This document shows positions 1-64,000 of a DNA stretch of 64,000 nucleotides, piece after piece. A program made the translations under genes and the position numbers. The notes beneath the pieces were generated by a model that saw nothing but the letters and a program-made list of their open reading frames with translations, was not told the DNA's origin and made no database searches. The DNA is from Mariniblastus sp. (GTDB lineage: Bacteria; Planctomycetota; Planctomycetia; Pirellulales; Pirellulaceae). The stretch spans positions 62,001-126,000 of the forward strand of contig JAQXDZ010000050.1 of the NCBI GenBank assembly GCA_029251085.1. Reading direction: 5' to 3'. Within the stretch, counting starts at the first letter, position 1. Each line of letters begins with the position of its first letter.

Positions 1-529
1 TAAAATAACAATGCTGACAACGCCAAATATGTGAGATGCAAAGGTTGATAAAGCATTCATCAATCGAAAAGGCCAGCTCTTCCGTGACGCGGGAGCTGGG
101 CCGCGCAAAAAGTCGCTGCGCGTTATGCTTGAGTCATAGGAGAGGCTTTCCAGATCACTGGGGGAAGAGGAGTCGGGGGAACGGTGACCGATTTGACCGG
201 GCTGCACCGGTAGGCTTGCTCCTTGCGGTTGGCGTTGAGTAATCTGATTATCAAAATCACCTGAATTGGTCATTTGAAATGAACGATTAAAAGAAACGGA
301 TTTGATATTTTCTTGAGGTTATAAAACTGGAGGTCTCATCGTCGAGTATAACTAAATAACGGTTGCTAGATAACCAAACCCACTGCTGGGGGAGTTTGTT
401 TCGAATAAGATGGAAATCTGGAGCGTATCTTCAGGTTCATTTCAAGCCAACTCTGGTTTTCGACCTGAACCCTTTAATCTTGAAATTAGAGTCGATATCT
501 AAATCCGATAGGGTGCGCGAGAGCGTTCA
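1..529. other. Non-coding left edge with one strong hairpin
   Basis: No convincing gene is visible before the first CDS. The stretch 71-102 can fold into a long GC-rich hairpin (GGCCAGCTC pairing with GAGCTGGGCC, one bulged G), followed at 103-121 by a second short GCGC...GCGC stem. It has no T-tract, so it is not an obvious intrinsic terminator. A 68-codon open frame runs through it, but its composition (many Arg, Ser, Gly; no recognisable domain) looks like chance. It could be a structured leader or small RNA; I cannot name it. Confidence 0.4.
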
Positions 530-2182
530 TTGACGATCATGAAAGATATATTTTTTTTGAGCTTGGCGTTTGGTGGGATTGCTGCGCTTACATTTTCATT
601 GACGCGAGTAGAGAAGATTGCTGCTCCCAAATTTGCCAAAGACAATGATCTTGTTTTAGCGGATGTTGACCTGGTTGCCGAAGCGATTGACTCCGCGTTT
701 GCCGAGGATTGGTCGGCTCGGAATTTGTCTCATGCAGATCAAGTGAATAACCTTCTGGTAGCTCGGCGGATATCCCTTGGAATCGCTGGGACGATACCCT
801 CGTTAGCTGAAATTCGTGAATTTGAATCTCAGCCTGAGTCGGAGCAAATCGACTGGTGGGTTGCCCGATTGTTGGAGGATCGAAGAACTAGTAACTACCT
901 TGCCGAACGGTTGACGCGAGCCTTAGTCGGTGTCGAGGAAGGCCCTTTTTTGATTTTTCGTCGTCGTCGGTTCGTCAGTTGGTTATCGGATAAGTTGTTT
1001 CTAAATAAACCTTATGATGAATTAGTTGCCGAGATATTGACGGAGGAAGGCCTTTGGACAGATGCTCCGGCGGTCAATTTTTACACGCGAACAATCTCGC
1101 AAAATGAGGAAAGTAATAAGCCTGATCCGGTGCTTTTGGCAGGGCGAACTTCCCGCGCTTTTCTTGGAATGCGAATCGACTGCTTGCAATGTCATGATGA
1201 TTTCTTAGATACGGTTGAATTAGGAAATGCGGAAGACTTGCGGAGCGGGACTCAGCAAGATTTTCATTCTCTGGCGGCATTTTTTAGTGATGTAGAGAGT
1301 TCGCTGCTTGGCATCCGAGATGTAAAGGAGCACCAGCCCTATGAGTATCAATTGCTGGACGAGGACAAGGCTTCCGTGGTTGTTCCGATGGTTCCTTTTC
1401 ATGCGGAGTTAGATGGGAAAGAAAGTAATCAACGGACGAGACTTGCTAATTGGGTAACTCATCAAGAAAACCGGCCTTTCGCCCGAGCGGCTGTTAATCG
1501 AATGTGGGCAATTATGTTCGGACGCGGGTTGATCAACCCCGTCGATGAGATTCCTCTAGGCGGACCGTTTCCAAAGGTGTTGGAGATTTTGACGGATGAT
1601 TTTGTCAGTCACGGTTATGATTTGCATCGTTTGATTCGGGTGATCGGCTCGACGCAAGCCTTGAGATTAAACAGTGCAGCTGATTTCACGGTCACGCCGA
1701 GTCATGAAAATTTAGTCGCTGTTTTCCCAACGATTCGACTGCGTCCCGAGCAGGTGGCTGGCGCTATCGCGCAATCTACGAGTTTAACGACAATCAACTC
1801 GGGAGCGCACATCACGACGCGACTGATGAAATTTGGCCAGCAGAACGAGTTTGTTAGTCGTTTTGGCGACCCCGGAGAAGATGAGTTCAGTGATCGGGGA
1901 GAAACTGTGACCCAGCGGTTGTTAATGCTGAATGGTGAGATGGTTGGCGAACGGTTAGAGAATATTTTAAACGCCCCTTCCCACCTGGCCAGCCTGTCAC
2001 CGGATCTCGACACGGCTGTCGATGTTATCTATTTGACAACGCTGACTCGGCATCCGAATGAGGAGGAAAGAAAACAAGCAGTGAGTGGGCTGAGTGGGCA
2101 AGACCGCGAACGGCGTGGTGAGGAAGTTATTGATTTATACTGGTCGTTATTGAATTGTGCTGAGTTTCGATGGAATCATTAG
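530..2182 (+). CDS. DUF1549/DUF1553 planctomycete secreted/anchored protein
   Basis: A 550-residue protein of the planctomycete DUF1549 plus DUF1553 type. An N-terminal hydrophobic segment (about residues 5-24) suggests export or anchoring. DUF1549 covers roughly residues 45-260 and includes the family's conserved CXXCH motif, here CLQCHDD with C218, C221 and H222, which resembles a c-type haem site. DUF1553 occupies the C-terminal half, with the signature NRMWAIMFGRGL followed by P-DEIPLGGPFP. Many relatives are longer and carry a separate N-terminal cytochrome domain, which is absent here. The chosen start is TTG at 530, six bases after GAGAG; an ATG at 539 is the alternative. The DUF1501 gene follows 89 bp downstream on the same strand, the usual pairing in this phylum, so they probably form an operon. 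The biochemical function is not established. Confidence 0.85.
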   Translation: MTIMKDIFFLSLAFGGIAALTFSLTRVEKIAAPKFAKDNDLVLADVDLVAEAIDSAFAEDWSARNLSHADQVNNLLVARRISLGIAGTIPSLAEIREFESQPESEQIDWWVARLLEDRRTSNYLAERLTRALVGVEEGPFLIFRRRRFVSWLSDKLFLNKPYDELVAEILTEEGLWTDAPAVNFYTRTISQNEESNKPDPVLLAGRTSRAFLGMRIDCLQCHDDFLDTVELGNAEDLRSGTQQDFHSLAAFFSDVESSLLGIRDVKEHQPYEYQLLDEDKASVVVPMVPFHAELDGKESNQRTRLANWVTHQENRPFARAAVNRMWAIMFGRGLINPVDEIPLGGPFPKVLEILTDDFVSHGYDLHRLIRVIGSTQALRLNSAADFTVTPSHENLVAVFPTIRLRPEQVAGAIAQSTSLTTINSGAHITTRLMKFGQQNEFVSRFGDPGEDEFSDRGETVTQRLLMLNGEMVGERLENILNAPSHLASLSPDLDTAVDVIYLTTLTRHPNEEERKQAVSGLSGQDRERRGEEVIDLYWSLLNCAEFRWNH

Positions 2183-2271
2183 TTGGAATTCTGTATCGCA
2201 ACCCGGAGGGTTGCCAAGAAGATTGTTGTGTTTGACTGCCGTGACTTTTAAAAGATGGACTGCTTGGTGCA

Positions 2272-3597
2272 ATGATGGTGAATCCAACAGATTTTATTCA
2301 AAAGCAACAAACCCATTTTCACCGCCGTTCTTTGTTGAAGATGGCGGGACTAAGTGGTTTGTCGTGGTTGACTCCACTGGCTACGCGTCTTGCGAGGAGT
2401 GCCGAGGCCGACCAAAGGGGAAAGGCAAAGTCGCTAATCGTTTTATGGCTTGAAGGCGCCCCGAGTCAGCTTGAAACTTTCGATCCGCACGAAGGCACTA
2501 TGATCGCTGGCGGCAGTAAGGCGCGAAAAACCAGTGTGAATGGCATCAGTCTGGGAGACGGGATGCAGCAGGTTGCTGAGCAAATGGAGCATATCTCGTT
2601 GATTCGGTCAGTGACCAGTAAAGAAGGCGATCACGAACGAGCGATCTACAATGCTAAGACTGGTTTTCGGCCAGATCCGACATTGATTCATCCATCCATT
2701 GGAAGTGTCATCTGCCACCAGATGAATCAAGAGCAAGATCGATTGGTTGATATCCCCCGTCACATTTCGATTTTGCCCAGCAAGACGCCGGGGCGTGGTG
2801 GTTATCTTGGGGATCAGTTCGACGCCTTCAAGGTGTTTGATCCAGTCCAGCCAATTCCCGATGTGGCAGCGCGAGTTGAAACAAAGCGTCAGTTAAGCCG
2901 ACTGGAGAAATTGAAATTTGCTGACCAGCAGTTTTTAAAAAATCGCGGCAACAATTCGATTATTGGAGAATCACTTAAAAGTTCCAATCTTGATGCCGCG
3001 ATTCGGTTGATGTCTTCCGATCAGTTAAATGCTTTCGATGTCAGCCAAGTTTCAGAATCGGAGAGAGCACAATTTGGTGATACTCCGTTTGGGAGAAGTT
3101 GTCTCGCAGCACTAAGGCTGATTGAGACCGGAGTAAGGTGCGTCGAGGTGACGTTAACTGGTTGGGATTCGCATGTTAATAATCACGAGACCCAGGCGGG
3201 GCGCATCAATATTCTTGACCCAGCCTACGCTTCTTTGATCAAGGAGTTAAAAAAGAGAGATTTGTTGGATTCGACGATGGTTGTCTGTGGCGGAGAGTTT
3301 GGAAGGACGCCTTGGATTAATCCGCTTGGTGGTCGCGACCATTGGCCTCATGGTTTTAGCATTGCTTTGGCTGGAGGCGGGATTCAGGGCGGGCGCGTTA
3401 TTGGCGAAACGGATCCTAATCCTCAACGGGAATCGCCACCCAAAGCTTCACTCAAACAGCCGCATCCGATTGAGGATGTGCACGCGACGGTGTTCTCAGC
3501 GATGGGAATCGAATTTGAAACCGAGCTAGACACTCCGATCGGGCGTCCAATGAAAATCTGCGAAGGAAAGCCTGTCCAAGCTCTGCTGGACGTTTAG
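2272..3597 (+). CDS. DUF1501 family protein, Tat-type signal
   Basis: A 441-residue DUF1501 protein, a sulfatase/alkaline-phosphatase-fold relative common in planctomycetes and usually encoded beside DUF1549/DUF1553 genes, as here. The N-terminus has a twin-arginine-like signal (HRRSLLKMAGLSGLSWL, about residues 17-33), so export by Tat is likely. Typical family segments are visible: LWLEGAPSQLETFDPH near residue 60, GWDSHVNNH near 300, and GGEFGRTPWIN with GGRDHWPHGFS near 340-362. The last two are the expected metal-site region of this fold. The function is unknown; an enzymatic role on an extracytoplasmic polymer is only inference. Transcription probably ends at the bidirectional hairpin at 3657-3691. 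Confidence 0.88.
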   Translation: MMVNPTDFIQKQQTHFHRRSLLKMAGLSGLSWLTPLATRLARSAEADQRGKAKSLIVLWLEGAPSQLETFDPHEGTMIAGGSKARKTSVNGISLGDGMQQVAEQMEHISLIRSVTSKEGDHERAIYNAKTGFRPDPTLIHPSIGSVICHQMNQEQDRLVDIPRHISILPSKTPGRGGYLGDQFDAFKVFDPVQPIPDVAARVETKRQLSRLEKLKFADQQFLKNRGNNSIIGESLKSSNLDAAIRLMSSDQLNAFDVSQVSESERAQFGDTPFGRSCLAALRLIETGVRCVEVTLTGWDSHVNNHETQAGRINILDPAYASLIKELKKRDLLDSTMVVCGGEFGRTPWINPLGGRDHWPHGFSIALAGGGIQGGRVIGETDPNPQRESPPKASLKQPHPIEDVHATVFSAMGIEFETELDTPIGRPMKICEGKPVQALLDV

Positions 3598-3656
3598 GGC
3601 TTTGGTTTCCACGCGTCTTCGTCGACTTGCAAGAAAAATTTAAAACACGAAGACAA

Positions 3657-3691
3657 AAAAAGCCGCTCTAAAAATTAGAGCGGCTTTTGTT
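3657..3691. terminator. Bidirectional intrinsic terminator
   Basis: A perfect 11-bp stem (AGCCGCTCTAA / TTAGAGCGGCT, 3661-3671 and 3675-3685) has a 3-base loop. It is preceded by an A-run and followed by TTTTGTTTTTT, so it can end transcription in both directions. It lies between the convergent DUF1501 gene and the VWA-domain gene and can serve both. Confidence 0.85.
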
Positions 3692-3721
3692 TTTTCATTC
3701 GTATGACTGAGCAGAGGAGGT

Positions 3722-6700
3722 TTACTGGAAACCGCCACCGCCGCCACCACCACCGAATCCGCCACCGCCACCTCCTTGGCCACCGCCACCTTGCCCACCA
3801 CCGCTGTTGGATAGGCCTTCGGCTGTGCTAGCGTCACCAAGAATGTTGAATGTGCTGACCGACTGGATTGCGTTGAAGTTAGGAGAAACGCTGATTAACA
3901 CGTGAAGGCGATCTGCCGTGGTGGCATGGTTCACAGTGAAGAACGTTCCTTCTGGGACTTGGGTAATAATCGGCTGGTAACCAACGACGCCTCGGTTATC
4001 GAGTTGGCCGTTAAGTGGCCCCGCAAGGTTACCGTTATCGACTCCAGAAAGTAAACCGCCGAAGTAGTCGCTTGCCGCACCCGATGAGTAGCCTTCCGAA
4101 AGCTCTTGAGCAAGAACATTTCGGTTTGCAATCATTTGGTTTCGAACAACCGTTTCAATTTCGTGATCTTCAAGAGATTCAGTCCGTCTACCTTGGTCGA
4201 GGGCGAATAAAACTATCGCACCCTTGTCGTCGATCTCAACTTGCTTCGTCATTGAAGCAGCCCGAGGAGAATTGTAGTGGTTGTGAATGGCAACGGTTGC
4301 TTTGCCCGAAGTCACAGTTCCCCAAACTCGCTTGATGACTAGTTGATAGTCGCCAGCAAAACCCTTGGGAAGAATGTACTTTTCGGAAACTACACCCGAA
4401 GCTCCTGCCTTTGGTGAGAAACTATCTCTCATCAAAATTCCGCCACCACGAGTTCGCTTTGCAAGTCGCGAGCAGGTGGTTCCACCAGGCTCTACAACGT
4501 AGAGATCAAGATCAGCATCGCCTGTCCAACTGACTTCGATGTGACAATCTCGCTCTTTCGCTGCCTGTAGCTTCGTTTCGAAAGCGGCGAACTCTTCAGC
4601 CTGCCCGCTCTCACGGTAGTTGTTGAGGATTGCGGTCGCTGCAAATTGAGCTTGTCGAACGATTTCTGGGTGATCCGGCCATTCCTGACTAAGAACACCA
4701 GTTGTCGCCCATTTGATCGCTTCAACGTCGCCAATGGTTTGGGCAGCACGAAGACCAATCACAAACGGTTCCGTTCGAGTAGGGTTGTTGAGTGCATAGC
4801 CTTTGAGGAGGCGAATCGCTCGCTTCTCCATGCCGTTGCGAGCCATATACTGAGCGGCGATCAAGATATCGTTATCGTCTTCTGACATATCAACTGCAGA
4901 CATTAGTGCCCGTTCGATATCAGCTTGAGGACGACCAGAGATTTGCATCGCCAGTACGAGAGCTTCGTGCATCCAAGGTTGGAACTGATCGTGCTGGATA
5001 GCAGCAAGGATCATGGTCACGGCTTGGTCAGCATTTCGTTCTTTCATAAGTTTCTTAGCAGTCGCTCGAACATCCGCTTGGTTTGCGAATGTCTCGCCGA
5101 AGTAAGTGCTCCAGGCGATTGTCGGATCGTTAATGTCCGTCAACACGATTGCTTGTGGCTTGCGATCGACTGAAGCAGGCTTGTCGGTTACGAGGCTGAC
5201 TTTTTCTGTATCTTGGATACAGAACATTCCACCACCGCCGCCGCCGCCAAAGTTACCGCCACCGCCGCCGAATCCGCCTTGGCCACCGCCGCCGAATCCG
5301 CCTTGGCCACCGCCGCCGAATCCGCCACCGCCACCGAATCCACCACCACCTGAAGTCTTAGGGGCGACAAGATCTCCGACGTTGTAGACGTTGGTTACGA
5401 ACCACTTCACATCTTCTGCATCATCGAGTGAGATGATTTTTAGGACTTCGTCTTTGACAACGAATGTTGCGTTATACTTTTCGAGCATAATTCGAAGAGC
5501 ATTTTTAAAGCGAATGCCGCTTAAGTTCTCGGTAATCAATTCATCTTCAGTTAGAGAGTCGTCAGATGCCGAGCTGGTCAAAACGATGTTGATTCCGTAC
5601 TTAATCTCAAGTTCTTCTTCAACTTCGCTCCACGGTCTCTCGTCGTAATTTAGATCCGCAGTTTCGTTGAGTGCGTCAAGAATTGCTTCTTCTGTTGCAC
5701 TTCCAGTCAAGCGAATGTTTTGATACTTCTTGCGTCGAATGACTTTCTTTCGCCACTCGTCCGCGTCTGGCCAAAGCATCATGTTCTTTGGGTCACCCGG
5801 GAATGGGATGGTGGCTTGCTCGATTGAGAACATCGATGATTGGAACGCGTATTCCTTCTGTCGACGCAATTCCATCACTTCGGCATAGTTCTTGGCGAAG
5901 TGAGCATTCGCGTTAGAGACAATCACTGCCGGATCGTACGGGGCAACTTGGAATGCCTTCTCCGTTACGGCTAATGATTCGCTGTACTCGCCTTCCTGCA
6001 GAAGTGAGTTGTATCGATTAATTAATTCCGATACTTCTTCCTGGCTGCGGGCAATGCGGTCAGCTTCCATTTTCAACTGACCAGCAGTCGCAATGTTGAT
6101 GTCCGCGAGTGCCTGGCGGTCATCGAACGCAATCTTCTCTTGTCGAGAGGATAGCAAGCTAGACTCGATTGAATGTCGCAGAGTCGAGCGAGTATCCGGA
6201 TAAAGATCTGTTGTTTGATCAATGATCTCTAGCATGTTTTTAAGACGCTCGATCGCAATGTCCGGATTCGTTCGCAACTCTTGTCGTGCTCGTTTTGATT
6301 CGTATTGAACCTGCTGAGTAATTTTCTGGTTGATGATTGCAACACGCTGTTCTTCAGTTAAAAGAAGATCGGTTGATCCACCCTTCGCATCCTGAAGCAA
6401 CTGTCCAATCTCATCACCACCCTCTTGGATCATTCGTAATCCACCGTCGGGAGTCTCGACTGCCATCGGTAGAGTAACGGCTCCGCCGGCGGGTGCTGCC
6501 GCTGGAGTTTTTACAGCAGGCGTTGCTGCTGGAGTTTCAACCGCTGGTTTTGCTGCTGGAGTTTCATCAACTGGCTTTGCTGCTGCAGGAGCCGGCTTAG
6601 TCTTGGTTGAGTTTCCAAATGGATCGTCGTCATCCTGAACTTTGTAAGTTGCAGCCATCGCTAGGAGGTCAGCCTGCGTGTTCGCAGGATCAGCACTTAG

Positions 6701-7867
6701 GTTAATAGCAGCAGAAGCTAGTTTCCGGGCTGTTTCCCGATCGCCTGCGGCCAAAGCGGTTTCGCCAAGGTCACTAAGTCGATTAGCTTCCGCCGTTCGG
6801 ATTCGTGCGAACTCGCGAAGTCCTTCAGACCCAATTGTTGGTAAGGTGAGCCCCGAATCTTTGCGGGCGTCTTCGATCATGCCAGGCAGGAATGAAAATT
6901 CTGTGTTGGCAAGTTCCGGTGTGATTTGCCAAGTGATGTTTTCCTGATTGCCGTTTGCGATCCCAGTAAGCTGTAAAGCCACGTTGTTTCGGTCGGCGAG
7001 GCTTCCAAGGATAATGTTGTCTCTATCGGTTCGAAGCGGTGGGAACTGGCTTGGGAAACTTTCCAAAACCGAATCACCCCATTGGCCCGAAACTGGCCAA
7101 AGAACAGCTCCATGGATTGTGTTAACCAAACCAACCGCTGAAACGCGGACGTCTTGCTCGTCGCTATCAATGAATAGGTTGCCGCCGGTGTTGTTCGCCA
7201 ACGCAGCCATAATCTCGTTGTTGCGTGCTGGACCGATCGCAAAGCTAGAAACCGAAATTTTGTTCTTGGTTAATCCGGAAATGAGTTCACCAAAAATTTC
7301 AGAATGAAGCAAGCTGCCTCGGCTGACTCCGTCACCGATGTAGATGACGTTGTTGTTTCGTTGTGTTTCCTTTGGGAAAGCTTTTGATGCAGAAACCAGC
7401 ATGGCTTCCATGTCGGTCGAACCGAGTGGAACTCGCTCGCTCAAATTCCCCAGAGCAGTGTTTAAATCTTCCGAGTCCGGACTGACAAAACCTTTTGTCA
7501 TTGGAACAGGGTCAAGATCGACTGCCACAATCTGAATCAGATCGTCAGCATTCAAATTCTTGATGATGTGTTTAAGCGTGGCAATTGAATCCCGCTTAAA
7601 TTCACCAGACTGGCTGGCAGAGGTGTCAATGTAAACGACCACGTTGCTGGCCCGCTCAGTCTCAATGGAGATCTGAGGTTTCAGACTCAATGCGAAGTGT
7701 GTTTCCCCCGCATTATCAAAAGTCGCCATTTTGACTTGGTTCGTCGATGACTTGGATTCTTCCGAATCGTCTGCGAACGATGTATTGGCACCAGTTGTCT
7801 GCAAGCCAATGGCCAGCAAAGCAACAAACATTCCTCTAAGCGCGACTTTGGTCGAGCACTTGGACAT
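3722..7867 (-). CDS. Giant secreted VWA-domain protein with Gly-rich repeats
   Basis: About 1381 residues from ATG 7867, or 1411 from an in-frame ATG at 7957. From 7867 the protein begins with a classical signal peptide (basic start, hydrophobic core, cleavage near SFA-DD). A von Willebrand A domain follows (MIDAS motif DTSAS, about residue 81; second metal-loop Thr in GSTDME). Next come an Ala/Pro repeat linker of KPAVETPAA type near 430-480, a long helical region, and a segment resembling a secretin/TonB short N-terminal domain (GIRFKNALRIMLEKYN...). A Gly-rich block (GGFGGGGQ repeats, DNA 5224-5358), a helical repeat region, a beta domain recalling DUF2135/YfaP (SWTGDADLDLYVVEPGG) and a Gly-rich tail complete it. 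Both candidate starts carry a good SD. The domain mix suggests a surface or periplasmic adhesion or scaffold protein, but that is inference. Confidence 0.8.
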   Translation of the reverse strand: MSKCSTKVALRGMFVALLAIGLQTTGANTSFADDSEESKSSTNQVKMATFDNAGETHFALSLKPQISIETERASNVVVYIDTSASQSGEFKRDSIATLKHIIKNLNADDLIQIVAVDLDPVPMTKGFVSPDSEDLNTALGNLSERVPLGSTDMEAMLVSASKAFPKETQRNNNVIYIGDGVSRGSLLHSEIFGELISGLTKNKISVSSFAIGPARNNEIMAALANNTGGNLFIDSDEQDVRVSAVGLVNTIHGAVLWPVSGQWGDSVLESFPSQFPPLRTDRDNIILGSLADRNNVALQLTGIANGNQENITWQITPELANTEFSFLPGMIEDARKDSGLTLPTIGSEGLREFARIRTAEANRLSDLGETALAAGDRETARKLASAAINLSADPANTQADLLAMAATYKVQDDDDPFGNSTKTKPAPAAAKPVDETPAAKPAVETPAATPAVKTPAAAPAGGAVTLPMAVETPDGGLRMIQEGGDEIGQLLQDAKGGSTDLLLTEEQRVAIINQKITQQVQYESKRARQELRTNPDIAIERLKNMLEIIDQTTDLYPDTRSTLRHSIESSLLSSRQEKIAFDDRQALADINIATAGQLKMEADRIARSQEEVSELINRYNSLLQEGEYSESLAVTEKAFQVAPYDPAVIVSNANAHFAKNYAEVMELRRQKEYAFQSSMFSIEQATIPFPGDPKNMMLWPDADEWRKKVIRRKKYQNIRLTGSATEEAILDALNETADLNYDERPWSEVEEELEIKYGINIVLTSSASDDSLTEDELITENLSGIRFKNALRIMLEKYNATFVVKDEVLKIISLDDAEDVKWFVTNVYNVGDLVAPKTSGGGGFGGGGGFGGGGQGGFGGGGQGGFGGGGGNFGGGGGGGMFCIQDTEKVSLVTDKPASVDRKPQAIVLTDINDPTIAWSTYFGETFANQADVRATAKKLMKERNADQAVTMILAAIQHDQFQPWMHEALVLAMQISGRPQADIERALMSAVDMSEDDNDILIAAQYMARNGMEKRAIRLLKGYALNNPTRTEPFVIGLRAAQTIGDVEAIKWATTGVLSQEWPDHPEIVRQAQFAATAILNNYRESGQAEEFAAFETKLQAAKERDCHIEVSWTGDADLDLYVVEPGGTTCSRLAKRTRGGGILMRDSFSPKAGASGVVSEKYILPKGFAGDYQLVIKRVWGTVTSGKATVAIHNHYNSPRAASMTKQVEIDDKGAIVLFALDQGRRTESLEDHEIETVVRNQMIANRNVLAQELSEGYSSGAASDYFGGLLSGVDNGNLAGPLNGQLDNRGVVGYQPIITQVPEGTFFTVNHATTADRLHVLISVSPNFNAIQSVSTFNILGDASTAEGLSNSGGGQGGGGQGGGGGGFGGGGGGGGFQ

Positions 7868-8763
7868 AACGAACTCCAACACCGAAAAGATTTCGAAGGA
7901 ATGTGCGTTCCGGAATCGCACAGCCCTGCCTTGCCCTGTAATGGTTAACTTGGTCATCGATGACCTCCAACACTATTGTATTTTGAGAACTGGCGATACG
8001 CTACCAAAAACCCTCGATTTTGCCCCATTTACGGCCTCCACGTAGTCCTAAATATCACTACTACCTGATGCACCGATGTGACCCGAGTACTTAAGCACAC
8101 CGAGTCGAACTTAGCTGAGTCAAAAAATCCTTGTAATGGTAGGCCAGTTCACTCGTAAAGAGTGGCCTCTATTTGTCACTAGTATTGTAAAAACCGACAA
8201 AGAGCGAGGAAATACTGGAAAATCTATCTTCCATGATAGTATTCCTGCCGTTTGATCCGATCAAACGTGCTCCATGGGTTGGTATCGGAGTCTGAGGCCG
8301 CTGAAGGTAGAAAATTTGATTCCATCCAACAGCTTTCGCAAGCAAGAGACGCTAAATGACGATTGGGTAGAATTTAACGATTACGTTCTGATACGGGGTT
8401 AGTGGCAGCCATTGTTCCGTTAATGGTGCTTTAGTGTAGTGGCTTCCTTGAAAACCTTGTTTCCCAGTTGCTCAAGCCGCAGAATATTCCAAAGCAGTCT
8501 CTGGAAACTTATCCAAGTGAACTGCCGCACGCCAGCGAGGCTTGGATTAATTAAAAGAATGACGTTGAGAACGGTTCGGCCGAGACATTTGGCAATTAAC
8601 TCTCAAATGCGGAGAAACTTGGTTTTCAAAGTGGTTGAGTTCCGAGCGGGCCGGCAGTCGGCTTCTAGTTTTGACGGCGTCCTTCAAATTGAATCAAAAG
8701 CCTAACCCGGGAAATTATCAATGAGTTGATGATTAAGAGAGGTACCAGTTTGCCTGGCTCCCC
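7868..8763. other. Long intergenic region with a perfect 19-bp palindrome
   Basis: About 0.9 kb separates the VWA gene from the next minus-strand gene end. The first 90 bases are the in-frame leader extension of the VWA gene (alternative ATG at 7957 with SD GGAGGT). Further out, 8249-8267 reads CGTTTGATCCGATCAAACG, a perfect inverted repeat with a single central base and no T-tract, so it looks more like an operator than a terminator. An 88-codon frame at 8439-8705 has no recognisable features and is probably chance. No RNA gene was recognised. Confidence 0.5.
8249..8267. promoter_or_regulatory. Perfect 19-bp palindrome, candidate operator
   Basis: CGTTTGATC, C, GATCAAACG: nine base pairs of perfect dyad symmetry around one base, a size and shape typical of sites for dimeric HTH repressors. 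It lies about 290-380 bp upstream of the two possible starts of the VWA-domain gene. No regulator is encoded next to it. The assignment as an operator is inference from symmetry only. Confidence 0.4.
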
Positions 8764-9975
8764 TTATTCAGAGATGCTTTGCTCAAGAGGATTATGAAGA
8801 GAGTTTGAAGCCGGGTCGTCATTTTCCTTCGCCCCTTCTTGCTGCATACCTTCCGAGTGTTTAATTGCTCTAGATATGCAGCCGACACCTATCGCAAGGA
8901 TATCGAATTGGTTCGCAACCCGCACTTTGGGTTTGTTTTCTGATTTAATTAGCCGGTATTCAGTCGAAAAGTTTTCAACCGCTTGAAATTCAAGGACAGC
9001 GGCAAAACGATCAACTGCGTTGTTTAGTCTGGCGATCGAAGCTGTGGTAAATTTAGCGAGTTCTTTCGAGTCATTGATAAGGTTGTTGGCGATCTGCAAT
9101 AAACGCGTTTTTAAAACGCTGTTTTGTTGAAGAGCAGATTCGTCTGTAACCTCTGATTTTTTGACCGTCTGTTTTTTGATCGGCCGGTAACTCACAGGGA
9201 TTGCTTTGGTTTTATTTGGTTGTCTCGCGATTTGCATCTCGTTAGCTTTTTGTGTGGCCGCTTCCAAGTCAGAAAACGTTACCTCCCAGCGGTCGCAATC
9301 TTGGTAGTACTGCCAGTAATCGTCGCCATTTTCCGCAGGAAGCATTACCAGTTGCACATTGCTTATTGTTTCTGAGCCCACCGCTTTGGCAGAAGATTTC
9401 GACCGGCGAGCGGGGGGATAATCTTCGTTGGCTGGGTTGGTTGCCTGATTCCATTGGTCGGAAATCGTCGACCGTAATTGGTTGTTGAGGGAACTTAATT
9501 GGGGAACGATCCGCTGCCTACAGAAATCGTATACGGTTTCCTCAAACTGCTGTTGAATGAATTTTTCAATTGGCTTGAACGCCGGGCGGATTCGCTGATT
9601 TGTGTTTTTTATTTGCAGTCGAATCGTCTCGAAGCTTTCTTCGAGCAGGTTGGCAATCGAGCTTTCTGGAGCAGATTCCTCTTTTTCCGGGCTCGTATTT
9701 TCTGGGATTAATTGGGAGGGGCAAATTTTCCGCAGGGGGTTATGTGGCTCAGTAAGTTCGTTACTTCCACCGTGCCCAATGAGGATTCTGTCTGAATTTA
9801 AAGCCTGATCTGCGAGCTGTGCAAGTTGAGTGGAATTCGGGTCAATCTGGCCAAATAGAATCGCCGCGGAGATTGCGGAAGTCGACTGATCGGCGCAAGC
9901 CGTCTTAATCGTGCCAGAATGCTGAAATATTATAAAAAGCATCAACAGACATGCTTTGGGAGAGATCTGTGCCAT
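8764..9975 (-). CDS. Secreted hypothetical protein
   Basis: A 403-residue protein that I do not recognise. It begins with a signal-peptide-like stretch (about residues 8-28, ending near CADQS), so it is probably exported. The middle (about 105-180) is Gln/Asn/Glu-rich and likely helical. A short folded-looking segment follows around 205-245 (NVQLVMLPAENGDDYW ... CDRWEVTFSDLEAA), then a second helical region. The C-terminus is acidic and disordered-looking. Only a few Cys are present (near 26, 84, 151, 228 and 365) and no catalytic motif is visible. The start ATG has GGAG 13 bases upstream, a rather long spacing. It stands alone, with non-coding DNA on both sides. Confidence 0.6.
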   Translation of the reverse strand: MAQISPKACLLMLFIIFQHSGTIKTACADQSTSAISAAILFGQIDPNSTQLAQLADQALNSDRILIGHGGSNELTEPHNPLRKICPSQLIPENTSPEKEESAPESSIANLLEESFETIRLQIKNTNQRIRPAFKPIEKFIQQQFEETVYDFCRQRIVPQLSSLNNQLRSTISDQWNQATNPANEDYPPARRSKSSAKAVGSETISNVQLVMLPAENGDDYWQYYQDCDRWEVTFSDLEAATQKANEMQIARQPNKTKAIPVSYRPIKKQTVKKSEVTDESALQQNSVLKTRLLQIANNLINDSKELAKFTTASIARLNNAVDRFAAVLEFQAVENFSTEYRLIKSENKPKVRVANQFDILAIGVGCISRAIKHSEGMQQEGAKENDDPASNSLHNPLEQSISE

Positions 9976-10419
9976 CGTTTTGCTGAACTCCAGGCGTTAA
10001 TAGATGCGAAGCTTAGGGGTGCACAGTCGCTTCGGTTATTAAATGGGAATACGTAAGGTAAAAGGCAATTGCAGTTACCGCGGCGTACTTAAACTATCGG
10101 GTCCAGAGAAATTGATCCTTTTGGGGAAAGTCTACAAGTTGTCGAAACCTTGAGACTTCGGATCGCGATTTGCAAATTGACGGGGTCGTGCCGATATCGA
10201 GTATCGTAGGCAATGGGGATTTTGCGTGTGCCAATTGTTAGGGGTAGTAACGCAACCTGGCCGTTTAATTAGAGTTGAAGAATTTAGAAGGGAGTCTAAA
10301 CTGCCAGACTCGTCTGTTGAGGGACTTGCTGGAGCGGGGACTTGCTGGAGCGGGTTTGCTCCCTTAGTCTCAAACGTGATATTTGTTTTTTAAAAACCTA
10401 GAGTGAAAGCAAAGGTAGC
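9976..10419. other. Intergenic region with a short tandem duplication
   Basis: About 440 bp between the divergent secreted-protein gene and ispD. Nothing coding is visible. The unit GGGACTTGCTGGAGCG occurs twice in direct tandem at 10321-10336 and 10337-10352, followed by GGTTTGCTCCC, which can pair with the GGAGC of the second copy. The duplication sits about 70-100 bp ahead of ispD, in its probable promoter/leader region. Confidence 0.5.
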
Positions 10420-11160
10420 ATGCCAAAGTTTTCCGTGATTCTCGCTGCAGCGGGTAAAAGTAGCCGGTTTCGTGATCCGAATTACAAGAAGCCGTTTGCG
10501 TTGCTCAACCGCAAAGCTGTTTGGTTATATTCAGCCGAGTTGTTTTTGAAACGCAATGACGTGAAGCAAGTCATCATCGTTATTTCACCTGAAGATAAAG
10601 ATGAGTTTCTCGGAAAGTATGGCCCCAACCTTGCGGTGCTCGGTGTTGAGGTTGTTCTCGGTGGTGCAGAGCGTTCGGACTCAGTTCAAAATGCGCTGGC
10701 GAAGGTCGACTCCGATTCGACTCACGTTGTGATTCATGATGCTGCCCGGCCTTGTCTCAATGCAGATTTAATTGAATCAGTCTTTCAATCTTCAAAAACG
10801 AACCCCGCAGTAATTCCTGCTGTTCCAGTGACAAGCACTTTGAAATTATCTAAAAATGGTAGTGCCGTAGATAAAACAGTCGATCGTTCTCATTTATATG
10901 AGGCTCAGACTCCGCAGGTTTTCGAACGAGAATTACTCATTTCGATGTTTGCTAATCGCGGCGAACTAAAACCAACCGATGAGTCGCAACTGGCCGAGGA
11001 ATTGGGGTATCCCATTGCGATCGTCAAGGGATCCGTTTTTAACATCAAAATCACGTCCAAGCAGGATCTTGCCTTCGCCAGAGCTTGTTTAGAGTCGCAA
11101 CCAAAGCCAAAATTCGATGCCCCGATTCACCCGTTTGCCGATGATAATCTATTTCGATAG
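10420..11160 (+). CDS. ispD: 2-C-methyl-D-erythritol 4-phosphate cytidylyltransferase
   Basis: IspD joins CTP and 2-C-methyl-D-erythritol 4-phosphate in the cytosol, the third step of the MEP route to isoprenoids. The 246-residue length is normal. The nucleotide-binding start (VILAAAGKSSRF with the KKPF segment, residues 6-26) is present, as are IHDAARPC (about 108-115), the VPVTSTLK stretch, the AQTPQVF motif and TDESQLAEE near 187. The ATG has AAAGG about 7 bases upstream. No other MEP gene lies nearby. The gene is convergent with the DUF1598-like gene. Confidence 0.95.
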   Translation: MPKFSVILAAAGKSSRFRDPNYKKPFALLNRKAVWLYSAELFLKRNDVKQVIIVISPEDKDEFLGKYGPNLAVLGVEVVLGGAERSDSVQNALAKVDSDSTHVVIHDAARPCLNADLIESVFQSSKTNPAVIPAVPVTSTLKLSKNGSAVDKTVDRSHLYEAQTPQVFERELLISMFANRGELKPTDESQLAEELGYPIAIVKGSVFNIKITSKQDLAFARACLESQPKPKFDAPIHPFADDNLFR

Positions 11161-11224
11161 CGGCGGCACTGTTCGTATTTCCGGTGCGAGATTTAGGGGC
11201 GAGGTTTAGGGTATGCGTCGTCGA

Positions 11225-13042
11225 CTAGTCCCACCACCATCGTTGAGCTTGTGAATCAGGAGTTTGATTCTTTAGGCGGTCATCTAGCTCAGAGCTTGAT
11301 TTTTGAATGATTGCATCTGTCAATTGATCTGTGGAAGAGACAGAAACACCGCCGCTGACGCCAAGGATGTGAAAATCGCGTCGGGCACCCGGTTTGCGTA
11401 GGCGAAGATATTTCTCGCTGACAACCGATTGAACCTCGGTGGCGACGTGATCCCTTTTCATTGGGTAGACCAATTGAGATTGAATTGGATTCGAATTGAC
11501 CGGTTCGTTAGGCGTGCCGAAAAATGTTTGTTCCCAGTCTGCTTTTCCGCTTGCGTTTTTTTGGCGAACAATTTCCGCAACAAGTGCGAGATCAAAGATA
11601 TTTTTAAGCTGATTATAAACGGGATACTTTTTTGAAATCTCACTGAAATGACTCGTGAAATCTCGCGCGAAACCGCGTGTTGGAATGTCAGATTTTCCAG
11701 TGTGAATTCGCTCTCCGTCACGACTAACGAATTCATTTTCACTAAGTACTTTGACACTCGACCCAGAAAAAGTAAAAACGGTTTCGTCAGGATTTGCCGA
11801 AACAGGTTGGTCATTGAGTGTGAACCACCAGCGGACAACTGAGAATGAGGGCAGGGTTCCGTCAGGTTTTAGTTTTAATCTATCTAGGTAGCTGGGGATT
11901 TCCGGAATGCTTTTTTCCAGCCCCATTCCCAATAGCTTCATCCGATAATCCGCTTCTACAAGAACCCGGGCAGTATGGGTACCGCGTGGGATACCGAAAA
12001 CTTCGATGTCCTGTTCACCGAGCGTCGATTTCGCCTTGTTTGACCATTGGCGTCCCGTGAGCGATGTCGAAGCAAGAAAGTTTTTGGTGGCGACCAAGTT
12101 TTCTTGACGGGGTGTGATAGAGCAACCGAATTTCCCACTGTGGGTGTAAGCATTTCGGAGGCAGTTCACAAGGTCATCGAGTTGCAAGATCGGCTTACCC
12201 GAACGGGAGTTGACGGCTCGCTGGTTTTCATCGAAATCCCAAGGGCCGGCTGGGCCAGCGACTACGATATCCCCAGTTTCCGGATAGAAAATCAGGTGAG
12301 TTATCTCGTAGAGGCCGGCGAGGTTTCGCATTGATTCATCAAGTGGTTGACCCTGTGCGGTCAGTAATTGTGCCGCTCTTTCTAAGCGGGGGAGTGAAAC
12401 TTTCCGCAGAGGACTAGGCCAAGTGACTGCGCCCTTCGTACCTTGGGATGCAGCCTGTCGCCAAACTTCCGTCAAGCCGTTTACTTTTCTTCCTTGGATT
12501 TTGGACAGAACCCCTGACGAGTTAACAAAGACTCCCGCGGGGAAGGCCTGGATTGTGCCGAGTCCCTGTCCAGTATCCTGCCAAGAATCAGGCTGAATCG
12601 TGCCCTGGATCAGATCGATCAATGGTTGGAAATCTGATTCCGTGATCCCTCCGCGAGCGGCTGCCAAGGGACTGTTGTGATTTGCATAGAGACCGGAAAG
12701 TGAATCGGAACGGGATTGCTCGCCATCAATCATGCCGGCCGTGTCGTAGGCCGTCTGGTAGGCACCCGAGCTATATTGCCGGTCTGAGATTTTTGAAAGC
12801 CACTGGTCGCGAGACTGTGACGGTAGAGAGTCTGCAAGTTTGAGGGCTACTGAGAACTCGCCAGCTTGTAGATGGTCAGTGATTTCAGCGGGTGTTGCAG
12901 TTTGTGCCGCAGCAGAGCCCACGAAGAGACTTGGGATAAAAAGAAGGACGGGGCAGCAAAAGATGGATCGGAAAAGAATCCTGAGGATTCTGTCTGGCGT
13001 TGCTGTTGATCCAAACCAACGCACAAAAATTTCTGACCGCAT
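11225..13042 (-). CDS. DUF1598-like secreted protein
   Basis: About 605 residues from ATG 13042, which has an excellent SD (GGGAGAG, 4-5 bases upstream). The frame continues to a TTG at 13099, but without an SD. The N-terminus has a basic start and a long hydrophobic core (ILFRSIFCCPVLLFIPSL) ending near GSAAAQ, so it is secreted. The body matches my recollection of the planctomycete family DUF1598, with segments such as AARGGITESDFQPLIDLI and FPAGVFVNSSGVL. It also has a downstream beta-rich part with GDIVVAGPAGPW and a basic C-terminal part ending in WWWD. No catalytic motif is evident and the function is unknown. Confidence 0.75.
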   Translation of the reverse strand: MRSEIFVRWFGSTATPDRILRILFRSIFCCPVLLFIPSLFVGSAAAQTATPAEITDHLQAGEFSVALKLADSLPSQSRDQWLSKISDRQYSSGAYQTAYDTAGMIDGEQSRSDSLSGLYANHNSPLAAARGGITESDFQPLIDLIQGTIQPDSWQDTGQGLGTIQAFPAGVFVNSSGVLSKIQGRKVNGLTEVWRQAASQGTKGAVTWPSPLRKVSLPRLERAAQLLTAQGQPLDESMRNLAGLYEITHLIFYPETGDIVVAGPAGPWDFDENQRAVNSRSGKPILQLDDLVNCLRNAYTHSGKFGCSITPRQENLVATKNFLASTSLTGRQWSNKAKSTLGEQDIEVFGIPRGTHTARVLVEADYRMKLLGMGLEKSIPEIPSYLDRLKLKPDGTLPSFSVVRWWFTLNDQPVSANPDETVFTFSGSSVKVLSENEFVSRDGERIHTGKSDIPTRGFARDFTSHFSEISKKYPVYNQLKNIFDLALVAEIVRQKNASGKADWEQTFFGTPNEPVNSNPIQSQLVYPMKRDHVATEVQSVVSEKYLRLRKPGARRDFHILGVSGGVSVSSTDQLTDAIIQKSSSELDDRLKNQTPDSQAQRWWWD

Positions 13043-13164
13043 AATACTCTCCCAATCACTGCCCGTGCCAATGATTGCGATGTTAGCTTGAGAAATCAAC
13101 TGCTTGCGATGAGATTTTCAAAAATAATAATTGGAGTGGGGCGTTTGGGTAAGTAAACCTGGAG

Positions 13165-13389
13165 CTAGTTCCAGAACCCAGCGATCCAGATTAAAAAGAA
13201 AATGATCGACATAAACCCAACGCACCAAACCGCATTTCGTAATGAGTGGGCAAGGATTTCACGCAAATTTTCATGGCGGGTCGCACCGTAAACGAGGCTA
13301 ACCACAACGATCAACGGAAGTGCGTACCAGATCTGCGGAATTGCAGCCAGAAGTAAATGGTCGAGATCTACTATTGAAAAAACGTTCAT
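13165..13389 (-). CDS. Small two-helix membrane protein
   Basis: A 74-residue protein with two hydrophobic segments (about residues 20-37 and 52-71) joined by a short charged loop containing GATRHENLREILAHS. It follows the DUF6677-like gene by 72 bp on the same strand and is likely co-transcribed with it. The shared membrane character suggests a related role, but no function can be read from the sequence. The ATG has only a weak SD (GGTAAAC). Confidence 0.65.
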   Translation of the reverse strand: MNVFSIVDLDHLLLAAIPQIWYALPLIVVVSLVYGATRHENLREILAHSLRNAVWCVGFMSIIFFLIWIAGFWN

Positions 13390-13461
13390 CAGTTTACCAG
13401 CAAATTGTTTAGCGAAAGGGCTTGCCCGTTTAGATCAGGGTAAATTTAAAGTTGGGTGTCG

Positions 13462-14148
13462 TTACTGTTTGGATTTTCTCTTGTTCTTCTTTTTCTTCTT
13501 TGATTCAAGCATCTCTCGTTGTGCCGGTGTGATGATCGCAGGTCCACAAAAGGCATCGTAGACAGCAAGCAAATTGAGTAGTCCAGCGATGACGGTAAAC
13601 AAGGTTCCCATTTCGAAGTAGTGTTTCCCTTCGAAATGCCAGCGACCGAGGGTGTCTGTTTGAACGCGAGAGCGGCGACGGGGGTTGTTCATGCCTCCGG
13701 GGGGAGCCATGAATCCATCTTTAATCGTCTCACCTGTGTAGTCGTTATTGTTTTCGGGTGTGATTTTGTGAAATGCTAAGCTCGAATTTGAATAGTCAGC
13801 AGGAAATCTTTCACAAAGGACCCAATAAGGGTCACCGCCTTTTTTAGTTTTCATCGACTGAATGATCGCTGGTAGGGCGGGGGCGCCCACGCCTAATTGA
13901 CAGACAAATTGCCAACGCAAATTACCTGGTTTGAAGGAGGCATAAACGACGCGTCCCTGTCCGATCCCAAGACCAAAAAAGTAGGTGCTCAGGATGCAGA
14001 TCATGAACAAGAAGCCTTTCGCATACCTCTTCTGGTAAAAGTGGCCGGCACCGGGCCAGATCCATGCCAGAAAAGCCGCCCAATATGGATCTTTGAGGTC
14101 GACGACGACTGGCTCGCCAGATTCCTGAGGATAAACTATTTCAGGCAT
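13462..14148 (-). CDS. DUF6677-like membrane protein
   Basis: A 228-residue protein resembling the planctomycete DUF6677 family, which is related in its opening to TM2-type proteins. The first part (residues 20-45, AAFLAWIWPGAGHFYQKRYAKG) is the characteristic TM2-like motif leading into hydrophobic helices. A hydrophilic insert follows (about 100-175), then a last helix near 180-200 (LFTVIAGLLNLLAVYDAF) and a very basic Lys-rich tail (KKKKKNKRKSK). The tail is probably cytosolic. No function is known. The 74-residue membrane gene is directly downstream. Confidence 0.75.
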   Translation of the reverse strand: MPEIVYPQESGEPVVVDLKDPYWAAFLAWIWPGAGHFYQKRYAKGFLFMICILSTYFFGLGIGQGRVVYASFKPGNLRWQFVCQLGVGAPALPAIIQSMKTKKGGDPYWVLCERFPADYSNSSLAFHKITPENNNDYTGETIKDGFMAPPGGMNNPRRRSRVQTDTLGRWHFEGKHYFEMGTLFTVIAGLLNLLAVYDAFCGPAIITPAQREMLESKKKKKNKRKSKQ

Positions 14149-14293
14149 AACGTTCGCTTGTGAATTCGGAATAAAAAATTGAGAACCGATTGGTTTACGA
14201 AATCGGAGCTTGCGTCTGTCGCTACAATTAAGTTCTCGGAATAGTCTAACTGATAGAGAACACTACACCAGATCAAACTAGCGGGCTTGGTAG

Positions 14294-15046
14294 ATGTCTT
14301 ACCGTTTTTTTACGCAATCCACCCCAAATAACGGCAAGATTATGCTGGAAGGGGAGCAAGCGCGGCATGCGATTCAGGTCATGCGTTTTAACGCAGGGGA
14401 TCAGATCGTGCTCTTTGACGGCACGGGGACTGAATACGACGCATTGATTGATCAGATCGAGAAAAAACGATTATGGCTCAGTATTAAAAGTCAGCGGGTC
14501 GTCCCCCGAGGAATCAAGGCAAGCATTACGCTTGCGGTTGCACTTCCGAAAGGAGATCGTCAAAAAGTATTGGTTGAAAAACTGGTTGAATTGGGAGTCG
14601 AACGTCTTATTCCTTTAAAGTCCAACCGCTCCGTTGCGGTGGCGAATGAAAAGGTTGTCCAGAGGTTACAAAAACAAGTAGTGGAAGCTTCGAAGCAATG
14701 CGGTCGTAATCGGTTGATGAAAATCGAAAGTGAGTCGACGCTTGCTAATTTATCTGGAATGCTTGAAACCGATGCGCTTAAGCTCATTGCTGACCCGTAC
14801 CAAGGCCAGACGATTTTAGACGTGTCGAGTAGGTGTCTTGAGGAAATGCCGGTCGAAGTTGTCGTCGCTATTGGTCCTGAAGGAGGATTTGATGACGAGG
14901 AAAATACGCTCTCTCAAGAATTAGGGTTCCAACCGGTGCGACTGGGACCTTCTATTTTGAGAGTGGAAACTGCAGCCATCGCGATTGCGGCTATTCTTGG
15001 TATCGGGCTCGAATCCGGTCAAACGGATGCTGGCGAAGTCGAGTAG
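14294..15046 (+). CDS. rsmE: 16S rRNA m3U1498 methyltransferase RsmE
   Basis: RsmE methylates N3 of U1498 in 16S rRNA using S-adenosylmethionine. The 250-residue protein has the N-terminal PUA-like RNA-binding part (residues 1-75) and the SPOUT trefoil-knot catalytic domain. Visible knot motifs are ALPKGDRQKVLVEKLVELG (about 80-98), IGPEGGFDDEE (near 195-205) and RLGPSILRVETAAIAI (about 216-231). TTGGTAG precedes the ATG. The gene is convergent with the CinA-like gene, 55 bp away. Confidence 0.93.
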   Translation: MSYRFFTQSTPNNGKIMLEGEQARHAIQVMRFNAGDQIVLFDGTGTEYDALIDQIEKKRLWLSIKSQRVVPRGIKASITLAVALPKGDRQKVLVEKLVELGVERLIPLKSNRSVAVANEKVVQRLQKQVVEASKQCGRNRLMKIESESTLANLSGMLETDALKLIADPYQGQTILDVSSRCLEEMPVEVVVAIGPEGGFDDEENTLSQELGFQPVRLGPSILRVETAAIAIAAILGIGLESGQTDAGEVE

Positions 15047-15101
15047 TGACGAACGCTTGTCCAGCGTTGAGGAATACGAAGATTTGTTTTCGGCTTCGAT
15101 C

Positions 15102-16304
15102 TTATTGGCTTCGATCTGAGGCAAGGTAAAGTCTCAAATGATTAAGGACTTCCTTGATGGCGCGTTCTTCCCGCCAGCCCGAATGGCCACTATATCGAAA
15201 TTGAGTCTGTTCGACTGTGGGCGTTTCAAAGATCATCACTTGATAAAACGATTGCCCTTCTCGAACTAAATCAGACGTGCGATCGATGGGGCCAATGGCA
15301 ATTCCCAGTGTTGCGCCACTTGATTCAATAAGGCTTCTCATCTCATCGAGGCTTGGCATTTGTTCGCGGGTTTCGTTCGCGCAGATCAGAGGTGTCGGGT
15401 TGGTGATCTGGTTTAGCCGCTCACCGACGACCCCTTGGAGTCCGGCATCAATGACAGCAAGTTTTTGTTGTTGATTCGTCAGAAGATTGTGAACGACTTG
15501 TTGGAGTTCGATGCCATTTTCACCGAACACAAGCTGGCCAAGCGTTTGGCGGATCGTTTGGATTGTTGGTTGCATCTTGTTCATGCAATCCGCTTGAGTC
15601 GTACCGCTAGTTGAGACACGGAGAGAAATGGTCGCCGAGCTGGCTGTGATTCCTACTTGGGGATCTCGTCCGCGTTGAACTAGATTGGGGAGCAGTGATT
15701 CAATATGGCTCTCGCCGGAACCAAAGCAGTGGAGTGTGTGGTGGTGGATGATCGATGAATCGCCTGCTTGTGTTCTCAAGCTCGCTTCAACGGACTGAGA
15801 CCACATTTGTTTCATTTCAACTGGGACTCCCGGTAGCGCGATGATTCGGCAATCCCTTCCGTCTTGGCGTCGCATTCGAAAATCAATTCCGGGAGCAGTT
15901 CCTTCCGGGTTGTCGATAGCCACGGCACCTTGAGGGAATTCCGCCTGAATCGAATTGTTTTCGGGCATCTCACGACCCCGAGATTCAAACATTGAGCGAA
16001 TGCGAGTCAATATTTCCGGGTGAGTGACCAAAGGAACATCAGCCATTTGGGCAATCGCCAATCGCGTTAAATCATCGGCCGTTGGGCCGAGGCCACCAGT
16101 GGCAACTACGACGTCTACACGGTTTGCGGCGTGCCGAAATACGTCGACATTGTCTTCAAGGTCGTCGCCGACGGTGGTGTGGAAGGCGACTTCGATCCCA
16201 ATTTCTCCCAATTGACTACTCAGCCATTGTGAGTTCGTATCGAGACGAATCCCGCTGGTCATTTCGTCGCCGATTGAGATTACTTCAGCGCGGAGAGAGG
16301 ACAT
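15102..16304 (-). CDS. CinA-like protein with a degenerate C-terminal domain
   Basis: A 400-residue CinA-family protein. The N-terminal MocF/COG1058-type domain is well preserved (AEVISIGDEMTSG, DTNSQWLSSQL, VVATGGLGPTADDLTR, GVPVEMKQMW) and may act as the NMN/ADP-ribose pyrophosphatase-like half. The middle KH-like part is also present. The C-terminal part (from about residue 278) should be an NMN amidohydrolase (PncC) with an AESCTGGLL-type active site. Here that position reads LAVIDAGLQGVVGERL, without the Ser-Cys-Thr-Gly-Gly core, although the end (GHSGWREERAIKEVL) still matches the family. The amidohydrolase activity is therefore probably lost. Confidence 0.85.
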   Translation of the reverse strand: MSSLRAEVISIGDEMTSGIRLDTNSQWLSSQLGEIGIEVAFHTTVGDDLEDNVDVFRHAANRVDVVVATGGLGPTADDLTRLAIAQMADVPLVTHPEILTRIRSMFESRGREMPENNSIQAEFPQGAVAIDNPEGTAPGIDFRMRRQDGRDCRIIALPGVPVEMKQMWSQSVEASLRTQAGDSSIIHHHTLHCFGSGESHIESLLPNLVQRGRDPQVGITASSATISLRVSTSGTTQADCMNKMQPTIQTIRQTLGQLVFGENGIELQQVVHNLLTNQQQKLAVIDAGLQGVVGERLNQITNPTPLICANETREQMPSLDEMRSLIESSGATLGIAIGPIDRTSDLVREGQSFYQVMIFETPTVEQTQFRYSGHSGWREERAIKEVLNHLRLYLASDRSQ

Positions 16305-16413
16305 GTTTGTTTTTCAATGACGACGTAAAGGTGGATGGAATTGAGCTTCAATAAAGCTGGTTTGCCAGCGACTGCTCGTTTCACGAGGTTCTTGGGGGGA
16401 ATGAGTACTACAA

Positions 16414-18060
16414 CTAACTGGCCCATCCGCTGCCATCCGCTTTTTCACCGCACATGTTAACCACCATGCCGAGATGTTTTGCCATGGCTGCCTTCGTAAG
16501 CGCGGCATTGTCAGCGTCTTGAGCCGTGTGAGCGTAAGCGACCTGAATGTGGTTACTTTGGTGTCTCGCCATCATTTGATCCCGACTGACTCCGTAAGTG
16601 ACGGCATGCATGATTGGCCATTGTGGAGTTGTTGCTTCGAGGCGTCGCTGGGTTTCCGATTCGGGAAGTTGAACGACTCCAGCGCGGCCGATGTCCATGT
16701 GGAGTCGATTGTTGGCGACAAAAATTCTCGACCAGACGATTTCTCCCGGCTTGGAAACTCCCTGAATCGTTCCTCCGCCGTTAGGGAAATACATTGCCGG
16801 TTGGCGGTAACTTGTCGCGCCGCTCCAACCACCGATCAAGTGGGCGGGAGGAACGCTTCCGCTGATTAGAAAAACCCAAACATATTGGTCGGTCGTTCCG
16901 GATTCATCCCAATCACCCCAGCGAAGATCGTGAAGCGTGTTTTCGACAGGCTGTTTAAGTGTGCTGTGGATGCGGTAAGTCATTAGGCCATCGAGTCCGG
17001 CACATTGATCGACTTCATTGAAGTGCGGCAGCGGTTGGCCACGATAGAGAGTACGCTTTCCATCGCGACTCTTGACGGGTGGCCTTTGCCGATTGTTAAG
17101 CGTACCTTCGACAAGGTCGCTTGCTGGCATTAAGTCTTTCAATCCTTGTTGGTACTGGATGCCGATCGTATCACAACCAAAATCATCAGCAATTCGAACA
17201 GCGGCTATGTACATTTTACACTGAAGACGAATTTGTTTGTCAGTAAGATGTTTGGCGTGTTGCTTACCTGTTTCAAACTTCATTCCTTTTTTGGTCATCC
17301 AATCCCTGACATCATCAGCCTCTTGGTTAGTAACCTGAGTTGATTCATAGTAAAGTGCAGATTGGCTAAGTCGTTCTTTGAAGACGCCTGTGGGATTCAA
17401 TAAATGATCTGGAATGATTGCGTTAAACATTCCCATGCAGCCTTCGTCAAAGACTCCCATGATCGCTTTTTGTGTTTGCAATTCTGTGGCCAGTTTTTGG
17501 CCTGTTGTTTCGCATGCATCAGGGATGTTGATTTTTCGAATCGGCGTCGCGTGATTGGTAGCATGTCTGACTTTTCCGGTTTCCAGCCAGGTGTTCAATT
17601 TCTTGATGAATTTCTTATCTGAAAAATCCTCGGCCCAGAGCGTGCTGTAATTAACACCGGCTTTTGTGAGCGAGCCGTTGAGATTTAGCATGCCTACGAG
17701 TCCGGGCCATTGGCCTGACCAATTGGCGACAGTAAGGATTGGACCTCGGTGAGTGAGTAATCCAGGAAGAACATGATGAGAGTATTGCCAAACGGCTTCG
17801 GCAACGATGATTGGCATTTCGGGATCAATGTTGGCAAAAACTTCCATGCCTTTTTTTTGAGAATCGATAAACCCATGCTTGGATCCACGCTTTGGCTGGT
17901 GCGCTCGTTTTAATTGAAAACCGCAGCTTTTGACTGCCTTGGCTAGTTCCTTTTCCATTTCTAATTGGGCGGCCCAGCAGACTTCATTGGCAGAAGTTCG
18001 AAGGTCACCACTGGCGATCAGGGCAATCGTCTTGATCGCTGAAGTTTTAGTTTTTGTCAT
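16414..18060 (-). CDS. L-fucose/D-arabinose isomerase-like protein
   Basis: A 548-residue protein related to the L-fucose isomerase (FucI) / AraA fold family, which interconverts aldoses and ketoses with a divalent metal. Matching segments are [19 protein letters not shown] (about residues 205-223, carrying the expected catalytic Glu), [14 protein letters not shown] (about 300, with the metal-site Asp region) and a late His in [12 protein letters not shown]. The spacing differs from classical FucI and several Trp-rich segments near the C-terminus are specific, so the substrate is uncertain. Conserved relatives without a proven substrate occur in planctomycetes. No transport or kinase gene accompanies it. 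It may act in breakdown of algal sugars such as fucose, which would suit the sulfatase elsewhere in the window; that is inference. Confidence 0.7.
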
Positions 18061-18386
18061 TGGTGAGTCGGTGTAGAACGAAATAGGGAACTTAGTTGTG
18101 ATAGAGCCGGTATAGAGGCATTGCCTCGTCTGCCCGATCTTACCCGTTTTAACAGGTCCTGCAAGGAATCGAAATTGCGTATGGGCTGGTGTAATAGGAA
18201 TCGACGGTCTAATCCGACTCTGATTTTGTTAATTTACGTTGAAACTGAAATGCCCCGTTTCATTCTTCCCTTCATTCGGGGACGAACGGTTGTTAAGCTA
18301 GAAATCTCATCAAATGCATCGCTATGGAATCGCTCAACCCGTTGGTGCCGGTAGCGATCCCGTTCGAATAAATTAGGGTAATTAAT
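18061..18386. other. Divergent leader region between isomerase-like gene and glmS
   Basis: A 326-bp divergent intergenic region. It contains a perfect short palindrome GAGGCATTGCCTC (18115-18127) and a looser CCCCG...CGGGG hairpin (about 18253-18280). I looked for a glmS ribozyme core and did not see one. Promoters for both flanking genes presumably lie here but no clear -35/-10 pair stands out. Confidence 0.4.
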
Positions 18387-20252
18387 ATGTGTGGTATCGT
18401 TGGATACGTTGGGCCGCGTGTGGCTCAAGATTTTTTGCTTGAGGGTCTTCGGCGATTAGAGTACCGAGGTTACGACAGCGCGGGAACGGCTACGATTAAC
18501 TCTGAACGGCAGCTGAACGTCACTAAATCAGTCGGTAGGATTGCGAGGTTAGCTCAGGAAGTTGCCGCTTCGCCCTGCGATTCAGGAATTGGGATTGGCC
18601 ACACTCGATGGGCGACGCACGGAGCAGCAACGGTTGACAATGCTCATCCGCATCTGGGAGGCGCAGAGACGTTGGCGATTGCACACAATGGTGTGATTGA
18701 GAATTTTGCGGAGCTCCGGACAAGTCTTAAAGCCAAAGGCTATGAATTTAATTCCGAAACAGACACGGAAGTTGTCGCCCACCTCATCGCGGACTGCCTT
18801 AGTCAGATCTCGGATAATTCAGAAGTTTCCCCGACACCAGGAATTGCTGTCGACGCGATTAAGAAAGCGATCGGACAGCTGCGTGGAACTTTCGGGTTGG
18901 CAATTATTTTTAAGCAGTGGCCGGATTCGATTTTTGCCGCCCGCCTTGGTAGCCCGCTGGTTATTGGTGTGGGGGATGGCGAGCACTTTCTTGCCAGCGA
19001 CGCACAACCTTTGATTGGATTTACGGAACGGATTGTCTATCTGGCAGACAATCAGGTTGCGATTTTGACCGCGGATTCTTTGGAGGTCACGCATCGAGAT
19101 GCCGGTCTCGTTTCTCATCATGTACGCGTGTTGGATGTTGAATCCAATCAGGTTGAAATGGGGGATTACGACCACTACATGCTTAAAGAAATATTTGAAC
19201 AACCGGAATCGTTGCGGAATACGATGCGCGGACGTTTGAACGAAGACGATGCAACAGCGGTCTTCGGTGGACTTAATTTGACGCCTCAAGATTTGTTAAA
19301 AGTTAAGCGAGTCGTGTTTACCGCCTGTGGAACAAGTTGGCATTCGTCACTGGTTGGTGAATATTTGCTGGAGGATATTGCCCAGATTCCTGTCGAAGTT
19401 GAGTATGCGAGTGAACTGCGCTATCGGAATCCTCCTATGGATGAAGGCACTTTGCTGTTTGCAATCACGCAAAGTGGAGAAACGGCAGATACGCTTGGAG
19501 CCTTGCGCGAGATGAAGCGGAAGGGGCATATGACAATGGCGATTTGTAATGTTGTTGGAAGTAGCATTGCTCAAGAAGCCGATGGCGGGATTTATTTGCA
19601 CGCTGGTCCGGAGATTGGGGTCGCCTCAACGAAAGCCTACACGTCTCAGTGCATGGCGCTTGTGATGTTGTCGCTCTATCTGGGTCGTTTGCGTCACTTA
19701 AGTTACAACCGTGGCCGGAAGATGATCAGCAGGATTCAAGAGATTCCCGACAAGGTTGAATTAGCTTTGAAGCAGAATGATCACATTGCATCAATTGCTA
19801 AAAAATATCAGGATTGTAATAATTTTCTCTACCTTGGTCGGCACTACAATTTCCCCACCGCGCTCGAAGGCGCGTTAAAGTTAAAAGAGATTAGTTACAT
19901 TCACGCCGAGGGGTATCCTGCGGCTGAAATGAAACACGGCCCAATTGCGCTGGTGGACGAACAGACTCCAAGCGTGTTCGTGATGCCGCAAGGTTTTATC
20001 TACGAAAAAGTGATGTCGAATCTCGAGGAGATCAAAGCTCGTGGAGGACCGGTAATTGCCATCGCTGCTGAGGGAGATGAACGGATTGCAGAAGTCGCAG
20101 ATGACGTAATTTATATCCCGCAGACGGTGGAGTACTTACAGCCAATTGTATCCGCTATTCCACTTCAATTGCTCTCGTATCACATTGCGTTGTTGAGGGG
20201 ATGCGATGTGGATAAGCCAAGAAATCTAGCCAAGAGCGTTACGGTTGAATAA
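18387..20252 (+). CDS. glmS: Glutamine--fructose-6-phosphate aminotransferase
   Basis: GlmS makes glucosamine 6-phosphate from fructose 6-phosphate and glutamine, the entry step to amino-sugar synthesis (LPS and any peptidoglycan). The 621 residues are close to the usual 600-610. The catalytic Cys follows the initiator Met (MCGIVGYVG), and the class II glutaminase signatures RLEYRGYDSAG and GHTRWATHG are intact. Two SIS sugar-isomerase domains follow: FTACGTSWHSSLVGEYLLE near 312 and ALEGALKLKEISYIHAEGY near 495. The C-terminus PRNLAKSVTVE is the canonical ending. AGGG lies 8 bases upstream of the ATG. No cofactor-regulated ribozyme is visible upstream. Confidence 0.97.
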   Translation: MCGIVGYVGPRVAQDFLLEGLRRLEYRGYDSAGTATINSERQLNVTKSVGRIARLAQEVAASPCDSGIGIGHTRWATHGAATVDNAHPHLGGAETLAIAHNGVIENFAELRTSLKAKGYEFNSETDTEVVAHLIADCLSQISDNSEVSPTPGIAVDAIKKAIGQLRGTFGLAIIFKQWPDSIFAARLGSPLVIGVGDGEHFLASDAQPLIGFTERIVYLADNQVAILTADSLEVTHRDAGLVSHHVRVLDVESNQVEMGDYDHYMLKEIFEQPESLRNTMRGRLNEDDATAVFGGLNLTPQDLLKVKRVVFTACGTSWHSSLVGEYLLEDIAQIPVEVEYASELRYRNPPMDEGTLLFAITQSGETADTLGALREMKRKGHMTMAICNVVGSSIAQEADGGIYLHAGPEIGVASTKAYTSQCMALVMLSLYLGRLRHLSYNRGRKMISRIQEIPDKVELALKQNDHIASIAKKYQDCNNFLYLGRHYNFPTALEGALKLKEISYIHAEGYPAAEMKHGPIALVDEQTPSVFVMPQGFIYEKVMSNLEEIKARGGPVIAIAAEGDERIAEVADDVIYIPQTVEYLQPIVSAIPLQLLSYHIALLRGCDVDKPRNLAKSVTVE

Positions 20253-20383
20253 GTGGCGGATGGATTCCAATCGTTTCAAGCAATTTCAAGACGGAAATTA
20301 GTTGATGGGAATTCAGCACAGAAATTAAATTTTCCTGCCGATTGAACCGATTTCAAACATCTATTAGGCTTTACGCCACGAGA

Positions 20384-20457
20384 GGGGCTGTAGCTCAGTT
20401 GGTTAGAGCAGGGGACTCATAATCCCTTTGTCGCGGGTTCGAGTCCTGCCAGCCCTA
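20384..20457 (+). tRNA. tRNA with CAT anticodon (Met, or Ile2)
   Basis: A complete cloverleaf of 74 bases. The acceptor GGGGCTG pairs with CAGCCCT (one G-U), with discriminator A and no encoded CCA. The D-arm is GCTCAGTTGGTTAGAGC. The anticodon stem encloses loop CTCATAA with CAT at 20418-20420, and the T-arm is GCGGG-TTCGAGT-CCTGC. CAT reads AUG as elongator Met, or AUA if the C is changed to lysidine by TilS (Ile2). The stem resembles known Ile2 genes, but sequence reading alone cannot settle it. The acceptor lacks the initiator C-A mismatch and the anticodon stem lacks the three G-C pairs of initiators. Confidence 0.95.
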
Positions 20458-20564
20458 CTCTTTTCTTTGAATCGCCATTGGTTTGCGTCTGTTTGGTTGA
20501 TCCCGAACCTGCGAGGCGTCGTGGGCAACTCTTTAGGTGAATTGCTCAGCCGACTTGGAGAGAA

Positions 20565-21326
20565 TTAAAATTCGTAACCAAATTTGGTGAGAATCGACTC
20601 AAATCGTAAATTGAGTGCATCGATTGTCGACGGTTTAAGTTTTCTGCGGTGGTCGCCCGGTGTGATACACCGTTTGTGCGTCATGGCCTCTTTCTTTGTT
20701 CGAAATTCGTTGCGGTAGCGCCATGCCAATTGCAGGGCTGCCAATCTTGAATGCCGAATGCCAAAAACGGGTACCACCCGGGATAGCCATTTTGGAAAAT
20801 TTGTAACCATGGCCTCATAGGTGACAACGGTTTCTAGATTGGGGTCAAGCGTTCTCTCAATTAGTGATGAATATCTTCTTTCCAAAGGAAACTCTCGCTG
20901 AGTGCAATGGTGCAGGACATAGTCGTCGATAGACATCTTTTGAAGGGAATTTCGAACTTGATCCAAATCTGAATCTTCGGTTGGGTGAATCCAACCGAAT
21001 GAAAAATATTCAGAGACTAAAATGTCGCGAGGGTCACGAATGTGAAAAATGCGGTGACAATTTGTGGGGTAATCGAAGGTCGACTCGAGCGGTTCAAAAT
21101 TCCGAATGGGGCATCGACAAAAATTTCTCTGGTTGCTGGCGGCTAGTTTTCCAGCATTCGCTGGTTCATTGTTCTCTGAGAAATATTGAAATCCGTGCTT
21201 CGCCGAAAGATGTTTGAAGAAGTGAAATAAAAACATGGTCGCGCTTTTATGAACCGCATGAACGTCGACGCCACGAATTTGAGTCGATGTAGATGGATCA
21301 GACAGCGGAGGTAGAATTGCAGGCAT
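20565..21326 (-). CDS. Sulfotransferase family protein
   Basis: A 253-residue PAPS-dependent sulfotransferase fold protein. The 5'-phosphosulfate loop appears as HKSATMFLFHFFKHL (residues 26-40; K27, S28 and T30 match the PKSGTT-type loop). The 3'-phosphate site appears as HIRDPRDILVSEYFS (95-109; R97 and S105). The C-terminal FRTKKE and KRCITPGDHRRKL resemble the K-x-x-x-GxxGxW nucleotide-binding end, with a changed sequence. The acceptor (carbohydrate, lipid or other) cannot be read from the sequence. Planctomycetes carry many sulfatases and sulfotransferases. It is 75 bp downstream of ychF on the same strand. Confidence 0.8.
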   Translation of the reverse strand: MPAILPPLSDPSTSTQIRGVDVHAVHKSATMFLFHFFKHLSAKHGFQYFSENNEPANAGKLAASNQRNFCRCPIRNFEPLESTFDYPTNCHRIFHIRDPRDILVSEYFSFGWIHPTEDSDLDQVRNSLQKMSIDDYVLHHCTQREFPLERRYSSLIERTLDPNLETVVTYEAMVTNFPKWLSRVVPVFGIRHSRLAALQLAWRYRNEFRTKKEAMTHKRCITPGDHRRKLKPSTIDALNLRFESILTKFGYEF

Positions 21327-21401
21327 GTTTCGCTCACGTTCGGCTGAAAAAGACTTCGCTGAATTGAGCAGTTTTTGGATTTTCCAACAATACTGATTGG
21401 T

Positions 21402-22493
21402 TTAAACGTTGAACAAGAAGTGGCAAATATCGCCATCCTGGACAACGTAATTCTTTCCTTCGACCCTTAATTTGCCATTCTGTCGAATGGCAACCTCTGT
21501 TTTGTAATTCTCAAGATCTTCGAGGGAATAGACTTCGACGCGAATAAAGCCACGTTCGAAGTCAGTGTGAATGACACCAGCAGCTTGCGGGCCGGTAAAT
21601 CCTTGGTGAATGGTCCACGCACGTACTTCTTTTTCACCAGCGGTGAAATAGCTTTGCAGACCAAGGGTGCGGTAGGTTTCCCGAGCAACATTGTCGAGTG
21701 CTGGTTCCTGGAGTCCGACCGCTTCCAGCATTTCAGAGCGATCTTCTGCTTCCAGTTCCGCAATTTCTGCTTCGATCTTTGCGCAAACGATTGCCAATCC
21801 TGCATTCACCTTATCTGCGTATTCGCGAACTTTTTGAACAAGAGGAGATTGACCTTCCAAGTCATCTTCAGCCACGTTGGCAATGTAAAGGATCGGTTTG
21901 GCGGTGAGTAGGCCGTAGGCTTTGATCGCATTCGCTTCGGGGTCTGGCAGTGACAGGCTGCGGAGAGGGTTTTCTGTTTCGAGGTGCTTCAGGCACTTTT
22001 CAATGGCACTGAGTAATTGTTTGGCTTCCTTGTCGCCGGATCTCGCATTTCTTGCCGCTTTTGATTCTGCATTTTGAAGCGTCTCAATATCCGCCAGCAT
22101 TAACTCCATTTCAATCGTCTCGATGTCTGCCAAAGGGTCGACGGTTCCACTAACGTGGATCACGTCGTCATCCTCAAAGCAGCGGACGACTTGAAGAATT
22201 GCATCGACCTGTCGAATGTGACTTAGAAATTTATTGCCTAGCCCTTCGCCCTCGCTCGCACCTTTGACGATTCCCGCGATGTCGACCAGTTTAAGAGTCG
22301 CTGGGATCACCTTTTGAGGCGTTATGTAAGTCGTGATTTTTTCCAGTCGGTCATCTGGAACGCTGACCATACCTTCGTTCGGTTCGATGGTACAAAATGG
22401 GTAGTTCTCACTCGCCGCTGCTTTGGACAGCGTGAGGGCGTTAAATAACGTGCTTTTTCCTACGTTGGGCAATCCAACAATTCCGGCTTCCAT
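21402..22493 (-). CDS. ychF: Redox-regulated ATPase/GTPase YchF (OLA1)
   Basis: A 363-residue YchF/OLA1 protein, an Obg-related P-loop NTPase that prefers ATP and associates with ribosomes. The Walker A motif GLPNVGKST is at residues 7-15, switch region and G3 [17 protein letters not shown] near 68-84, a coiled-coil helical insert around 130-200, and a C-terminal TGS domain beginning near [16 protein letters not shown] and ending [18 protein letters not shown]. The length and all motifs are normal. The sulfotransferase gene follows 75 bp downstream. Confidence 0.96.
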
Positions 22494-22762
22494 GGACCGA
22501 TCTACCTGAAAATATGTGTGCTAACCAAGAGTAAATAAAATGGCGGGAAATCGCTGAAACCTCGGGCTCAGTCAAAATTGACTAAAGAGTCATCTCAGGG
22601 CTGAATTAACCTGCCAGGCAAGCCGCCTATGTTACCTTCAATTCGATTTTTGCACTACGCCCGATCTTGGTTTACTGGACTCGGTTTCTCTGTTGCAAAC
22701 CGAGAGGGCGGCGTTAGCAAGCGACACGCTTTATTTTTGCTTAGGATTTGCACCAACCAAAG

Positions 22763-23659
22763 CTAGGGAGCATTTTCAGAAGCTATTTCCGAGTGATCGG
22801 TTGATTCGGGCTTGGATAACTTACTTCGAGAGCCAAAAGTATCAGCCCACGCATGACTGAATGAGGCTCCAAAAAAGACCATCAGGCCAGTGATGTAGAC
22901 CCATATCAAAATGACGACGAGTGACCCCATCGCCCCGTAGACTTCGCTCGTCGTCGAGAATTTAAGGTAGAAGCCGATTAGATAGCGACTCCCTGCGATT
23001 AAGGCTGCCGTCAAAATACCCGCGGGCCAAACGTCTTTCCAATGGATTTTCGTAGCAGGGAAAAACCAAAACATGAGCGTGAACACGAGAGGCATGAGTA
23101 AATAAGATAGGCTCCGATCAAATAGGCTTAACCAGGTGACTAGCTGTGGGTAGCCTTCTACCATCGTACTGATGTAAGCCATAATCGAGTCGGTAATCAG
23201 TGCTCCGATAAGCATCACGCCGACGACTAAAACCATACCAACGCCAATCAATCGCTTGCGGATCGTAAACAAAAGTCCCTCGAATCCTTGGTAGGAAACT
23301 CCCCAAATACGATTAAATGTGTCGTAGAGCTGGGTAAATACTCCGGAGGCGGCGAAGACTAGAACGCACACACTAATCGTGCCTGCCACGATACCGGAAC
23401 TTGGTTGAGAGGCACGTTGGATTAACCCTTTTACCGTCTCTGCAATGTCGGGTGTTGAAATCAGTTCGACTTGTCGAATGATCTCGCTTTCGACAACGGA
23501 GTCGTCATAAATGTATCCGGCAATTGCGATAGCCATCATCAGGCAAGGCGCAAGAGAAAGCATCGTGTAGTAAGACAACGCCGCCGCCATTCGGGATGCA
23601 TTCGACTCTCCCCAAATCGAAAACGTCATCTTTATTAGTTGCCAGATTCGTTTAAGCAT
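22763..23659 (-). CDS. YihY/BrkB family inner-membrane protein
   Basis: A protein of about 298 residues from ATG 23659; the frame reaches a TTG at 23725. I prefer the ATG because YihY proteins begin near the segment LIKMTFSIWGE. Six hydrophobic helices alternate with short loops. Family landmarks are ASRMAAALSYYTMLSLAPC at the first helix, a FNRIWG segment, and LIWVYITGLMVFFGASFS in the last. The family was once annotated RNase BN, but that activity belongs to another protein; the function is unknown, possibly export of a small molecule or a virulence-related surface role. The C-terminal tail is polar. Confidence 0.85.
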   Translation of the reverse strand: MLKRIWQLIKMTFSIWGESNASRMAAALSYYTMLSLAPCLMMAIAIAGYIYDDSVVESEIIRQVELISTPDIAETVKGLIQRASQPSSGIVAGTISVCVLVFAASGVFTQLYDTFNRIWGVSYQGFEGLLFTIRKRLIGVGMVLVVGVMLIGALITDSIMAYISTMVEGYPQLVTWLSLFDRSLSYLLMPLVFTLMFWFFPATKIHWKDVWPAGILTAALIAGSRYLIGFYLKFSTTSEVYGAMGSLVVILIWVYITGLMVFFGASFSHAWADTFGSRSKLSKPESTDHSEIASENAP

Positions 23660-23806
23660 GGTTTGGTACGGAGGGCTTGCATTGCAGTAAGTCACCGATT
23701 GTAACAACTCTCGTTGGGAACCCAACTTGTAATCAGGATTGGCCCCAAAAAATAATTGACTGCTGGTGATAAAGGCAAGAATTCGTTTGCATCCTAATAT
23801 TTCGGA

Positions 23807-25213
23807 TCAGGGGCATTTAAAGAACTTTTGATTGAGTTGATTGAAGGCGACTCTCGAGCGAAGTAGTTGTTCGGTAAGTTGTCTCTCTTCAATCCACCTG
23901 CCTCCGAGCATGCGCTGTTGAATCGGGCACCCCGTGTTGAGAAATATAAACCGATCCAGAATTCGATCCTTCGATGCGTGAGAAATCGTGGGGTGGTCGG
24001 GGGATAAAATCAAAAGATCAGCACGGCACCCTACCGCAAGTCTTCCCGTCTTAATTCCGATGGCCTGCCCGCCACTTTGGGCACACTCTGAATAAAGTCT
24101 TCTCCCGGTGGAAAATTGAGGTGTCCCCAACGCAGCACGTTGCCCACCCAACAATCTCTGGCCGTATTCGAGCCAGCGTAATTCCTCTCTTAAATTGACC
24201 GAGCAGTGACTGTCACTTCCGACTGAAATTCGCCCTCCGGAACCTAGGAATTGAGATGCTGGAAAAAATCCGTCGCCAAGATTCGCTTCGGTTGTCGGGC
24301 AAAGTCCGGCGACCGCACGCGAGCTTGAAAGTCTCGCTATTTCATCGTTGTCCATGTGGGTTGCGTGAATCAAACACCAGGATTCATCGATTGGAAAAGA
24401 GTCAAAAAGAAACTGAAGGGGTCGCTTGCCGGTCGCTAATAGGCAGTCGTCGACTTCGAGTTGCTGCTCGGCAACATGAATGTGGACGCTGCAATCCACT
24501 AAATGGTTTGTCCGATATTGAAGTACCTCCTGCATGGCTTCCGAGCTGACTGCTCTGAGTGAGTGGAACGCCAGCCCAAGCGCAGCATCGGGGTTGTCGG
24601 TGATTTTTTCACAGCAGTTGTCGACTAAACCAAAATACTGATCCAAGGAAAGCCCGAACCGCCGTTGACCGTGATTTGTTGCCTCGGCCGAGAAGCCACT
24701 CCGCTGATAAAGTACGGGTAGCAGATTAATTCCGATTCCGGCCTCTCCAGCCGCCCGCAGTAGAGCATCAGCCATTTCGGTGGGATTTGCATAAGGATTT
24801 CCAGAAGGGCTGTTGTGCAAATAATGAAATTCACCGACCCAGCTATAGCCTGCAACGACCATCTCCAAGTACAACTGCCGGGCGATGATGTAGACATCTT
24901 CCGGAGTCAGGTCAGAAACAAATTTGTACATTAGGTTGCGCCAAGTCCAGAAGCTGTCCCGTGATTCGGTTCGGAATTCGCTCATTCCTGCAAACCCTCG
25001 TTGGAACGCATGGCTATGAGTGTTGACCATCGCGGGAATGGCAATCCCAGCGATGGACCTCGATGATTCGGTCGGGGGACAGTCATAATCGATTTGGGTA
25101 ATGACTCCCTTCGAAATGGAAAAGCGAACGTTTTCTTTCCACGCTTCGGTTCCGGGCGTCGTCTCGATCAAAGCCGTGTCAACTATAAATTCAATTTCAG
25201 TCTGCGGGTTCAA
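23807..25213 (-). CDS. hutF: Formimidoylglutamate deiminase
   Basis: HutF hydrolyses N-formimino-L-glutamate to N-formylglutamate and ammonia in the second (deiminase) version of histidine breakdown. About 468 residues. The amidohydrolase metal site NTHSHAFQRG is intact, with the family signature RDSFWTWRNLMY, then HIHVAEQ, LIHATH and VGSDSHCSVNLREELRWLEY. The frame extends 72 codons further upstream inside hutI, but that region is not HutF-like. The start I choose is TTG at 25213, overlapping the hutI stop as TTGA, with the SD AGAGGA inside the end of hutI. This predicts translational coupling. The final enzyme, N-formylglutamate deformylase, is not in the window. Confidence 0.92.
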   Translation of the reverse strand: MNPQTEIEFIVDTALIETTPGTEAWKENVRFSISKGVITQIDYDCPPTESSRSIAGIAIPAMVNTHSHAFQRGFAGMSEFRTESRDSFWTWRNLMYKFVSDLTPEDVYIIARQLYLEMVVAGYSWVGEFHYLHNSPSGNPYANPTEMADALLRAAGEAGIGINLLPVLYQRSGFSAEATNHGQRRFGLSLDQYFGLVDNCCEKITDNPDAALGLAFHSLRAVSSEAMQEVLQYRTNHLVDCSVHIHVAEQQLEVDDCLLATGKRPLQFLFDSFPIDESWCLIHATHMDNDEIARLSSSRAVAGLCPTTEANLGDGFFPASQFLGSGGRISVGSDSHCSVNLREELRWLEYGQRLLGGQRAALGTPQFSTGRRLYSECAQSGGQAIGIKTGRLAVGCRADLLILSPDHPTISHASKDRILDRFIFLNTGCPIQQRMLGGRWIEERQLTEQLLRSRVAFNQLNQKFFKCP

Positions 25214-26493
25214 AACTGAGTCCTCTCTCCGAGCTTGTAAACACCAGCGGAAGGATTGCCACCAATACTGTAAACGAGTTCTGCCGGTGAGTGCACATGC
25301 CAAGTCGCGAAATCTGCTTGCTTGCCTTTCTTGATGGAGCCGATCGTTTGATCCAGTTGAAGGGCTTTGGCGGCATTGATAGTCATCCCTGCAATTGCCT
25401 CGCAAGGTGTCAATCCAAAAAGATTGCAAGCCATGTTTCCCATTAGAAGAAGTGAGAGCACGGGGGAGCTTCCAGGGTTTGAATCTGTAGCGATTGCGAT
25501 GGGAACCTGGTTTTCACGAAGTGCTGCGATGGGTGGTTTTTGTTTTTCGTTCAAACAATAGAAAGCTCCCGGCAGCAATGTTGCGACCGTGCCCTGTCTT
25601 CCCAAGGTTGCACAATCGTGATCACTTAAAAACTCCAGATGGTCGGCAGAAATCGCACCCATGTTTGCTGCAAGTGCCGCAGCTCCGGTGTGTGATAATT
25701 GTTCGGCGTGAACTTTGATATTTAACCCAAACTGCTTCGCACGCTCAAATACACGTTCTGTTTGTGCAAGGTTGAAAGCGATCGTTTCGCAAAACGCATC
25801 CACCGCACTGCAGGATTCAGCCGATTGCGGGATGATAGAATCGCAAACATGCTGAATGAAACCGTCTGGATTCCCTTGGAATTCAGGCGCGACCGCGTGG
25901 GCGGCCAGTAAAGTTGCCTCGACGGATACTGGGAATTCTGATCCTAGTCGGTTGGCAACGCGTAACATTTTTAATTCAGAATCTAAATCCAACCCATATC
26001 CTGATTTGATTTCAACTGTTGTCACGCCTTCGCCTAGAAGCGATTTAATTCGCTTGGAAGCTGTTTGAAATAATTCTTCTTCGGTAGCAGCCCGCGTTGC
26101 CGAAACGGTCGAAAGAATCCCACCGCCCTGTTTCGCTATCTCTTCGTAACTGCAACCATTTAACCTCCGCTCCCATTCGGATGCTCGATTCCCTCCAAAA
26201 ACTAAATGGGAATGGCAATCGATCAAGCCAGGAGTCAGAAGTTTTCCCTCGCCATTGACGGTCTGCGCGAAGGTGAGTTCGTTGCGGTCAAGTTCGCGTT
26301 CTAACGCGAGCCACTTGATCTTTCCTCCTTCCACTCCAATCGCGGCTCCGTTGAGCGTCCCGTATTCCAACTGCTGGGTTAGGCCGCCGAGTGGCTCACC
26401 AGACAGCTCACACTTTATTTCTGCTGAATTGGGATCCATCGTGGCGATATTGAATCCGCGAAATACCACCTCGTGACCAGAAATACTATTCAT
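25210..26493 (-). CDS. hutI: Imidazolonepropionase
   Basis: HutI opens the ring of 4-imidazolone-5-propionate to give N-formimino-L-glutamate. About 427 residues from ATG 26493; the frame runs 33 codons further to a TTG but that extension does not look like the family. Motifs include DCHSHLVFGGNR with the ERRLNG segment, VEIKSGYGLDLDSELKMLR, VHAEQLSHTGAAALA, the metal His in SADHLEFLS, and TDSNPGSSPVLSLLLMGNMA. It overlaps hutF by 4 bases and diverges from hutU, with which it probably shares regulation. Confidence 0.95.
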   Translation of the reverse strand: MNSISGHEVVFRGFNIATMDPNSAEIKCELSGEPLGGLTQQLEYGTLNGAAIGVEGGKIKWLALERELDRNELTFAQTVNGEGKLLTPGLIDCHSHLVFGGNRASEWERRLNGCSYEEIAKQGGGILSTVSATRAATEEELFQTASKRIKSLLGEGVTTVEIKSGYGLDLDSELKMLRVANRLGSEFPVSVEATLLAAHAVAPEFQGNPDGFIQHVCDSIIPQSAESCSAVDAFCETIAFNLAQTERVFERAKQFGLNIKVHAEQLSHTGAAALAANMGAISADHLEFLSDHDCATLGRQGTVATLLPGAFYCLNEKQKPPIAALRENQVPIAIATDSNPGSSPVLSLLLMGNMACNLFGLTPCEAIAGMTINAAKALQLDQTIGSIKKGKQADFATWHVHSPAELVYSIGGNPSAGVYKLGERTQF

Positions 26494-26631
26494 TGAGGAT
26501 CCAGAGTTATTATTGGAGCAAGGTAAATGGCTGCGAATAACGGGACGCGGGAAATCCAATTCGGAGATTGAATTCTTGTTAACAGTAGACAATATCGAAC
26601 CATGGTCGGTTGGTGAAACACTTCAAAAGAG

Positions 26632-26650
26632 TTGTCCACTTGGTGAACAA
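26632..26650. promoter_or_regulatory. Imperfect palindrome, candidate hut operator
   Basis: TTGTCCACTTGGTGAACAA is a 19-base dyad with 7 of 9 pairs matching, centred at 26641 in the divergent hutI-hutU region. Related GGTGAAAC and GGTGGTTC half-sites flank it (about 26621 and 26667). The inner GTCCAC...GTGAAC pattern is of the kind bound by GntR/HutC or LacI-type dimers. No regulator gene is adjacent, so the identity of the protein is unknown. Confidence 0.4.
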
Positions 26651-26677
26651 GCAGTCTAGTCAATTTGGTGGTTCAAG

Positions 26678-26707
26678 TTGGCGGGCGGTTAACAAAATCA
26701 CTATAAA
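26678..26707 (+). promoter_or_regulatory. Candidate sigma-70-like promoter of hutU
   Basis: TTGGCG (26678-26683), an 18-base spacer, then TATAAA (26702-26707), about 50 bp before the hutU start. The match to TTGACA/TATAAT is 4/6 and 5/6. The candidate operator lies just upstream. The assignment is by eye only. Confidence 0.35.
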
Positions 26708-26755
26708 TGCAAGGAAAATAAATTCATTGCGTCAATGTTGTGGGGATGGATAAAC

Positions 26756-28417
26756 ATGAGTACGAAGAGTCGAGCAGTTAAGGCTCCGGTGGGAACCACC
26801 ATTAGTTGTAAGCATTGGCTCGCCGAAGCTCCCTTGCGAATGTTGATGAACAATCTTGATCCTGACGTTGCCGAGAATCCAGACGAGTTGGTGGTTTATG
26901 GTGGAATCGGCAAGGCGGCGCGGAATTGGGAATGTTTTGATCAAATCGTTAACGCCTTACGCTCGTTGGGGCGGGATGAAACTTTACTGATTCAATCTGG
27001 TAAACCGGTGGGCGTGTTTCGGACGCACGAAGACGCGCCGCGGGTGCTGATCGCAAATAGCAACCTCGTACCTCATTGGGCAAACTGGGAACACTTTCAC
27101 GAGCTCGATAAGGCCGGGCTAATGATGTACGGTCAGATGACTGCCGGTTCTTGGATTTATATCGGTAGCCAGGGGATTGTGCAGGGAACCTATGAGACGT
27201 TTGTTTCGATGGGAAAGGTACATTTCGATGGCAAACTGTCAGGTAAATGGATTTTGACCTCAGGGCTAGGCGGGATGGGTGGTGCTCAAACCTTGGCCGC
27301 GACCATGGCAGGAGCTTCGATCCTAGCGATTGAGTGTGATGAGTCGCGGATTGATAAACGTTTGGCAACAGGCTATGTCGACCACAAAGCGAAAACGCTT
27401 GACGAAGCCATGGCTTTGATTCACCGTTCGATTGAGAATGAGAATCCTGTTTCGGTTGGTCTTCTTGGTAATGCTGCGGAGATTTTACCGGAGATGATTT
27501 GCCGTGAAATCTCTCCCGATGCTGTTACCGATCAAACTTCAGCGCACGACCCGCTCAACGGTTACTTGCCTGCCGGCTGGAGCCTTTCCGAGGCCACGGC
27601 AGCCAGGATGGAGAGTCCAGAATCTGTGATTTTGGCAGCAAAGCAATCCATGAAAACTCATGTCGAGGCCATGTTGGCATTTCACCGCCGTGGGATTCCT
27701 GTGTTTGACTATGGAAATAATATCCGGCAAGTGGCGCTGGAGATGGGGTTGGAAAACGCTTTTGATTTCCCCGGGTTCGTGCCGGCTTATATTCGTCCAT
27801 TGTTTTGTAAAGGAATCGGCCCGTTTCGGTGGGTTGCGCTATCGGGGGACCCGGCTGATATCTACGCGACCGATCAAAAAGTCAAAGAGTTAATCCCCGA
27901 TGATCCTCACCTCCATCAATGGCTGGACATGGCGCGAGAGCGAATTCAGTTTCAAGGCCTTCCGTCCAGAATTTGCTGGGTGGGTTTGGGGGATCGCGAT
28001 CGTCTTGGCTTGGCCTTCAATGAAATGGTGCGTACGGGAGAGGTTTCGGCACCGATCGTTATTGGCAGAGACCATCTGGATTCAGGGTCGGTGGCGAGTC
28101 CTAATCGGGAAACGGAGTCAATGAAGGACGGCTCGGATGCGGTCTCGGATTGGCCGTTGTTGAATGCACTTCTCAACACGGCAAGCGGTGCGACTTGGGT
28201 GAGCTTGCATCACGGCGGCGGTGTTGGCATGGGATTTTCTCAGCATTCAGGAACCGTCATCGTTTGTGATGGAACTGAAGATGCCGACCGAAGAATTGCC
28301 AGAGTACTCTTTAACGATCCTGCAACCGGTGTGATGCGGCACGCGGACGCCGGATACACCGAAGCGATTGAGTGTGCCAAGGACAAAAATTTAAAATTAC
28401 CAATGGTAAGAGACTAG
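26756..28417 (+). CDS. hutU: Urocanate hydratase
   Basis: HutU adds water to urocanate to form 4-imidazolone-5-propionate, using tightly bound NAD+. About 553 residues from ATG 26756, which has GGGGATGG as SD; an earlier in-frame ATG at 26735 lacks one. Conserved stretches include [31 protein letters not shown], the NAD-binding GGMGGAQ, the active-site region [14 protein letters not shown] with its Cys, [16 protein letters not shown], and [13 protein letters not shown]. The length is normal. It is followed 99 bp later by hutH on the same strand and forms the plus arm of the divergent hut locus. Confidence 0.97.
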
Positions 28418-28516
28418 TGGGCACATTACCGCGGGTAATTTATGGCTGAAGGATTGCGCGTTGGTGGGTTGAAGACGCTTTGGGTGGCTGTTCAATTTTT
28501 TTCGTAGGATGATCCG

Positions 28517-30049
28517 ATGCAGAAATTTTGTATTCAACCGGGGAGTCTTTCTCTGGAAATCTTGGCGGCGGCTTTTGAAGGTCCGATTGAAATTCAATTG
28601 GAAAGTCAATGCTGGGAAAATGTAAAACGCTCTCACCAGGCGGTTTTGGATCTTCTGGCTTCTGGTGATTCGATTTATGGTTTGAATACTGGATTTGGTT
28701 TGCTTGCCCATCAGCAAATACCGGCGGCGGATCTCGCTCAATTGCAGCTTAACTTGGTTCGCTCTCATTGTGCAGGAGTTGGGGACTTGCTGGAAGACTC
28801 GGTGGTTAGGTTGGTGATGTTGCTCAAGTTAGCAAGTCTCGCCCGCGGCTATTCCGGTGTTAGGCCGGCTGTTATTGAGTCGCTGGTTGCTTGTTTTAAT
28901 GCTGGAGTATTACCCTGTATACCGTCGCAGGGTTCGGTTGGCGCAAGTGGAGATTTGGCTCCATTGGCTCACATGAGTTTGGCATTAATAGGTGAAGGTT
29001 CAGTGCGACTGCAGGGCGTTGCAATGCCGGCAAAGGAAGCACTGGATCGGTTGGGAATCCCGCCATTAGTCTTGGGGCCAAAGGAGGGATTGGCGCTAAT
29101 TAATGGAACGCAGGTTTCGACTTCGCTCGCCCTCGCTGGATTTTTTGATTGCCAGAAAGTTTTTTCTGCTGCGGTCGTAGCAGGGGCGATGTCAGTCGAT
29201 GCAGCCAAGGGAAGTGACACGCCGTTTGATGAACGGATCCACGAAATTCGTAATCATCGTGCACAGCAGGATTGCGCACGGGCCTACCGTGAGCTACTTC
29301 GTGATAGTCAAATTCGACAATCACATCGCGATTGCAGTCGAGTCCAAGATCCCTATTCATTGCGTTGTCAGCCGCAAGTGATGGGAGCTTGCCTTGATTC
29401 GATTCGGCATGCTGGCCGAGTGTTGGTCGATGAAGCGAATGCAGTCTCCGATAACCCGTTGGTTTTTTTCGAAGAAGGCGCAATCTTGTCGGGGGGGAAT
29501 TTCCATGCTCAACCGGTGGCCATGGTTGCGGATATGTTAGCCAATGCGATTGCTGAAATTGGTTCGCTGTCCGAGCGTCGAATCGCTTTGTTGATTGATC
29601 GGCATTTAAGCGAGTTGCCATCGTTTTTGACCAATGACGGTGGTTTGAATTCTGGTTTCATGATTCCCCAAGTAACTGCGGCTGCTTTAACCAGCGAGAA
29701 TAAGCATCTCGCAAGTTCGGTCAGCGTAGACAGTTTGCCGACAAGTGCGAATCAGGAAGATCACGTTAGCATGGCGACCTATGCTGCGAGGCGTCTTGGT
29801 CCGATGAATGAGAATGCGGCAAAGATCATCGCAATCGAGTTGCTCGCTGCGTGCCAGGGAATCGAGTTTAGGTTGCCTTTAAAAACCAGTCCTAAGCTAA
29901 CATCGGTTTATCAGCAACTAAGAGAGGTCGTCCCGTTTTATGAGCAAGATCGTCCTTTTCATGATGACATAAGCTGGGTTTCCCAAAATATGGTGTGTGA
30001 CCGGCGAATAGGTAGTCTGGTTGGGCAAGAACTTTGGTGCCCCACCTAA
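28517..30049 (+). CDS. hutH: Histidine ammonia-lyase
   Basis: HutH removes ammonia from L-histidine to give trans-urocanate, the first step of the pathway. The 510-residue length is typical. The self-cyclising MIO triad Ala143-Ser144-Gly145 sits in GSVGASGDLAPLAHM. The catalytic Tyr region YGLNTGFG (54-61) and the QDPYSLRCQPQVMGA type segment are present, as are SDNPLVF and ALTSENKHLA. AGGATG precedes the ATG by 6 bases. Probably co-transcribed with hutU. Confidence 0.97.
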   Translation: MQKFCIQPGSLSLEILAAAFEGPIEIQLESQCWENVKRSHQAVLDLLASGDSIYGLNTGFGLLAHQQIPAADLAQLQLNLVRSHCAGVGDLLEDSVVRLVMLLKLASLARGYSGVRPAVIESLVACFNAGVLPCIPSQGSVGASGDLAPLAHMSLALIGEGSVRLQGVAMPAKEALDRLGIPPLVLGPKEGLALINGTQVSTSLALAGFFDCQKVFSAAVVAGAMSVDAAKGSDTPFDERIHEIRNHRAQQDCARAYRELLRDSQIRQSHRDCSRVQDPYSLRCQPQVMGACLDSIRHAGRVLVDEANAVSDNPLVFFEEGAILSGGNFHAQPVAMVADMLANAIAEIGSLSERRIALLIDRHLSELPSFLTNDGGLNSGFMIPQVTAAALTSENKHLASSVSVDSLPTSANQEDHVSMATYAARRLGPMNENAAKIIAIELLAACQGIEFRLPLKTSPKLTSVYQQLREVVPFYEQDRPFHDDISWVSQNMVCDRRIGSLVGQELWCPT

Positions 30050-30185
30050 TTAATTGCCGAATTCAAAAAAGATTTCAATATTTTCGCATCTTCAACGAAT
30101 AGCTGACGGTATGCCACGTTTTACAGGCTTGCAGAAAACCGTAAAACTGTGGTTGGAAATGACAGCTCTCCCCTTTTATCGAGTG

Positions 30186-30584
30186 ATGAAAATTCTTAAA
30201 GAAGAAATATTTTATGAACAGCATCCATCGATGTTTCGAAACCGACCTGTTGAGTTTTGTGTCACGTGTTTGCTGTGCGTGGTCTTAGTTGGGTTTGTCA
30301 TATTTTTCCTTTGGTGGGTGAAGTGCAGAGGAACAACGTTGACAGTCAGTAGTGAACGCACGCGTCTGAGACGGGGGATTTTATCCAAGTCAATTACGGA
30401 AGTCTGGCATCAGGATGTGCGAAACGTGCAGCTCAAGCAAACTCTATTTCAGCGACTGTTCGGAGTTGGAATGATCGGTGTCTCGAGCGCAGGCCAAAGC
30501 GGGATGGAGATTTCCGTTTCCGGGATACCAGATCCGGAAGTCGTCAAATCATTAATTGACACCCACCGACTTCAGAGAGGGTAA
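30186..30584 (+). CDS. Bacterial PH-domain (bPH2-like) membrane protein
   Basis: About 132 residues from ATG 30186. The open frame reaches back to a TTG at 30054, but the extra N-terminal 44 residues lack features. The sequence EEIFYEQHPSMFRNRPVEF, then a strong membrane segment (VTCLLCVVLVGFVIFFLWW), then a beta-rich domain (TLTVSSERTRLRRGILSKS...VWHQDVRNVQL) is typical of YdbS/bPH2 proteins. The function is not known; such proteins sit in the cytoplasmic membrane. It lies close behind hutH and may be transcribed with it by read-through, without evidence of a role in histidine use. Confidence 0.7.
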   Translation: MKILKEEIFYEQHPSMFRNRPVEFCVTCLLCVVLVGFVIFFLWWVKCRGTTLTVSSERTRLRRGILSKSITEVWHQDVRNVQLKQTLFQRLFGVGMIGVSSAGQSGMEISVSGIPDPEVVKSLIDTHRLQRG

Positions 30585-30625
30585 TTCTGGTCCCGGGAAA
30601 TTTTCGTTAGTGGTAAGTTCAGGGG

Positions 30626-30931
30626 TTAGCCAATGGCTTCCCGGATTTTTTCGGCGATCTGGCTCTCAATTGCACCTCGGAAGGGTAGAGCTGCGAATGG
30701 AATGGTGCCGGCGACGGTGACATTGTCCTCGCATACCGTCATTGTCCCGGAGATGCTCATTCCCATCGCTTTAAATGAGAATTCTAAATTGCCGTCATCG
30801 TCCCAAGTTTCTTGGACGTCTGTTACTTCGATAGCCCCGCTGTCTCGAATTTGATCTGCAAAACTTCTCAGTTTTGTAACTGCAGTTTGCCGGGGTACAC
30901 CATGAACCACAGCAACATTAAATTTCGCCAT
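30626..30931 (-). CDS. Polyhydroxyalkanoic acid system protein-like
   Basis: A 101-residue protein of the PHA_gran_rgn type (PF09650 family), so named because proteobacterial members sit beside polyhydroxyalkanoate genes. It reads as one small alpha-beta domain: VAVVHGVPRQTAVTKLRSFADQI at the N-terminus, a central WDDDGNLEFSFKAMGMSISG strand pair, and a basic/amphipathic end. A good GAGAGA SD precedes the ATG. No PHA synthase or phasin is nearby, so the link to granules is only by family name. Confidence 0.75.
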   Translation of the reverse strand: MAKFNVAVVHGVPRQTAVTKLRSFADQIRDSGAIEVTDVQETWDDDGNLEFSFKAMGMSISGTMTVCEDNVTVAGTIPFAALPFRGAIESQIAEKIREAIG

Positions 30932-31355
30932 TCGTCTCTCGTTACAATTGTTAGCGGCGGATATGACTTGTTCGGCACGTTAACGAATCCAAGTCGCTAT
31001 CGCCAATTCTGAGCCCAAGTTTTAACGAGTTAGCTTGGGTTTAGGAAGTGGAGAGCGGCGTTTCTGCTGCGATCGCGGCAACTAAATTTGTCGTCGTTGT
31101 TTTGGGGAAGTGTCGCAACAAGTGTTCCAGAGTTCTGTTTGTGATACCGAGGATGCTGAAGACGGGGCGTAGTTGCTGCCTTCATGTTGTTCTTTGGTAT
31201 CCTTCAAACCATTCCCGGCCTTTGCTGGTTTTTGGCGTCCCCAATTTGTAACGAGCGATGTCGTTGTCGAGGGTCGGTCACGTGCTTAAGAAGCGTAACT
31301 AAAACAACGCTCACTCAGCGATTGTTTTAGGGTTCAATTGCAGGTTTGTTTTTCC
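30932..31355. other. Intergenic region with a hairpin
   Basis: About 420 bp between two minus-strand genes without a convincing gene. An interrupted hairpin at 31014-31039 (CCCAAG...CTTGGG with inner TAAC...GTTA) lies about 85-110 bp upstream of the PHA-type gene start and could be a leader or regulatory structure. Its T-run is short, so I do not call it a terminator. Confidence 0.35.
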
Positions 31356-31565
31356 CTATGTAAATGCGTCTTCCGAGTCATCGAAGCTTCTTCGGTCAGC
31401 GGGGTGCCAGAGTGGTAGCCCCTCTTCCGCTCGCGCTGCGAGCGCGGTTATTTTTTCATTTGAGCCTGGAAGAGCAGCAGTGCAGTTGTACTCCTCCTGG
31501 TCTACTTCGTTTGGCTCAAAGTCCCATTGCCCGTGTCTGATTGCTTCTAATACCGATTCTGGCAC
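31356..31565 (-). CDS. Small conserved planctomycete protein
   Basis: A 69-residue acidic protein starting with GTG, supported by AAAGGA seven bases upstream. The sequence (start MPESVLEAIRHGQWDFEP, later AALPGSNEKITALAARAEEGLPLWHP) resembles small hypotheticals I recall from other Pirellulaceae. It has no membrane segment and no known domain. It lies between the MfnB-like gene and the PHA-type gene on the same strand, but separated by about 290 and 420 bp. Confidence 0.7.
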   Translation of the reverse strand: MPESVLEAIRHGQWDFEPNEVDQEEYNCTAALPGSNEKITALAARAEEGLPLWHPADRRSFDDSEDAFT

Positions 31566-31854
31566 AACAAATTCCTTTCTAGATCAATCGTTACGAATTA
31601 TGGCATTGCTGCCTCTGAAACCATCCATGAATAAGTTGTTTTGTGCTGACAGGTTGTTGTCAAATTGAAAATCTTTGGCAATCCAACGCCGGCAGTCAAT
31701 GAAATAAGAATCCTCTTTTACCGAAGTTACTGGGAATTCATCTTTCGAAAACGGAGGCACGCCTTGCCTCGCACTTGTTGGAACCCAATATGAGGCGGTT
31801 GATTGCAAAGTCAACGATTTTTTTCACGAACGCCAATTTTTCTCAAAATCTATT

Positions 31855-32622
31855 TCAGAATGAATTTTGCTTTTTTGAAGCACGATTCCAATTCGCCTGT
31901 TGTAATCCGTGGACGAATTCGTTAACTCGTTCGGGTGTAATCGAATCCGTTCTGTGGGAACCGCAAACTGCCCCGCGGACGCCGATGAAGTCCGGTTGGT
32001 GGGTGAGGGCGTCGTCTAGGCAATCGGTTGTAATTGAGCCAGCCAGAACAGTCGTCAGTGATTGAGATTTTGCTTCTGTGATAAGGCTGGTCAGTTCTGT
32101 CTGGCTTTGGTTGGCAAGCGAGTTTTTCGATTTATCGAAAGTATCAAATAGGATGGTTGAGCACGCATCAACCGAGCTTGCGAATTCGATTAGGTCATTG
32201 GGAGTGGGGGATTGGCTGGCTTCAAAGTCAAGATAGGAAACGACGACTGGTTTCGTTTTGCAGTCCCGCGGTATTTCGTCAAAAAAGAGTTGTAATTGTG
32301 TTCGCCAGTCATGCTTGCTTCGGGTTGCTCCGGCTAAACCAAGCTTGATGAAATTATAACGGTTCCAAAGGTTTCCATAATAATGCCGGGGAGACTGGTT
32401 GAGAGCTTGGCCATGGGGCGAGAGCCAATCCAAGAGTTCGCCCGCAGCAAAGCTAAGGGTTTGGGGTTGCGAAATGATGCGTGAAATGGCTTCAAGTGTT
32501 TTTGGAGATGCTGCTCCGAGCGAGCCACGGTTCGGTTCTTTGACGTCAACAATTGCAATTTCGCAGTCATTGATCAATTCGGCTTCAGTGGTATCACGAA
32601 TGCTAACCAGTAGCTGTGTCAA
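31855..32622 (-). CDS. MfnB-like (5-formylfuran-3-yl)methyl phosphate synthase
   Basis: A 255-residue protein of the DUF556/MfnB family. The archaeal enzyme condenses two glyceraldehyde-3-phosphates to 4-(hydroxymethyl)-2-furancarboxaldehyde phosphate, the first step to the methanofuran furan ring. The signature VDVKEPNRGSLGA with Asp26 and the Schiff-base Lys28 is present, as are the lysines in FIKLGLAG and FDTFDKSKN and the late GVRGAVCG...R. The start is TTG with GGAG seven bases upstream. In planctomycetes, MfnB homologues are known in connection with tetrahydromethanopterin-linked C1 transfer. No other C1 gene is in the window. Confidence 0.82.
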   Translation of the reverse strand: MTQLLVSIRDTTEAELINDCEIAIVDVKEPNRGSLGAASPKTLEAISRIISQPQTLSFAAGELLDWLSPHGQALNQSPRHYYGNLWNRYNFIKLGLAGATRSKHDWRTQLQLFFDEIPRDCKTKPVVVSYLDFEASQSPTPNDLIEFASSVDACSTILFDTFDKSKNSLANQSQTELTSLITEAKSQSLTTVLAGSITTDCLDDALTHQPDFIGVRGAVCGSHRTDSITPERVNEFVHGLQQANWNRASKKQNSF

Positions 32623-32874
32623 AATAGAACTCCGTGCAATTAGTGTCCGTGTTTAACGGGAAAGGGTTCGAAAAACTGAATTAACCATTATCGAGGTAGT
32701 CAGTCTGCCGGCGTGAAAGCCATCGCCTGCCACGCTTAGACCGCAGAGATACGTGTGCGACAGGAGTGGTCAAGGTTCGATTGAGACGATAGGTTATAAG
32801 CGTGAGCGTTCAATCGTGAACCTCCTGCTCTTCCCTGCCATCATAACTCATTTCTCCAATTAGCTTGAGAAAAA

Positions 32875-34080
32875 ATGCAAAACGGAATTGAATTCGAGCA
32901 CATCACAACGGATCAAGGACTGGTCGATTTTTGCGAAGCGGTTCGCGGTTGCGAATTCATCGGATTTGACACTGAGTTTGTTTCGGAGAGCCGTTATCGA
33001 CCCCAGTTGTGTCTCGTACAGGTCGCCGCCGACGGTCGCTACGCGATTATTGATACGTTAGCGGTCAAAGATCTCTCGGCTTTTTGGGATTTGTTAGTGG
33101 AAGGGGATCATGTGACCGTCGTCCATGCTGCCCGAGAAGAGTTCATGTTTTGCTACCGGGCCTGTGGTCGTCGTCCCAAGAAATTATTCGATGTGCAGCT
33201 TGGCGCCGGGATGACCGGTTTGGAGTATCCTGCGTCGTACGGCAACTTAGTTTCCCGATTATTGGGGGCGCGAGTTGATAAGGGAGAGACGCGAACTGAT
33301 TGGATGCGGCGACCTTTGTCGAAGCGGCAAATCGATTATGCGTTGTCAGATGTGACCCATTTAAAAGGGCTTTTTGACGTCGTGTCGAGCAATCTGAGTA
33401 AGCTTAACCGGATGGAGTGGTTTGAAGCCGAAATGGATATTTGGCAGACCTCGCTTGAAAAAACTGAGAATGAGCCGCAATGGCAACGGGTGGCAGGAAT
33501 TTCAAATCTAAATCGTCGAGCACTCGCGATCGTTAAGGAATTGTGGATTGCCCGAGACAAAGAAGCTGAGAAAAAGAATCGGGCTGCAAAGCGCATACTA
33601 CCGGATGATCTGTTGGTTGAACTTGCCAAGCGTGGCACACCTGATGTAAGCCGCATGAAAGCGATTCGAGGGTTCGATCATCGTGTCTCCAAAAATATGG
33701 TTGATCCAATTTCGAAGGCGATTGAGGTAGCGAATCAGCTTTCTGATAACGAGTGCCCCAAAAAGATGCCCAGGGGGAAGACGATGAATCTTGGGCTGCT
33801 GGGGCAGTTTTTGAACACCGCGCTTGCGGTGGTGTGTAAGACAGAGAGTATCGCGCCAAATATTGTGGGAACATCGCAGGATGTTCGCACCATGGCGGCC
33901 TGGCGATTAGGAATGATCGAGCTGAGTTCTCCGCCTTCGCTCGCAGATGGATGGCGGGCTGAAATCGTTGGGCAGTTAATCGATCGTGTGCTGGATGGTT
34001 CCATTGGGATTCGAGTTGGGAATCCAAAATCAGACCAACCGCTTTCTCTTGAGTATCTCGACGGAACCAACGAGAAATAA
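32875..34080 (+). CDS. rnd: Ribonuclease D (with Glu at one catalytic Asp)
   Basis: A 401-residue 3'-5' exoribonuclease of the DEDDy family, normally trimming tRNA precursors. Exo I is FDTEF with D32 and E34. Exo III is YALSDVTHL with the Tyr and Asp. The motif TRTDWMRRPLSKRQ is typical. Exo II, which normally contains an Asp (HAGSED in E. coli), reads HAAREEF, so Glu89 takes the place of the catalytic Asp. A first HRDC domain (about 205-280) and a second HRDC-like C-terminal part (about 300-390) follow. The stop codon directly abuts the terminator at 34082-34110. Confidence 0.9.
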   Translation: MQNGIEFEHITTDQGLVDFCEAVRGCEFIGFDTEFVSESRYRPQLCLVQVAADGRYAIIDTLAVKDLSAFWDLLVEGDHVTVVHAAREEFMFCYRACGRRPKKLFDVQLGAGMTGLEYPASYGNLVSRLLGARVDKGETRTDWMRRPLSKRQIDYALSDVTHLKGLFDVVSSNLSKLNRMEWFEAEMDIWQTSLEKTENEPQWQRVAGISNLNRRALAIVKELWIARDKEAEKKNRAAKRILPDDLLVELAKRGTPDVSRMKAIRGFDHRVSKNMVDPISKAIEVANQLSDNECPKKMPRGKTMNLGLLGQFLNTALAVVCKTESIAPNIVGTSQDVRTMAAWRLGMIELSSPPSLADGWRAEIVGQLIDRVLDGSIGIRVGNPKSDQPLSLEYLDGTNEK

Positions 34081-34081
34081 A

Positions 34082-34110
34082 AAAACACGCGACCGGAAGT
34101 CGCGTGTTTT
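34082..34110. terminator. Intrinsic terminator (both directions)
   Basis: A perfect 12-bp stem AAAACACGCGAC / GTCGCGTGTTTT with loop CGGAA. The plus side ends in TTTT. The minus side ends in a longer T-run, from the A-run at 34079-34085. It sits right after the rnd stop codon and can also end the minus-strand TIM-barrel gene. Confidence 0.85.
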
Positions 34111-34176
34111 CGTGATTCGTTGATGACCGGCAAATGCTCTAGTTGGCAATGCCTTGGCCAGCGTGAAACTTAAAGC

Positions 34177-34935
34177 CTAAACCATAATCAGACTCTCGAG
34201 CAGAAGCCTCAACTTGCGAAGCTCACCGTCGTGATCTAATTCTGGATCAGGTTGGATATCAACGCAGAGGGCTCGGTCGTAACCGGCTTTACGGAGTAAA
34301 TTAATTAGTTTTCCGTATTCTATGATTCCTTGACCGACACGAACTTGAAGATTGTCGGGGGTCGAATCTCGGAGGTAAACATTGTGGACGTACCCCATGA
34401 GTTTTTCATAGGTGGCGACCTCTGGGGGCTGTCCGAAGTGATAATGGCTCGGGTCAAGTGACAGTCCCAGTCCTTTGACGTGGCCGCAAATCACCGAAAC
34501 GGTATCTGGATCAGCGGAGATGTTCCCCACTTTCGAACGCATTGCAACGCGCACTCCGTGTTGCTCAGCAATTTTTACGAGTCGCTTGTAACGCTCCACT
34601 TCCTCGTTGAACGGGGTCCCGTGCTCCCCGGAAGGAACAGTAAGGGTGACGATTTTGGAGAGTTTTGCTAATTCGCAGCATTTAATAAATGTCTGAAAAT
34701 AATCTTCGCCTTCTTCTGCGATGTCCAGGCTAAGGCCTGTTACGGTCAGACGGCGAGTTGAATTAATTTTGTCGTAGCAAGCTGCCATGTCCGAAACGAC
34801 CTCGGATGGCTTGATATGCTCACTGTCTTCATGGATGCCAATCTCGATGTGTGAAAATTCAAGATCTGCCAGCTTTTCTATGGCGCTGTCCAAAGGGCGA
34901 TTTGGAAAGCACTGGGTGGTAGCGGCGACGAACAC
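34177..34935 (-). CDS. Sugar phosphate isomerase/epimerase-like TIM barrel
   Basis: About 252 residues of the xylose-isomerase-like TIM-barrel family (AP endonuclease 2 superfamily). The start I choose is GTG at 34935, giving MFVAATTQCFP, because AAGGAG lies six bases ahead of it; a TTG six bases earlier would place the SD too close. Barrel features include FSHIEIGIHED, LTVTGLSLDI, MRSKVGNISADP, LSLDPSHYHFG and NVYLRDSTPD, with an ordered set of acidic and His metal-ligand candidates. The substrate is unknown; such proteins in planctomycetes are numerous and mostly uncharacterised. Confidence 0.8.
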   Translation of the reverse strand: MFVAATTQCFPNRPLDSAIEKLADLEFSHIEIGIHEDSEHIKPSEVVSDMAACYDKINSTRRLTVTGLSLDIAEEGEDYFQTFIKCCELAKLSKIVTLTVPSGEHGTPFNEEVERYKRLVKIAEQHGVRVAMRSKVGNISADPDTVSVICGHVKGLGLSLDPSHYHFGQPPEVATYEKLMGYVHNVYLRDSTPDNLQVRVGQGIIEYGKLINLLRKAGYDRALCVDIQPDPELDHDGELRKLRLLLESLIMV

Positions 34936-35235
34936 ACGCAACTCCTTCGCGCGAATGATTCAATGGAAAAAACAGGTTTCCCTGAGGTTTGATTGCGTAG
35001 CTTAGATGGGCTGCGGGATTTGATCAACACCAGTCGAAATGGCAGTTTGGGAAATGGGATACCAAGAGAATGAGGGCTTTCACAATTGGGTTTTTCATGC
35101 CCGTTTTGAGTGAAGATTTCAGCTATCCCATGACAATTTTGCTGTCTCGCATTAAGATAGAGGCGTTGAGCTTTCTGCCTGCGAAACCGCCAGCTGTCCT
35201 GTGGCGGCAGCGTGGAACACTGTTATTGGAGTGGA
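34936..35235. other. Intergenic region with candidate promoter
   Basis: 300 bp between divergent genes. The best signal is a sigma-70-like promoter on the plus strand at 35130-35158 (listed separately). Nothing else coding or structured is evident. Confidence 0.4.
35130..35158 (+). promoter_or_regulatory. Candidate sigma-70-like promoter
   Basis: ATGACA (35130-35135), a 17-base spacer, then TAAGAT (35153-35158), matching TTGACA/TATAAT at 5 and 4 of 6 positions. It lies about 75 bp before the following secreted-protein gene, a plausible leader length. Confidence 0.4.
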
Positions 35236-35865
35236 ATGATGATATTTAGTGAACGCAATTTAGGGTTGATGGACTCCATCGGAAGGCTGTTTGTCTTCGG
35301 TTTGTTCTCGGTTTCGTGGGCTTTGAGTGTGCCAACCGAGGGTTGGGGCCAAGAAGCTGTCAAAAAGAGTGAAACCCGGCTCGCCGGCAGTTCGCAAGAG
35401 TCGGCAGTTTCCGCAGATACCAAAGCGCTTCACGATAAACTGGCAAAGTACCTCACTGGGACTCGCTGGGAAGGGCAGTTTTCGATGACGGGAGTGAAAG
35501 GGAATCAGACCGAAACTTATGAGATCATTAAAGCGGAGAAGGGTGCCAAGGGTGATTATTGGAATCTGATTGCTCGAATTAAGTACGGAGGGAAGGATGC
35601 CACACTGCCGCTTCCTCCAATTGAGATAAAATTTGCCGGGGGAACGCCTGTGATTACAGTTGACCGGGTCACTTTCCCCGGGTTTGGAACATTTGACGCA
35701 CGCGTCTTAATTCGGCAGGGGCAGTACGCAGGGACTTGGGCTCACCTCGGAGAGGGCGGTGGCGTTGGTGGTCACTTGTTTGGCACCATAAAAAAAATGG
35801 ACGAAACTGAGTTGAAGCAGAAGCCAGAGCGATCGCGGCGAAAACCTAAGCCAGAAGACAAGTAG
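35236..35865 (+). CDS. Secreted hypothetical protein
   Basis: A protein of about 209 residues from ATG 35236, preceded by GGAG with 4-7 bases to the two adjacent ATGs. An upstream in-frame GTG at 35212 lacks an SD. It has a signal peptide (LFVFGLFSVSWALS, cleavage near GWGQ-EA), a disordered Ser/Ala linker, a compact beta-rich domain from about residue 60 (LTGTRWEGQFSMTG ... PVITVDRVTFPGFGTFD ... GTWAHLGEG), and a basic Lys/Arg/Pro tail. I do not recognise the family. It is probably periplasmic or surface-exposed. Confidence 0.6.
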   Translation: MMIFSERNLGLMDSIGRLFVFGLFSVSWALSVPTEGWGQEAVKKSETRLAGSSQESAVSADTKALHDKLAKYLTGTRWEGQFSMTGVKGNQTETYEIIKAEKGAKGDYWNLIARIKYGGKDATLPLPPIEIKFAGGTPVITVDRVTFPGFGTFDARVLIRQGQYAGTWAHLGEGGGVGGHLFGTIKKMDETELKQKPERSRRKPKPEDK

Positions 35866-35909
35866 TTCGTTGCGATAAACACAAACTGGCCCGTGGAACC
35901 GTTTCGAAG

Positions 35910-36509
35910 TTACGACTGGACTAGTTTGGAGATTGTTTTAAACGCTGGGTTTTTTGAATCCACGCACATTTCAAAGATCGCAGCTTCTGTAGTTGTGATG
36001 ACAGCACCATTGCTCTCCATTCGATTAATGCCGAGTTGGTGATCGAGAGTGTTTCGAGAACCGACTGCATCGGCGCAGATGAAGGTCCGAAATCCAAGTG
36101 ACATTAAATCCATTGCTGATTGTGCAATGCAGATATGGGTTTCGATCCCGCAGAGCAGTAAATTCTGGATTCCGGATTTTGATAGTTTTGTGAGTAAGCC
36201 GTCGCACTCCCGGCAGCTGAACATTGTTTTTTCGGCGATCGGGGAAAATTCACTGGGCTCCAGTTCATTTCGAATTGGCTCTACCGTTGTTCCCAAGCCG
36301 CGAGGATATTGTTCAGTGGCTGCGGTGGTAACGCCAAGTGCTTTTGCGGCTCGGAGCAGTTTGATGATATTGGTTTGGATTTCATCATGATTCTGAATCA
36401 AAGGCATCAGTTTTTCTTGTGCGTCAATGATAAGAATTGCTGTGTCGTCGCCATTCATCAGCAATGGGCTTCGGAACGAAGAAAAACTGGCATCATCGTT
36501 TGAGTTCAT
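35910..36509 (-). CDS. Isochorismatase-family cysteine hydrolase
   Basis: A 199-residue protein of the isochorismatase/nicotinamidase superfamily. The Asp-Lys-Cys triad is visible as DAQEK (Asp), EKTMFSC (Lys) and LCGIETHICI (Cys). The compact size and the TEQYPRGLGTTV segment fit the YcaC-like/hydrolase subgroup of unknown substrate rather than a dedicated siderophore enzyme. It is encoded alone, convergent with the secreted protein before it. Confidence 0.82.
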   Translation of the reverse strand: MNSNDDASFSSFRSPLLMNGDDTAILIIDAQEKLMPLIQNHDEIQTNIIKLLRAAKALGVTTAATEQYPRGLGTTVEPIRNELEPSEFSPIAEKTMFSCRECDGLLTKLSKSGIQNLLLCGIETHICIAQSAMDLMSLGFRTFICADAVGSRNTLDHQLGINRMESNGAVITTTEAAIFEMCVDSKNPAFKTISKLVQS

Positions 36510-36745
36510 TGTTTGGCTTAGGTTGCGGAGGATTGTTGATTTAATTCAAACTAGATTATGGGAAGTTTGAGCGTGTTGAGGCAAGTGCCAGCTTAATAAA
36601 GTCAGCCAGATTGTTGGGCCACGTTGGCTTGGTGCATGCGTGAGGGCGTGCTTCGGTTTGAGTTTTTCGTTCCACCATGCTGGAGGATATTCTTGAATGG
36701 AGTAGACTGTAGGACCTGCAAAGCCGCTTTGAAAAGAGACTATAG

Positions 36746-37300
36746 ATGACCGATGCAATGAAAATACACGCGACTACGATTTTAACTGTCCATCATGGCG
36801 AGACGGTTGCGATGGGAGGAGACGGCCAGGTCACACTTGGGACAGCCGTTATGAAAGCGGATGCCATGAAGATTCGAAAACTGTTGGACGGGCGGGTTCT
36901 GTGCGGTTTTGCTGGTAGCAGTGCTGATGCGTTTGCGTTGATGGAGAGGTTTGAGTCGCAGTTAAAAGACTCGCCGAACAACATCGTCCGTGCTGCCACT
37001 GAATTAGCTAAGCAGTGGCGGATGGACAAAATGTTACGGCAGTTGGAGGCTCTTTTAACCGTTACCGACGGTAAGCATACATTGCTAATCAGTGGAACGG
37101 GCGACGTGATTCAGCCGACGGATGGGATTGTTGGCATTGGTTCCGGGGGCAATTATGCGATCGCAGCGGCGAGAGCTCTCAAGGCTCATAGCAATTTAAA
37201 CGCTTCAGAAATTGTTCGCGAAGCGTTGACGATTGCCGGCGGAATTGACATTTATACCAACACTAATATCGTTGTCGAAGAAATTAATTGCCCAGCCTAG
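36746..37300 (+). CDS. hslV: ATP-dependent protease subunit HslV
   Basis: The peptidase subunit of the HslVU (ClpYQ) proteasome-like complex. The 184 residues are normal. The catalytic N-terminal Thr after processing is Thr10 in HATTILTV; a short pro-segment of nine residues precedes it, as in Gram-positive HslV/CodW. Further marks are [20 protein letters not shown], and [10 protein letters not shown]. It is followed by hslU after 132 bp, so they probably form an operon, perhaps with an additional promoter in the gap. Confidence 0.95.
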
Positions 37301-37432
37301 ATTGAGTGGCAGGGTAGTGGTTCGGTTGAGCTAGTTGGGCTTACTGGCGTTCCCGTGAAGCGTTTCGATGGTGAATAGACTTCTTACTTACTACAGAATT
37401 GAAATAGAGTGACCGTTTAGGTTGTTTGTATT

Positions 37433-38785
37433 ATGAATCCGATGACCCCGAAAGAAATTGTCTCCGCACTCGACCGTCATATTGTTGGTCAGGCCGAGGC
37501 GAAACGTGCTGTTTCCATTGCTATTCGAAATCGTTGGCGTCGCCAGCAATTGTCTGACGAGATGCGGCACGAAGTATCGCCAAAAAATATCTTGATGATT
37601 GGTTCAACCGGTGTCGGAAAAACGGAAATTGCACGTCGGTTGGCTAAGCTCACCGGGGCTCCGTTCATTAAGGTTGAGGCGACCAAGTATACCGAAGTTG
37701 GGTATTACGGGCGCGATGTTGAGAGTATGGTTCGTGAGTTGGTTGATAATTCGATCGCACTGGTGCGAGCTTCTCAGCGTGAGAACGTAAAGCAAGAGGC
37801 AGAGGAAAGGACTAATAAACGGCTGATTGAATTGTTGTGTCCCGCGCCTGTGAAGTACGAATTTTCTGCGACGGTCGATGAATCGGAGTCAGACGCGGAA
37901 GCAGATGGTTCGTTTGAGCGAACCAAGTCAAAAATGAAAAAGATGTTGGTCAGTGGAGACTTGGAAGATCGCACGGTCGAAATTACGATCGAGCAAAAAG
38001 CCTCACCGGTCATGATGGGCGGAATGGGCGTCGAGCAGATGGATATGGATTTCCAAGGGATGCTTGAAAAAATAATGCCAACCAACCGGTCGAAAAAAGA
38101 GATGACCGTTACGGCGGCGCGGAAAGTCATTTTTGAGCAAGAATGTGATGCGTTGCTTGACTCAGACAAAATTAATGCAAATGCAATTGAACTGGCTGAG
38201 AACGCGGGAATAATTTTCCTCGATGAGATTGATAAGGTCATTGCAGCGGAAGGGAAGTCGACCGATGTTTCTCGGCAGGGAGTGCAACGCGATTTGCTCC
38301 CAATCGTGGAGGGAACTTCGGTTCAGACGAAGCACGGCTATATAAATACAGACCACATTTTGTTCATAGCCGCGGGAGCGTTTCATCGTAATCAGCCGAG
38401 TGAACTCATGCCGGAATTGCAGGGACGGTTTCCCATTCGAGTTGAGTTGAACGATCTCACGAAAGAAGATTTCGTCAGGATTTTGACAGAGCCTAAAAGC
38501 TCACTGACGCGTCAATATCAGGCTTTGTTGAAGACTGAATCAGTGGATCTTGACTTTACCGAGGATGGTATCGATGAGTTGGCGACCATCGCATTTCAAG
38601 TTAACCAATCGACGATGAACATTGGGGCGAGGCGGTTGTATACGATTCTTGAGCGGTTGCTCGAAGAACTCAGTTTTGAGGCACCAGGTCAGAAAATTGG
38701 GAAAGTCTCCATCAATGCTGCTTATGTTCAAGAGCGTTTGGGCAAGGTCGCTGAAGACGAAGACCTAAGCCGGTATATTCTTTGA
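37433..38785 (+). CDS. hslU: HslU ATPase (ClpY)
   Basis: The AAA+ unfoldase that feeds substrates into HslV. The 450 residues match the family. Walker A is GSTGVGKT (residues 57-64). The EVGYYGRDVES pore-loop segment contains the GYVG-type aromatic pair. A family-typical I-domain insertion lies around 120-230. Walker B is IFLDEIDK, and sensor II lies in NIGARRLYTILERLLEELSFEA-type sequence near the C-terminus. The C-terminal residues SRYIL are the usual HslV-activating tail. Confidence 0.97.
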   Translation: MNPMTPKEIVSALDRHIVGQAEAKRAVSIAIRNRWRRQQLSDEMRHEVSPKNILMIGSTGVGKTEIARRLAKLTGAPFIKVEATKYTEVGYYGRDVESMVRELVDNSIALVRASQRENVKQEAEERTNKRLIELLCPAPVKYEFSATVDESESDAEADGSFERTKSKMKKMLVSGDLEDRTVEITIEQKASPVMMGGMGVEQMDMDFQGMLEKIMPTNRSKKEMTVTAARKVIFEQECDALLDSDKINANAIELAENAGIIFLDEIDKVIAAEGKSTDVSRQGVQRDLLPIVEGTSVQTKHGYINTDHILFIAAGAFHRNQPSELMPELQGRFPIRVELNDLTKEDFVRILTEPKSSLTRQYQALLKTESVDLDFTEDGIDELATIAFQVNQSTMNIGARRLYTILERLLEELSFEAPGQKIGKVSINAAYVQERLGKVAEDEDLSRYIL

Positions 38786-38825
38786 TAGTGGATGTTGTGG
38801 TTGATTTATTCGAGTCGCGGTTTGT

Positions 38826-40124
38826 TTAGTCGGTGTCTCTGGCCGCGGAGAGTCCGGCCAGCCATCCGGTGCTGAACGCGGATTGGAAATTGAATCCACC
38901 AATGGGGCCATCCAAGTCGAGTACTTCCCCTGCAAAGTAGAGCCCTGGCATTGTTTTCGACTGCATTGTCTTGCTGTCAATTTCTTTTAGATTTATTCCG
39001 CCCGCAGTGACTTCTGCTTTTTCAAAGCCAAGAGTGCCATTGATTGAAAACCGGCAACGTTTCACTTGGTTTACTAAAGCGCTGAATTGAGATTTGGAAA
39101 GTTCTGCGTTTCGCGATTCAAGTTCTATGTTCGCCGATTGAATAAGTGATTCAGCAAGGCGTTTGGGAAACAGTTCGTTGAGTAGGTTTCCAGTTTGTTG
39201 TTTCCCGTTTCTTGTTTTTTTGTTCCGAAGTGATTCTTCTAGCTGGCCGACTGAGAGTTGGGGGTAAAAGTCACAGATCAGTTCAAGTGAGCGACGGTTG
39301 GGGTGTCTGGCGACTGCGCGACTAACATCGAGTATTGCAGGTCCAGAAAAACCCCAGTGCGTGAACAGGAAGGAACCGTCTCGGTTGACGAGCGATCGTG
39401 ACTTGCGAGCCTTTCGTTCTGACTTGGTGAGTACTTCCGAGTCGCCTGTGTTTTGTTCGGGCTGCCAGATATCAACGGAAGTGTGCTCGATTGTGATCCC
39501 TTTGAGATCGTTCGCCCACTTGCAGTCGTTGAGAATGGGGACGAGTGCTGGGACGGTGTCGATGATCGAGTGTCCAAATTGTTGGCCCCACTGGTAACCG
39601 TCACCAGTTGTGCCGCATCCGGGGTAAGATTTCCCCCCGGTTGTGATGATCAGTGCGTCGCATTCAAGGTGATCAGTTTGTGTTTCAATCTGGAATTGGT
39701 TGCCCGTCTTTCGTATTTCCAGAACGGTTTGTTCTGGTTTAATCGTAGCGCCCGCGGTCAAGGCAAGGTTGACGAGGGCGTCTCGGACGTCAATTGCCTT
39801 GTTGCTGACGGGAAAGATCTTTCCTGTGGATTCGATTTTGGTTTCGACGCCCTGGCTCTCGATTTTTTGAATGACTTCTTTGGGCGGCAGTGCAGAAAGG
39901 GCTGAGTGAAGGAATTTTCCTTGGCGGCCAAAGGCAGAAACGATTGATTTGACGTCACAGTCGTGAGTGATGTTGCAGCGGGTGCCGCCTGACATGAGTA
40001 TTTTGACGCCAAGCTTCTTGTTTTTTTCTAAAAGAAGGACTCGCTGGCCTCGCGCAGCAGCGCTCGCGGCAGCCATCAGACCGGCTGCTCCAGCTCCAAT
40101 GATGATTACATTCCAGTTATTCAA
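38826..40124 (-). CDS. HI0933/BaiN-type flavoprotein
   Basis: A 432-residue NAD(P)/FAD-dependent oxidoreductase of the HI0933 family (also annotated BaiN or YhiN). The Rossmann FAD site GAGAAGLMAAA is at residues 10-20. MSGGTRCNITHDC follows near 44-56, then GGKSYPGCGTTGDGY near 162-176, FTHWGFSGPAILD, and the C-terminal AGGINL plus FAGEVLDLDGPIGGFNFQ segments. The reaction is not established for most members. It is convergent with hslU. Confidence 0.93.
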   Translation of the reverse strand: MNNWNVIIIGAGAAGLMAAASAAARGQRVLLLEKNKKLGVKILMSGGTRCNITHDCDVKSIVSAFGRQGKFLHSALSALPPKEVIQKIESQGVETKIESTGKIFPVSNKAIDVRDALVNLALTAGATIKPEQTVLEIRKTGNQFQIETQTDHLECDALIITTGGKSYPGCGTTGDGYQWGQQFGHSIIDTVPALVPILNDCKWANDLKGITIEHTSVDIWQPEQNTGDSEVLTKSERKARKSRSLVNRDGSFLFTHWGFSGPAILDVSRAVARHPNRRSLELICDFYPQLSVGQLEESLRNKKTRNGKQQTGNLLNELFPKRLAESLIQSANIELESRNAELSKSQFSALVNQVKRCRFSINGTLGFEKAEVTAGGINLKEIDSKTMQSKTMPGLYFAGEVLDLDGPIGGFNFQSAFSTGWLAGLSAARDTD

Positions 40125-40423
40125 ACCGATTGGTAGTTTCTTGGATTGAGGGGCGGTTGTTCGGGCTATGGCTGAAAGGGGGTAGCTTAATTCAAATTGG
40201 GTCTCAGGTGGGCAAAAAAAGCGTCAAGCCGTCGCGTGAAGCAACGGCGTGACGCCCGTGAAGGTTTGTTATTCAGGTGGGATATCTTTCAGGCCTTCCA
40301 GTAGGCTGGGCGGGAGTCGCGGCCGGATGGAAGTTCTGGGTGGTTTCTCGCATTCGGTTTTCATGCTCCAAATGCGAAGTTTGCGTTACTGTCTGCCGGT
40401 AGTTAATTACTGGCCAAATCTAA

Positions 40424-40990
40424 TTACTGGCCAAACCGAAAGGGTTGTCCGGGGTTGGTTGGCGGTGTGTAGGTGGACCGGAAATTAGGACTTGGCGTCG
40501 TGGGAGTTGGCTGGGTTGCCAGTGGTGACGGAGTCGGCTTGGGTACTGGGTTGGAGGGCAGGGTTGAGGGGCGTGGAACGGGTGGGTTTTTCGCCGCTTT
40601 TTCGTTTTCAACGAGAACCTGTAATAGCTTTGAGATGCAGAGCTTGTTCATGCTTGTGTTGTGGTCGCTGGCTTCGGCTTTGAGAGCTTCGTGGAGGCTC
40701 TCTGGAAGTCGGACGGTGATCACGCGAGTTGCTTCGTTTTTGCTGCCACCTGCTTTTCTGGTTCTCAGGCTGGCGACCATCTTCTGAATCTCGGCGAATT
40801 CCGCCGATTGCTCGAAGAGGACGTATTCCTCTTGGGATGGAAAAACGGCCCTAGCGGCTCCTTTGACTCCCAGGGTTTCCCGGAAGAAAGTGACCCAATC
40901 CGGCTTCTCGTGAAAGAGCGGCTTGGCGACTTGTAATACTTTTTGACAACGTCCTGTAAAACCTTCTTTTTGCATCATGAGGTCGTTCAT
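40424..40990 (-). CDS. Ribbon-helix-helix protein with Pro-rich tail
   Basis: About 188 residues from ATG 40990, which has AAAGGAG seven bases upstream; the frame continues 61 codons further but without family features. Around residues 90-130 there is an Arc/HicB-type ribbon-helix-helix unit (ATRVITVRLPESLHEALKAE with DHNTSMNKLCISKLLQVL), expected to bind DNA as a dimer. The N-terminal 80 residues are a separate acidic-aromatic segment. The last 55 residues are Pro/Thr/Ser-rich (KPTPSPLATQPTPTTP) and end GQPFRFGQ. No HicA toxin or other toxin partner lies beside it. Confidence 0.75.
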   Translation of the reverse strand: MNDLMMQKEGFTGRCQKVLQVAKPLFHEKPDWVTFFRETLGVKGAARAVFPSQEEYVLFEQSAEFAEIQKMVASLRTRKAGGSKNEATRVITVRLPESLHEALKAEASDHNTSMNKLCISKLLQVLVENEKAAKNPPVPRPSTLPSNPVPKPTPSPLATQPTPTTPSPNFRSTYTPPTNPGQPFRFGQ

Positions 40991-41390
40991 AGTGGACTCC
41001 TTTCGCTGTGCGATATCTGGGGGTTTCTGAATAACGTTTGCTCCCCGAAGCCCCTTGGCTCCGACTGAGCATCTCTTCAGCCCCATAATCACCCGATGGC
41101 AAGCAGTCGAACTAATGTCATTAAACTGCTTGCACTTACGGCGAAATGGCGGTTTTGCAAATAAACCGTGCACGCGTGCTTGTTTGTTGTGCAGTCCTGT
41201 CGTGCTTAAAAAGTGTGCACGCGGTGGAGTTGCATATCCAGAGTGTCCTCTTTAGCTTTTTTTTGAAAATGAGCTGTGAAACATTAAAAAAGTCCAGCGG
41301 ATTATCCGCTGGACTGGAATTGGGTTAGGTTTGGGTGGTGCTGGTAGTTTAGGTTGTTGGGATCGGCAGCACCTCCTGCGGCAGCTTGAA
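40991..41390. other. Intergenic region with direct and inverted repeats
   Basis: 400 bp upstream of the RHH gene and downstream of the TIM-barrel gene. GTGCACGCG occurs twice in direct orientation (41168-41176 and 41215-41223), and GCACGCGTGC at 41170-41179 is a perfect 10-bp palindrome. These could be sites for the RHH protein itself. The intrinsic terminator of the TIM-barrel gene is at 41286-41315. Confidence 0.4.
41286..41315 (-). terminator. Intrinsic terminator of the Tat-exported TIM-barrel gene
   Basis: An 11-bp stem AGTCCAGCGGA / TCCGCTGGACT (41291-41301 and 41305-41315) with a 3-base loop; on the minus strand it is followed by a T-run (the A-run at 41286-41290). It lies about 75 bp after the gene's stop codon. 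Confidence 0.85.
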
Positions 41391-42344
41391 TTAAGCGTTG
41401 CTCAGTTGTTGTCGGCAGGACTCTAACAATTTTTTTGTCGCCTTGATTCCATCGGCTTCGCTCAGTTTGCCACCTTCGTATTCAATGCCGACCCACCCGT
41501 GGTAGCCAGAATCCATGACCATTTGCATCACTTTTAAATAGTCCGTCGAGGTTTCGTTTCCATCGGCGTCAAAGTCATGACTTTTAGCGCTCACTGCTTT
41601 GGCGAAGGGCAGCAAAGCCGACATTCCCATATAGCGATCATACCAATCCTGCTTACCTGTTTTCTTGTTTTTGCCGATGCGGAAGTTTCCGAAATCGGGA
41701 AGGGTTCCGCAGTTGTCCATGTTGACCTTTCTGATAACCTGGGCAAGCCATTGGCCGTTGGAGGAGAGTCCACCGTGGTTTTCAACGATGACGTTGATTC
41801 CCATTTTTTCGGCATATTGGGAGAGTCTGCCAAGTCCGTCTGCAGCGAGTGAGACTTGCTCTTGGTAGGAACCTTGGGATTTTGCATTGACGCGAATAGA
41901 GTGGCAGCCGAGGAATTTTGCAGCGGAAACCCATTTATGGTGATTTTCAATCGCTTTTGTTCGAGCTGCCTCATTGGCGTCGCCAAGTGCTCCTTCGCCG
42001 TCGATCATGATCAGAACTGATTCGACACCGTGGTCGGCGGCCCGTTTCTTCATTTGGCCGAGGTATTTTTCGTTTTCAGCTTTGTCCTTGAAGAACTGGT
42101 TAACGTATTCGATACCAGAGATCCCAAATTCTTCTTTGGCGGTTTTCGCAAAATCAAGGTTATCCAGTTTACCACTGCGAAGTGTTCGGTGGAGCGACCA
42201 TTGAGCCAGTGAGATTTCGAATAATTCGTTTTTGGCGGGGGTGCTATTAAGTAAGTTAGCCTTGGCTAGATTTCCTGTGGCTCCAATTGCAGCGGCGGTT
42301 CCGGTAGCTGCCAGAAATTGGCGACGATTAAATCCAGTGTTCAT
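41391..42344 (-). CDS. Tat-exported sugar isomerase/epimerase-like TIM barrel
   Basis: About 317 residues from ATG 42344, with GGAG a few bases upstream; the open frame begins 40 codons earlier but the extension is not needed. The N-terminus is a twin-arginine signal ([19 protein letters not shown]). The mature part is a xylose-isomerase-like TIM barrel: [59 protein letters not shown], and [20 protein letters not shown], with metal-ligand candidates Glu/Asp/His. The substrate is unknown. It is one of two such barrels in the window; this one acts outside the cytosol. Confidence 0.85.
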
Positions 42345-42770
42345 CGGGGGCTCCATGGGTTGTATCGCGGTATCAATGAATATCTCGTTTGGAATCCGAG
42401 ATTGTTTAACCCGAAGTATAGTTTTCGCCATCGGAGGTGGCAAACCGAATGCGCTGTTTAGCACTGGATTGTGGGAAGCAGCGTCCGATTAGGGCATGTT
42501 GCCTGATTTCTTGGTGATGTTGGCTCGGCGTGGAAGTGGTTTCCGTTGGGGGCTCGTTGGTTTTGGTATAGGATTGCACGCAATTGATGCTTCTGACTGG
42601 CTCGCGATTTTGGGTGGATGGATGGCTGTAATGTCGGGGGCATTGTTTTGCCTGTCACGAGCGTGCCCTTGGCTGTGAAGTTTCTTGTTTTTCATAGTTG
42701 CAAGTGGCGGATGTTGGTTTTACTTGAGTTGGGGTAATGAATTTGTTGGAAAGACAATAAACTGGGATCC
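42345..42770. other. Intergenic region between TIM-barrel gene and aroA
   Basis: About 425 bp, divergent. The only coding candidate is the 60-codon hydrophobic frame listed next. No clear promoter, repeat or RNA was recognised. Confidence 0.35.
42496..42678 (+). CDS. Possible small membrane protein
   Basis: A 60-residue open frame with Gly-rich hydrophobic segments (WGLVGFGIGLHAI, then WLAILGGWMAVMSGALFCL), ending in ACPWL. It reads as a plausible two-helix membrane peptide on the same strand as aroA, starting ATG with AGGG close before it. There is no family recognition, and hydrophobic frames can arise by chance in G/T-rich DNA, so this is a weak call. Confidence 0.25.
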   Translation: MLPDFLVMLARRGSGFRWGLVGFGIGLHAIDASDWLAILGGWMAVMSGALFCLSRACPWL

Positions 42771-44054
42771 ATGAATAGCTATAAGGAAATCAAGCCTGTG
42801 TTTGCGCCCGTTGCGTCCTCCATTCGGCCGCCAGGTTCCAAGAGTCTCACAAATCGTGCGCTTCCCATCGCGGCTATGGCGTCAGGGCGATCCGTTCTCA
42901 ATGGAGTTCTCGATAGCGATGATACGCGGGTGATGATTGAGTCCCTGAATCGCGTAGGGGTTTCAGTCTCTCATGATGCCTCTTCGTCATGTGCAGTTAT
43001 TGAGGGGGTGGGAGGTTTGATTCCCACTCAAAAAGCAGACTTGTTCATTGGGAATAGTGGTACCACCATTCGTTTTTTAACTGCTGTGTTGGCTGTTGCC
43101 GGTGGCGATTACGTTCTTGATGGGATTCCGCGAATGCGGCAGCGGCCGATTGGGCCGTTAGTGGATGCACTTCAGATGCTTCATCTCAATGTTGAGACTG
43201 ACTCGCCGGGTGGTTGTCCACCGGTTCGAATTTCAACTCAGCGTTCCCGGGGTGGTACGGTTAGAATCAAAGGAAATTTGTCGAGTCAGTATTTAAGTGG
43301 TCTGATGATGGCTGCCCCGTTGGCAGCTCAGGATACGGTTATCGAAATCGACGGGGCGTTGATTTCCCGGCCTTATGTTGAAATGACGAAACGGGTGATG
43401 GAGTCTTTTGGCGTTGGGGTTGAAGTTGACCAGCAATTTGGAAGATTTGAAATTGGGGGCGGGCAAACTTATCAAGCGAGCGACTATCAAATCGAACCCG
43501 ATGCTTCGTCTGCCAGTTATTTTTGGGCGGTTGCTGCTATTTGCGGAGGTTCGGCAACAGTTCTAGGCTTAGATGAAAGATCGCTTCAGGGGGATGTCGG
43601 TTTTGTAAATTGTCTTGAACAGATGGGGTGTGGTGTGGAGTGGGGTCAGGGGCAGGTGACTGTCCGCGGACCTGCGAAGCATGGAATCGATATTGATATG
43701 TCTAATGTCAGTGATACCGTACAGACGCTTGCTGCGGTTGCTTTGTTTGTTGAGGGACCGACGAACGTCCGAAATATCGCCCACAATCGAGTGAAAGAAA
43801 CAGATCGAATAGGAAACCTAGCGATTGAGTTGCGGAAACTGGGAGCAACGGTAGAGGAGCGTGAGGACGGCCTGACGATTCATCCCGGGGTAACACGACC
43901 TGCGGAAATCGAGACTTATGATGACCATCGGATGGCGATGAGTTTAGCGTTGGTTGGTTTGCGGCAGGCTGGGGTTAAGATTTTAGATCCCGAATGTGTT
44001 TCCAAGACCTATCCCAATTTCTTTAAGGATCTAGAGGGTTTTCTGAGAAATTAG
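42771..44054 (+). CDS. aroA: 3-phosphoshikimate 1-carboxyvinyltransferase (EPSP synthase)
   Basis: AroA transfers the enolpyruvyl group of PEP to shikimate 3-phosphate, step six of the shikimate pathway. The 427 residues are normal. Motifs are PPGSKSLTNRALPIAAMASG (PEP/shikimate site), LFIGNSGTTIRFLTA, and RMRQRPIGPLVDAL. Later come VKETDRIGNLAIELRKLGA and YDDHRMAMSLALVGL near the C-terminus. The substrate-binding Lys, Arg and Glu of these motifs are all present. It is encoded without other aro genes. Confidence 0.97.
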   Translation: MNSYKEIKPVFAPVASSIRPPGSKSLTNRALPIAAMASGRSVLNGVLDSDDTRVMIESLNRVGVSVSHDASSSCAVIEGVGGLIPTQKADLFIGNSGTTIRFLTAVLAVAGGDYVLDGIPRMRQRPIGPLVDALQMLHLNVETDSPGGCPPVRISTQRSRGGTVRIKGNLSSQYLSGLMMAAPLAAQDTVIEIDGALISRPYVEMTKRVMESFGVGVEVDQQFGRFEIGGGQTYQASDYQIEPDASSASYFWAVAAICGGSATVLGLDERSLQGDVGFVNCLEQMGCGVEWGQGQVTVRGPAKHGIDIDMSNVSDTVQTLAAVALFVEGPTNVRNIAHNRVKETDRIGNLAIELRKLGATVEEREDGLTIHPGVTRPAEIETYDDHRMAMSLALVGLRQAGVKILDPECVSKTYPNFFKDLEGFLRN

Positions 44055-44220
44055 GTCGCCGGTTGGGCGAGGTGGTCGCTGTCGGTATTCGTAATTGCTT
44101 GGTCTTCCTGTTGTCGTTGCTAAATGCGATAGCACCTAACTTGCCGTTGTCGGGTTTTTGTCTTCGATTTAAACTGCCTAGCTTACAAGTTTTGTATTTT
44201 GGTTACCTAGGCTTTCATCC

Positions 44221-46083
44221 ATGCGTGAAACTTTTTGGCACGTTATCATTCTGCTGGGTATCGCTACGGTTGTCTATTTTTTCAACCTTGGTGAGACTCA
44301 GTTATGGGATCGAGATGAGCCTCGTAATGCAGGGTGCGCCGCCGAGATGTTGGCCCAAGGTCAGTGGGTTGTGCCTATCTTTAACGACGAGCTAAGGCAT
44401 CAAAAGCCAGTCTTGTTGTATTGGTTGATTATGTTCGCCTATTCCATCTTTGGGGTAAATGAATTTGCGGCGAGATTTTGGTCCGCGGCTTTGGCGACTG
44501 GAACCACGTTTGCTACCTATGCCCTCGCGCGACGGCTGCTGGGGTCTAAGATTGCGTTCTACTCGGCGATCGCATTGTCGACTAGTCTCATGTTCGATGT
44601 TGCGGCTAGAGCCGCAACTCCTGATTCGGTTTTGATTTTTTGTGGGACAGTGGCGTTAATGATATACGTCCTTGGCACTTTTGCGAGGAAGAATGGAGAG
44701 CTTCGATTAGTTCGAGAGAATGTCTGGTTTCCAAGTAACCGGTGGTATGTCGCCGGGATGTATCTGATGCTCGGATTGGGTGTGCTGGCAAAGGGTCCGG
44801 TTGGGTTTTTATTGCCCATGGCCATGATCGGCCTGTTCATGTTAATTCAGACGTTGCCCTCGCGAGGCAGTGATTCCTCTGGGGGATTGCGAGGGACAGT
44901 TTTGAGATTCATTGAAAACTGTTTCAGGACTTTTCAGCCATCGCATTTTTTAAGAACGTTGTGGGCAATGCGGCCTGTCACCGGAGCGCTCCTTGTTTTA
45001 GCTGTTGCTCTGCCGTGGTACATCATGGTGGATCAACGAACGGACGGGGATTTCACACGCATGTTTTTCCTAGGTGAACACTTCGGGCGCGCGACAGAAT
45101 CACTTGAGAATCATTCGGGCGGAATCTGGTTTTATCCGGTTGCAATTCTGGTTGGTTTTTTTCCTTGGTCTGTATTTTGGGGGCCGGTCGCTATTGGTCT
45201 GCTAAAAAATGGCGGAACGGCTATGGACAGAACGCGTAGTGAAATGTCGGGTGCGAGAGTTTCAGCTTGTTTGATGTTGTGCTGGGTTGGTGTTCAGGTG
45301 GTAGCCTTTACGATTGCCCAGACAAAGCTTCCAAGTTATGTGACTCCCTGTTATCCAGCGTTGGCTGTGTTAACTGCGACATATCTGTGTCAATTCGCGC
45401 AAAGTCGATCGAAAGGCGATCAGAAGTGGTTCGCAGCGGCTGTTGGAGGTTTGCTGTTGGCGGGCTTGTTGATCACGATTGGCGGCGGCTGGGCAACGGC
45501 TCAATACTTGCCAAGTCAGGCCTGGCTGGCAACGCTTGGGGTGATTCCAATCCTAGGTGGAGCGGGCTTGATTTATGCAATGACCAAAAACCGACATCAA
45601 TGGATTGTTCCGATCTTTTCTGGGATGGCGTTGTTTTTTTGTGTGGGCCTGTTTGGCTATGGAACTGTATCAGTCGGTAAAGAGCAGACCAGTCGAGTTG
45701 TGTTGGACGCGATCGAAGATGATGTCGCGGTCGCTTCCTTTGGCGGACTGGAATCAAGTTGGGTCTTTTACGCGAGCCGACCGATCTATGAATTGTCGCC
45801 GGAGCCGTCAGGCTTGGTAGCTGCCAACGATAGTTCCTGGTCAGTGAGGAGCGGGTTTTGGAAAGTGAAGGCTAGGCCGTCATTGGAACAGTTTCTTTCG
45901 CGGTATCCAAAAGCTGCAATCTTAACTACGGAAGATTATCAAGCCGAGCTTGAGCAACGCTTGCCACCAGGGTACGCGGTAATCGAATCGACCGGCTATT
46001 TTTTAAAGGATAGTCGAATTATTTTGATGGGGCCGCAGGATCGACGATTAGCATTGAGAGCAAAAATTGAGAGCAAAAATTGA
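44221..46083 (+). CDS. ArnT/PMT-like membrane glycosyltransferase
   Basis: A 620-residue GT-C fold glycosyltransferase of the dolichyl-phosphate-mannose-mannosyltransferase/ArnT type. The first loop carries the catalytic acidic pair in WDRDEPRNAGCAAEM, after a first helix at residues 5-20. About 10-12 hydrophobic helices follow (for example LVLAVALPWYIMV and AFTIAQTKLPSYVTP). The C-terminal ~130 residues are a soluble periplasmic domain. It probably transfers a sugar from a polyprenyl-phosphate donor to lipid A, another lipid or a protein; the acceptor cannot be told. No undecaprenyl-sugar genes adjoin. Confidence 0.85.
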   Translation: MRETFWHVIILLGIATVVYFFNLGETQLWDRDEPRNAGCAAEMLAQGQWVVPIFNDELRHQKPVLLYWLIMFAYSIFGVNEFAARFWSAALATGTTFATYALARRLLGSKIAFYSAIALSTSLMFDVAARAATPDSVLIFCGTVALMIYVLGTFARKNGELRLVRENVWFPSNRWYVAGMYLMLGLGVLAKGPVGFLLPMAMIGLFMLIQTLPSRGSDSSGGLRGTVLRFIENCFRTFQPSHFLRTLWAMRPVTGALLVLAVALPWYIMVDQRTDGDFTRMFFLGEHFGRATESLENHSGGIWFYPVAILVGFFPWSVFWGPVAIGLLKNGGTAMDRTRSEMSGARVSACLMLCWVGVQVVAFTIAQTKLPSYVTPCYPALAVLTATYLCQFAQSRSKGDQKWFAAAVGGLLLAGLLITIGGGWATAQYLPSQAWLATLGVIPILGGAGLIYAMTKNRHQWIVPIFSGMALFFCVGLFGYGTVSVGKEQTSRVVLDAIEDDVAVASFGGLESSWVFYASRPIYELSPEPSGLVAANDSSWSVRSGFWKVKARPSLEQFLSRYPKAAILTTEDYQAELEQRLPPGYAVIESTGYFLKDSRIILMGPQDRRLALRAKIESKN

Positions 46084-46180
46084 GATCGCTAAGGTAGTTC
46101 ACGTCCTAGGTTGTTTTTAGCTCGATTACAACTTGATTGATTTCTCCAGCGAGCGAGTCACCGATTGAGCCCTGTTTATT

Positions 46181-46822
46181 CTACGGAGATAATCGCACTG
46201 ACGTCCAACCGCTGTCGTCCCTATAAAGAATTCGGTCGTGCATCCGGTCTAGCCTGCCCTGCCAAAATTCAATTTCTGTCGGGGTGAGGTTGTACCCACC
46301 CCAGTTGTCAGGCAACGGAATCTCCTGATCGCGGTGCTTGTCTTCGATCGTACTTTTTCGTGAATCGAGTTCTTGTCGGGAAGAGACGACCGAGGATTGT
46401 AGCGAAGCGGACGCACCGATTTGTGAACCACGTGGCCGGGAATGGAAGTAGGTTTCAGAGATCGATCGAGTGGTCCGTGCTACGGTTCCACGAATTCTAA
46501 TTTGCCGACCCAGATAGGGCCAATTGAAAACGACGGAAGCCTGGGGATTCTCGCTTAATTGTCTCCCCTTTTCGGAATCGTAGTTTGTGAAAAAGCTGAT
46601 GGTGTCGTCTTCGACCTGCTTAAGAAGCACGATGCGGTTGGTTACTTTACCGTTGAGATCTGAAGTCGCGAGAGCCATTGCATTGGGTTCGAACCATGGC
46701 CCAGGGCACTTCTCAACGGCCAGTTTGTACCACTGTCTAAATAGCGGCATCGGAGTTGGAGTGAGTTCGGATTCGAGGATGCCATGGTTCTCGTATTCTT
46801 TGCGGATTGCCTGAAAGTCCAT
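46181..46822 (-). CDS. pdxH: Pyridoxine/pyridoxamine 5'-phosphate oxidase
   Basis: PdxH oxidises PNP or PMP to pyridoxal 5'-phosphate using FMN and O2. The 213 residues are normal. Characteristic segments are EPNAMALATSD, NRIVLLKQV, FFTNYDSEKGRQL, VVFNWPYLGRQIRIRGTV, SYFHSRPRGSQIGA-type sequence, and the C-terminal WQGRLDRMHDRILY. WGGY binds the phosphate side. It stands alone, convergent with the ArnT-like gene. Confidence 0.95.
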   Translation of the reverse strand: MDFQAIRKEYENHGILESELTPTPMPLFRQWYKLAVEKCPGPWFEPNAMALATSDLNGKVTNRIVLLKQVEDDTISFFTNYDSEKGRQLSENPQASVVFNWPYLGRQIRIRGTVARTTRSISETYFHSRPRGSQIGASASLQSSVVSSRQELDSRKSTIEDKHRDQEIPLPDNWGGYNLTPTEIEFWQGRLDRMHDRILYRDDSGWTSVRLSP

Positions 46823-47114
46823 GCGATTGGCCTTGGGTAGAAGTGATAGCGTTCGAGTCTAAACAGAATTGGTGATTTGGGCACTTATAACCACAAACGA
46901 AGCGAGAAACTCAAAACCGAGGTTCAACGAGTTTGTGAAATCGATATGATAGTGGAAACCCAGAATAATTCGTGGTGGAGTCGCGGCAGATTGTGAATTG
47001 GCACAAACTGCAGATTTGTTAAGTTTAAGGTCACACGTGATTTTCCAAAATCACACCGACTATATTACCGCGAAGTTGAAAAAATATTAATGCGACATTG
47101 AGAAAGACCACATC

Positions 47115-48542
47115 ATGGCGGACGATTTAAGAGCTGAGCAAGATTCAATGGGCACCATAATGGTTCCTGCTCAGGCGTATTATGGTGCTCAGACTCAGCG
47201 AGCGGTAGAGAATTTCCCGGTTTCCGGGTGGCGTTTACCGCCTGCAATGATCCACGCAATGGGGCGGGTTAAGTCTGCTTGTGGCATTGCAAACCGAGAC
47301 CTTAGCAAGCTAATGGGAACGGGAAAGAATCCGCTTAGCGATGATCAAGTTTCAGCGATGTTAGCCGCTTGCCAGGATGTCGTTGCCGGCAAGTTGGATG
47401 ATCAGTTTCCGATCGATGTGTTCCAAACTGGATCGGGCACTTCCAGTAACATGAATGTCAACGAGGTGATTTCTAATCGTGCGATTGAGATTGCTGGAGG
47501 AGATCGATTCGCGGCGGAAAAACCAATTCACCCCAATGACCATGTTAACATGGGGCAGAGCACAAACGATACGTTTCCAACCGCGATTCATGTCGCGGTC
47601 GCGTTGGAAATTACAGAATCCTTAATTCCTGCTTTAGAGTATTTTAAGAAGACGCTTGAAGAGAAGTCGGTTCAGTGGGACCAAGTCATCAAAATTGGCC
47701 GCACGCATTTGATGGATGCGACGCCGCTGCGTTTGGGGCAGGAGATTGGTGGCATGGCTCGGCAAATAGAATTGTCGATCAGTCGAGCGCGGCAGGCTGT
47801 CGAAGCGGTTTGTGAATTGCCTGTTGGTGGAACGGCGGTCGGTTCGGGAATCAATACTCATCCAGAATTTGGCAACCGGGTTGCTGCTGAGTTGGCCTCG
47901 ACAACAGGTATTGCATTTGTTGAGGCCGTGAATCATTTTGAAGCAAACGCACAGCGGGATGGATTGGTGGACTGTCATGGTCATCTAAAAACAATTGCTT
48001 CAACTTTGTTTAATGTAACGAATAATATTCGATGGCTGGGGTCTGGCCCACGTTGCGGTTTTTACGAAATAGCGTTGCCAACGAGACAGCCGGGCAGTTC
48101 GATCATGCCGGGAAAAGTAAATCCGGTGTTGTGTGAAAGCATGATGCAGGTTGCAGCCCGTGTCATGGGGAACGATCAGACGATAACGATTAGTGGCGCG
48201 GGCGGTGGCCAATTTCAGTTAAACATTATGATGCCGGTCATGTGTCAAACGACTTTGGAAAGTATTCATTTGCTATCGCAGGGCATTAACGCGTTTGTTG
48301 ATTTTTGTGCCGCGGATATGGAAGCGAATATTGAGGCCTGCGAGTCATTCGTTGAAAAAAGTTTATCGATGTGCACAAGTCTAAATCCCCACATTGGCTA
48401 CGAGCGGGCTGCTAAGCTGGCGAAAGAAGCCTTCAAGACAGGTAAGACAATTCGAGAGCTGTGTATCGAGCAAGAGATTCTTCCCTTGGATACACTCGAG
48501 GAAGCGCTGGACGCGATGCGGATGACGGAGCCTCAGGCGTAG
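47115..48542 (+). CDS. fumC: Fumarate hydratase, class II
   Basis: FumC interconverts fumarate and malate in the TCA cycle. The 475 residues are normal. The family signature GSSIMPGKVNPV (about 320) is complete with its Lys and Asn. TGSGTSSNMNVNEVISNRA, HPNDHVNMGQSTNDTFPTA and the catalytic His region KIGRTHLMDATPLRLGQE are present. It resembles FumC more than aspartase because of the GGTAVGSGINTHPEF segment. GAGAAAG precedes the ATG. Confidence 0.95.
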   Translation: MADDLRAEQDSMGTIMVPAQAYYGAQTQRAVENFPVSGWRLPPAMIHAMGRVKSACGIANRDLSKLMGTGKNPLSDDQVSAMLAACQDVVAGKLDDQFPIDVFQTGSGTSSNMNVNEVISNRAIEIAGGDRFAAEKPIHPNDHVNMGQSTNDTFPTAIHVAVALEITESLIPALEYFKKTLEEKSVQWDQVIKIGRTHLMDATPLRLGQEIGGMARQIELSISRARQAVEAVCELPVGGTAVGSGINTHPEFGNRVAAELASTTGIAFVEAVNHFEANAQRDGLVDCHGHLKTIASTLFNVTNNIRWLGSGPRCGFYEIALPTRQPGSSIMPGKVNPVLCESMMQVAARVMGNDQTITISGAGGGQFQLNIMMPVMCQTTLESIHLLSQGINAFVDFCAADMEANIEACESFVEKSLSMCTSLNPHIGYERAAKLAKEAFKTGKTIRELCIEQEILPLDTLEEALDAMRMTEPQA

Positions 48543-48633
48543 TTTTCAATTTTAAAAACTAAGAGTTTGGCACACAGTTGGTTAGTTTTTCGGCCCGCCA
48601 AACTATATTTATCACACATTCCACGGAGGGATC

Positions 48634-49815
48634 ATGATGTCGATTCAGCAGCGTAGTGCAAGAAGCGTTTTACGAATGTTTTTCTCGGTGTTTTGCCCTT
48701 TAGCCGTCGCTTTTGCTGCGGTGAATTCCGGGTTTGCACAAGAGGACAGTAACGCGGATCCAGTCGATCAGAATAAGTTGGTTCGGGCGATCTACGATGC
48801 GACCAAGACGGTTAAAACAACCAAAGACCTAACCGCTTTTCTGGCTCAGTGTGAAAGCGCATTGGAAGCCGAGTTGTCCGCGGAGAATCGGAAATACGTT
48901 GTGTCTCTGACAGGTTGGGGGTTGAATCGAAGGGGCGAACGACATTATGAAATGGCGACACAGTTAAAGCGGATTGGTAACCAGCAATATCAATCGGCGA
49001 TGGATAAAGCCATGCAGGATTTTGATGCTGCAATTGTTGCTGCACCTGAAAGATATCGATCGTGGATGTCTCGGGGCATTGCCTGGGTCGCTAATGAGGA
49101 TTACGAAAAAGCACTCGCTGATTTTACGAGTGTCATCAAACTTAAACCCGACGCTGCCAATGGATGGTTCAATCGTGCTGAGGTTTTGTATCAGACTGAG
49201 AAATATGATTATGCCGTGGAAGACTATAACGTCGCGATCCGTTTGAATTCTGAGGATGCTCAGGCCCTCACTGGCCGTGGGTTATCTTTGCTTTCGTTGG
49301 GGAAATTCCCAATGGCGCTTGCTGACTTTGAAAGTGTGATCAAATCGCAACCGCAAAGTGGTGAGGCGCTGGTGAATCGTGGCGATTTGTATCAAAAAAT
49401 GGGGCGATGGCAGGAGAGTGCTGACGACTATCGGGCGGCAAATGAGATAACAGAATCGGCCGTTGCCTGTCAGCGGCTGGCATGGGTTCTTGCGACTTGT
49501 CCCGAAAAAGAAATGCGGGATTTTGACGGAGCATTAACGTTGGCAACAAAGGCTGTTGGGTTGGGCGGAGATACCGCAATTAATCTTGATACTTTGGCTG
49601 CTTGCGAGGCAGCAAAAGGTAACTTCAATGCAGCCAAAGCAACTCAGCAAAAGGTGATTGGTTTGGTGGGAGCGGAAGAGGAGACTACCGCCGAACCCTT
49701 CCAGGCACGCTTGATGCTGTACGAAAAAAGTGAGCCTTATTTGCAAACGGAGAATCTGGAAAGCAAATCAGTAGAAGATGATGAAAACAAGTCGAGTGAT
49801 TCGAACATTAAGTAA
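48634..49815 (+). CDS. Secreted TPR-repeat protein
   Basis: A 393-residue protein starting at ATG 48634 or the adjoining ATG 48637, with a strong SD GGAGGG. A signal peptide (FFSVFCPLAVAFAAVNSGFAQ) ends near residue 35. The mature part holds four to six tetratricopeptide repeats (about 135-330), with consensus pieces such as YEKALADFTSVIKLKPDAAN and FNRAEVLYQTEKYDYAVEDYN, a common scaffold for protein-protein contacts. The C-terminal ~40 residues are acidic and disordered (SVEDDENKSSDSN). The specific partner is not known. Confidence 0.85.
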   Translation: MMSIQQRSARSVLRMFFSVFCPLAVAFAAVNSGFAQEDSNADPVDQNKLVRAIYDATKTVKTTKDLTAFLAQCESALEAELSAENRKYVVSLTGWGLNRRGERHYEMATQLKRIGNQQYQSAMDKAMQDFDAAIVAAPERYRSWMSRGIAWVANEDYEKALADFTSVIKLKPDAANGWFNRAEVLYQTEKYDYAVEDYNVAIRLNSEDAQALTGRGLSLLSLGKFPMALADFESVIKSQPQSGEALVNRGDLYQKMGRWQESADDYRAANEITESAVACQRLAWVLATCPEKEMRDFDGALTLATKAVGLGGDTAINLDTLAACEAAKGNFNAAKATQQKVIGLVGAEEETTAEPFQARLMLYEKSEPYLQTENLESKSVEDDENKSSDSNIK

Positions 49816-49862
49816 GCCGAGAAATATGAATCGGGAAATTGCCTTCCGTTCGCATTGGCTTG

Positions 49863-50717
49863 TTACCAAATTACCCACTTTGATTTATCTTGTACCCAGT
49901 CCGGCAGGTTGGTGAGTTCTTCATCGTTCGGCGGTCCCGTTAAGCGAACAGGCCCTGTTTTGGTGATCGCGATTGTGTGTTCAAAATGAGCGCTGTTTTT
50001 ACGATTCTCAGTGACAACTGTCCATCCATCTGACAGGGTTTCAAGTTCTTGCGTTCCGATGTTTACCATGGGTTCAACGGCAATAACGGCTCCCGGTTTG
50101 AGCTCAAAATCTTCCGCTTGCATGATTGATTCGTTGTAATAATTCGGGACTTGCGGGGACTCGTGAAGCTCTTTGCCTATGCCGTGTCCGACCATGTCTT
50201 CTACGACGAAAAAACCAGCGTCCCGGACATATTGCTCCATTGGTTTGCAGACTTCACTCCAGAGTGATTTTTGCCCCATCAACTCAATTGCTAGATTCAA
50301 AACACCATTTGTGATTTCCAAGAGACGTTGCGATTCTTTTGAGATGTTACCAATGGCATGGGTGACTGCAGCATCGCCGCACCAGCCAGCGATTCGGCAA
50401 CCCGTATCGACCGATACAATATCACCTTCGGCGATAACACGATCCCCCGGAATTCCGTGCACGACTTCTTCGTTAACGGAAATACACGACTCTGCCGGAA
50501 ACGCCTCGATTCCTTGACGTGCGCCATAGCCTAAAAACAGCGGTTCCGCGCTGTATTCCAGGAATACGTTGCGATAGGCGTCATTGACCGTAGCGGTTGT
50601 GACTCCCGGTTGTAAAGTTTGGGCAGCCTTTTGGTGAGCCAGCCAGACAACTAGCCCCGCGGTTCTCATTTTTTTAATTTCGCGAGGTGAGCGAAGTTCA
50701 CGTTTAATTGAGTTCAT
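49863..50717 (-). CDS. map: Methionine aminopeptidase, type I
   Basis: MAP removes the initiator Met from new proteins. About 284 residues from ATG 50717; the frame reaches an ATG at 50765 (300 residues) and neither has a clear SD. Metal ligands are visible as two Asp in VSVDTGCRIAGWCGDAA, His in VGHGIGKELHE, Glu in AVEPMVNIG, and Glu in HFEHTIAIT. SPREIKKMRTAGLVVW begins the catalytic domain. It has no N-terminal zinc ribbon of the eukaryotic type. Confidence 0.95.
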   Translation of the reverse strand: MNSIKRELRSPREIKKMRTAGLVVWLAHQKAAQTLQPGVTTATVNDAYRNVFLEYSAEPLFLGYGARQGIEAFPAESCISVNEEVVHGIPGDRVIAEGDIVSVDTGCRIAGWCGDAAVTHAIGNISKESQRLLEITNGVLNLAIELMGQKSLWSEVCKPMEQYVRDAGFFVVEDMVGHGIGKELHESPQVPNYYNESIMQAEDFELKPGAVIAVEPMVNIGTQELETLSDGWTVVTENRKNSAHFEHTIAITKTGPVRLTGPPNDEELTNLPDWVQDKSKWVIW

Positions 50718-50861
50718 GACGGAGAGATCTTGAGAAAATAGTTGTTCGCTGAGCCACTTAATCATATTATTGCTGCAGCGAACCGCAATCGGTTCACACT
50801 TGCAATTTTTGTAATTTAGGTTGGTTGCAAATAAAGTTCTTGACCCTGAATAGATTATACG

Positions 50862-51935
50862 ATGACTTCAAAAAAAGAATCAGGTGACCAAGAGGCGGCA
50901 GATTCCGACGATATCGAGAGTGAGGCGACGAGCCGAGTCGATCAGCCGGAAGGAGAGCCTGCTTTCGATCAAGTCTATCGTTATTTGATGTTTGGCGCGT
51001 CGCTGCCCGAGAGAGCGGTTCGCAGCACGGCCGCAATGTTGGGAGGAGCTATTCATGAATCGGCTTCCCTCCTTGTGCCACAGGCCTTTAAGGATTCCAA
51101 GACCTACGATGCGTTCGTTCAACAGATGCTAGATATGCTTGCGAAAGACATTGGAGGCGTCAAAAAAGAGGCGAACGCAGCAAGTGATCCAGTTGTAGAA
51201 AATTATGTCGCTAAAAAGACGGTAAGTACTTTCGTGGATTTTGCAGGGATGGCAACCCTGCATGTCTCGCCATTGACTGTCCTTGCAATTGTGAGCGACG
51301 TTGCCTACGGTTCGAAGGTTTATCTGAATCAGTTGACAGACGAATTGAAACGAGAAGGTATCATTTCGAAAGACTCGGTCATTGGAACCACGGCTGAGCT
51401 TCTCGATGCGGTGAGTGTTGCGACAGGGGAATCGGCGGATGTTTTAGATACACCTCCGTTAAGTGTCGATGGTCTTCGAGAGACGATCGATAAAACGACT
51501 GAAAACATTTCGAAAATTGACCCATCTTTATTGGTTCCCCAATCTGAGATTGCAAAAATGTGGGAAGACATGCAGGCGATGGCGGCGCGGGAAGAAGTAA
51601 ATCTGTTTGAAGTGTCGAGCGCGATGACGCTTTACGCGTTAGGGCATGTTTCTACTGTAAGCAAAGGTGCGCTGACAACCATTCGAGTGACGGGCGGAGT
51701 TCTCGATGATCATTTGATCGATCACTACCGTGAGGGCTTGGACGAAATCATGAACCGCGGGATCTATGTGATGCTTTCTGATTCTTGTCGGCCCTACGTT
51801 GATGCCGTTTGGTACAACTTTTCGTCAAACCGACCGACTGTGACAGAGGATATATTTTCAGGCAAAATGGCAGGCCGCGTGTGGGCAGGGATGAGAGCCT
51901 GGTTTGATCCTGATCAGAACAAAGATGCTCCTTAG
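50862..51935 (+). CDS. Conserved hypothetical protein
   Basis: A 357-residue soluble protein that I do not recognise with a named domain. An acidic, disordered N-terminus (residues 1-30) leads to a mainly helical body (YRYLMFGASLPERAVRSTAAMLGG ... LTVLAIVSDVAYGSKVYLNQL) with weakly amphipathic helices. There are no transmembrane signals of full length and no catalytic motif. Its stop codon overlaps the convergent membrane-protein gene by four bases (TTAG). Probably a family restricted to planctomycetes, by impression only. Confidence 0.6.
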   Translation: MTSKKESGDQEAADSDDIESEATSRVDQPEGEPAFDQVYRYLMFGASLPERAVRSTAAMLGGAIHESASLLVPQAFKDSKTYDAFVQQMLDMLAKDIGGVKKEANAASDPVVENYVAKKTVSTFVDFAGMATLHVSPLTVLAIVSDVAYGSKVYLNQLTDELKREGIISKDSVIGTTAELLDAVSVATGESADVLDTPPLSVDGLRETIDKTTENISKIDPSLLVPQSEIAKMWEDMQAMAAREEVNLFEVSSAMTLYALGHVSTVSKGALTTIRVTGGVLDDHLIDHYREGLDEIMNRGIYVMLSDSCRPYVDAVWYNFSSNRPTVTEDIFSGKMAGRVWAGMRAWFDPDQNKDAP

Positions 51936-52390
51936 CTGTCCCAGTCTTGAATGCTATTCTCGCTGGTGATTTCGTAGAAAAGTGAAAGCGCGATCCGAGC
52001 CATGAACGTGGCCACCACAGTGGCAAGGCAAACCGCTTTCCAGCCAGTTCCAATTTTTCCACGCGTCACCAAGCTATAGATCAATAAGATGGTTGCCGGT
52101 AGCACTACTGCAGAGGCAAGCAAGAGTGAGCAATCGGATAGATCTAATTTAGTATTTGAGGGTTGGTGGGCGGGCTGGTCGGTTTTTATGACGACCGAAG
52201 ACGACGGTTGCCCGTTGTTTTCGAGGGGGTGCCCAGCGAGGCATGCCGTTGAGTTGATCACAATGATTGCGATCGAGGCAGCGATAACTGCTAATAGTTT
52301 TCGGATTGACCACAGGCGAAACCCACCAATCAAACGTGCATTGATGCCGGCTGGGTTTCGCAATTCGATTTCATTTTTTTTCTTTTCCAT
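51932..52390 (-). CDS. Hypothetical membrane protein
   Basis: A 152-residue protein with a basic N-terminus (MEKKKNEIELRNPAG), a first hydrophobic stretch (LLAVIAASIAIIVINSTACLAG, about 32-53) and, after a polar loop, two more helices (LLLASAVVLPATILLIYSLV and AVCLATVVATFMARIAL). It is likely an integral membrane protein with three segments or a signal anchor plus two. No family recognised. Convergent overlap with the gene on the other strand. Confidence 0.55.
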   Translation of the reverse strand: MEKKKNEIELRNPAGINARLIGGFRLWSIRKLLAVIAASIAIIVINSTACLAGHPLENNGQPSSSVVIKTDQPAHQPSNTKLDLSDCSLLLASAVVLPATILLIYSLVTRGKIGTGWKAVCLATVVATFMARIALSLFYEITSENSIQDWDS

Positions 52391-52603
52391 TTCGAGTTGC
52401 TATTCGCCGGGGGAATGGAAATATTTACGAGCAAATCATAATGTTTGGTTGTTTTTGTGTGAAAAAAAGCCTTCCCCAAGGATTGCCAATTTGAAAATTG
52501 GTGAGTCTCGGTTCGGGAATACTGAGTTGCGATACTCACGGTCGCCCGCAATTAAATGTTAGACCGGAAGACGATTGAGAGTCTCGAGAGAGTTCTGTTT
52601 GAA

Positions 52604-53173
52604 TTACTTAGCTTTCGCTCCACAACCACCAGAAAGAGCGCATGATTGGCAGCCCCCGGTGGAGCACTTGCTTTCGCCTGTCCCGCAGTCAGGGCCACAA
52701 CCGTTTGCGAGTGTTTCTGCAAATTTTTTGAATCGAACTCTTCGCTCGTATGTTGCAGCTAACTCTTCTGTGATGGATTCAAGCCGGTTGTCGACTTCGC
52801 CAAGGAAGTAAAAAAATACGGATTCTCCATCGAAGAGGTGTTCGACATCGACGAGAATTCCCGGCAACTCTCTCTCAACTATAATTTGCTGGCATGCCTT
52901 AAAAGCTTTATCGCGATGTTTTTCAAGGCGCTTTAGAATCATATCGTCATCGGGCGTGATCTTCCGAAGAATCTCCCCGTCGGGTAATTCGCTCGCGTGT
53001 TCGGTGCGATCGCCAAATTCATCTTGGATCGGACAGATGACTGTACCCTGCTCGAGCCCCCGCTCGGTTCGGCAAATTACTCTAGTATCCCGAGGGTATT
53101 GATTGAAATCAGCAGAATCAAGGTTGCTGACGACTCCCATTAAACCAATTCGAACTAAGTGTGATGCGCCCAA
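52604..53173 (-). CDS. PSP1/RicT-like domain protein with Cys-rich tail
   Basis: A 189-residue PSP1 C-terminal domain protein (RicT/YaaT family). The start is TTG at 53173, giving GASHLVRIGLMGVV, which aligns with the usual family start; the SD is weak. A PSP1 core (YPRDTRVICRTERGLEQGTV, ITPDDDMILKRLEKHRDKAF, VFFYFLGEVDNRLES) is followed by a C-terminal tail with six Cys (CX3CX6CX4CX2CX5C, in NGCGPDCG...CSTGGCQSCALSGGC). In Bacillus, RicT with RicA and RicF binds iron-sulfur clusters and influences RNA processing. A metal or Fe-S role for this tail is a reasonable inference. No ricA/ricF genes are nearby. Confidence 0.8.
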   Translation of the reverse strand: MGASHLVRIGLMGVVSNLDSADFNQYPRDTRVICRTERGLEQGTVICPIQDEFGDRTEHASELPDGEILRKITPDDDMILKRLEKHRDKAFKACQQIIVERELPGILVDVEHLFDGESVFFYFLGEVDNRLESITEELAATYERRVRFKKFAETLANGCGPDCGTGESKCSTGGCQSCALSGGCGAKAK

Positions 53174-53227
53174 GATTTTTCTTTTTCTGAAAGTTGCGTT
53201 AAAATTAGAAAGAGTGGTAAACCAAAA

Positions 53228-54268
53228 TTACTTTTTTGGTTCAGCGTCGAGTCCCTTGATCATTACAAGTTTGCCATTCGGTTTGCCGGTTCCCTCAACG
53301 GGATTGCCGGCGAGCGTAATGTAAAGATCGCCGTTGGGGTGGAACGCAAGTGCAGTCGGTTTGTTCAGGCTGACAATCTTTTGAGGTTTGCATTTTTCAT
53401 AATTATCTTTGATGGCAATGATTTTGTAGAGACCTCCCTGATCGGTATCAAGCCAACGGAAATCGGTAGCAAACAATCGTCCGCGTTTGGGGCCGTAGGC
53501 GAGGCCGGTAATGTCAAATAGATCAGTTTTGAAATTCTCAAGTTTCTTGCCGTCCTCATCGTAAAAGGTCAACAGGCTGTCGCCGGCGAGAGTAATTTCT
53601 CCCATTTGCCCAACTGCAAGAAAACCTTCAGGGCTAATTGTGATTGCAACGGGGGCATCTACTTTTGTCGCTTCTTTGGTGGCTATTTTTCTTTCGAAAT
53701 TGGAAACTTTTCCTTCGTTGATTGTTGCGAGCGAAATCCAGCCTTTCCCGTCATCGCCGTTGCAGGTCACAAAGATGCCCTGATTGCCTTTTGCCAATCC
53801 ATAGAAGTTTCCTTCGCCAACGATCTCGCCCTTGGAAGGCAGCGTTTTCGGATCACCGTGCATTTGGGTTGCATCAATCGGGGCAGCGCCGGCGGCGGGG
53901 ATTTTGTAAACGCGAAGCATTTCTTCACCGTCCGGTTTCCCACCTCCACCCACGACAAGGGTGTTTTTGTCAATGAAAACTAATCCAAGTGGGCCAATGT
54001 CATAAATTGGGCCTTTGCCATAATTATCTTTTGGGAATCCCGTAATGACAGGTTCCGCTTTGCCATCGACGATTCGGACGACGCGAAGCGCTCCGCTGTC
54101 TGAGACAAAGACGTGCCCAGTTTCAGGTTGTATTGCGATACCGCAAGGATTGTTTAAACGCTCGACCACTGTTTTGACTTCAACTTTGTCCTGGCCGAAA
54201 GTCTGATTAGGGATGGTTGTGCCAAGGCTGGCAAGCAACACGCAAGTTAAGCCGATAATAGTTTTCAT
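53228..54268 (-). CDS. Secreted beta-propeller (NHL/SMP-30-like) protein
   Basis: About 346 residues from ATG 54268 with SD GAGGAAAT; the open frame begins 11 codons earlier without one. A signal peptide (IGLTCVLLASLGTTIPNQTFGQ) precedes repeats typical of six- or seven-bladed beta-propellers: NNPCGIAIQPETGHVFVSDSG-type, ISPEGFLAVGQMGEI, ITGLAYGPKRGRLFATDF, and KPTALAFHPNGDLYITLAG. No catalytic pattern of an SMP-30 lactonase is certain. It probably acts in the periplasm, function unknown. Confidence 0.75.
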   Translation of the reverse strand: MKTIIGLTCVLLASLGTTIPNQTFGQDKVEVKTVVERLNNPCGIAIQPETGHVFVSDSGALRVVRIVDGKAEPVITGFPKDNYGKGPIYDIGPLGLVFIDKNTLVVGGGGKPDGEEMLRVYKIPAAGAAPIDATQMHGDPKTLPSKGEIVGEGNFYGLAKGNQGIFVTCNGDDGKGWISLATINEGKVSNFERKIATKEATKVDAPVAITISPEGFLAVGQMGEITLAGDSLLTFYDEDGKKLENFKTDLFDITGLAYGPKRGRLFATDFRWLDTDQGGLYKIIAIKDNYEKCKPQKIVSLNKPTALAFHPNGDLYITLAGNPVEGTGKPNGKLVMIKGLDAEPKK

Positions 54269-54461
54269 TATTTCCTCAAAGTGATTTGTCGATCGAAGCA
54301 AAAGACTGCACGATCAAAATGCCAAGCCTTCATTGTGACAATGTTGCTCAGCGTTTTCCAGTATCTACCTGATGAAATGGATCCGTGATATTTCGTACAG
54401 GGTAAGTTTGGCAGGAATGCTTCGGTTAAACGGAGTTGGGTTCGCTGTAAATGCAAAATGA

Positions 54462-55058
54462 TCAAGCTTGCAAATTTCGCAATTTTTCAAATTCTTCGAT
54501 TTTGTCGAGGTGTTGAAGCGTAATGGCGATATGGTCGAGGCCTTCGAGGAAGCACTCGCGGCGATAAGTGTCGATTTCGAATGAGGCATTGAAAGCATTG
54601 CCGTCGCTCACTGTTTGAGTTTCAAGATCGATGGTTAATTGGAATCCATCAGTTTCAGAAACAAGTTGGTGAATGAGTTCGACTTCTTCGGGTTGCAAGC
54701 GAACGGGAAGGACGCCATTTTTGGAACAGTTGTTATAGAAGATATCAGCAAACGATTCCGCGATGACGCATCGAAAGCCAAAATCGTCGAGTGCCCAAAC
54801 CGCGTGTTCTCGGCTCGATCCATTTCCAAAATTCTTGCGGGCGACCAAAACGGAAGCATTTTTAAACTGAGGCCGGTTCAGTTCAAAGTCCGGTTGTTGG
54901 TTCCCCTGCTCGTCAAACCGCCAGTCAAAAAACAGGTACTGCCCAAAACCTGTCCTCTCAATACGTTTGAGGAACTGTTTAGGGATAATTTGATCGGTAT
55001 CAACATTTGACCGATCCATGGTCGCAACCAGGCCGGTGTGTTTCGTAAATGCTTTCAT
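54462..55058 (-). CDS. leuD: 3-isopropylmalate dehydratase small subunit
   Basis: LeuD pairs with LeuC to isomerise 2-isopropylmalate to 3-isopropylmalate in leucine synthesis. About 198 residues from ATG 55058 (MKAFTKHTGLVATMDRSNVDTDQIIPKQFL); the open frame continues 83 codons upstream but that part is not LeuD-like. Further motifs are VLVARKNFGNGSSREHAVWAL and VIAESFADIFYNNCSKNGVLP. It is 70 bp downstream of leuC on the same strand and surely co-transcribed. Confidence 0.95.
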   Translation of the reverse strand: MKAFTKHTGLVATMDRSNVDTDQIIPKQFLKRIERTGFGQYLFFDWRFDEQGNQQPDFELNRPQFKNASVLVARKNFGNGSSREHAVWALDDFGFRCVIAESFADIFYNNCSKNGVLPVRLQPEEVELIHQLVSETDGFQLTIDLETQTVSDGNAFNASFEIDTYRRECFLEGLDHIAITLQHLDKIEEFEKLRNLQA

Positions 55059-55128
55059 AGTAAACTCTATTAAATGAATGTTTCGCAAATCAAAGAAGGC
55101 TAAAAAGGTGTCGATTACTTTTCGCGGT

Positions 55129-56565
55129 TCACTCCGCTGAACCGTCCTCTTTAAGCTCATAGTCCCACGCCCGGATGTCAACAAAGTGCCCTTGGATCGC
55201 CGCCGCTGCAGCCATTTCTGGCGAAACCAGATGTGTTCGGCCTCCCCTGCCCTGCCTGCCTTCAAAATTCCGATTACTAGTCGAAGCACACCGTTGGCCA
55301 GGTTCAAGTTTATCGGGATTCATCGCAAGACACATACTGCAGCCGGCTTCCCGCCATTCGAATCCGGCGTCGATGAAAACTTGGTCCAGCCCTTCTGCTT
55401 CGGCTTGTCGTTTTACAATTCCACTACCGGGAACGACCATTGCACTTACCTCGGGGCTCATTTTTTTATTTCTGACAACGTCCGCCGCGGCTCTTAAGTC
55501 TTCAATTCGTGAGTTGGTGCAAGATCCAATAAAGACGCGGTCCACGGAGACCTCGGCCATGGGAGTCCCAGAGGTCAGTCCCATGTAATCCAGCGCGGCT
55601 TGGATTGATTTTTTTTCTCCTGCATCGGAAACGTCTTCTGGTGCGGGGATCGTGGAGTCAATCCGTATGACTTGCCCCGGGTTTGTTCCCCAAGTGACTT
55701 GGGGGGCAATGTCGGCAGCATTAAAAATTTCAACGCGATCATAGGTAGCACCATCATCGCTTGGAAGTTCTCGCCATTGTGTGATGGCTTGGTCAAATTC
55801 CCTGGGGGCAAACTCTCTGCCGCGTAGGTAGTCAAAAGTGATTTCGTCTGGTGCGATCATGCCAGCCCGAGCTCCCGCCTCGATCGACATGTTGCAAATG
55901 GTCATGCGTTCTTCCATCGAAAGTGCTCGAATCGCTTCTCCTGTGTATTCAATCACATACCCCGTCCCACCGGATGTTGAAATTTTTCCAATCAGATAAA
56001 GGATCAGATCTTTTGAAGTAACTCCTCGGGCAAGTGTTCCGTCGATGCGGATTTCGAAGGTCTTAGGTTTTGACTGAAGTAGCGTCTGAGTGGCCATCAC
56101 GTGTTCAACTTCACTCGTGCCAATTCCAAAAGCAAGTGCGCCAAAAGCGCCGTGTGTTGCCGTGTGGGAGTCGCCACAGACAATCGTCATGCCGGGTTGG
56201 GTCAAGCCGAGTTCGGGACCAATAACATGGACAATTCCCTGATTGACGTTGTCGAGATCATACAGTCGCACGCCGAACTCATCGCAGTTTACTTGAAGCG
56301 TTTCGATTTGTTGTTTTGAAATTGGATCAACAATCGGCAAGCTGCGATCCGTTGTGGGGACATTGTGATCTAGAGTTGCCACTGTTCGTTCAGGACACCG
56401 CAAGGTTCGGCCGGCGAGACGTAGTCCTTCGAATGCTTGGGGGCTGGTTACCTCGTGAACGAGATGCAAGTCAATATAAATAATCGTCTGTTTGCCAGGT
56501 TCTTGATGGACAACATGCTGATCCCAAATTTTTTCAAACATAGTTCTTGGCGATTGGGAATTCAT
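55129..56565 (-). CDS. leuC: 3-isopropylmalate dehydratase large subunit
   Basis: The iron-sulfur (aconitase-type) large subunit of isopropylmalate isomerase. The 478 residues are normal. Cluster-binding cysteines appear in [15 protein letters not shown] and [11 protein letters not shown]. The substrate/Fe region [19 protein letters not shown], the CGDS element and the early [17 protein letters not shown] are intact. leuD follows after 70 bp. No leuA or leuB in the window. Confidence 0.96.
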
Positions 56566-56889
56566 AACGTTGCCTTAGTAGATAGACTAAAAGAGTTGCT
56601 GATTTTGGGCTGCTAAATTATGGTGGAAGTGGAACGGAAACCTAGGCTATCCATCCCAAATCAAGCGAGACTTCGACCTGGTAGGCTAGTCTCAATGAAC
56701 CCTCATTTTAAGAAAATGAGTCCTAACCGGAAGGTGTTATTTAGGAATTGGGCAGTTTCTATTGGGTTCTTTCCTTACACTGGCCTCGCTCAGTTTAATG
56801 TAATGATCTGGTAAGCATTGCTGGGATGCTGGGGAATTGACGATTTTGTTTCTGGAAAAGTAAACCATTGCCTTGGTTGTAAATGATTT
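56566..56889. other. Divergent leader region of leuC and uppP
   Basis: About 324 bp between divergent genes. I looked for a leucine-rich leader peptide or T-box-like structure ahead of leuC and saw none. A 64-codon frame at 56620-56814 has no features. Promoters for both genes presumably lie here. Confidence 0.35.
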
Positions 56890-57723
56890 ATGGGTGAATT
56901 GATCCAAGCCGTTATTCTCGGTGTAGTTCAGGGGCTTACCGAGTTTTTGCCGGTCAGTAGCAGCGGCCACTTGGAGATTGCGAAGTATTTACTTGGTGAT
57001 CAAAGTGTGGGTGAAGCCAGCATGCTGATGACCGTCGTTCTCCATTTTGCGACAGCGCTTAGTACGGTCGTGGTTTTTCGATTGGAAGTTCTGAACCTAC
57101 TCAAAGGGTTGCTGCGATTTCCTCAGGGGAACTGGAGGGAGAATGAAGAATTACAATTCTGTTTTAAGATTCTTCTATCGATGGTTCCCGCGGCGATCGT
57201 TGGAGTTTTACTCGAAGAACAGATCGAGACTTTATTTAGCAGTCAACTGCTTCTCGTGGGGCTGATGTTACTCTTAACGGGTGCGCTTTTAATGTTGGCG
57301 GATCGTGCCAAGGAAACGCAGAAATCAGTTGGAGTCCGTGACGCCATTTTGATTGGGATCGCACAGGCAGTTGCGATCTTACCCGGTATTTCTCGCTCGG
57401 GAGCTACAATATCGACTTCCGTATTATTGGGTGTCGATCGCGAGAAAGCCGCAAGGTTTTCTTTTTTGATGGTGGTTCCGTTGATCTTTGGCAAAATAGC
57501 AAAGGATTTAATCGATGCGGTGCGAGCAGGCGAACCACTTACCTCCGTAGGATTTGAGTGGCAACTCGTGGTAGGGTTTTTATGTGCCTTTCTGACCGGA
57601 CTGATCGCATGCGTCTGGATGATCAAGTTAGTTAAGTCTAGCAAGCTTTCCTATTTTTCCTATTATTGTTTCGCGGTTGCGATTTTGGTGCTCATCGAAT
57701 CCAACTTTCATTTCCTGCGTTGA
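56890..57723 (+). CDS. uppP: Undecaprenyl-diphosphatase UppP (BacA)
   Basis: UppP removes a phosphate from undecaprenyl diphosphate at the cytoplasmic membrane, recycling the carrier for cell-wall and surface polysaccharide assembly. The 277 residues are normal. Motif I is FLPVSSSGHLEIAKYLLG (about 18-36) with the catalytic Glu region QGLTEF just before. Motif II is LPGISRSGATIS (about 160). Eight hydrophobic helices span the protein. The ATG has no clear SD. Confidence 0.95.
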   Translation: MGELIQAVILGVVQGLTEFLPVSSSGHLEIAKYLLGDQSVGEASMLMTVVLHFATALSTVVVFRLEVLNLLKGLLRFPQGNWRENEELQFCFKILLSMVPAAIVGVLLEEQIETLFSSQLLLVGLMLLLTGALLMLADRAKETQKSVGVRDAILIGIAQAVAILPGISRSGATISTSVLLGVDREKAARFSFLMVVPLIFGKIAKDLIDAVRAGEPLTSVGFEWQLVVGFLCAFLTGLIACVWMIKLVKSSKLSYFSYYCFAVAILVLIESNFHFLR

Positions 57724-57963
57724 GACTGGTGAAGCTGCAATTCTGGAGTTGATACCAGTTCAGTACTTAACCAAATCACGGCTAAACGTTATCGCTCAAC
57801 GCATACTAGCGGGACTGAACGTTTGGGGTATGACGATTGCGAACACGGAATTTTGGAGTGGCCAGCAACAAACTGATAGCACTCCTAATGGGTTGGAGTA
57901 GCCAACTGCTCGATATAGCCGCATTCACGTTGACCGCTCATCGCTGATTTCCTACTGTCCGGC

Positions 57964-59400
57964 ATGTACCGATTTCTACTGACAGCAATCATATTTATCT
58001 TGACCGCCGGAGCGAGCACGGGTGCCGTAAGTGCTCAGTCGCCAGTTGGCGGAACGGTAGAGCAATGGTTAGTGCTCAGTAATGGCGAGATTCTTCGCGG
58101 GCAGATAAGTCGTGGTGAAGAGCAGGTAATTGTTGTCACTAGCCAAGGAAGTCGTTTAGTGATTCCTACCGAACGCACCGAATTTGTGTGCGATTCACTA
58201 AAAGAAGCTTACTGGGGAAAAGCGGCACGGATCCGAGCGAGCGATCTCATCGGTCAAAAGAAGTTGTTCCATTGGTGTCTTAAAAATCAATTATTTGATT
58301 TGGCTCAAAACCAAATTGATTTGTTGCTGCAGTCGAAGTTGAAAGCCGTCGAACTTGAATATCTCGACCGCCAGCTCAATGTTGCTTTGTCACAACGGCA
58401 AAGTAGTCAAAAGCAAGAAATGCTTATGTTGCAACAGAATCGGACTGAGTTGGCTTCGAAAGGCGAATCGAACTTGGCTCCGCAGGATAGGAATAACGTT
58501 ATCCCAATCGTTGATTCAAATCCTCCTGCACTGAAGCGGTACGTTTTCCGTCCGTTGCCGATGTTGGATGAATCCATCGGCACGCCAGTTTGGTCCGAGG
58601 ATGCGGTTGCCAAATTGAGTGAGTTAAAATTAAGCGAGTTGGTTGGGAATTCGGATGCAGTCGGTGACTTGGTCAAGCAAGTCGGATTTGAGGAAGATGT
58701 TGAAATTGAATCAGTACTTTTAAACCGTCGGCCGATGGCTTTGTCCAATGGAATCGAGCAACCGGTTCCTACCGAGTCAGACGACCGTCTTATGGTGCCA
58801 GTTGCTGAATTGGACAAGGAAACTCGATCCATGCCGGAGGGGAGTTTAGGGCTGTATCGAAGAAGGATAGAAGGCTTATTGGTAACCGGATGTAGCGCTG
58901 CGAAATGCCATGACTCCGATTCACGCGTTATGCCTTTGATGCATCTTGGTCGGACAGTGCCCATTCCAAGGCGGCAAAGTCAGAGAAACCTCCACAATAT
59001 TTTGAAATATGTCGACCGTGAAAACTCGTTCGACAGCGAGTTGTTTCGTGCTGCAACGCAAATTCATGCGGGCCAAAGCGAACCATTTGTCGCTAAAGAT
59101 TCTGCGCAGTACAAGAATTTGAGTCAGTGGTTAATCATGCTTAATCGTGATCCGCGTCAAGCAAGTCTTGAGTTCGCTAGGTTAAATGTTGAGTCGTTGA
59201 GTCCTGTTGCTTCTGATCAGAGTGTTCCACAGGTCGAGCCTGTAAAACCGGAGCCGCTCAGTTTATTGCCGGCTCCGAAGGCGATGCCTAACTCGGAAGA
59301 GACAGTTGTTGAAATTCCGGAATTGGATCGTTTATCGCCTGAATTCACTCCTCAAGATCCATTTGATCCCGAAATATTTAATCGGAACCACGGCAAGTGA
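57964..59400 (+). CDS. Secreted planctomycete protein with CX4CH motif
   Basis: A 478-residue protein with a signal peptide (LLTAIIFILTAGASTGAVSA). A small beta domain near 33-70 (EQWLVLSNGEILRGQISRGE) resembles SMc-like/outer-surface folds; a long Gln-rich linker follows; near 305 the sequence CSAAKCHDSDS has the pattern C-X4-C-H. Planctomycete cytochrome domains often use GCNxGxCHG-style C-X4-CH motifs for haem, so haem binding is likely here although the CX2CH of ordinary c-type cytochromes is absent. The C-terminus is Pro/Glu-rich. Gene partners are unclear; the sulfatase follows, but with 194 bp between. Confidence 0.65.
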   Translation: MYRFLLTAIIFILTAGASTGAVSAQSPVGGTVEQWLVLSNGEILRGQISRGEEQVIVVTSQGSRLVIPTERTEFVCDSLKEAYWGKAARIRASDLIGQKKLFHWCLKNQLFDLAQNQIDLLLQSKLKAVELEYLDRQLNVALSQRQSSQKQEMLMLQQNRTELASKGESNLAPQDRNNVIPIVDSNPPALKRYVFRPLPMLDESIGTPVWSEDAVAKLSELKLSELVGNSDAVGDLVKQVGFEEDVEIESVLLNRRPMALSNGIEQPVPTESDDRLMVPVAELDKETRSMPEGSLGLYRRRIEGLLVTGCSAAKCHDSDSRVMPLMHLGRTVPIPRRQSQRNLHNILKYVDRENSFDSELFRAATQIHAGQSEPFVAKDSAQYKNLSQWLIMLNRDPRQASLEFARLNVESLSPVASDQSVPQVEPVKPEPLSLLPAPKAMPNSEETVVEIPELDRLSPEFTPQDPFDPEIFNRNHGK

Positions 59401-59594
59401 AAAATCGAGTATGGTAACCCGCGGTCGTTTCATTGAGCTGGATTAAATCGGGATGTTTATGCCTTGATATTCGTCCCAGACCAGCTAACGAATTTTCTGC
59501 GTCGGAAAACTTTCTGTTTTACTTGAATGCTAAGGATGGGGTATCATTGGAACCCTCTTTAGTAAGCAAGTGTTTTTCCAACAGTAAGTTATCG

Positions 59595-61076
59595 ATGAAA
59601 ATAAAAGTCATGATTCCGTTGTTGCTGATCTTTCTGTTTAGCAATTTCTGTTCGGTCGAATTGAAGGCTGCGGCCAATGACCAGCGAAGTTCAAGTCCGA
59701 ACATCGTCGTTATTTTCATCGACGATCTTGGATATGCGGATATTGGCCCCTTTGGTGCCGACGGCTACACCACTCCTAATTTGGACCAGATGGCCAAGCA
59801 AGGTCGGCGATTCACCGACTTTGTCGCCTCGACGGCGGTCTGCTCGGCTTCCAGGATTGCGTTACTGACAGGTTGCAATCATCGGCGGGTTGGGATTTCG
59901 GGGGCGCTGGGACCGACGTCGAAGTTTGGAATCAATTCTGAGGAAATGACGCTCGCCGAATTATGTAAGCAAAAAGGGTACGCGACTGCGTGTTTCGGGA
60001 AGTGGCACCTTGGTGTCCAACAGCAATTTTTACCGCTACAGCATGGGTTTGATCAGTATTATGGTTTGCCGTATTCCAACGACATGTGGCCCTATCATCC
60101 GAATTTTGTCGACCTCCCTGCTGACTCACCAAAACTAAAAAACAATTACCCACCTCTGCCACTGTTTGATGGGAATAAGGTGGTCGATGCGGAGGTTGAC
60201 CCGGATGATCAAACTCGATTGACGACCGCCTATACTGAAAGAGCCGTGGAATTTATCGAGAAAAACCGCGAGCGTCCATTTCTACTCTATCTCCCGCATT
60301 CAATGGTTCACGTCCCTTTATACGTTTCTGAAAAGTTCGCAGGCAAGAGTGGAGCAGGCTTGTTTGGGGATGTCATGATGGAAGTGGATTGGTCGGTGGG
60401 CCAAATTAATGCAGTTCTAAAAAAATACGGACTTGCAGAAAATACGCTTGTGATTTTCACCTCTGATAATGGGCCATGGTTAAGTTACGGAAAACGAGCT
60501 GGTTCAGCGGCACCCTTAAGAGAAGGGAAAGGGACAATGTTTGAAGGAGGTTATCGCGTACCGACACTCATGAAATGGCCTGGAAAGATTCCAGCTGACA
60601 CAACCTGTGTTGAATTAGCGTCGACGATTGATATTTTTCCAACGGTAGCGAAACTGATTGGTGGACAGCTTCCCGATCACCGAATTGATGGACACGACAT
60701 CCGGCCTTTAATGTTCGGCGACGCCGACGCAGGTTCGCCGCACACTCATTTCCCCTGCTATTATAAGGGTGGTGAGTTGCAGGCTATTCGGGATGCTCAG
60801 TTCAAGCTTGTTTTTCCCCACAAGTATCGCTCGCTCAATGGTCGCAATGGCAAGGATGATGGCAAGCCGATTAAGTACGATCAAAATCTGGCGAAGTTTG
60901 CCCTCTACGACCTGCGAGCAGACGTGGGGGAGACAACCAACGTTGCGGAGCAGCATCCAGAAGTCGTAGCCAAGCTGGTCAGGTATGCCGATGAGGTCCG
61001 CAAAGACCTAGGTGATCGGTTAACCAAAACGACGGGAGCGGGAGTCCGACCCGCCGGACGGGTGTCTGCTAAATAA
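59595..61076 (+). CDS. Type I sulfatase, secreted
   Basis: About 493 residues from ATG 59595 (signal [21 protein letters not shown]); the frame begins 54 codons earlier, but that part is not signal-like. It is a formylglycine-dependent sulfatase: the CXAXR motif is CSASR in [16 protein letters not shown], metal-site Asp pair in [10 protein letters not shown], and the later KWHLG and FTSDNGPW motifs are all present. It hydrolyses sulfate esters, probably from algal polysaccharides, outside the cytosol. Planctomycetes carry many of these; the substrate is not readable. It overlaps the convergent acyl-CoA dehydrogenase gene by eight bases at the stops. Confidence 0.9.
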
Positions 61077-63156
61077 AGCGGTCAATGAATCTCGGATCGA
61101 GAGGAATGTCAGCGACTTCAATATCTGCAATCAGGTCTTGATGAAGTTTCGAATTTTTATCCATCATCAATTGCCCAATCTCAGCCCAAGCTCTTTGAAG
61201 TTCGACCGAAGATTCTTGTCCCTTGAGTCGTAACGAGGCTTCAAGGTCCAGGGCATTAGCGATCTTTAGATACTCCGCGTTGGGCTCTTCCATGGAGAGG
61301 GCGAAACAAAGTGACGCGAGATTATGGCACAGTTGGTCAAATACGCCCCCCTCGTCTCCGAGGAGAAACGACTGATCCATAAATGACTTTTGGTATTTGG
61401 CAATGATCAAAAGAATCCGTCGCCCAAGGACACGATTTCTTTTCAAAGCTCGTTCGGCATACTTTCTCTTAAGCATGAACAGGTTGCTCACGCCACTTAA
61501 ATTCCCCGGGGAGGGCATGAATGAGCCGAGGACAGTTTTTGCGACAAACCAGCCAAACTTCGCCTTCTCCCCTAATCCAAATTTTCCATTGACTTCGGCA
61601 ATGCCAATCGGCACTAGATATTGACTTCGGATGTTTCGGGTCATCGCATTGGGGGCACCAACGTCGGAGAGGACAGGGTTTGGCCCCTCGTAGACTGTAG
61701 CGATGGTGAATTCGTGCATGTTTTCACCGATGTAGTTTTCGATCGGATTTTCAGGCATTCCCTGATCTGAGTTTTGGGCGTCGGTTCGAGTGTACTTCCG
61801 TCGCTCATCGGTGTGGACGGATCGCCCGCCTTGAATTTGATAACAATTGATTGCCGTCTCGAGCAGTGTCTTGGTGGCGTATACCTTGGCAATCATCCCC
61901 TGAGTTTCGTCGCGGACGCCGTTCGCTGCTAAGCGAAAGCACAGGTCACCAAGGACTCGTGCGGCAAGCCCGTGGGTTGTCGCTCTACCAATCCAAGTTT
62001 GAATTCGAGGTGCGCTTCCAATCGGCTTGCCAAAGGTACTGCGGAAAGAAGTCCAACCGCCGGCATTGGGTTCGCCAAGTTTGAAATCATCTTTCGTCGA
62101 TTCGCTGTTCTCGGGATTGGTTTCCGGATCGTTAATCAGATGGGCGAGCAACTTAAAAGTCTTCGCTGCACTGTTGACTCCGATACCGCCGCGGCCTTTA
62201 GCGAGTGAACTGAACGCTTGAGCGAGACCTTTTCCGGGAGGGCCAAGAAGGCAGTTTTTGGGAATCGGGCAATCCATTAACCGGAAGCGGGCATTCCAAA
62301 GATAGTCGAAAGCAGTGAGGTCATTCCGTTTCATGCGGAAATTAGCATTATCGCTCGATGGCACCTCGAAGATGATCATTCCGGAATCACGTCCGGGTTG
62401 GGTGTCGTGCCCTTCCAGTTTCACGACTAGTACGCATACGCCACCGTATATCACATTCGTGATGGGCCATTTTACACCGTTGACGATATATTTATCTCCG
62501 TCGAGGCGAGCGGTCATCGACAGTTTACTAGGATCTGCGCCGACGCCTGGTTCAGTGAGCGCGAACGAACCAAGCAACTCACCTCTTGCCATTTTTGGCA
62601 GGAAGTACTCCTTCTGCTCGGGTGTTCCAAAATCGAGGATAGGAGTCACCGGACCGAGGAAGTTGTGAACTTCGAACATGACGGCGAGGTCAGGGTGAAC
62701 GAATGTCAACGCGCGAAGGAGTGGTCCGAGATCGCCCAGTTTTGCTCCACTGCCATTATACTCCTCGGGAATGGCGAGGCCGAAGAACCCCCGTTCGGCG
62801 AGTCCAGTGAGAATGTCCTCACGGAACAACATTTTTTGGTTATCGAAAAGCGTGTTTTCCTTCTTTCGCTTGAGAAGGAATTCAAGCGAAACGCCCATCA
62901 CTTCCGCGACCTTTTTCGAAGGAGCAAAAGTACCCGCTTCAAACTCGTGAGCTTTTCCAGTCCCAAATAGCGAGGCGATGGTAGGGGCTTCGCCTGAAAA
63001 TTGATTCTCCGCTGTTTGGTCGGCGTCATCGAGCGTAGAAAGCGCCGCAACTTCGTCAGATGACTTACCTGCCTGCTGGAGAATCAACGCCATCGCGTCT
63101 TCTCCAGTGGATGGGTTTTGGCTTTCGCTAGGTTGGTTTTCGATTTCTTTCAACAT
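61069..63156 (-). CDS. Acyl-CoA dehydrogenase, large form
   Basis: A 695-residue FAD-dependent acyl-CoA dehydrogenase. The catalytic core motifs are [17 protein letters not shown] (about 193-209), [22 protein letters not shown] and, near the C-terminus, [15 protein letters not shown] where the Glu of the YEG segment corresponds to the catalytic base. The extra N-terminal ~90 residues and the long C-terminal region make it longer than the 380-residue classic enzyme and similar to large FadE/ACAD-type proteins. The acyl chain preference is unknown. The electron-transfer flavoprotein genes are not in the window. Confidence 0.9.
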
Positions 63157-63524
63157 GGCTTTTGAACAACTTTAAAGTGAGGAAAAGAAAAAAGAAACAC
63201 GTACAAATTCGAACAAAGAATTGGAAACGCGGGCGTCGGTTCACCGCGGCACTAGGTTAACCGAATACGTAAATACCTTATAACTTGCGGTGATCGACGG
63301 TCCAAGTGCTTAAAGGTGAATCCCGACGAATCGAGCGTTTTCGGATTCTATCGTCCATATGCTGAACTAATAATCTATCGAAGACGCCTTGGATGCAATC
63401 GGCAAGGGGAAGGTTGCTTGCCGAGATTTTTATTCTTAAGTGTCTCGAAACCACCGGCCATAAAAAAAACCGCAACCAAAAGGTTGCGGTTCTCGCTTAG
63501 TCGTGATTTGAATTACTAATTCAA
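63157..63524. other. Short intergenic region with a terminator
   Basis: 368 bp between two minus-strand genes, holding the intrinsic terminator at 63462-63491 for the small gene at 63525-63701. Otherwise nothing was recognised. Confidence 0.45.
63462..63491 (-). terminator. Intrinsic terminator after the DUF6800-like gene
   Basis: Stem AACCGCAACC / GGTTGCGGTT with an AAAA loop (63468-63477, 63482-63491). On the minus strand it is followed by an eight-base T-run (the A-run at 63462-63469). It lies 33 bp after the stop codon of the 58-residue gene. Confidence 0.85.
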
Positions 63525-63701
63525 TTACTTGAGACCCATGGTCTTGAGTAGCCCTTCAGCGCCGGGAGTCAGTTGGCGGATCTTTGCGGCGAGCACTTCT
63601 TTCTCAGATGAAGAAGCTTTTTCTGCCCGCTTACGGAGCAAGCCCATTTTCTTTTTTCGTTTGCGCCGTCGACGTAGTTCTCGTTCTCTTTCACTTCCCA
63701 T
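63525..63701 (-). CDS. DUF6800-like small basic protein
   Basis: 58 residues, below the length cut of simple ORF lists but well supported. The sequence starts MGSERERELRRRRKRKKKMG and ends LTPGAEGLLKTMGLK, a very basic N-terminal half followed by a short conserved helix. I recognise this pattern from the planctomycete DUF6800 family. It has its own terminator immediately downstream. The basic head suggests RNA or ribosome contact, but this is inference. Confidence 0.75.
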   Translation of the reverse strand: MGSERERELRRRRKRKKKMGLLRKRAEKASSSEKEVLAAKIRQLTPGAEGLLKTMGLK

Positions 63702-63976
63702 GGGACTTCCTGAATGCTTATGCGGTTTAAGTTTATGGATGTTCGTTGTTGAAAATATCGCCTCTGCGTTGCCTACACGATACTTGAAAACCGAATTTCT
63801 TTCAACGGCTTTGCTGGGTTGCCTTTCGCTTAGGTAAGCTTAGATAACGATTTTGCGGTGTGATTGGCTCGAAATAGGAAAAAGCCCCGCGAACATACGC
63901 GGGGCTTAGGAGTAAAGTCTCGATAAACACGAGCTTTGGCCAATTTCAAAGTGAACTGGAATTAGGTTGTTTTTTA
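63702..63976. other. Intergenic region with a second terminator
   Basis: 275 bp upstream of the small gene, containing the hairpin AAGCCCCGCG / CGCGGGGCTT (63882-63891, 63898-63907) with a T-run on the minus strand. This is the terminator of the gene entering from the right edge. Confidence 0.5.
63880..63907 (-). terminator. Intrinsic terminator of the right-edge gene
   Basis: A 10-bp GC-rich stem (63882-63891 with 63898-63907, loop AACATA), followed on the minus strand by a TTTTT stretch. It lies about 70 bp after the stop codon read at 63977-63979. Confidence 0.75.
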
Positions 63977-64000
63977 CTACACGCCGGGTTTTCCGGGGGC
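63977..64000 (-). CDS. Last codons of an unidentified gene (partial)
   Basis: The minus-strand frame at the right edge reads Ala-Pro-Gly-Lys-Pro-Gly-Val then stop TAG. A good intrinsic terminator on the same strand just downstream supports a gene ending here. The visible seven residues are too few to name it. Confidence 0.3.
   Translation of the reverse strand, partial: APGKPGV

What the first reader, a model, noticed from the sequence alone, without database searches (positions are those of the whole stretch)
3722..7957. Giant VWA protein with an unusual domain chain
One polypeptide of about 1.4 kilo-residues joins a MIDAS-type VWA domain, a helical stalk, a secretin/TonB short-domain-like segment, a Gly-rich repeat block, and a DUF2135/YfaP-like beta domain. 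VWA plus DUF2135-like is a known theme of surface or predatory systems, but the Gly-rich insertion and STN-like segment are not something I can match to a described family. It is the best candidate in the window for a new surface machine, though it stands alone without obvious partners.
Basis: partly seen in the sequence, partly recalled or inferred. Interest (0 to 1): 0.6.

Follow-up and report, generated by a model that had tools for sequence, protein, structure and literature searches.

The report
Secretin-derived giant VWA envelope protein
This is a probably exported 1,400-residue protein, widespread in the class Planctomycetia, that joins a ligand-binding domain to pieces shared with the outer-membrane pilus pore (secretin) and a YfaP-like domain; its job is unknown, but it is a good candidate for a core part of the unusual envelope of these bacteria.

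Summary
In the window protein Pfam passes its cut-off only for VWA.

The helical+STN segment and the hairpin are paralogous to the planctomycetal PilQ/GspD-type secretin. The Gly-rich "insertion" sits where most of these secretins carry a Gly-enriched linker. The protein is not itself a secretin: N1 and nearly all of the secretin domain are missing.

It is widespread in Planctomycetia, in some families as two neighbouring genes. No match in 56 genomes outside the class covered its TPR-YfaP half. No partner gene is conserved, but the hairpins of giant and secretin are more alike within than between genomes, which hints that the two stay matched.

Best reading: an exported envelope scaffold that docks at, or imitates, the base of the secretin, with a MIDAS VWA that binds a ligand. 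The anatomy is well supported; the function is inferred.

The parts
3722..7957 (-). whole gene, 1411 aa plus stop (possible alternative start Met31, ATG at 7865-7867)
7772..7867 (-). signal-peptide-like stretch, residues 31-62 (cleavage after SFA is a guess by eye)
   Evidence: sequence; no signal-peptide program was run
6647..7747 (-). VWA module, residues 71-437 (VWA core 105-261 = 7175-7645; MIDAS D111, S113, S115, T181, D209)
   Evidence: MIDAS counts; ITIH heavy chain H4 is the best match of this region in the PDB
6413..6646 (-). Pro/Ala-rich linker with a 27-base tandem repeat (6497-6585)
5753..6412 (-). HEL: helical block, residues 516-735, homologous to a helical part of the planctomycetal secretin
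   Evidence: boundaries; hhalign E 4e-16 to the secretin of L105
5351..5749 (-). STN/N0-like domain, residues 737-869
5225..5350 (-). Gly-rich linker, residues about 870-911
   Evidence: Gly counts
4568..5116 (-). TPR-like helical repeat block, residues 948-1130
4172..4564 (-). YfaP/DUF2135-like beta domain, residues 1132-1262
3836..4000 (-). HP: secretin-type beta-hairpin, residues 1320-1374
3725..3802 (-). C-terminal Gly-rich tail, residues about 1386-1411

Best explanation
A probably exported envelope scaffold protein of the class Planctomycetia, built in part from pieces of the pilus-type secretin. It carries the periplasmic half of that secretin (helical block, N0/STN domain, Gly-rich linker) and one beta-hairpin of its outer-membrane domain, together with an N-terminal metal-site VWA domain, a TPR block and a YfaP-like domain. 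Shown: the anatomy, the homology to the secretin, the wide spread in the class, the gene splits, and the within-genome likeness of the two hairpins. Inferred: that the N0-like part packs against the N0 ring of the secretin (or forms a ring of its own) at the inner face of the outer membrane; that the hairpin contacts or joins the secretin barrel; that the VWA domain binds a protein or polysaccharide ligand through its MIDAS metal; and that the TPR and YfaP parts hold further envelope partners.
For: Homology: 16 of 18 fetched stretches hold an ORF with HEL, STN and HP in that order (the stretches had mostly been chosen for a HEL-STN match, so only HP is an independent find there). hhalign to the secretin of L105: HEL 4e-16, STN 1.7e-19, HP 3.7e-14; best of 200 control proteins 0.037, 0.0074, 0.0058 (proteins hit by the sub-profiles were removed from the control pool). 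Pfam Secretin found in 13 of 13 hairpin-bearing ORFs scanned, one (L120) from outside the class. The hairpin profile hit 12 of 12 genomes: two places in 8, one in 4. Within-genome matching: hairpin identity giant-secretin 53.3% within against 45.4% permuted, 0 of 5000 permutations as high (13 genomes); without family f24 49.2 against 45.6, 3 of 5000 (10 genomes). In three f24 genomes STN is 64-69% identical within the genome, and their secretins branch with the f24 giants (92/95). MIDAS D-S-S-T-D intact in 39 of 49 distinct relatives, 4 more with Ser for Thr. Gene splits at the Gly-rich point suggest that the two halves work together.
Against: No secretin or pilus gene is a conserved neighbour: a secretin lies in 1 of 21 stretches read around the giant (L070). 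Outside f24, STN (33.6 against 33.1) and HEL (24.7 against 24.9) show no within-genome excess, so only the hairpin does; gene conversion without any contact could give this, and the permutation ignores relatedness (two pairs of genomes share a genus). The branch between giants and secretins is weak (77/26; 69/5). The f21 loci lack the VWA core and the hairpin, and the f23 and f26 giants lack a detectable hairpin. No structure of good quality was obtained (mean pLDDT 50). Location is not tested.
Confidence: 0.43

Rival explanations
1. A stand-alone surface or matrix adhesin: the ITIH-type VWA and the YfaP-like domain bind polysaccharide or protein outside the cell, and the secretin-derived parts are recycled stalk modules with no link to the pilus machine.
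For: No pilus neighbours; Gly-rich tail; the VWA region is closest to ITIH heavy chains in the PDB; a protein with VIT and a borderline DUF2135 hit exists in the same genome.
Against: N0/STN domains are periplasmic in their known settings (recalled); the f21 loci keep HEL-STN and TPR-YfaP but lose the VWA core, the reverse of what an adhesin should keep; the hairpin stays matched to that of the secretin.
Confidence: 0.28
2. A signal transducer: the STN domain works as in FecA/FpvA-type receptors and talks to a FecR-like anti-sigma factor.
For: The only PDB match of the STN profile is a siderophore-receptor domain, E 0.95; weak FecR_C hits in 7 of 33 relatives, best E 0.0028.
Against: STN and its flanks match secretins far better; no TonB-dependent barrel found in the protein; none of the seven recurring neighbour families printed looks like a sigma or anti-sigma factor (by eye).
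Confidence: 0.08
3. A periplasmic quality-control or protease-trap accessory, by analogy with the E. coli yfa operon (YfaP near YfaS, recalled as alpha-2-macroglobulin-like).
For: Distant YfaP match; yfaP, yfaQ and yfaS lie together in E. coli K-12, where yfaS is a pseudogene; an HtrA-like gene (by eye) near the giant in 6 of 21 stretches.
Against: Five of the six HtrA-like neighbours are in one family, f7; the YfaP-like domain is about a tenth of the protein; the role of YfaP is unknown to me.
Confidence: 0.07

Closest known systems
PilQ/GspD-type secretin of Planctomycetia
   Same: helical block, STN/N0 domain, Gly-enriched linker (13 of 17 secretins) and one beta-hairpin in the same order
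   Different: lacks N1 and all but one hairpin of the secretin domain; has VWA, TPR block and YfaP-like domain
PilY1 (VWA-bearing tip/surface-sensing protein of type IV pili; recalled)
   Same: large, probably exported protein with a MIDAS VWA; here a sequence link to a pilus-type secretin
   Different: no PilY1/PilC C-terminal family in the Pfam scan of the window protein; no minor-pilin operon seen in the window's neighbourhood
VIT proteins with a DUF2135-like domain (here L004 = L102:1-3444)
   Same: a YfaP/DUF2135-like domain near the C-terminus
   Different: no VIT domain in the giant; VWA (9.4%) and TPR (0.4%) blocks do not match convincingly; the giant carries secretin parts
Marine proteobacterial sortase target protein (TIGR03788)
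   Same: VWA region, 36 bits
   Different: far below the 551.65-bit cut-off

Membership tests
Secretin (PF00263) | N0/STN domain | tested here: met
Secretin (PF00263) | N1 domain between N0 and the barrel | tested here: not met
   after the Gly-rich linker comes a TPR block; judged from the alignment, no N1 profile was run
Secretin (PF00263) | complete secretin domain with its C-terminal signature | tested here: not met
   no PF00263 hit in the window protein at E<=1; only the hairpin 1320-1374 matches
PilY1 | VWA domain with MIDAS | tested here: met
PilY1 | PilY1/PilC C-terminal beta-propeller domain | tested here: not met
   no such family at E<=1
VIT-DUF2135 proteins | VIT domain | tested here: not met
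   absent; present in L102
VIT-DUF2135 proteins | DUF2135 domain | tested here: inconclusive
   no Pfam hit in the window protein; profile match to L004 at 96%, weak to E. coli YfaP; L004 itself is borderline, 24.6 bits or 18.9 bits against a cut-off of 22
marine sortase target TIGR03788 | score over the equivalog cut-off | tested here: not met
   36 of 551.65 bits

The most novel reading that the evidence does not exclude
The giant is a structural component of the crateriform structures of Planctomycetes: a secretin-derived protein that forms a collar or mixed ring with the pilus-type secretin pore, its hairpin joining the barrel, with its VWA domains as binding heads for the fibres or for captured polymers.
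Probability: 0.1. Interest if true: 0.88.

Novelty: new variant of a known kind. Interest (0 to 1): 0.57.

Why it matters
Crateriform outer-membrane structures with pili-like fibres are described as unique to Planctomycetes (PMC5394234, passages); the words secretin and Willebrand do not occur in the main text of that paper or of PMC5287468. A widespread, class-restricted protein built from pieces of the pilus secretin, whose hairpin stays matched to that of the secretin, is a concrete and testable candidate for a part of this envelope.

Tried and rejected
Conserved partners: 21 stretches around the giant (the window plus 20 other genomes of the order) gave one family in 10 of 21 (read by eye as an SLC13-type transporter) and an HtrA-like protease (by eye) in 6 of 21; the other recurring families that I printed looked like housekeeping genes. 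Rejected as partners for lack of spread.

Structure prediction of residues 930-1411 and 500-935 with seven near-identical sequences: mean pLDDT 50.3 and 50.2. Only the TPR block was usable; the PDB fold search gave mostly TPR proteins, none at E<=0.001. PDB profile searches of the YfaP-like and hairpin blocks gave nothing meaningful.

The idea that the giant arose inside an L004-like gene: dropped, since TPR (0.4%) and VWA (9.4%) blocks do not match convincingly.

A plain ancient duplication of the secretin: weakened, because in f24 the secretins branch with the giants of the same family.

Papers: nine searches; no description of this protein was seen in the listings or passages. Supplementary tables could not be opened, so the essentiality of the Planctopirus genes is unknown to me.

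Full report
WHAT IS THERE. The ORF at 3722-7957 on the minus strand codes for 1411 aa. The first ATG has a good ribosome-binding sequence; Met31 begins a stretch that looks like a Sec signal peptide (by eye). Pfam gives VWA_3 at 105-261 over its cut-off, VWA_2 and VWA just below theirs, and only sub-threshold TPR and other hits; NCBIfam gives a sub-threshold match to a marine sortase-target family.

RELATIVES. A single full-length copy lies in the own genome. At E<=1e-10 a match was found in 118 of 119 genomes of the family, 116 of 117 of the order, 59 of 59 of the class and 16 of 59 of the phylum; each sample includes the own genome, and the samples overlap. These tallies count any match, including the paralogous secretin, and are upper bounds for the giant. 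With best E<=1e-50 it is 114 of 119 and 108 of 117. Below that are G034, G041, G046, G069, G089, and G046, G125, G132, G145, G152, G155, G172, G186, G206; at most 5 candidates per genome were scored there and some assemblies are fragmented, so absence is not shown. The cut-off is not clean outside the order: f24 secretins reach 9e-60. In one search genomes of f21 and f23 have weaker best values (G252: 9e-13), and the giant is established there only where the locus was read. Of the 56 phylum genomes outside the class, 13 had a match; none of the listed matches covered residues 948-1262.

ARCHITECTURE. Sub-profiles from 33 aligned proteins (A1) place VWA 71-437, HEL 516-735, STN 737-869, TPR 948-1130, YfaP-like 1132-1262 and hairpin 1320-1374 in the window protein (it is itself one of the 33). 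STN is hit directly by Pfam in 9 of 33. The YfaP-like block matches L004, a protein of the same genome with a VIT domain and a borderline DUF2135 hit, and E. coli YfaP weakly but colinearly; none of 200 controls did as well as either.

THE SECRETIN LINK. The own-genome paralogue L003 (1229 aa) has a Pfam Secretin domain, 85.7 bits, and resembles PilQ and GspD in NCBIfam below their cut-offs. It matches the STN block (E 1.2e-13) and the hairpin (E 4e-15, 37% over 52 columns), not the YfaP block. Of 18 fetched stretches, 16 hold an ORF of 1225-1767 aa with HEL, STN and hairpin in that order (L101 holds a small STN protein, L102 the L004 gene). Pfam Secretin was found in 13 of 13 hairpin-bearing ORFs scanned, 7 of them among those 16. 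In L100, L104 and L105 three families (C7, C6, C5) precede the secretin; C7 of L105 is PilM (92.5 bits, cut-off 27), with 175 bits to the Amuc_1101 family (cut-off 650). The hairpin lies between the two stretches of L003 that align to solved GspD, i.e. inside the secretin domain. In 12 whole genomes the hairpin profile found two places in 8 and one in 4 (G238, G249, G261, G325). The G238 place is a secretin whose HEL-STN part lies in an overlapping frame; the G249 place was not read. Gly makes up 9-32% of the 90 residues after STN in 17 secretins, at least 17% in 13 of them, and 18-58% in the giants and their split forms; a secretin from outside the class has long Gly-rich runs at this place (L120). 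The 'insertion' is thus best read as an inherited linker.

SPLITS. In five f22 loci the protein is two neighbouring genes, VWA-HEL-STN and TPR-YfaP-hairpin. In f21, seven of eight loci showed a HEL-STN gene, six of these with a TPR-YfaP gene beside it; of the VWA module only its C-terminal end matched, and no hairpin. The fused giants of f23 and f26 that were read (L094, L095, L098) show no hairpin; those of f24 (L096, L097, L099) do. L086 and L093 showed no gene, probably hidden by antisense frames in my simple ORF picker. One locus of the own order, L072, is split too. In the HEL-STN trees the f22 split forms group with fused forms of f23/f26 (98/89; 96/86), so that split looks like a fission.

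MATCHED EVOLUTION. In the corrected tree the secretins of three f24 genomes group with the giants of f24 (92/95), and STN and hairpin are 64-69% and 61-73% identical within the same genome. Over 13 genomes the hairpin is more alike within than between genomes (53.3 against 45.4%, 0 of 5000 permutations); without f24 still 49.2 against 45.6 (3 of 5000, 10 genomes). STN shows this only with f24 (39.1 against 35.6, 0 of 5000; without f24 33.6 against 33.1, 1186 of 5000), HEL barely (26.7 against 25.4, 162 of 5000; without f24 24.7 against 24.9, 2909 of 5000). Matching of the hairpin alone, with HEL as an internal control, speaks against mere composition; it fits contact between the two proteins, but also gene conversion. 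The permutation takes no account of relatedness. The timing of the duplication is therefore open: giants and secretins are not cleanly parted (77/26; 69/5).

MIDAS. D-S-S-T-D is intact in 39 of 49 distinct VWA sequences, 4 more have Ser for Thr, 6 deviate otherwise.

CONTEXT IN PRINT. Boedeker et al. (PMC5394234; passages) describe crateriform outer-membrane structures with pili-like fibres and contacts to the inner membrane. In PMC10632474, PMC5287468, PMC4960237, PMC11131199 and PMC2754498 I saw passages only, none describing this protein; the last lists a von Willebrand protein RB7557 of 327 (presumably residues), too short to be it. The link from the giant to crateriform structures is my conjecture.

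VERDICT. The chain is real and conserved, its full form was seen only in Planctomycetia in these samples, and much of it is explained by homology to the pilus-type secretin. The function is open. PilY1, FecA/FpvA signalling and the location of N0 domains are recalled background.

Noticed in passing
L156, L157, L158 and L096, L097, L099 (family f24): In three f24 genomes the STN domain and hairpin of secretin and giant are far more alike within the family than elsewhere: recent exchange between the two genes, or strong matching.
   Followed up: partly
L002:1159-2199 minus (own genome, contig C14): A protein of about 340 aa with STN, a short Gly-rich stretch resembling that of the giant, and (by eye) an N1-like tail, without a Pfam hit: a mini-relative of unknown role.
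   Followed up: partly
L080:14632-15117, L082:7238-7723 and the matching ORFs of L081, L083, L084: A small protein (162-208 aa) with a signal-like N-terminus (by eye) lies in the same orientation with at most two ORFs between it and the split giant in 5 of 5 f22 loci; no Pfam family at E<=0.01 for the L080 copy. A candidate partner limited to that family.
   Followed up: no
L070:7904-12148 and 16136-19900: In one genome (G182) the giant and a secretin lie about 4 kb apart, with an HtrA-like gene between them; not seen in the other 20 stretches.
   Followed up: partly
L105:3256-7334: Two Gly-rich proteins (575 and 763 aa) without Pfam or NCBIfam hits lie between PilM and the secretin; perhaps counterparts of Akkermansia Amuc_1100 and Amuc_1099, by position only and recalled.
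   Followed up: no
window 530-3597: A PSCyt2/PSD1 (DUF1549/DUF1553) gene and a DUF1501 gene lie beside the giant, in the same order as in the same-genus stretch L054.
   Followed up: no
L159:6488-11159 (G238): The secretin of this genome lies in two overlapping frames of 1347 and 371 aa: a frameshift or an assembly error; left as it is.
   Followed up: no
alignment A1: One of 33 aligned proteins carries a Peptidase_S74 (endosialidase chaperone) hit, E 5e-12; the member was not identified.
   Followed up: no
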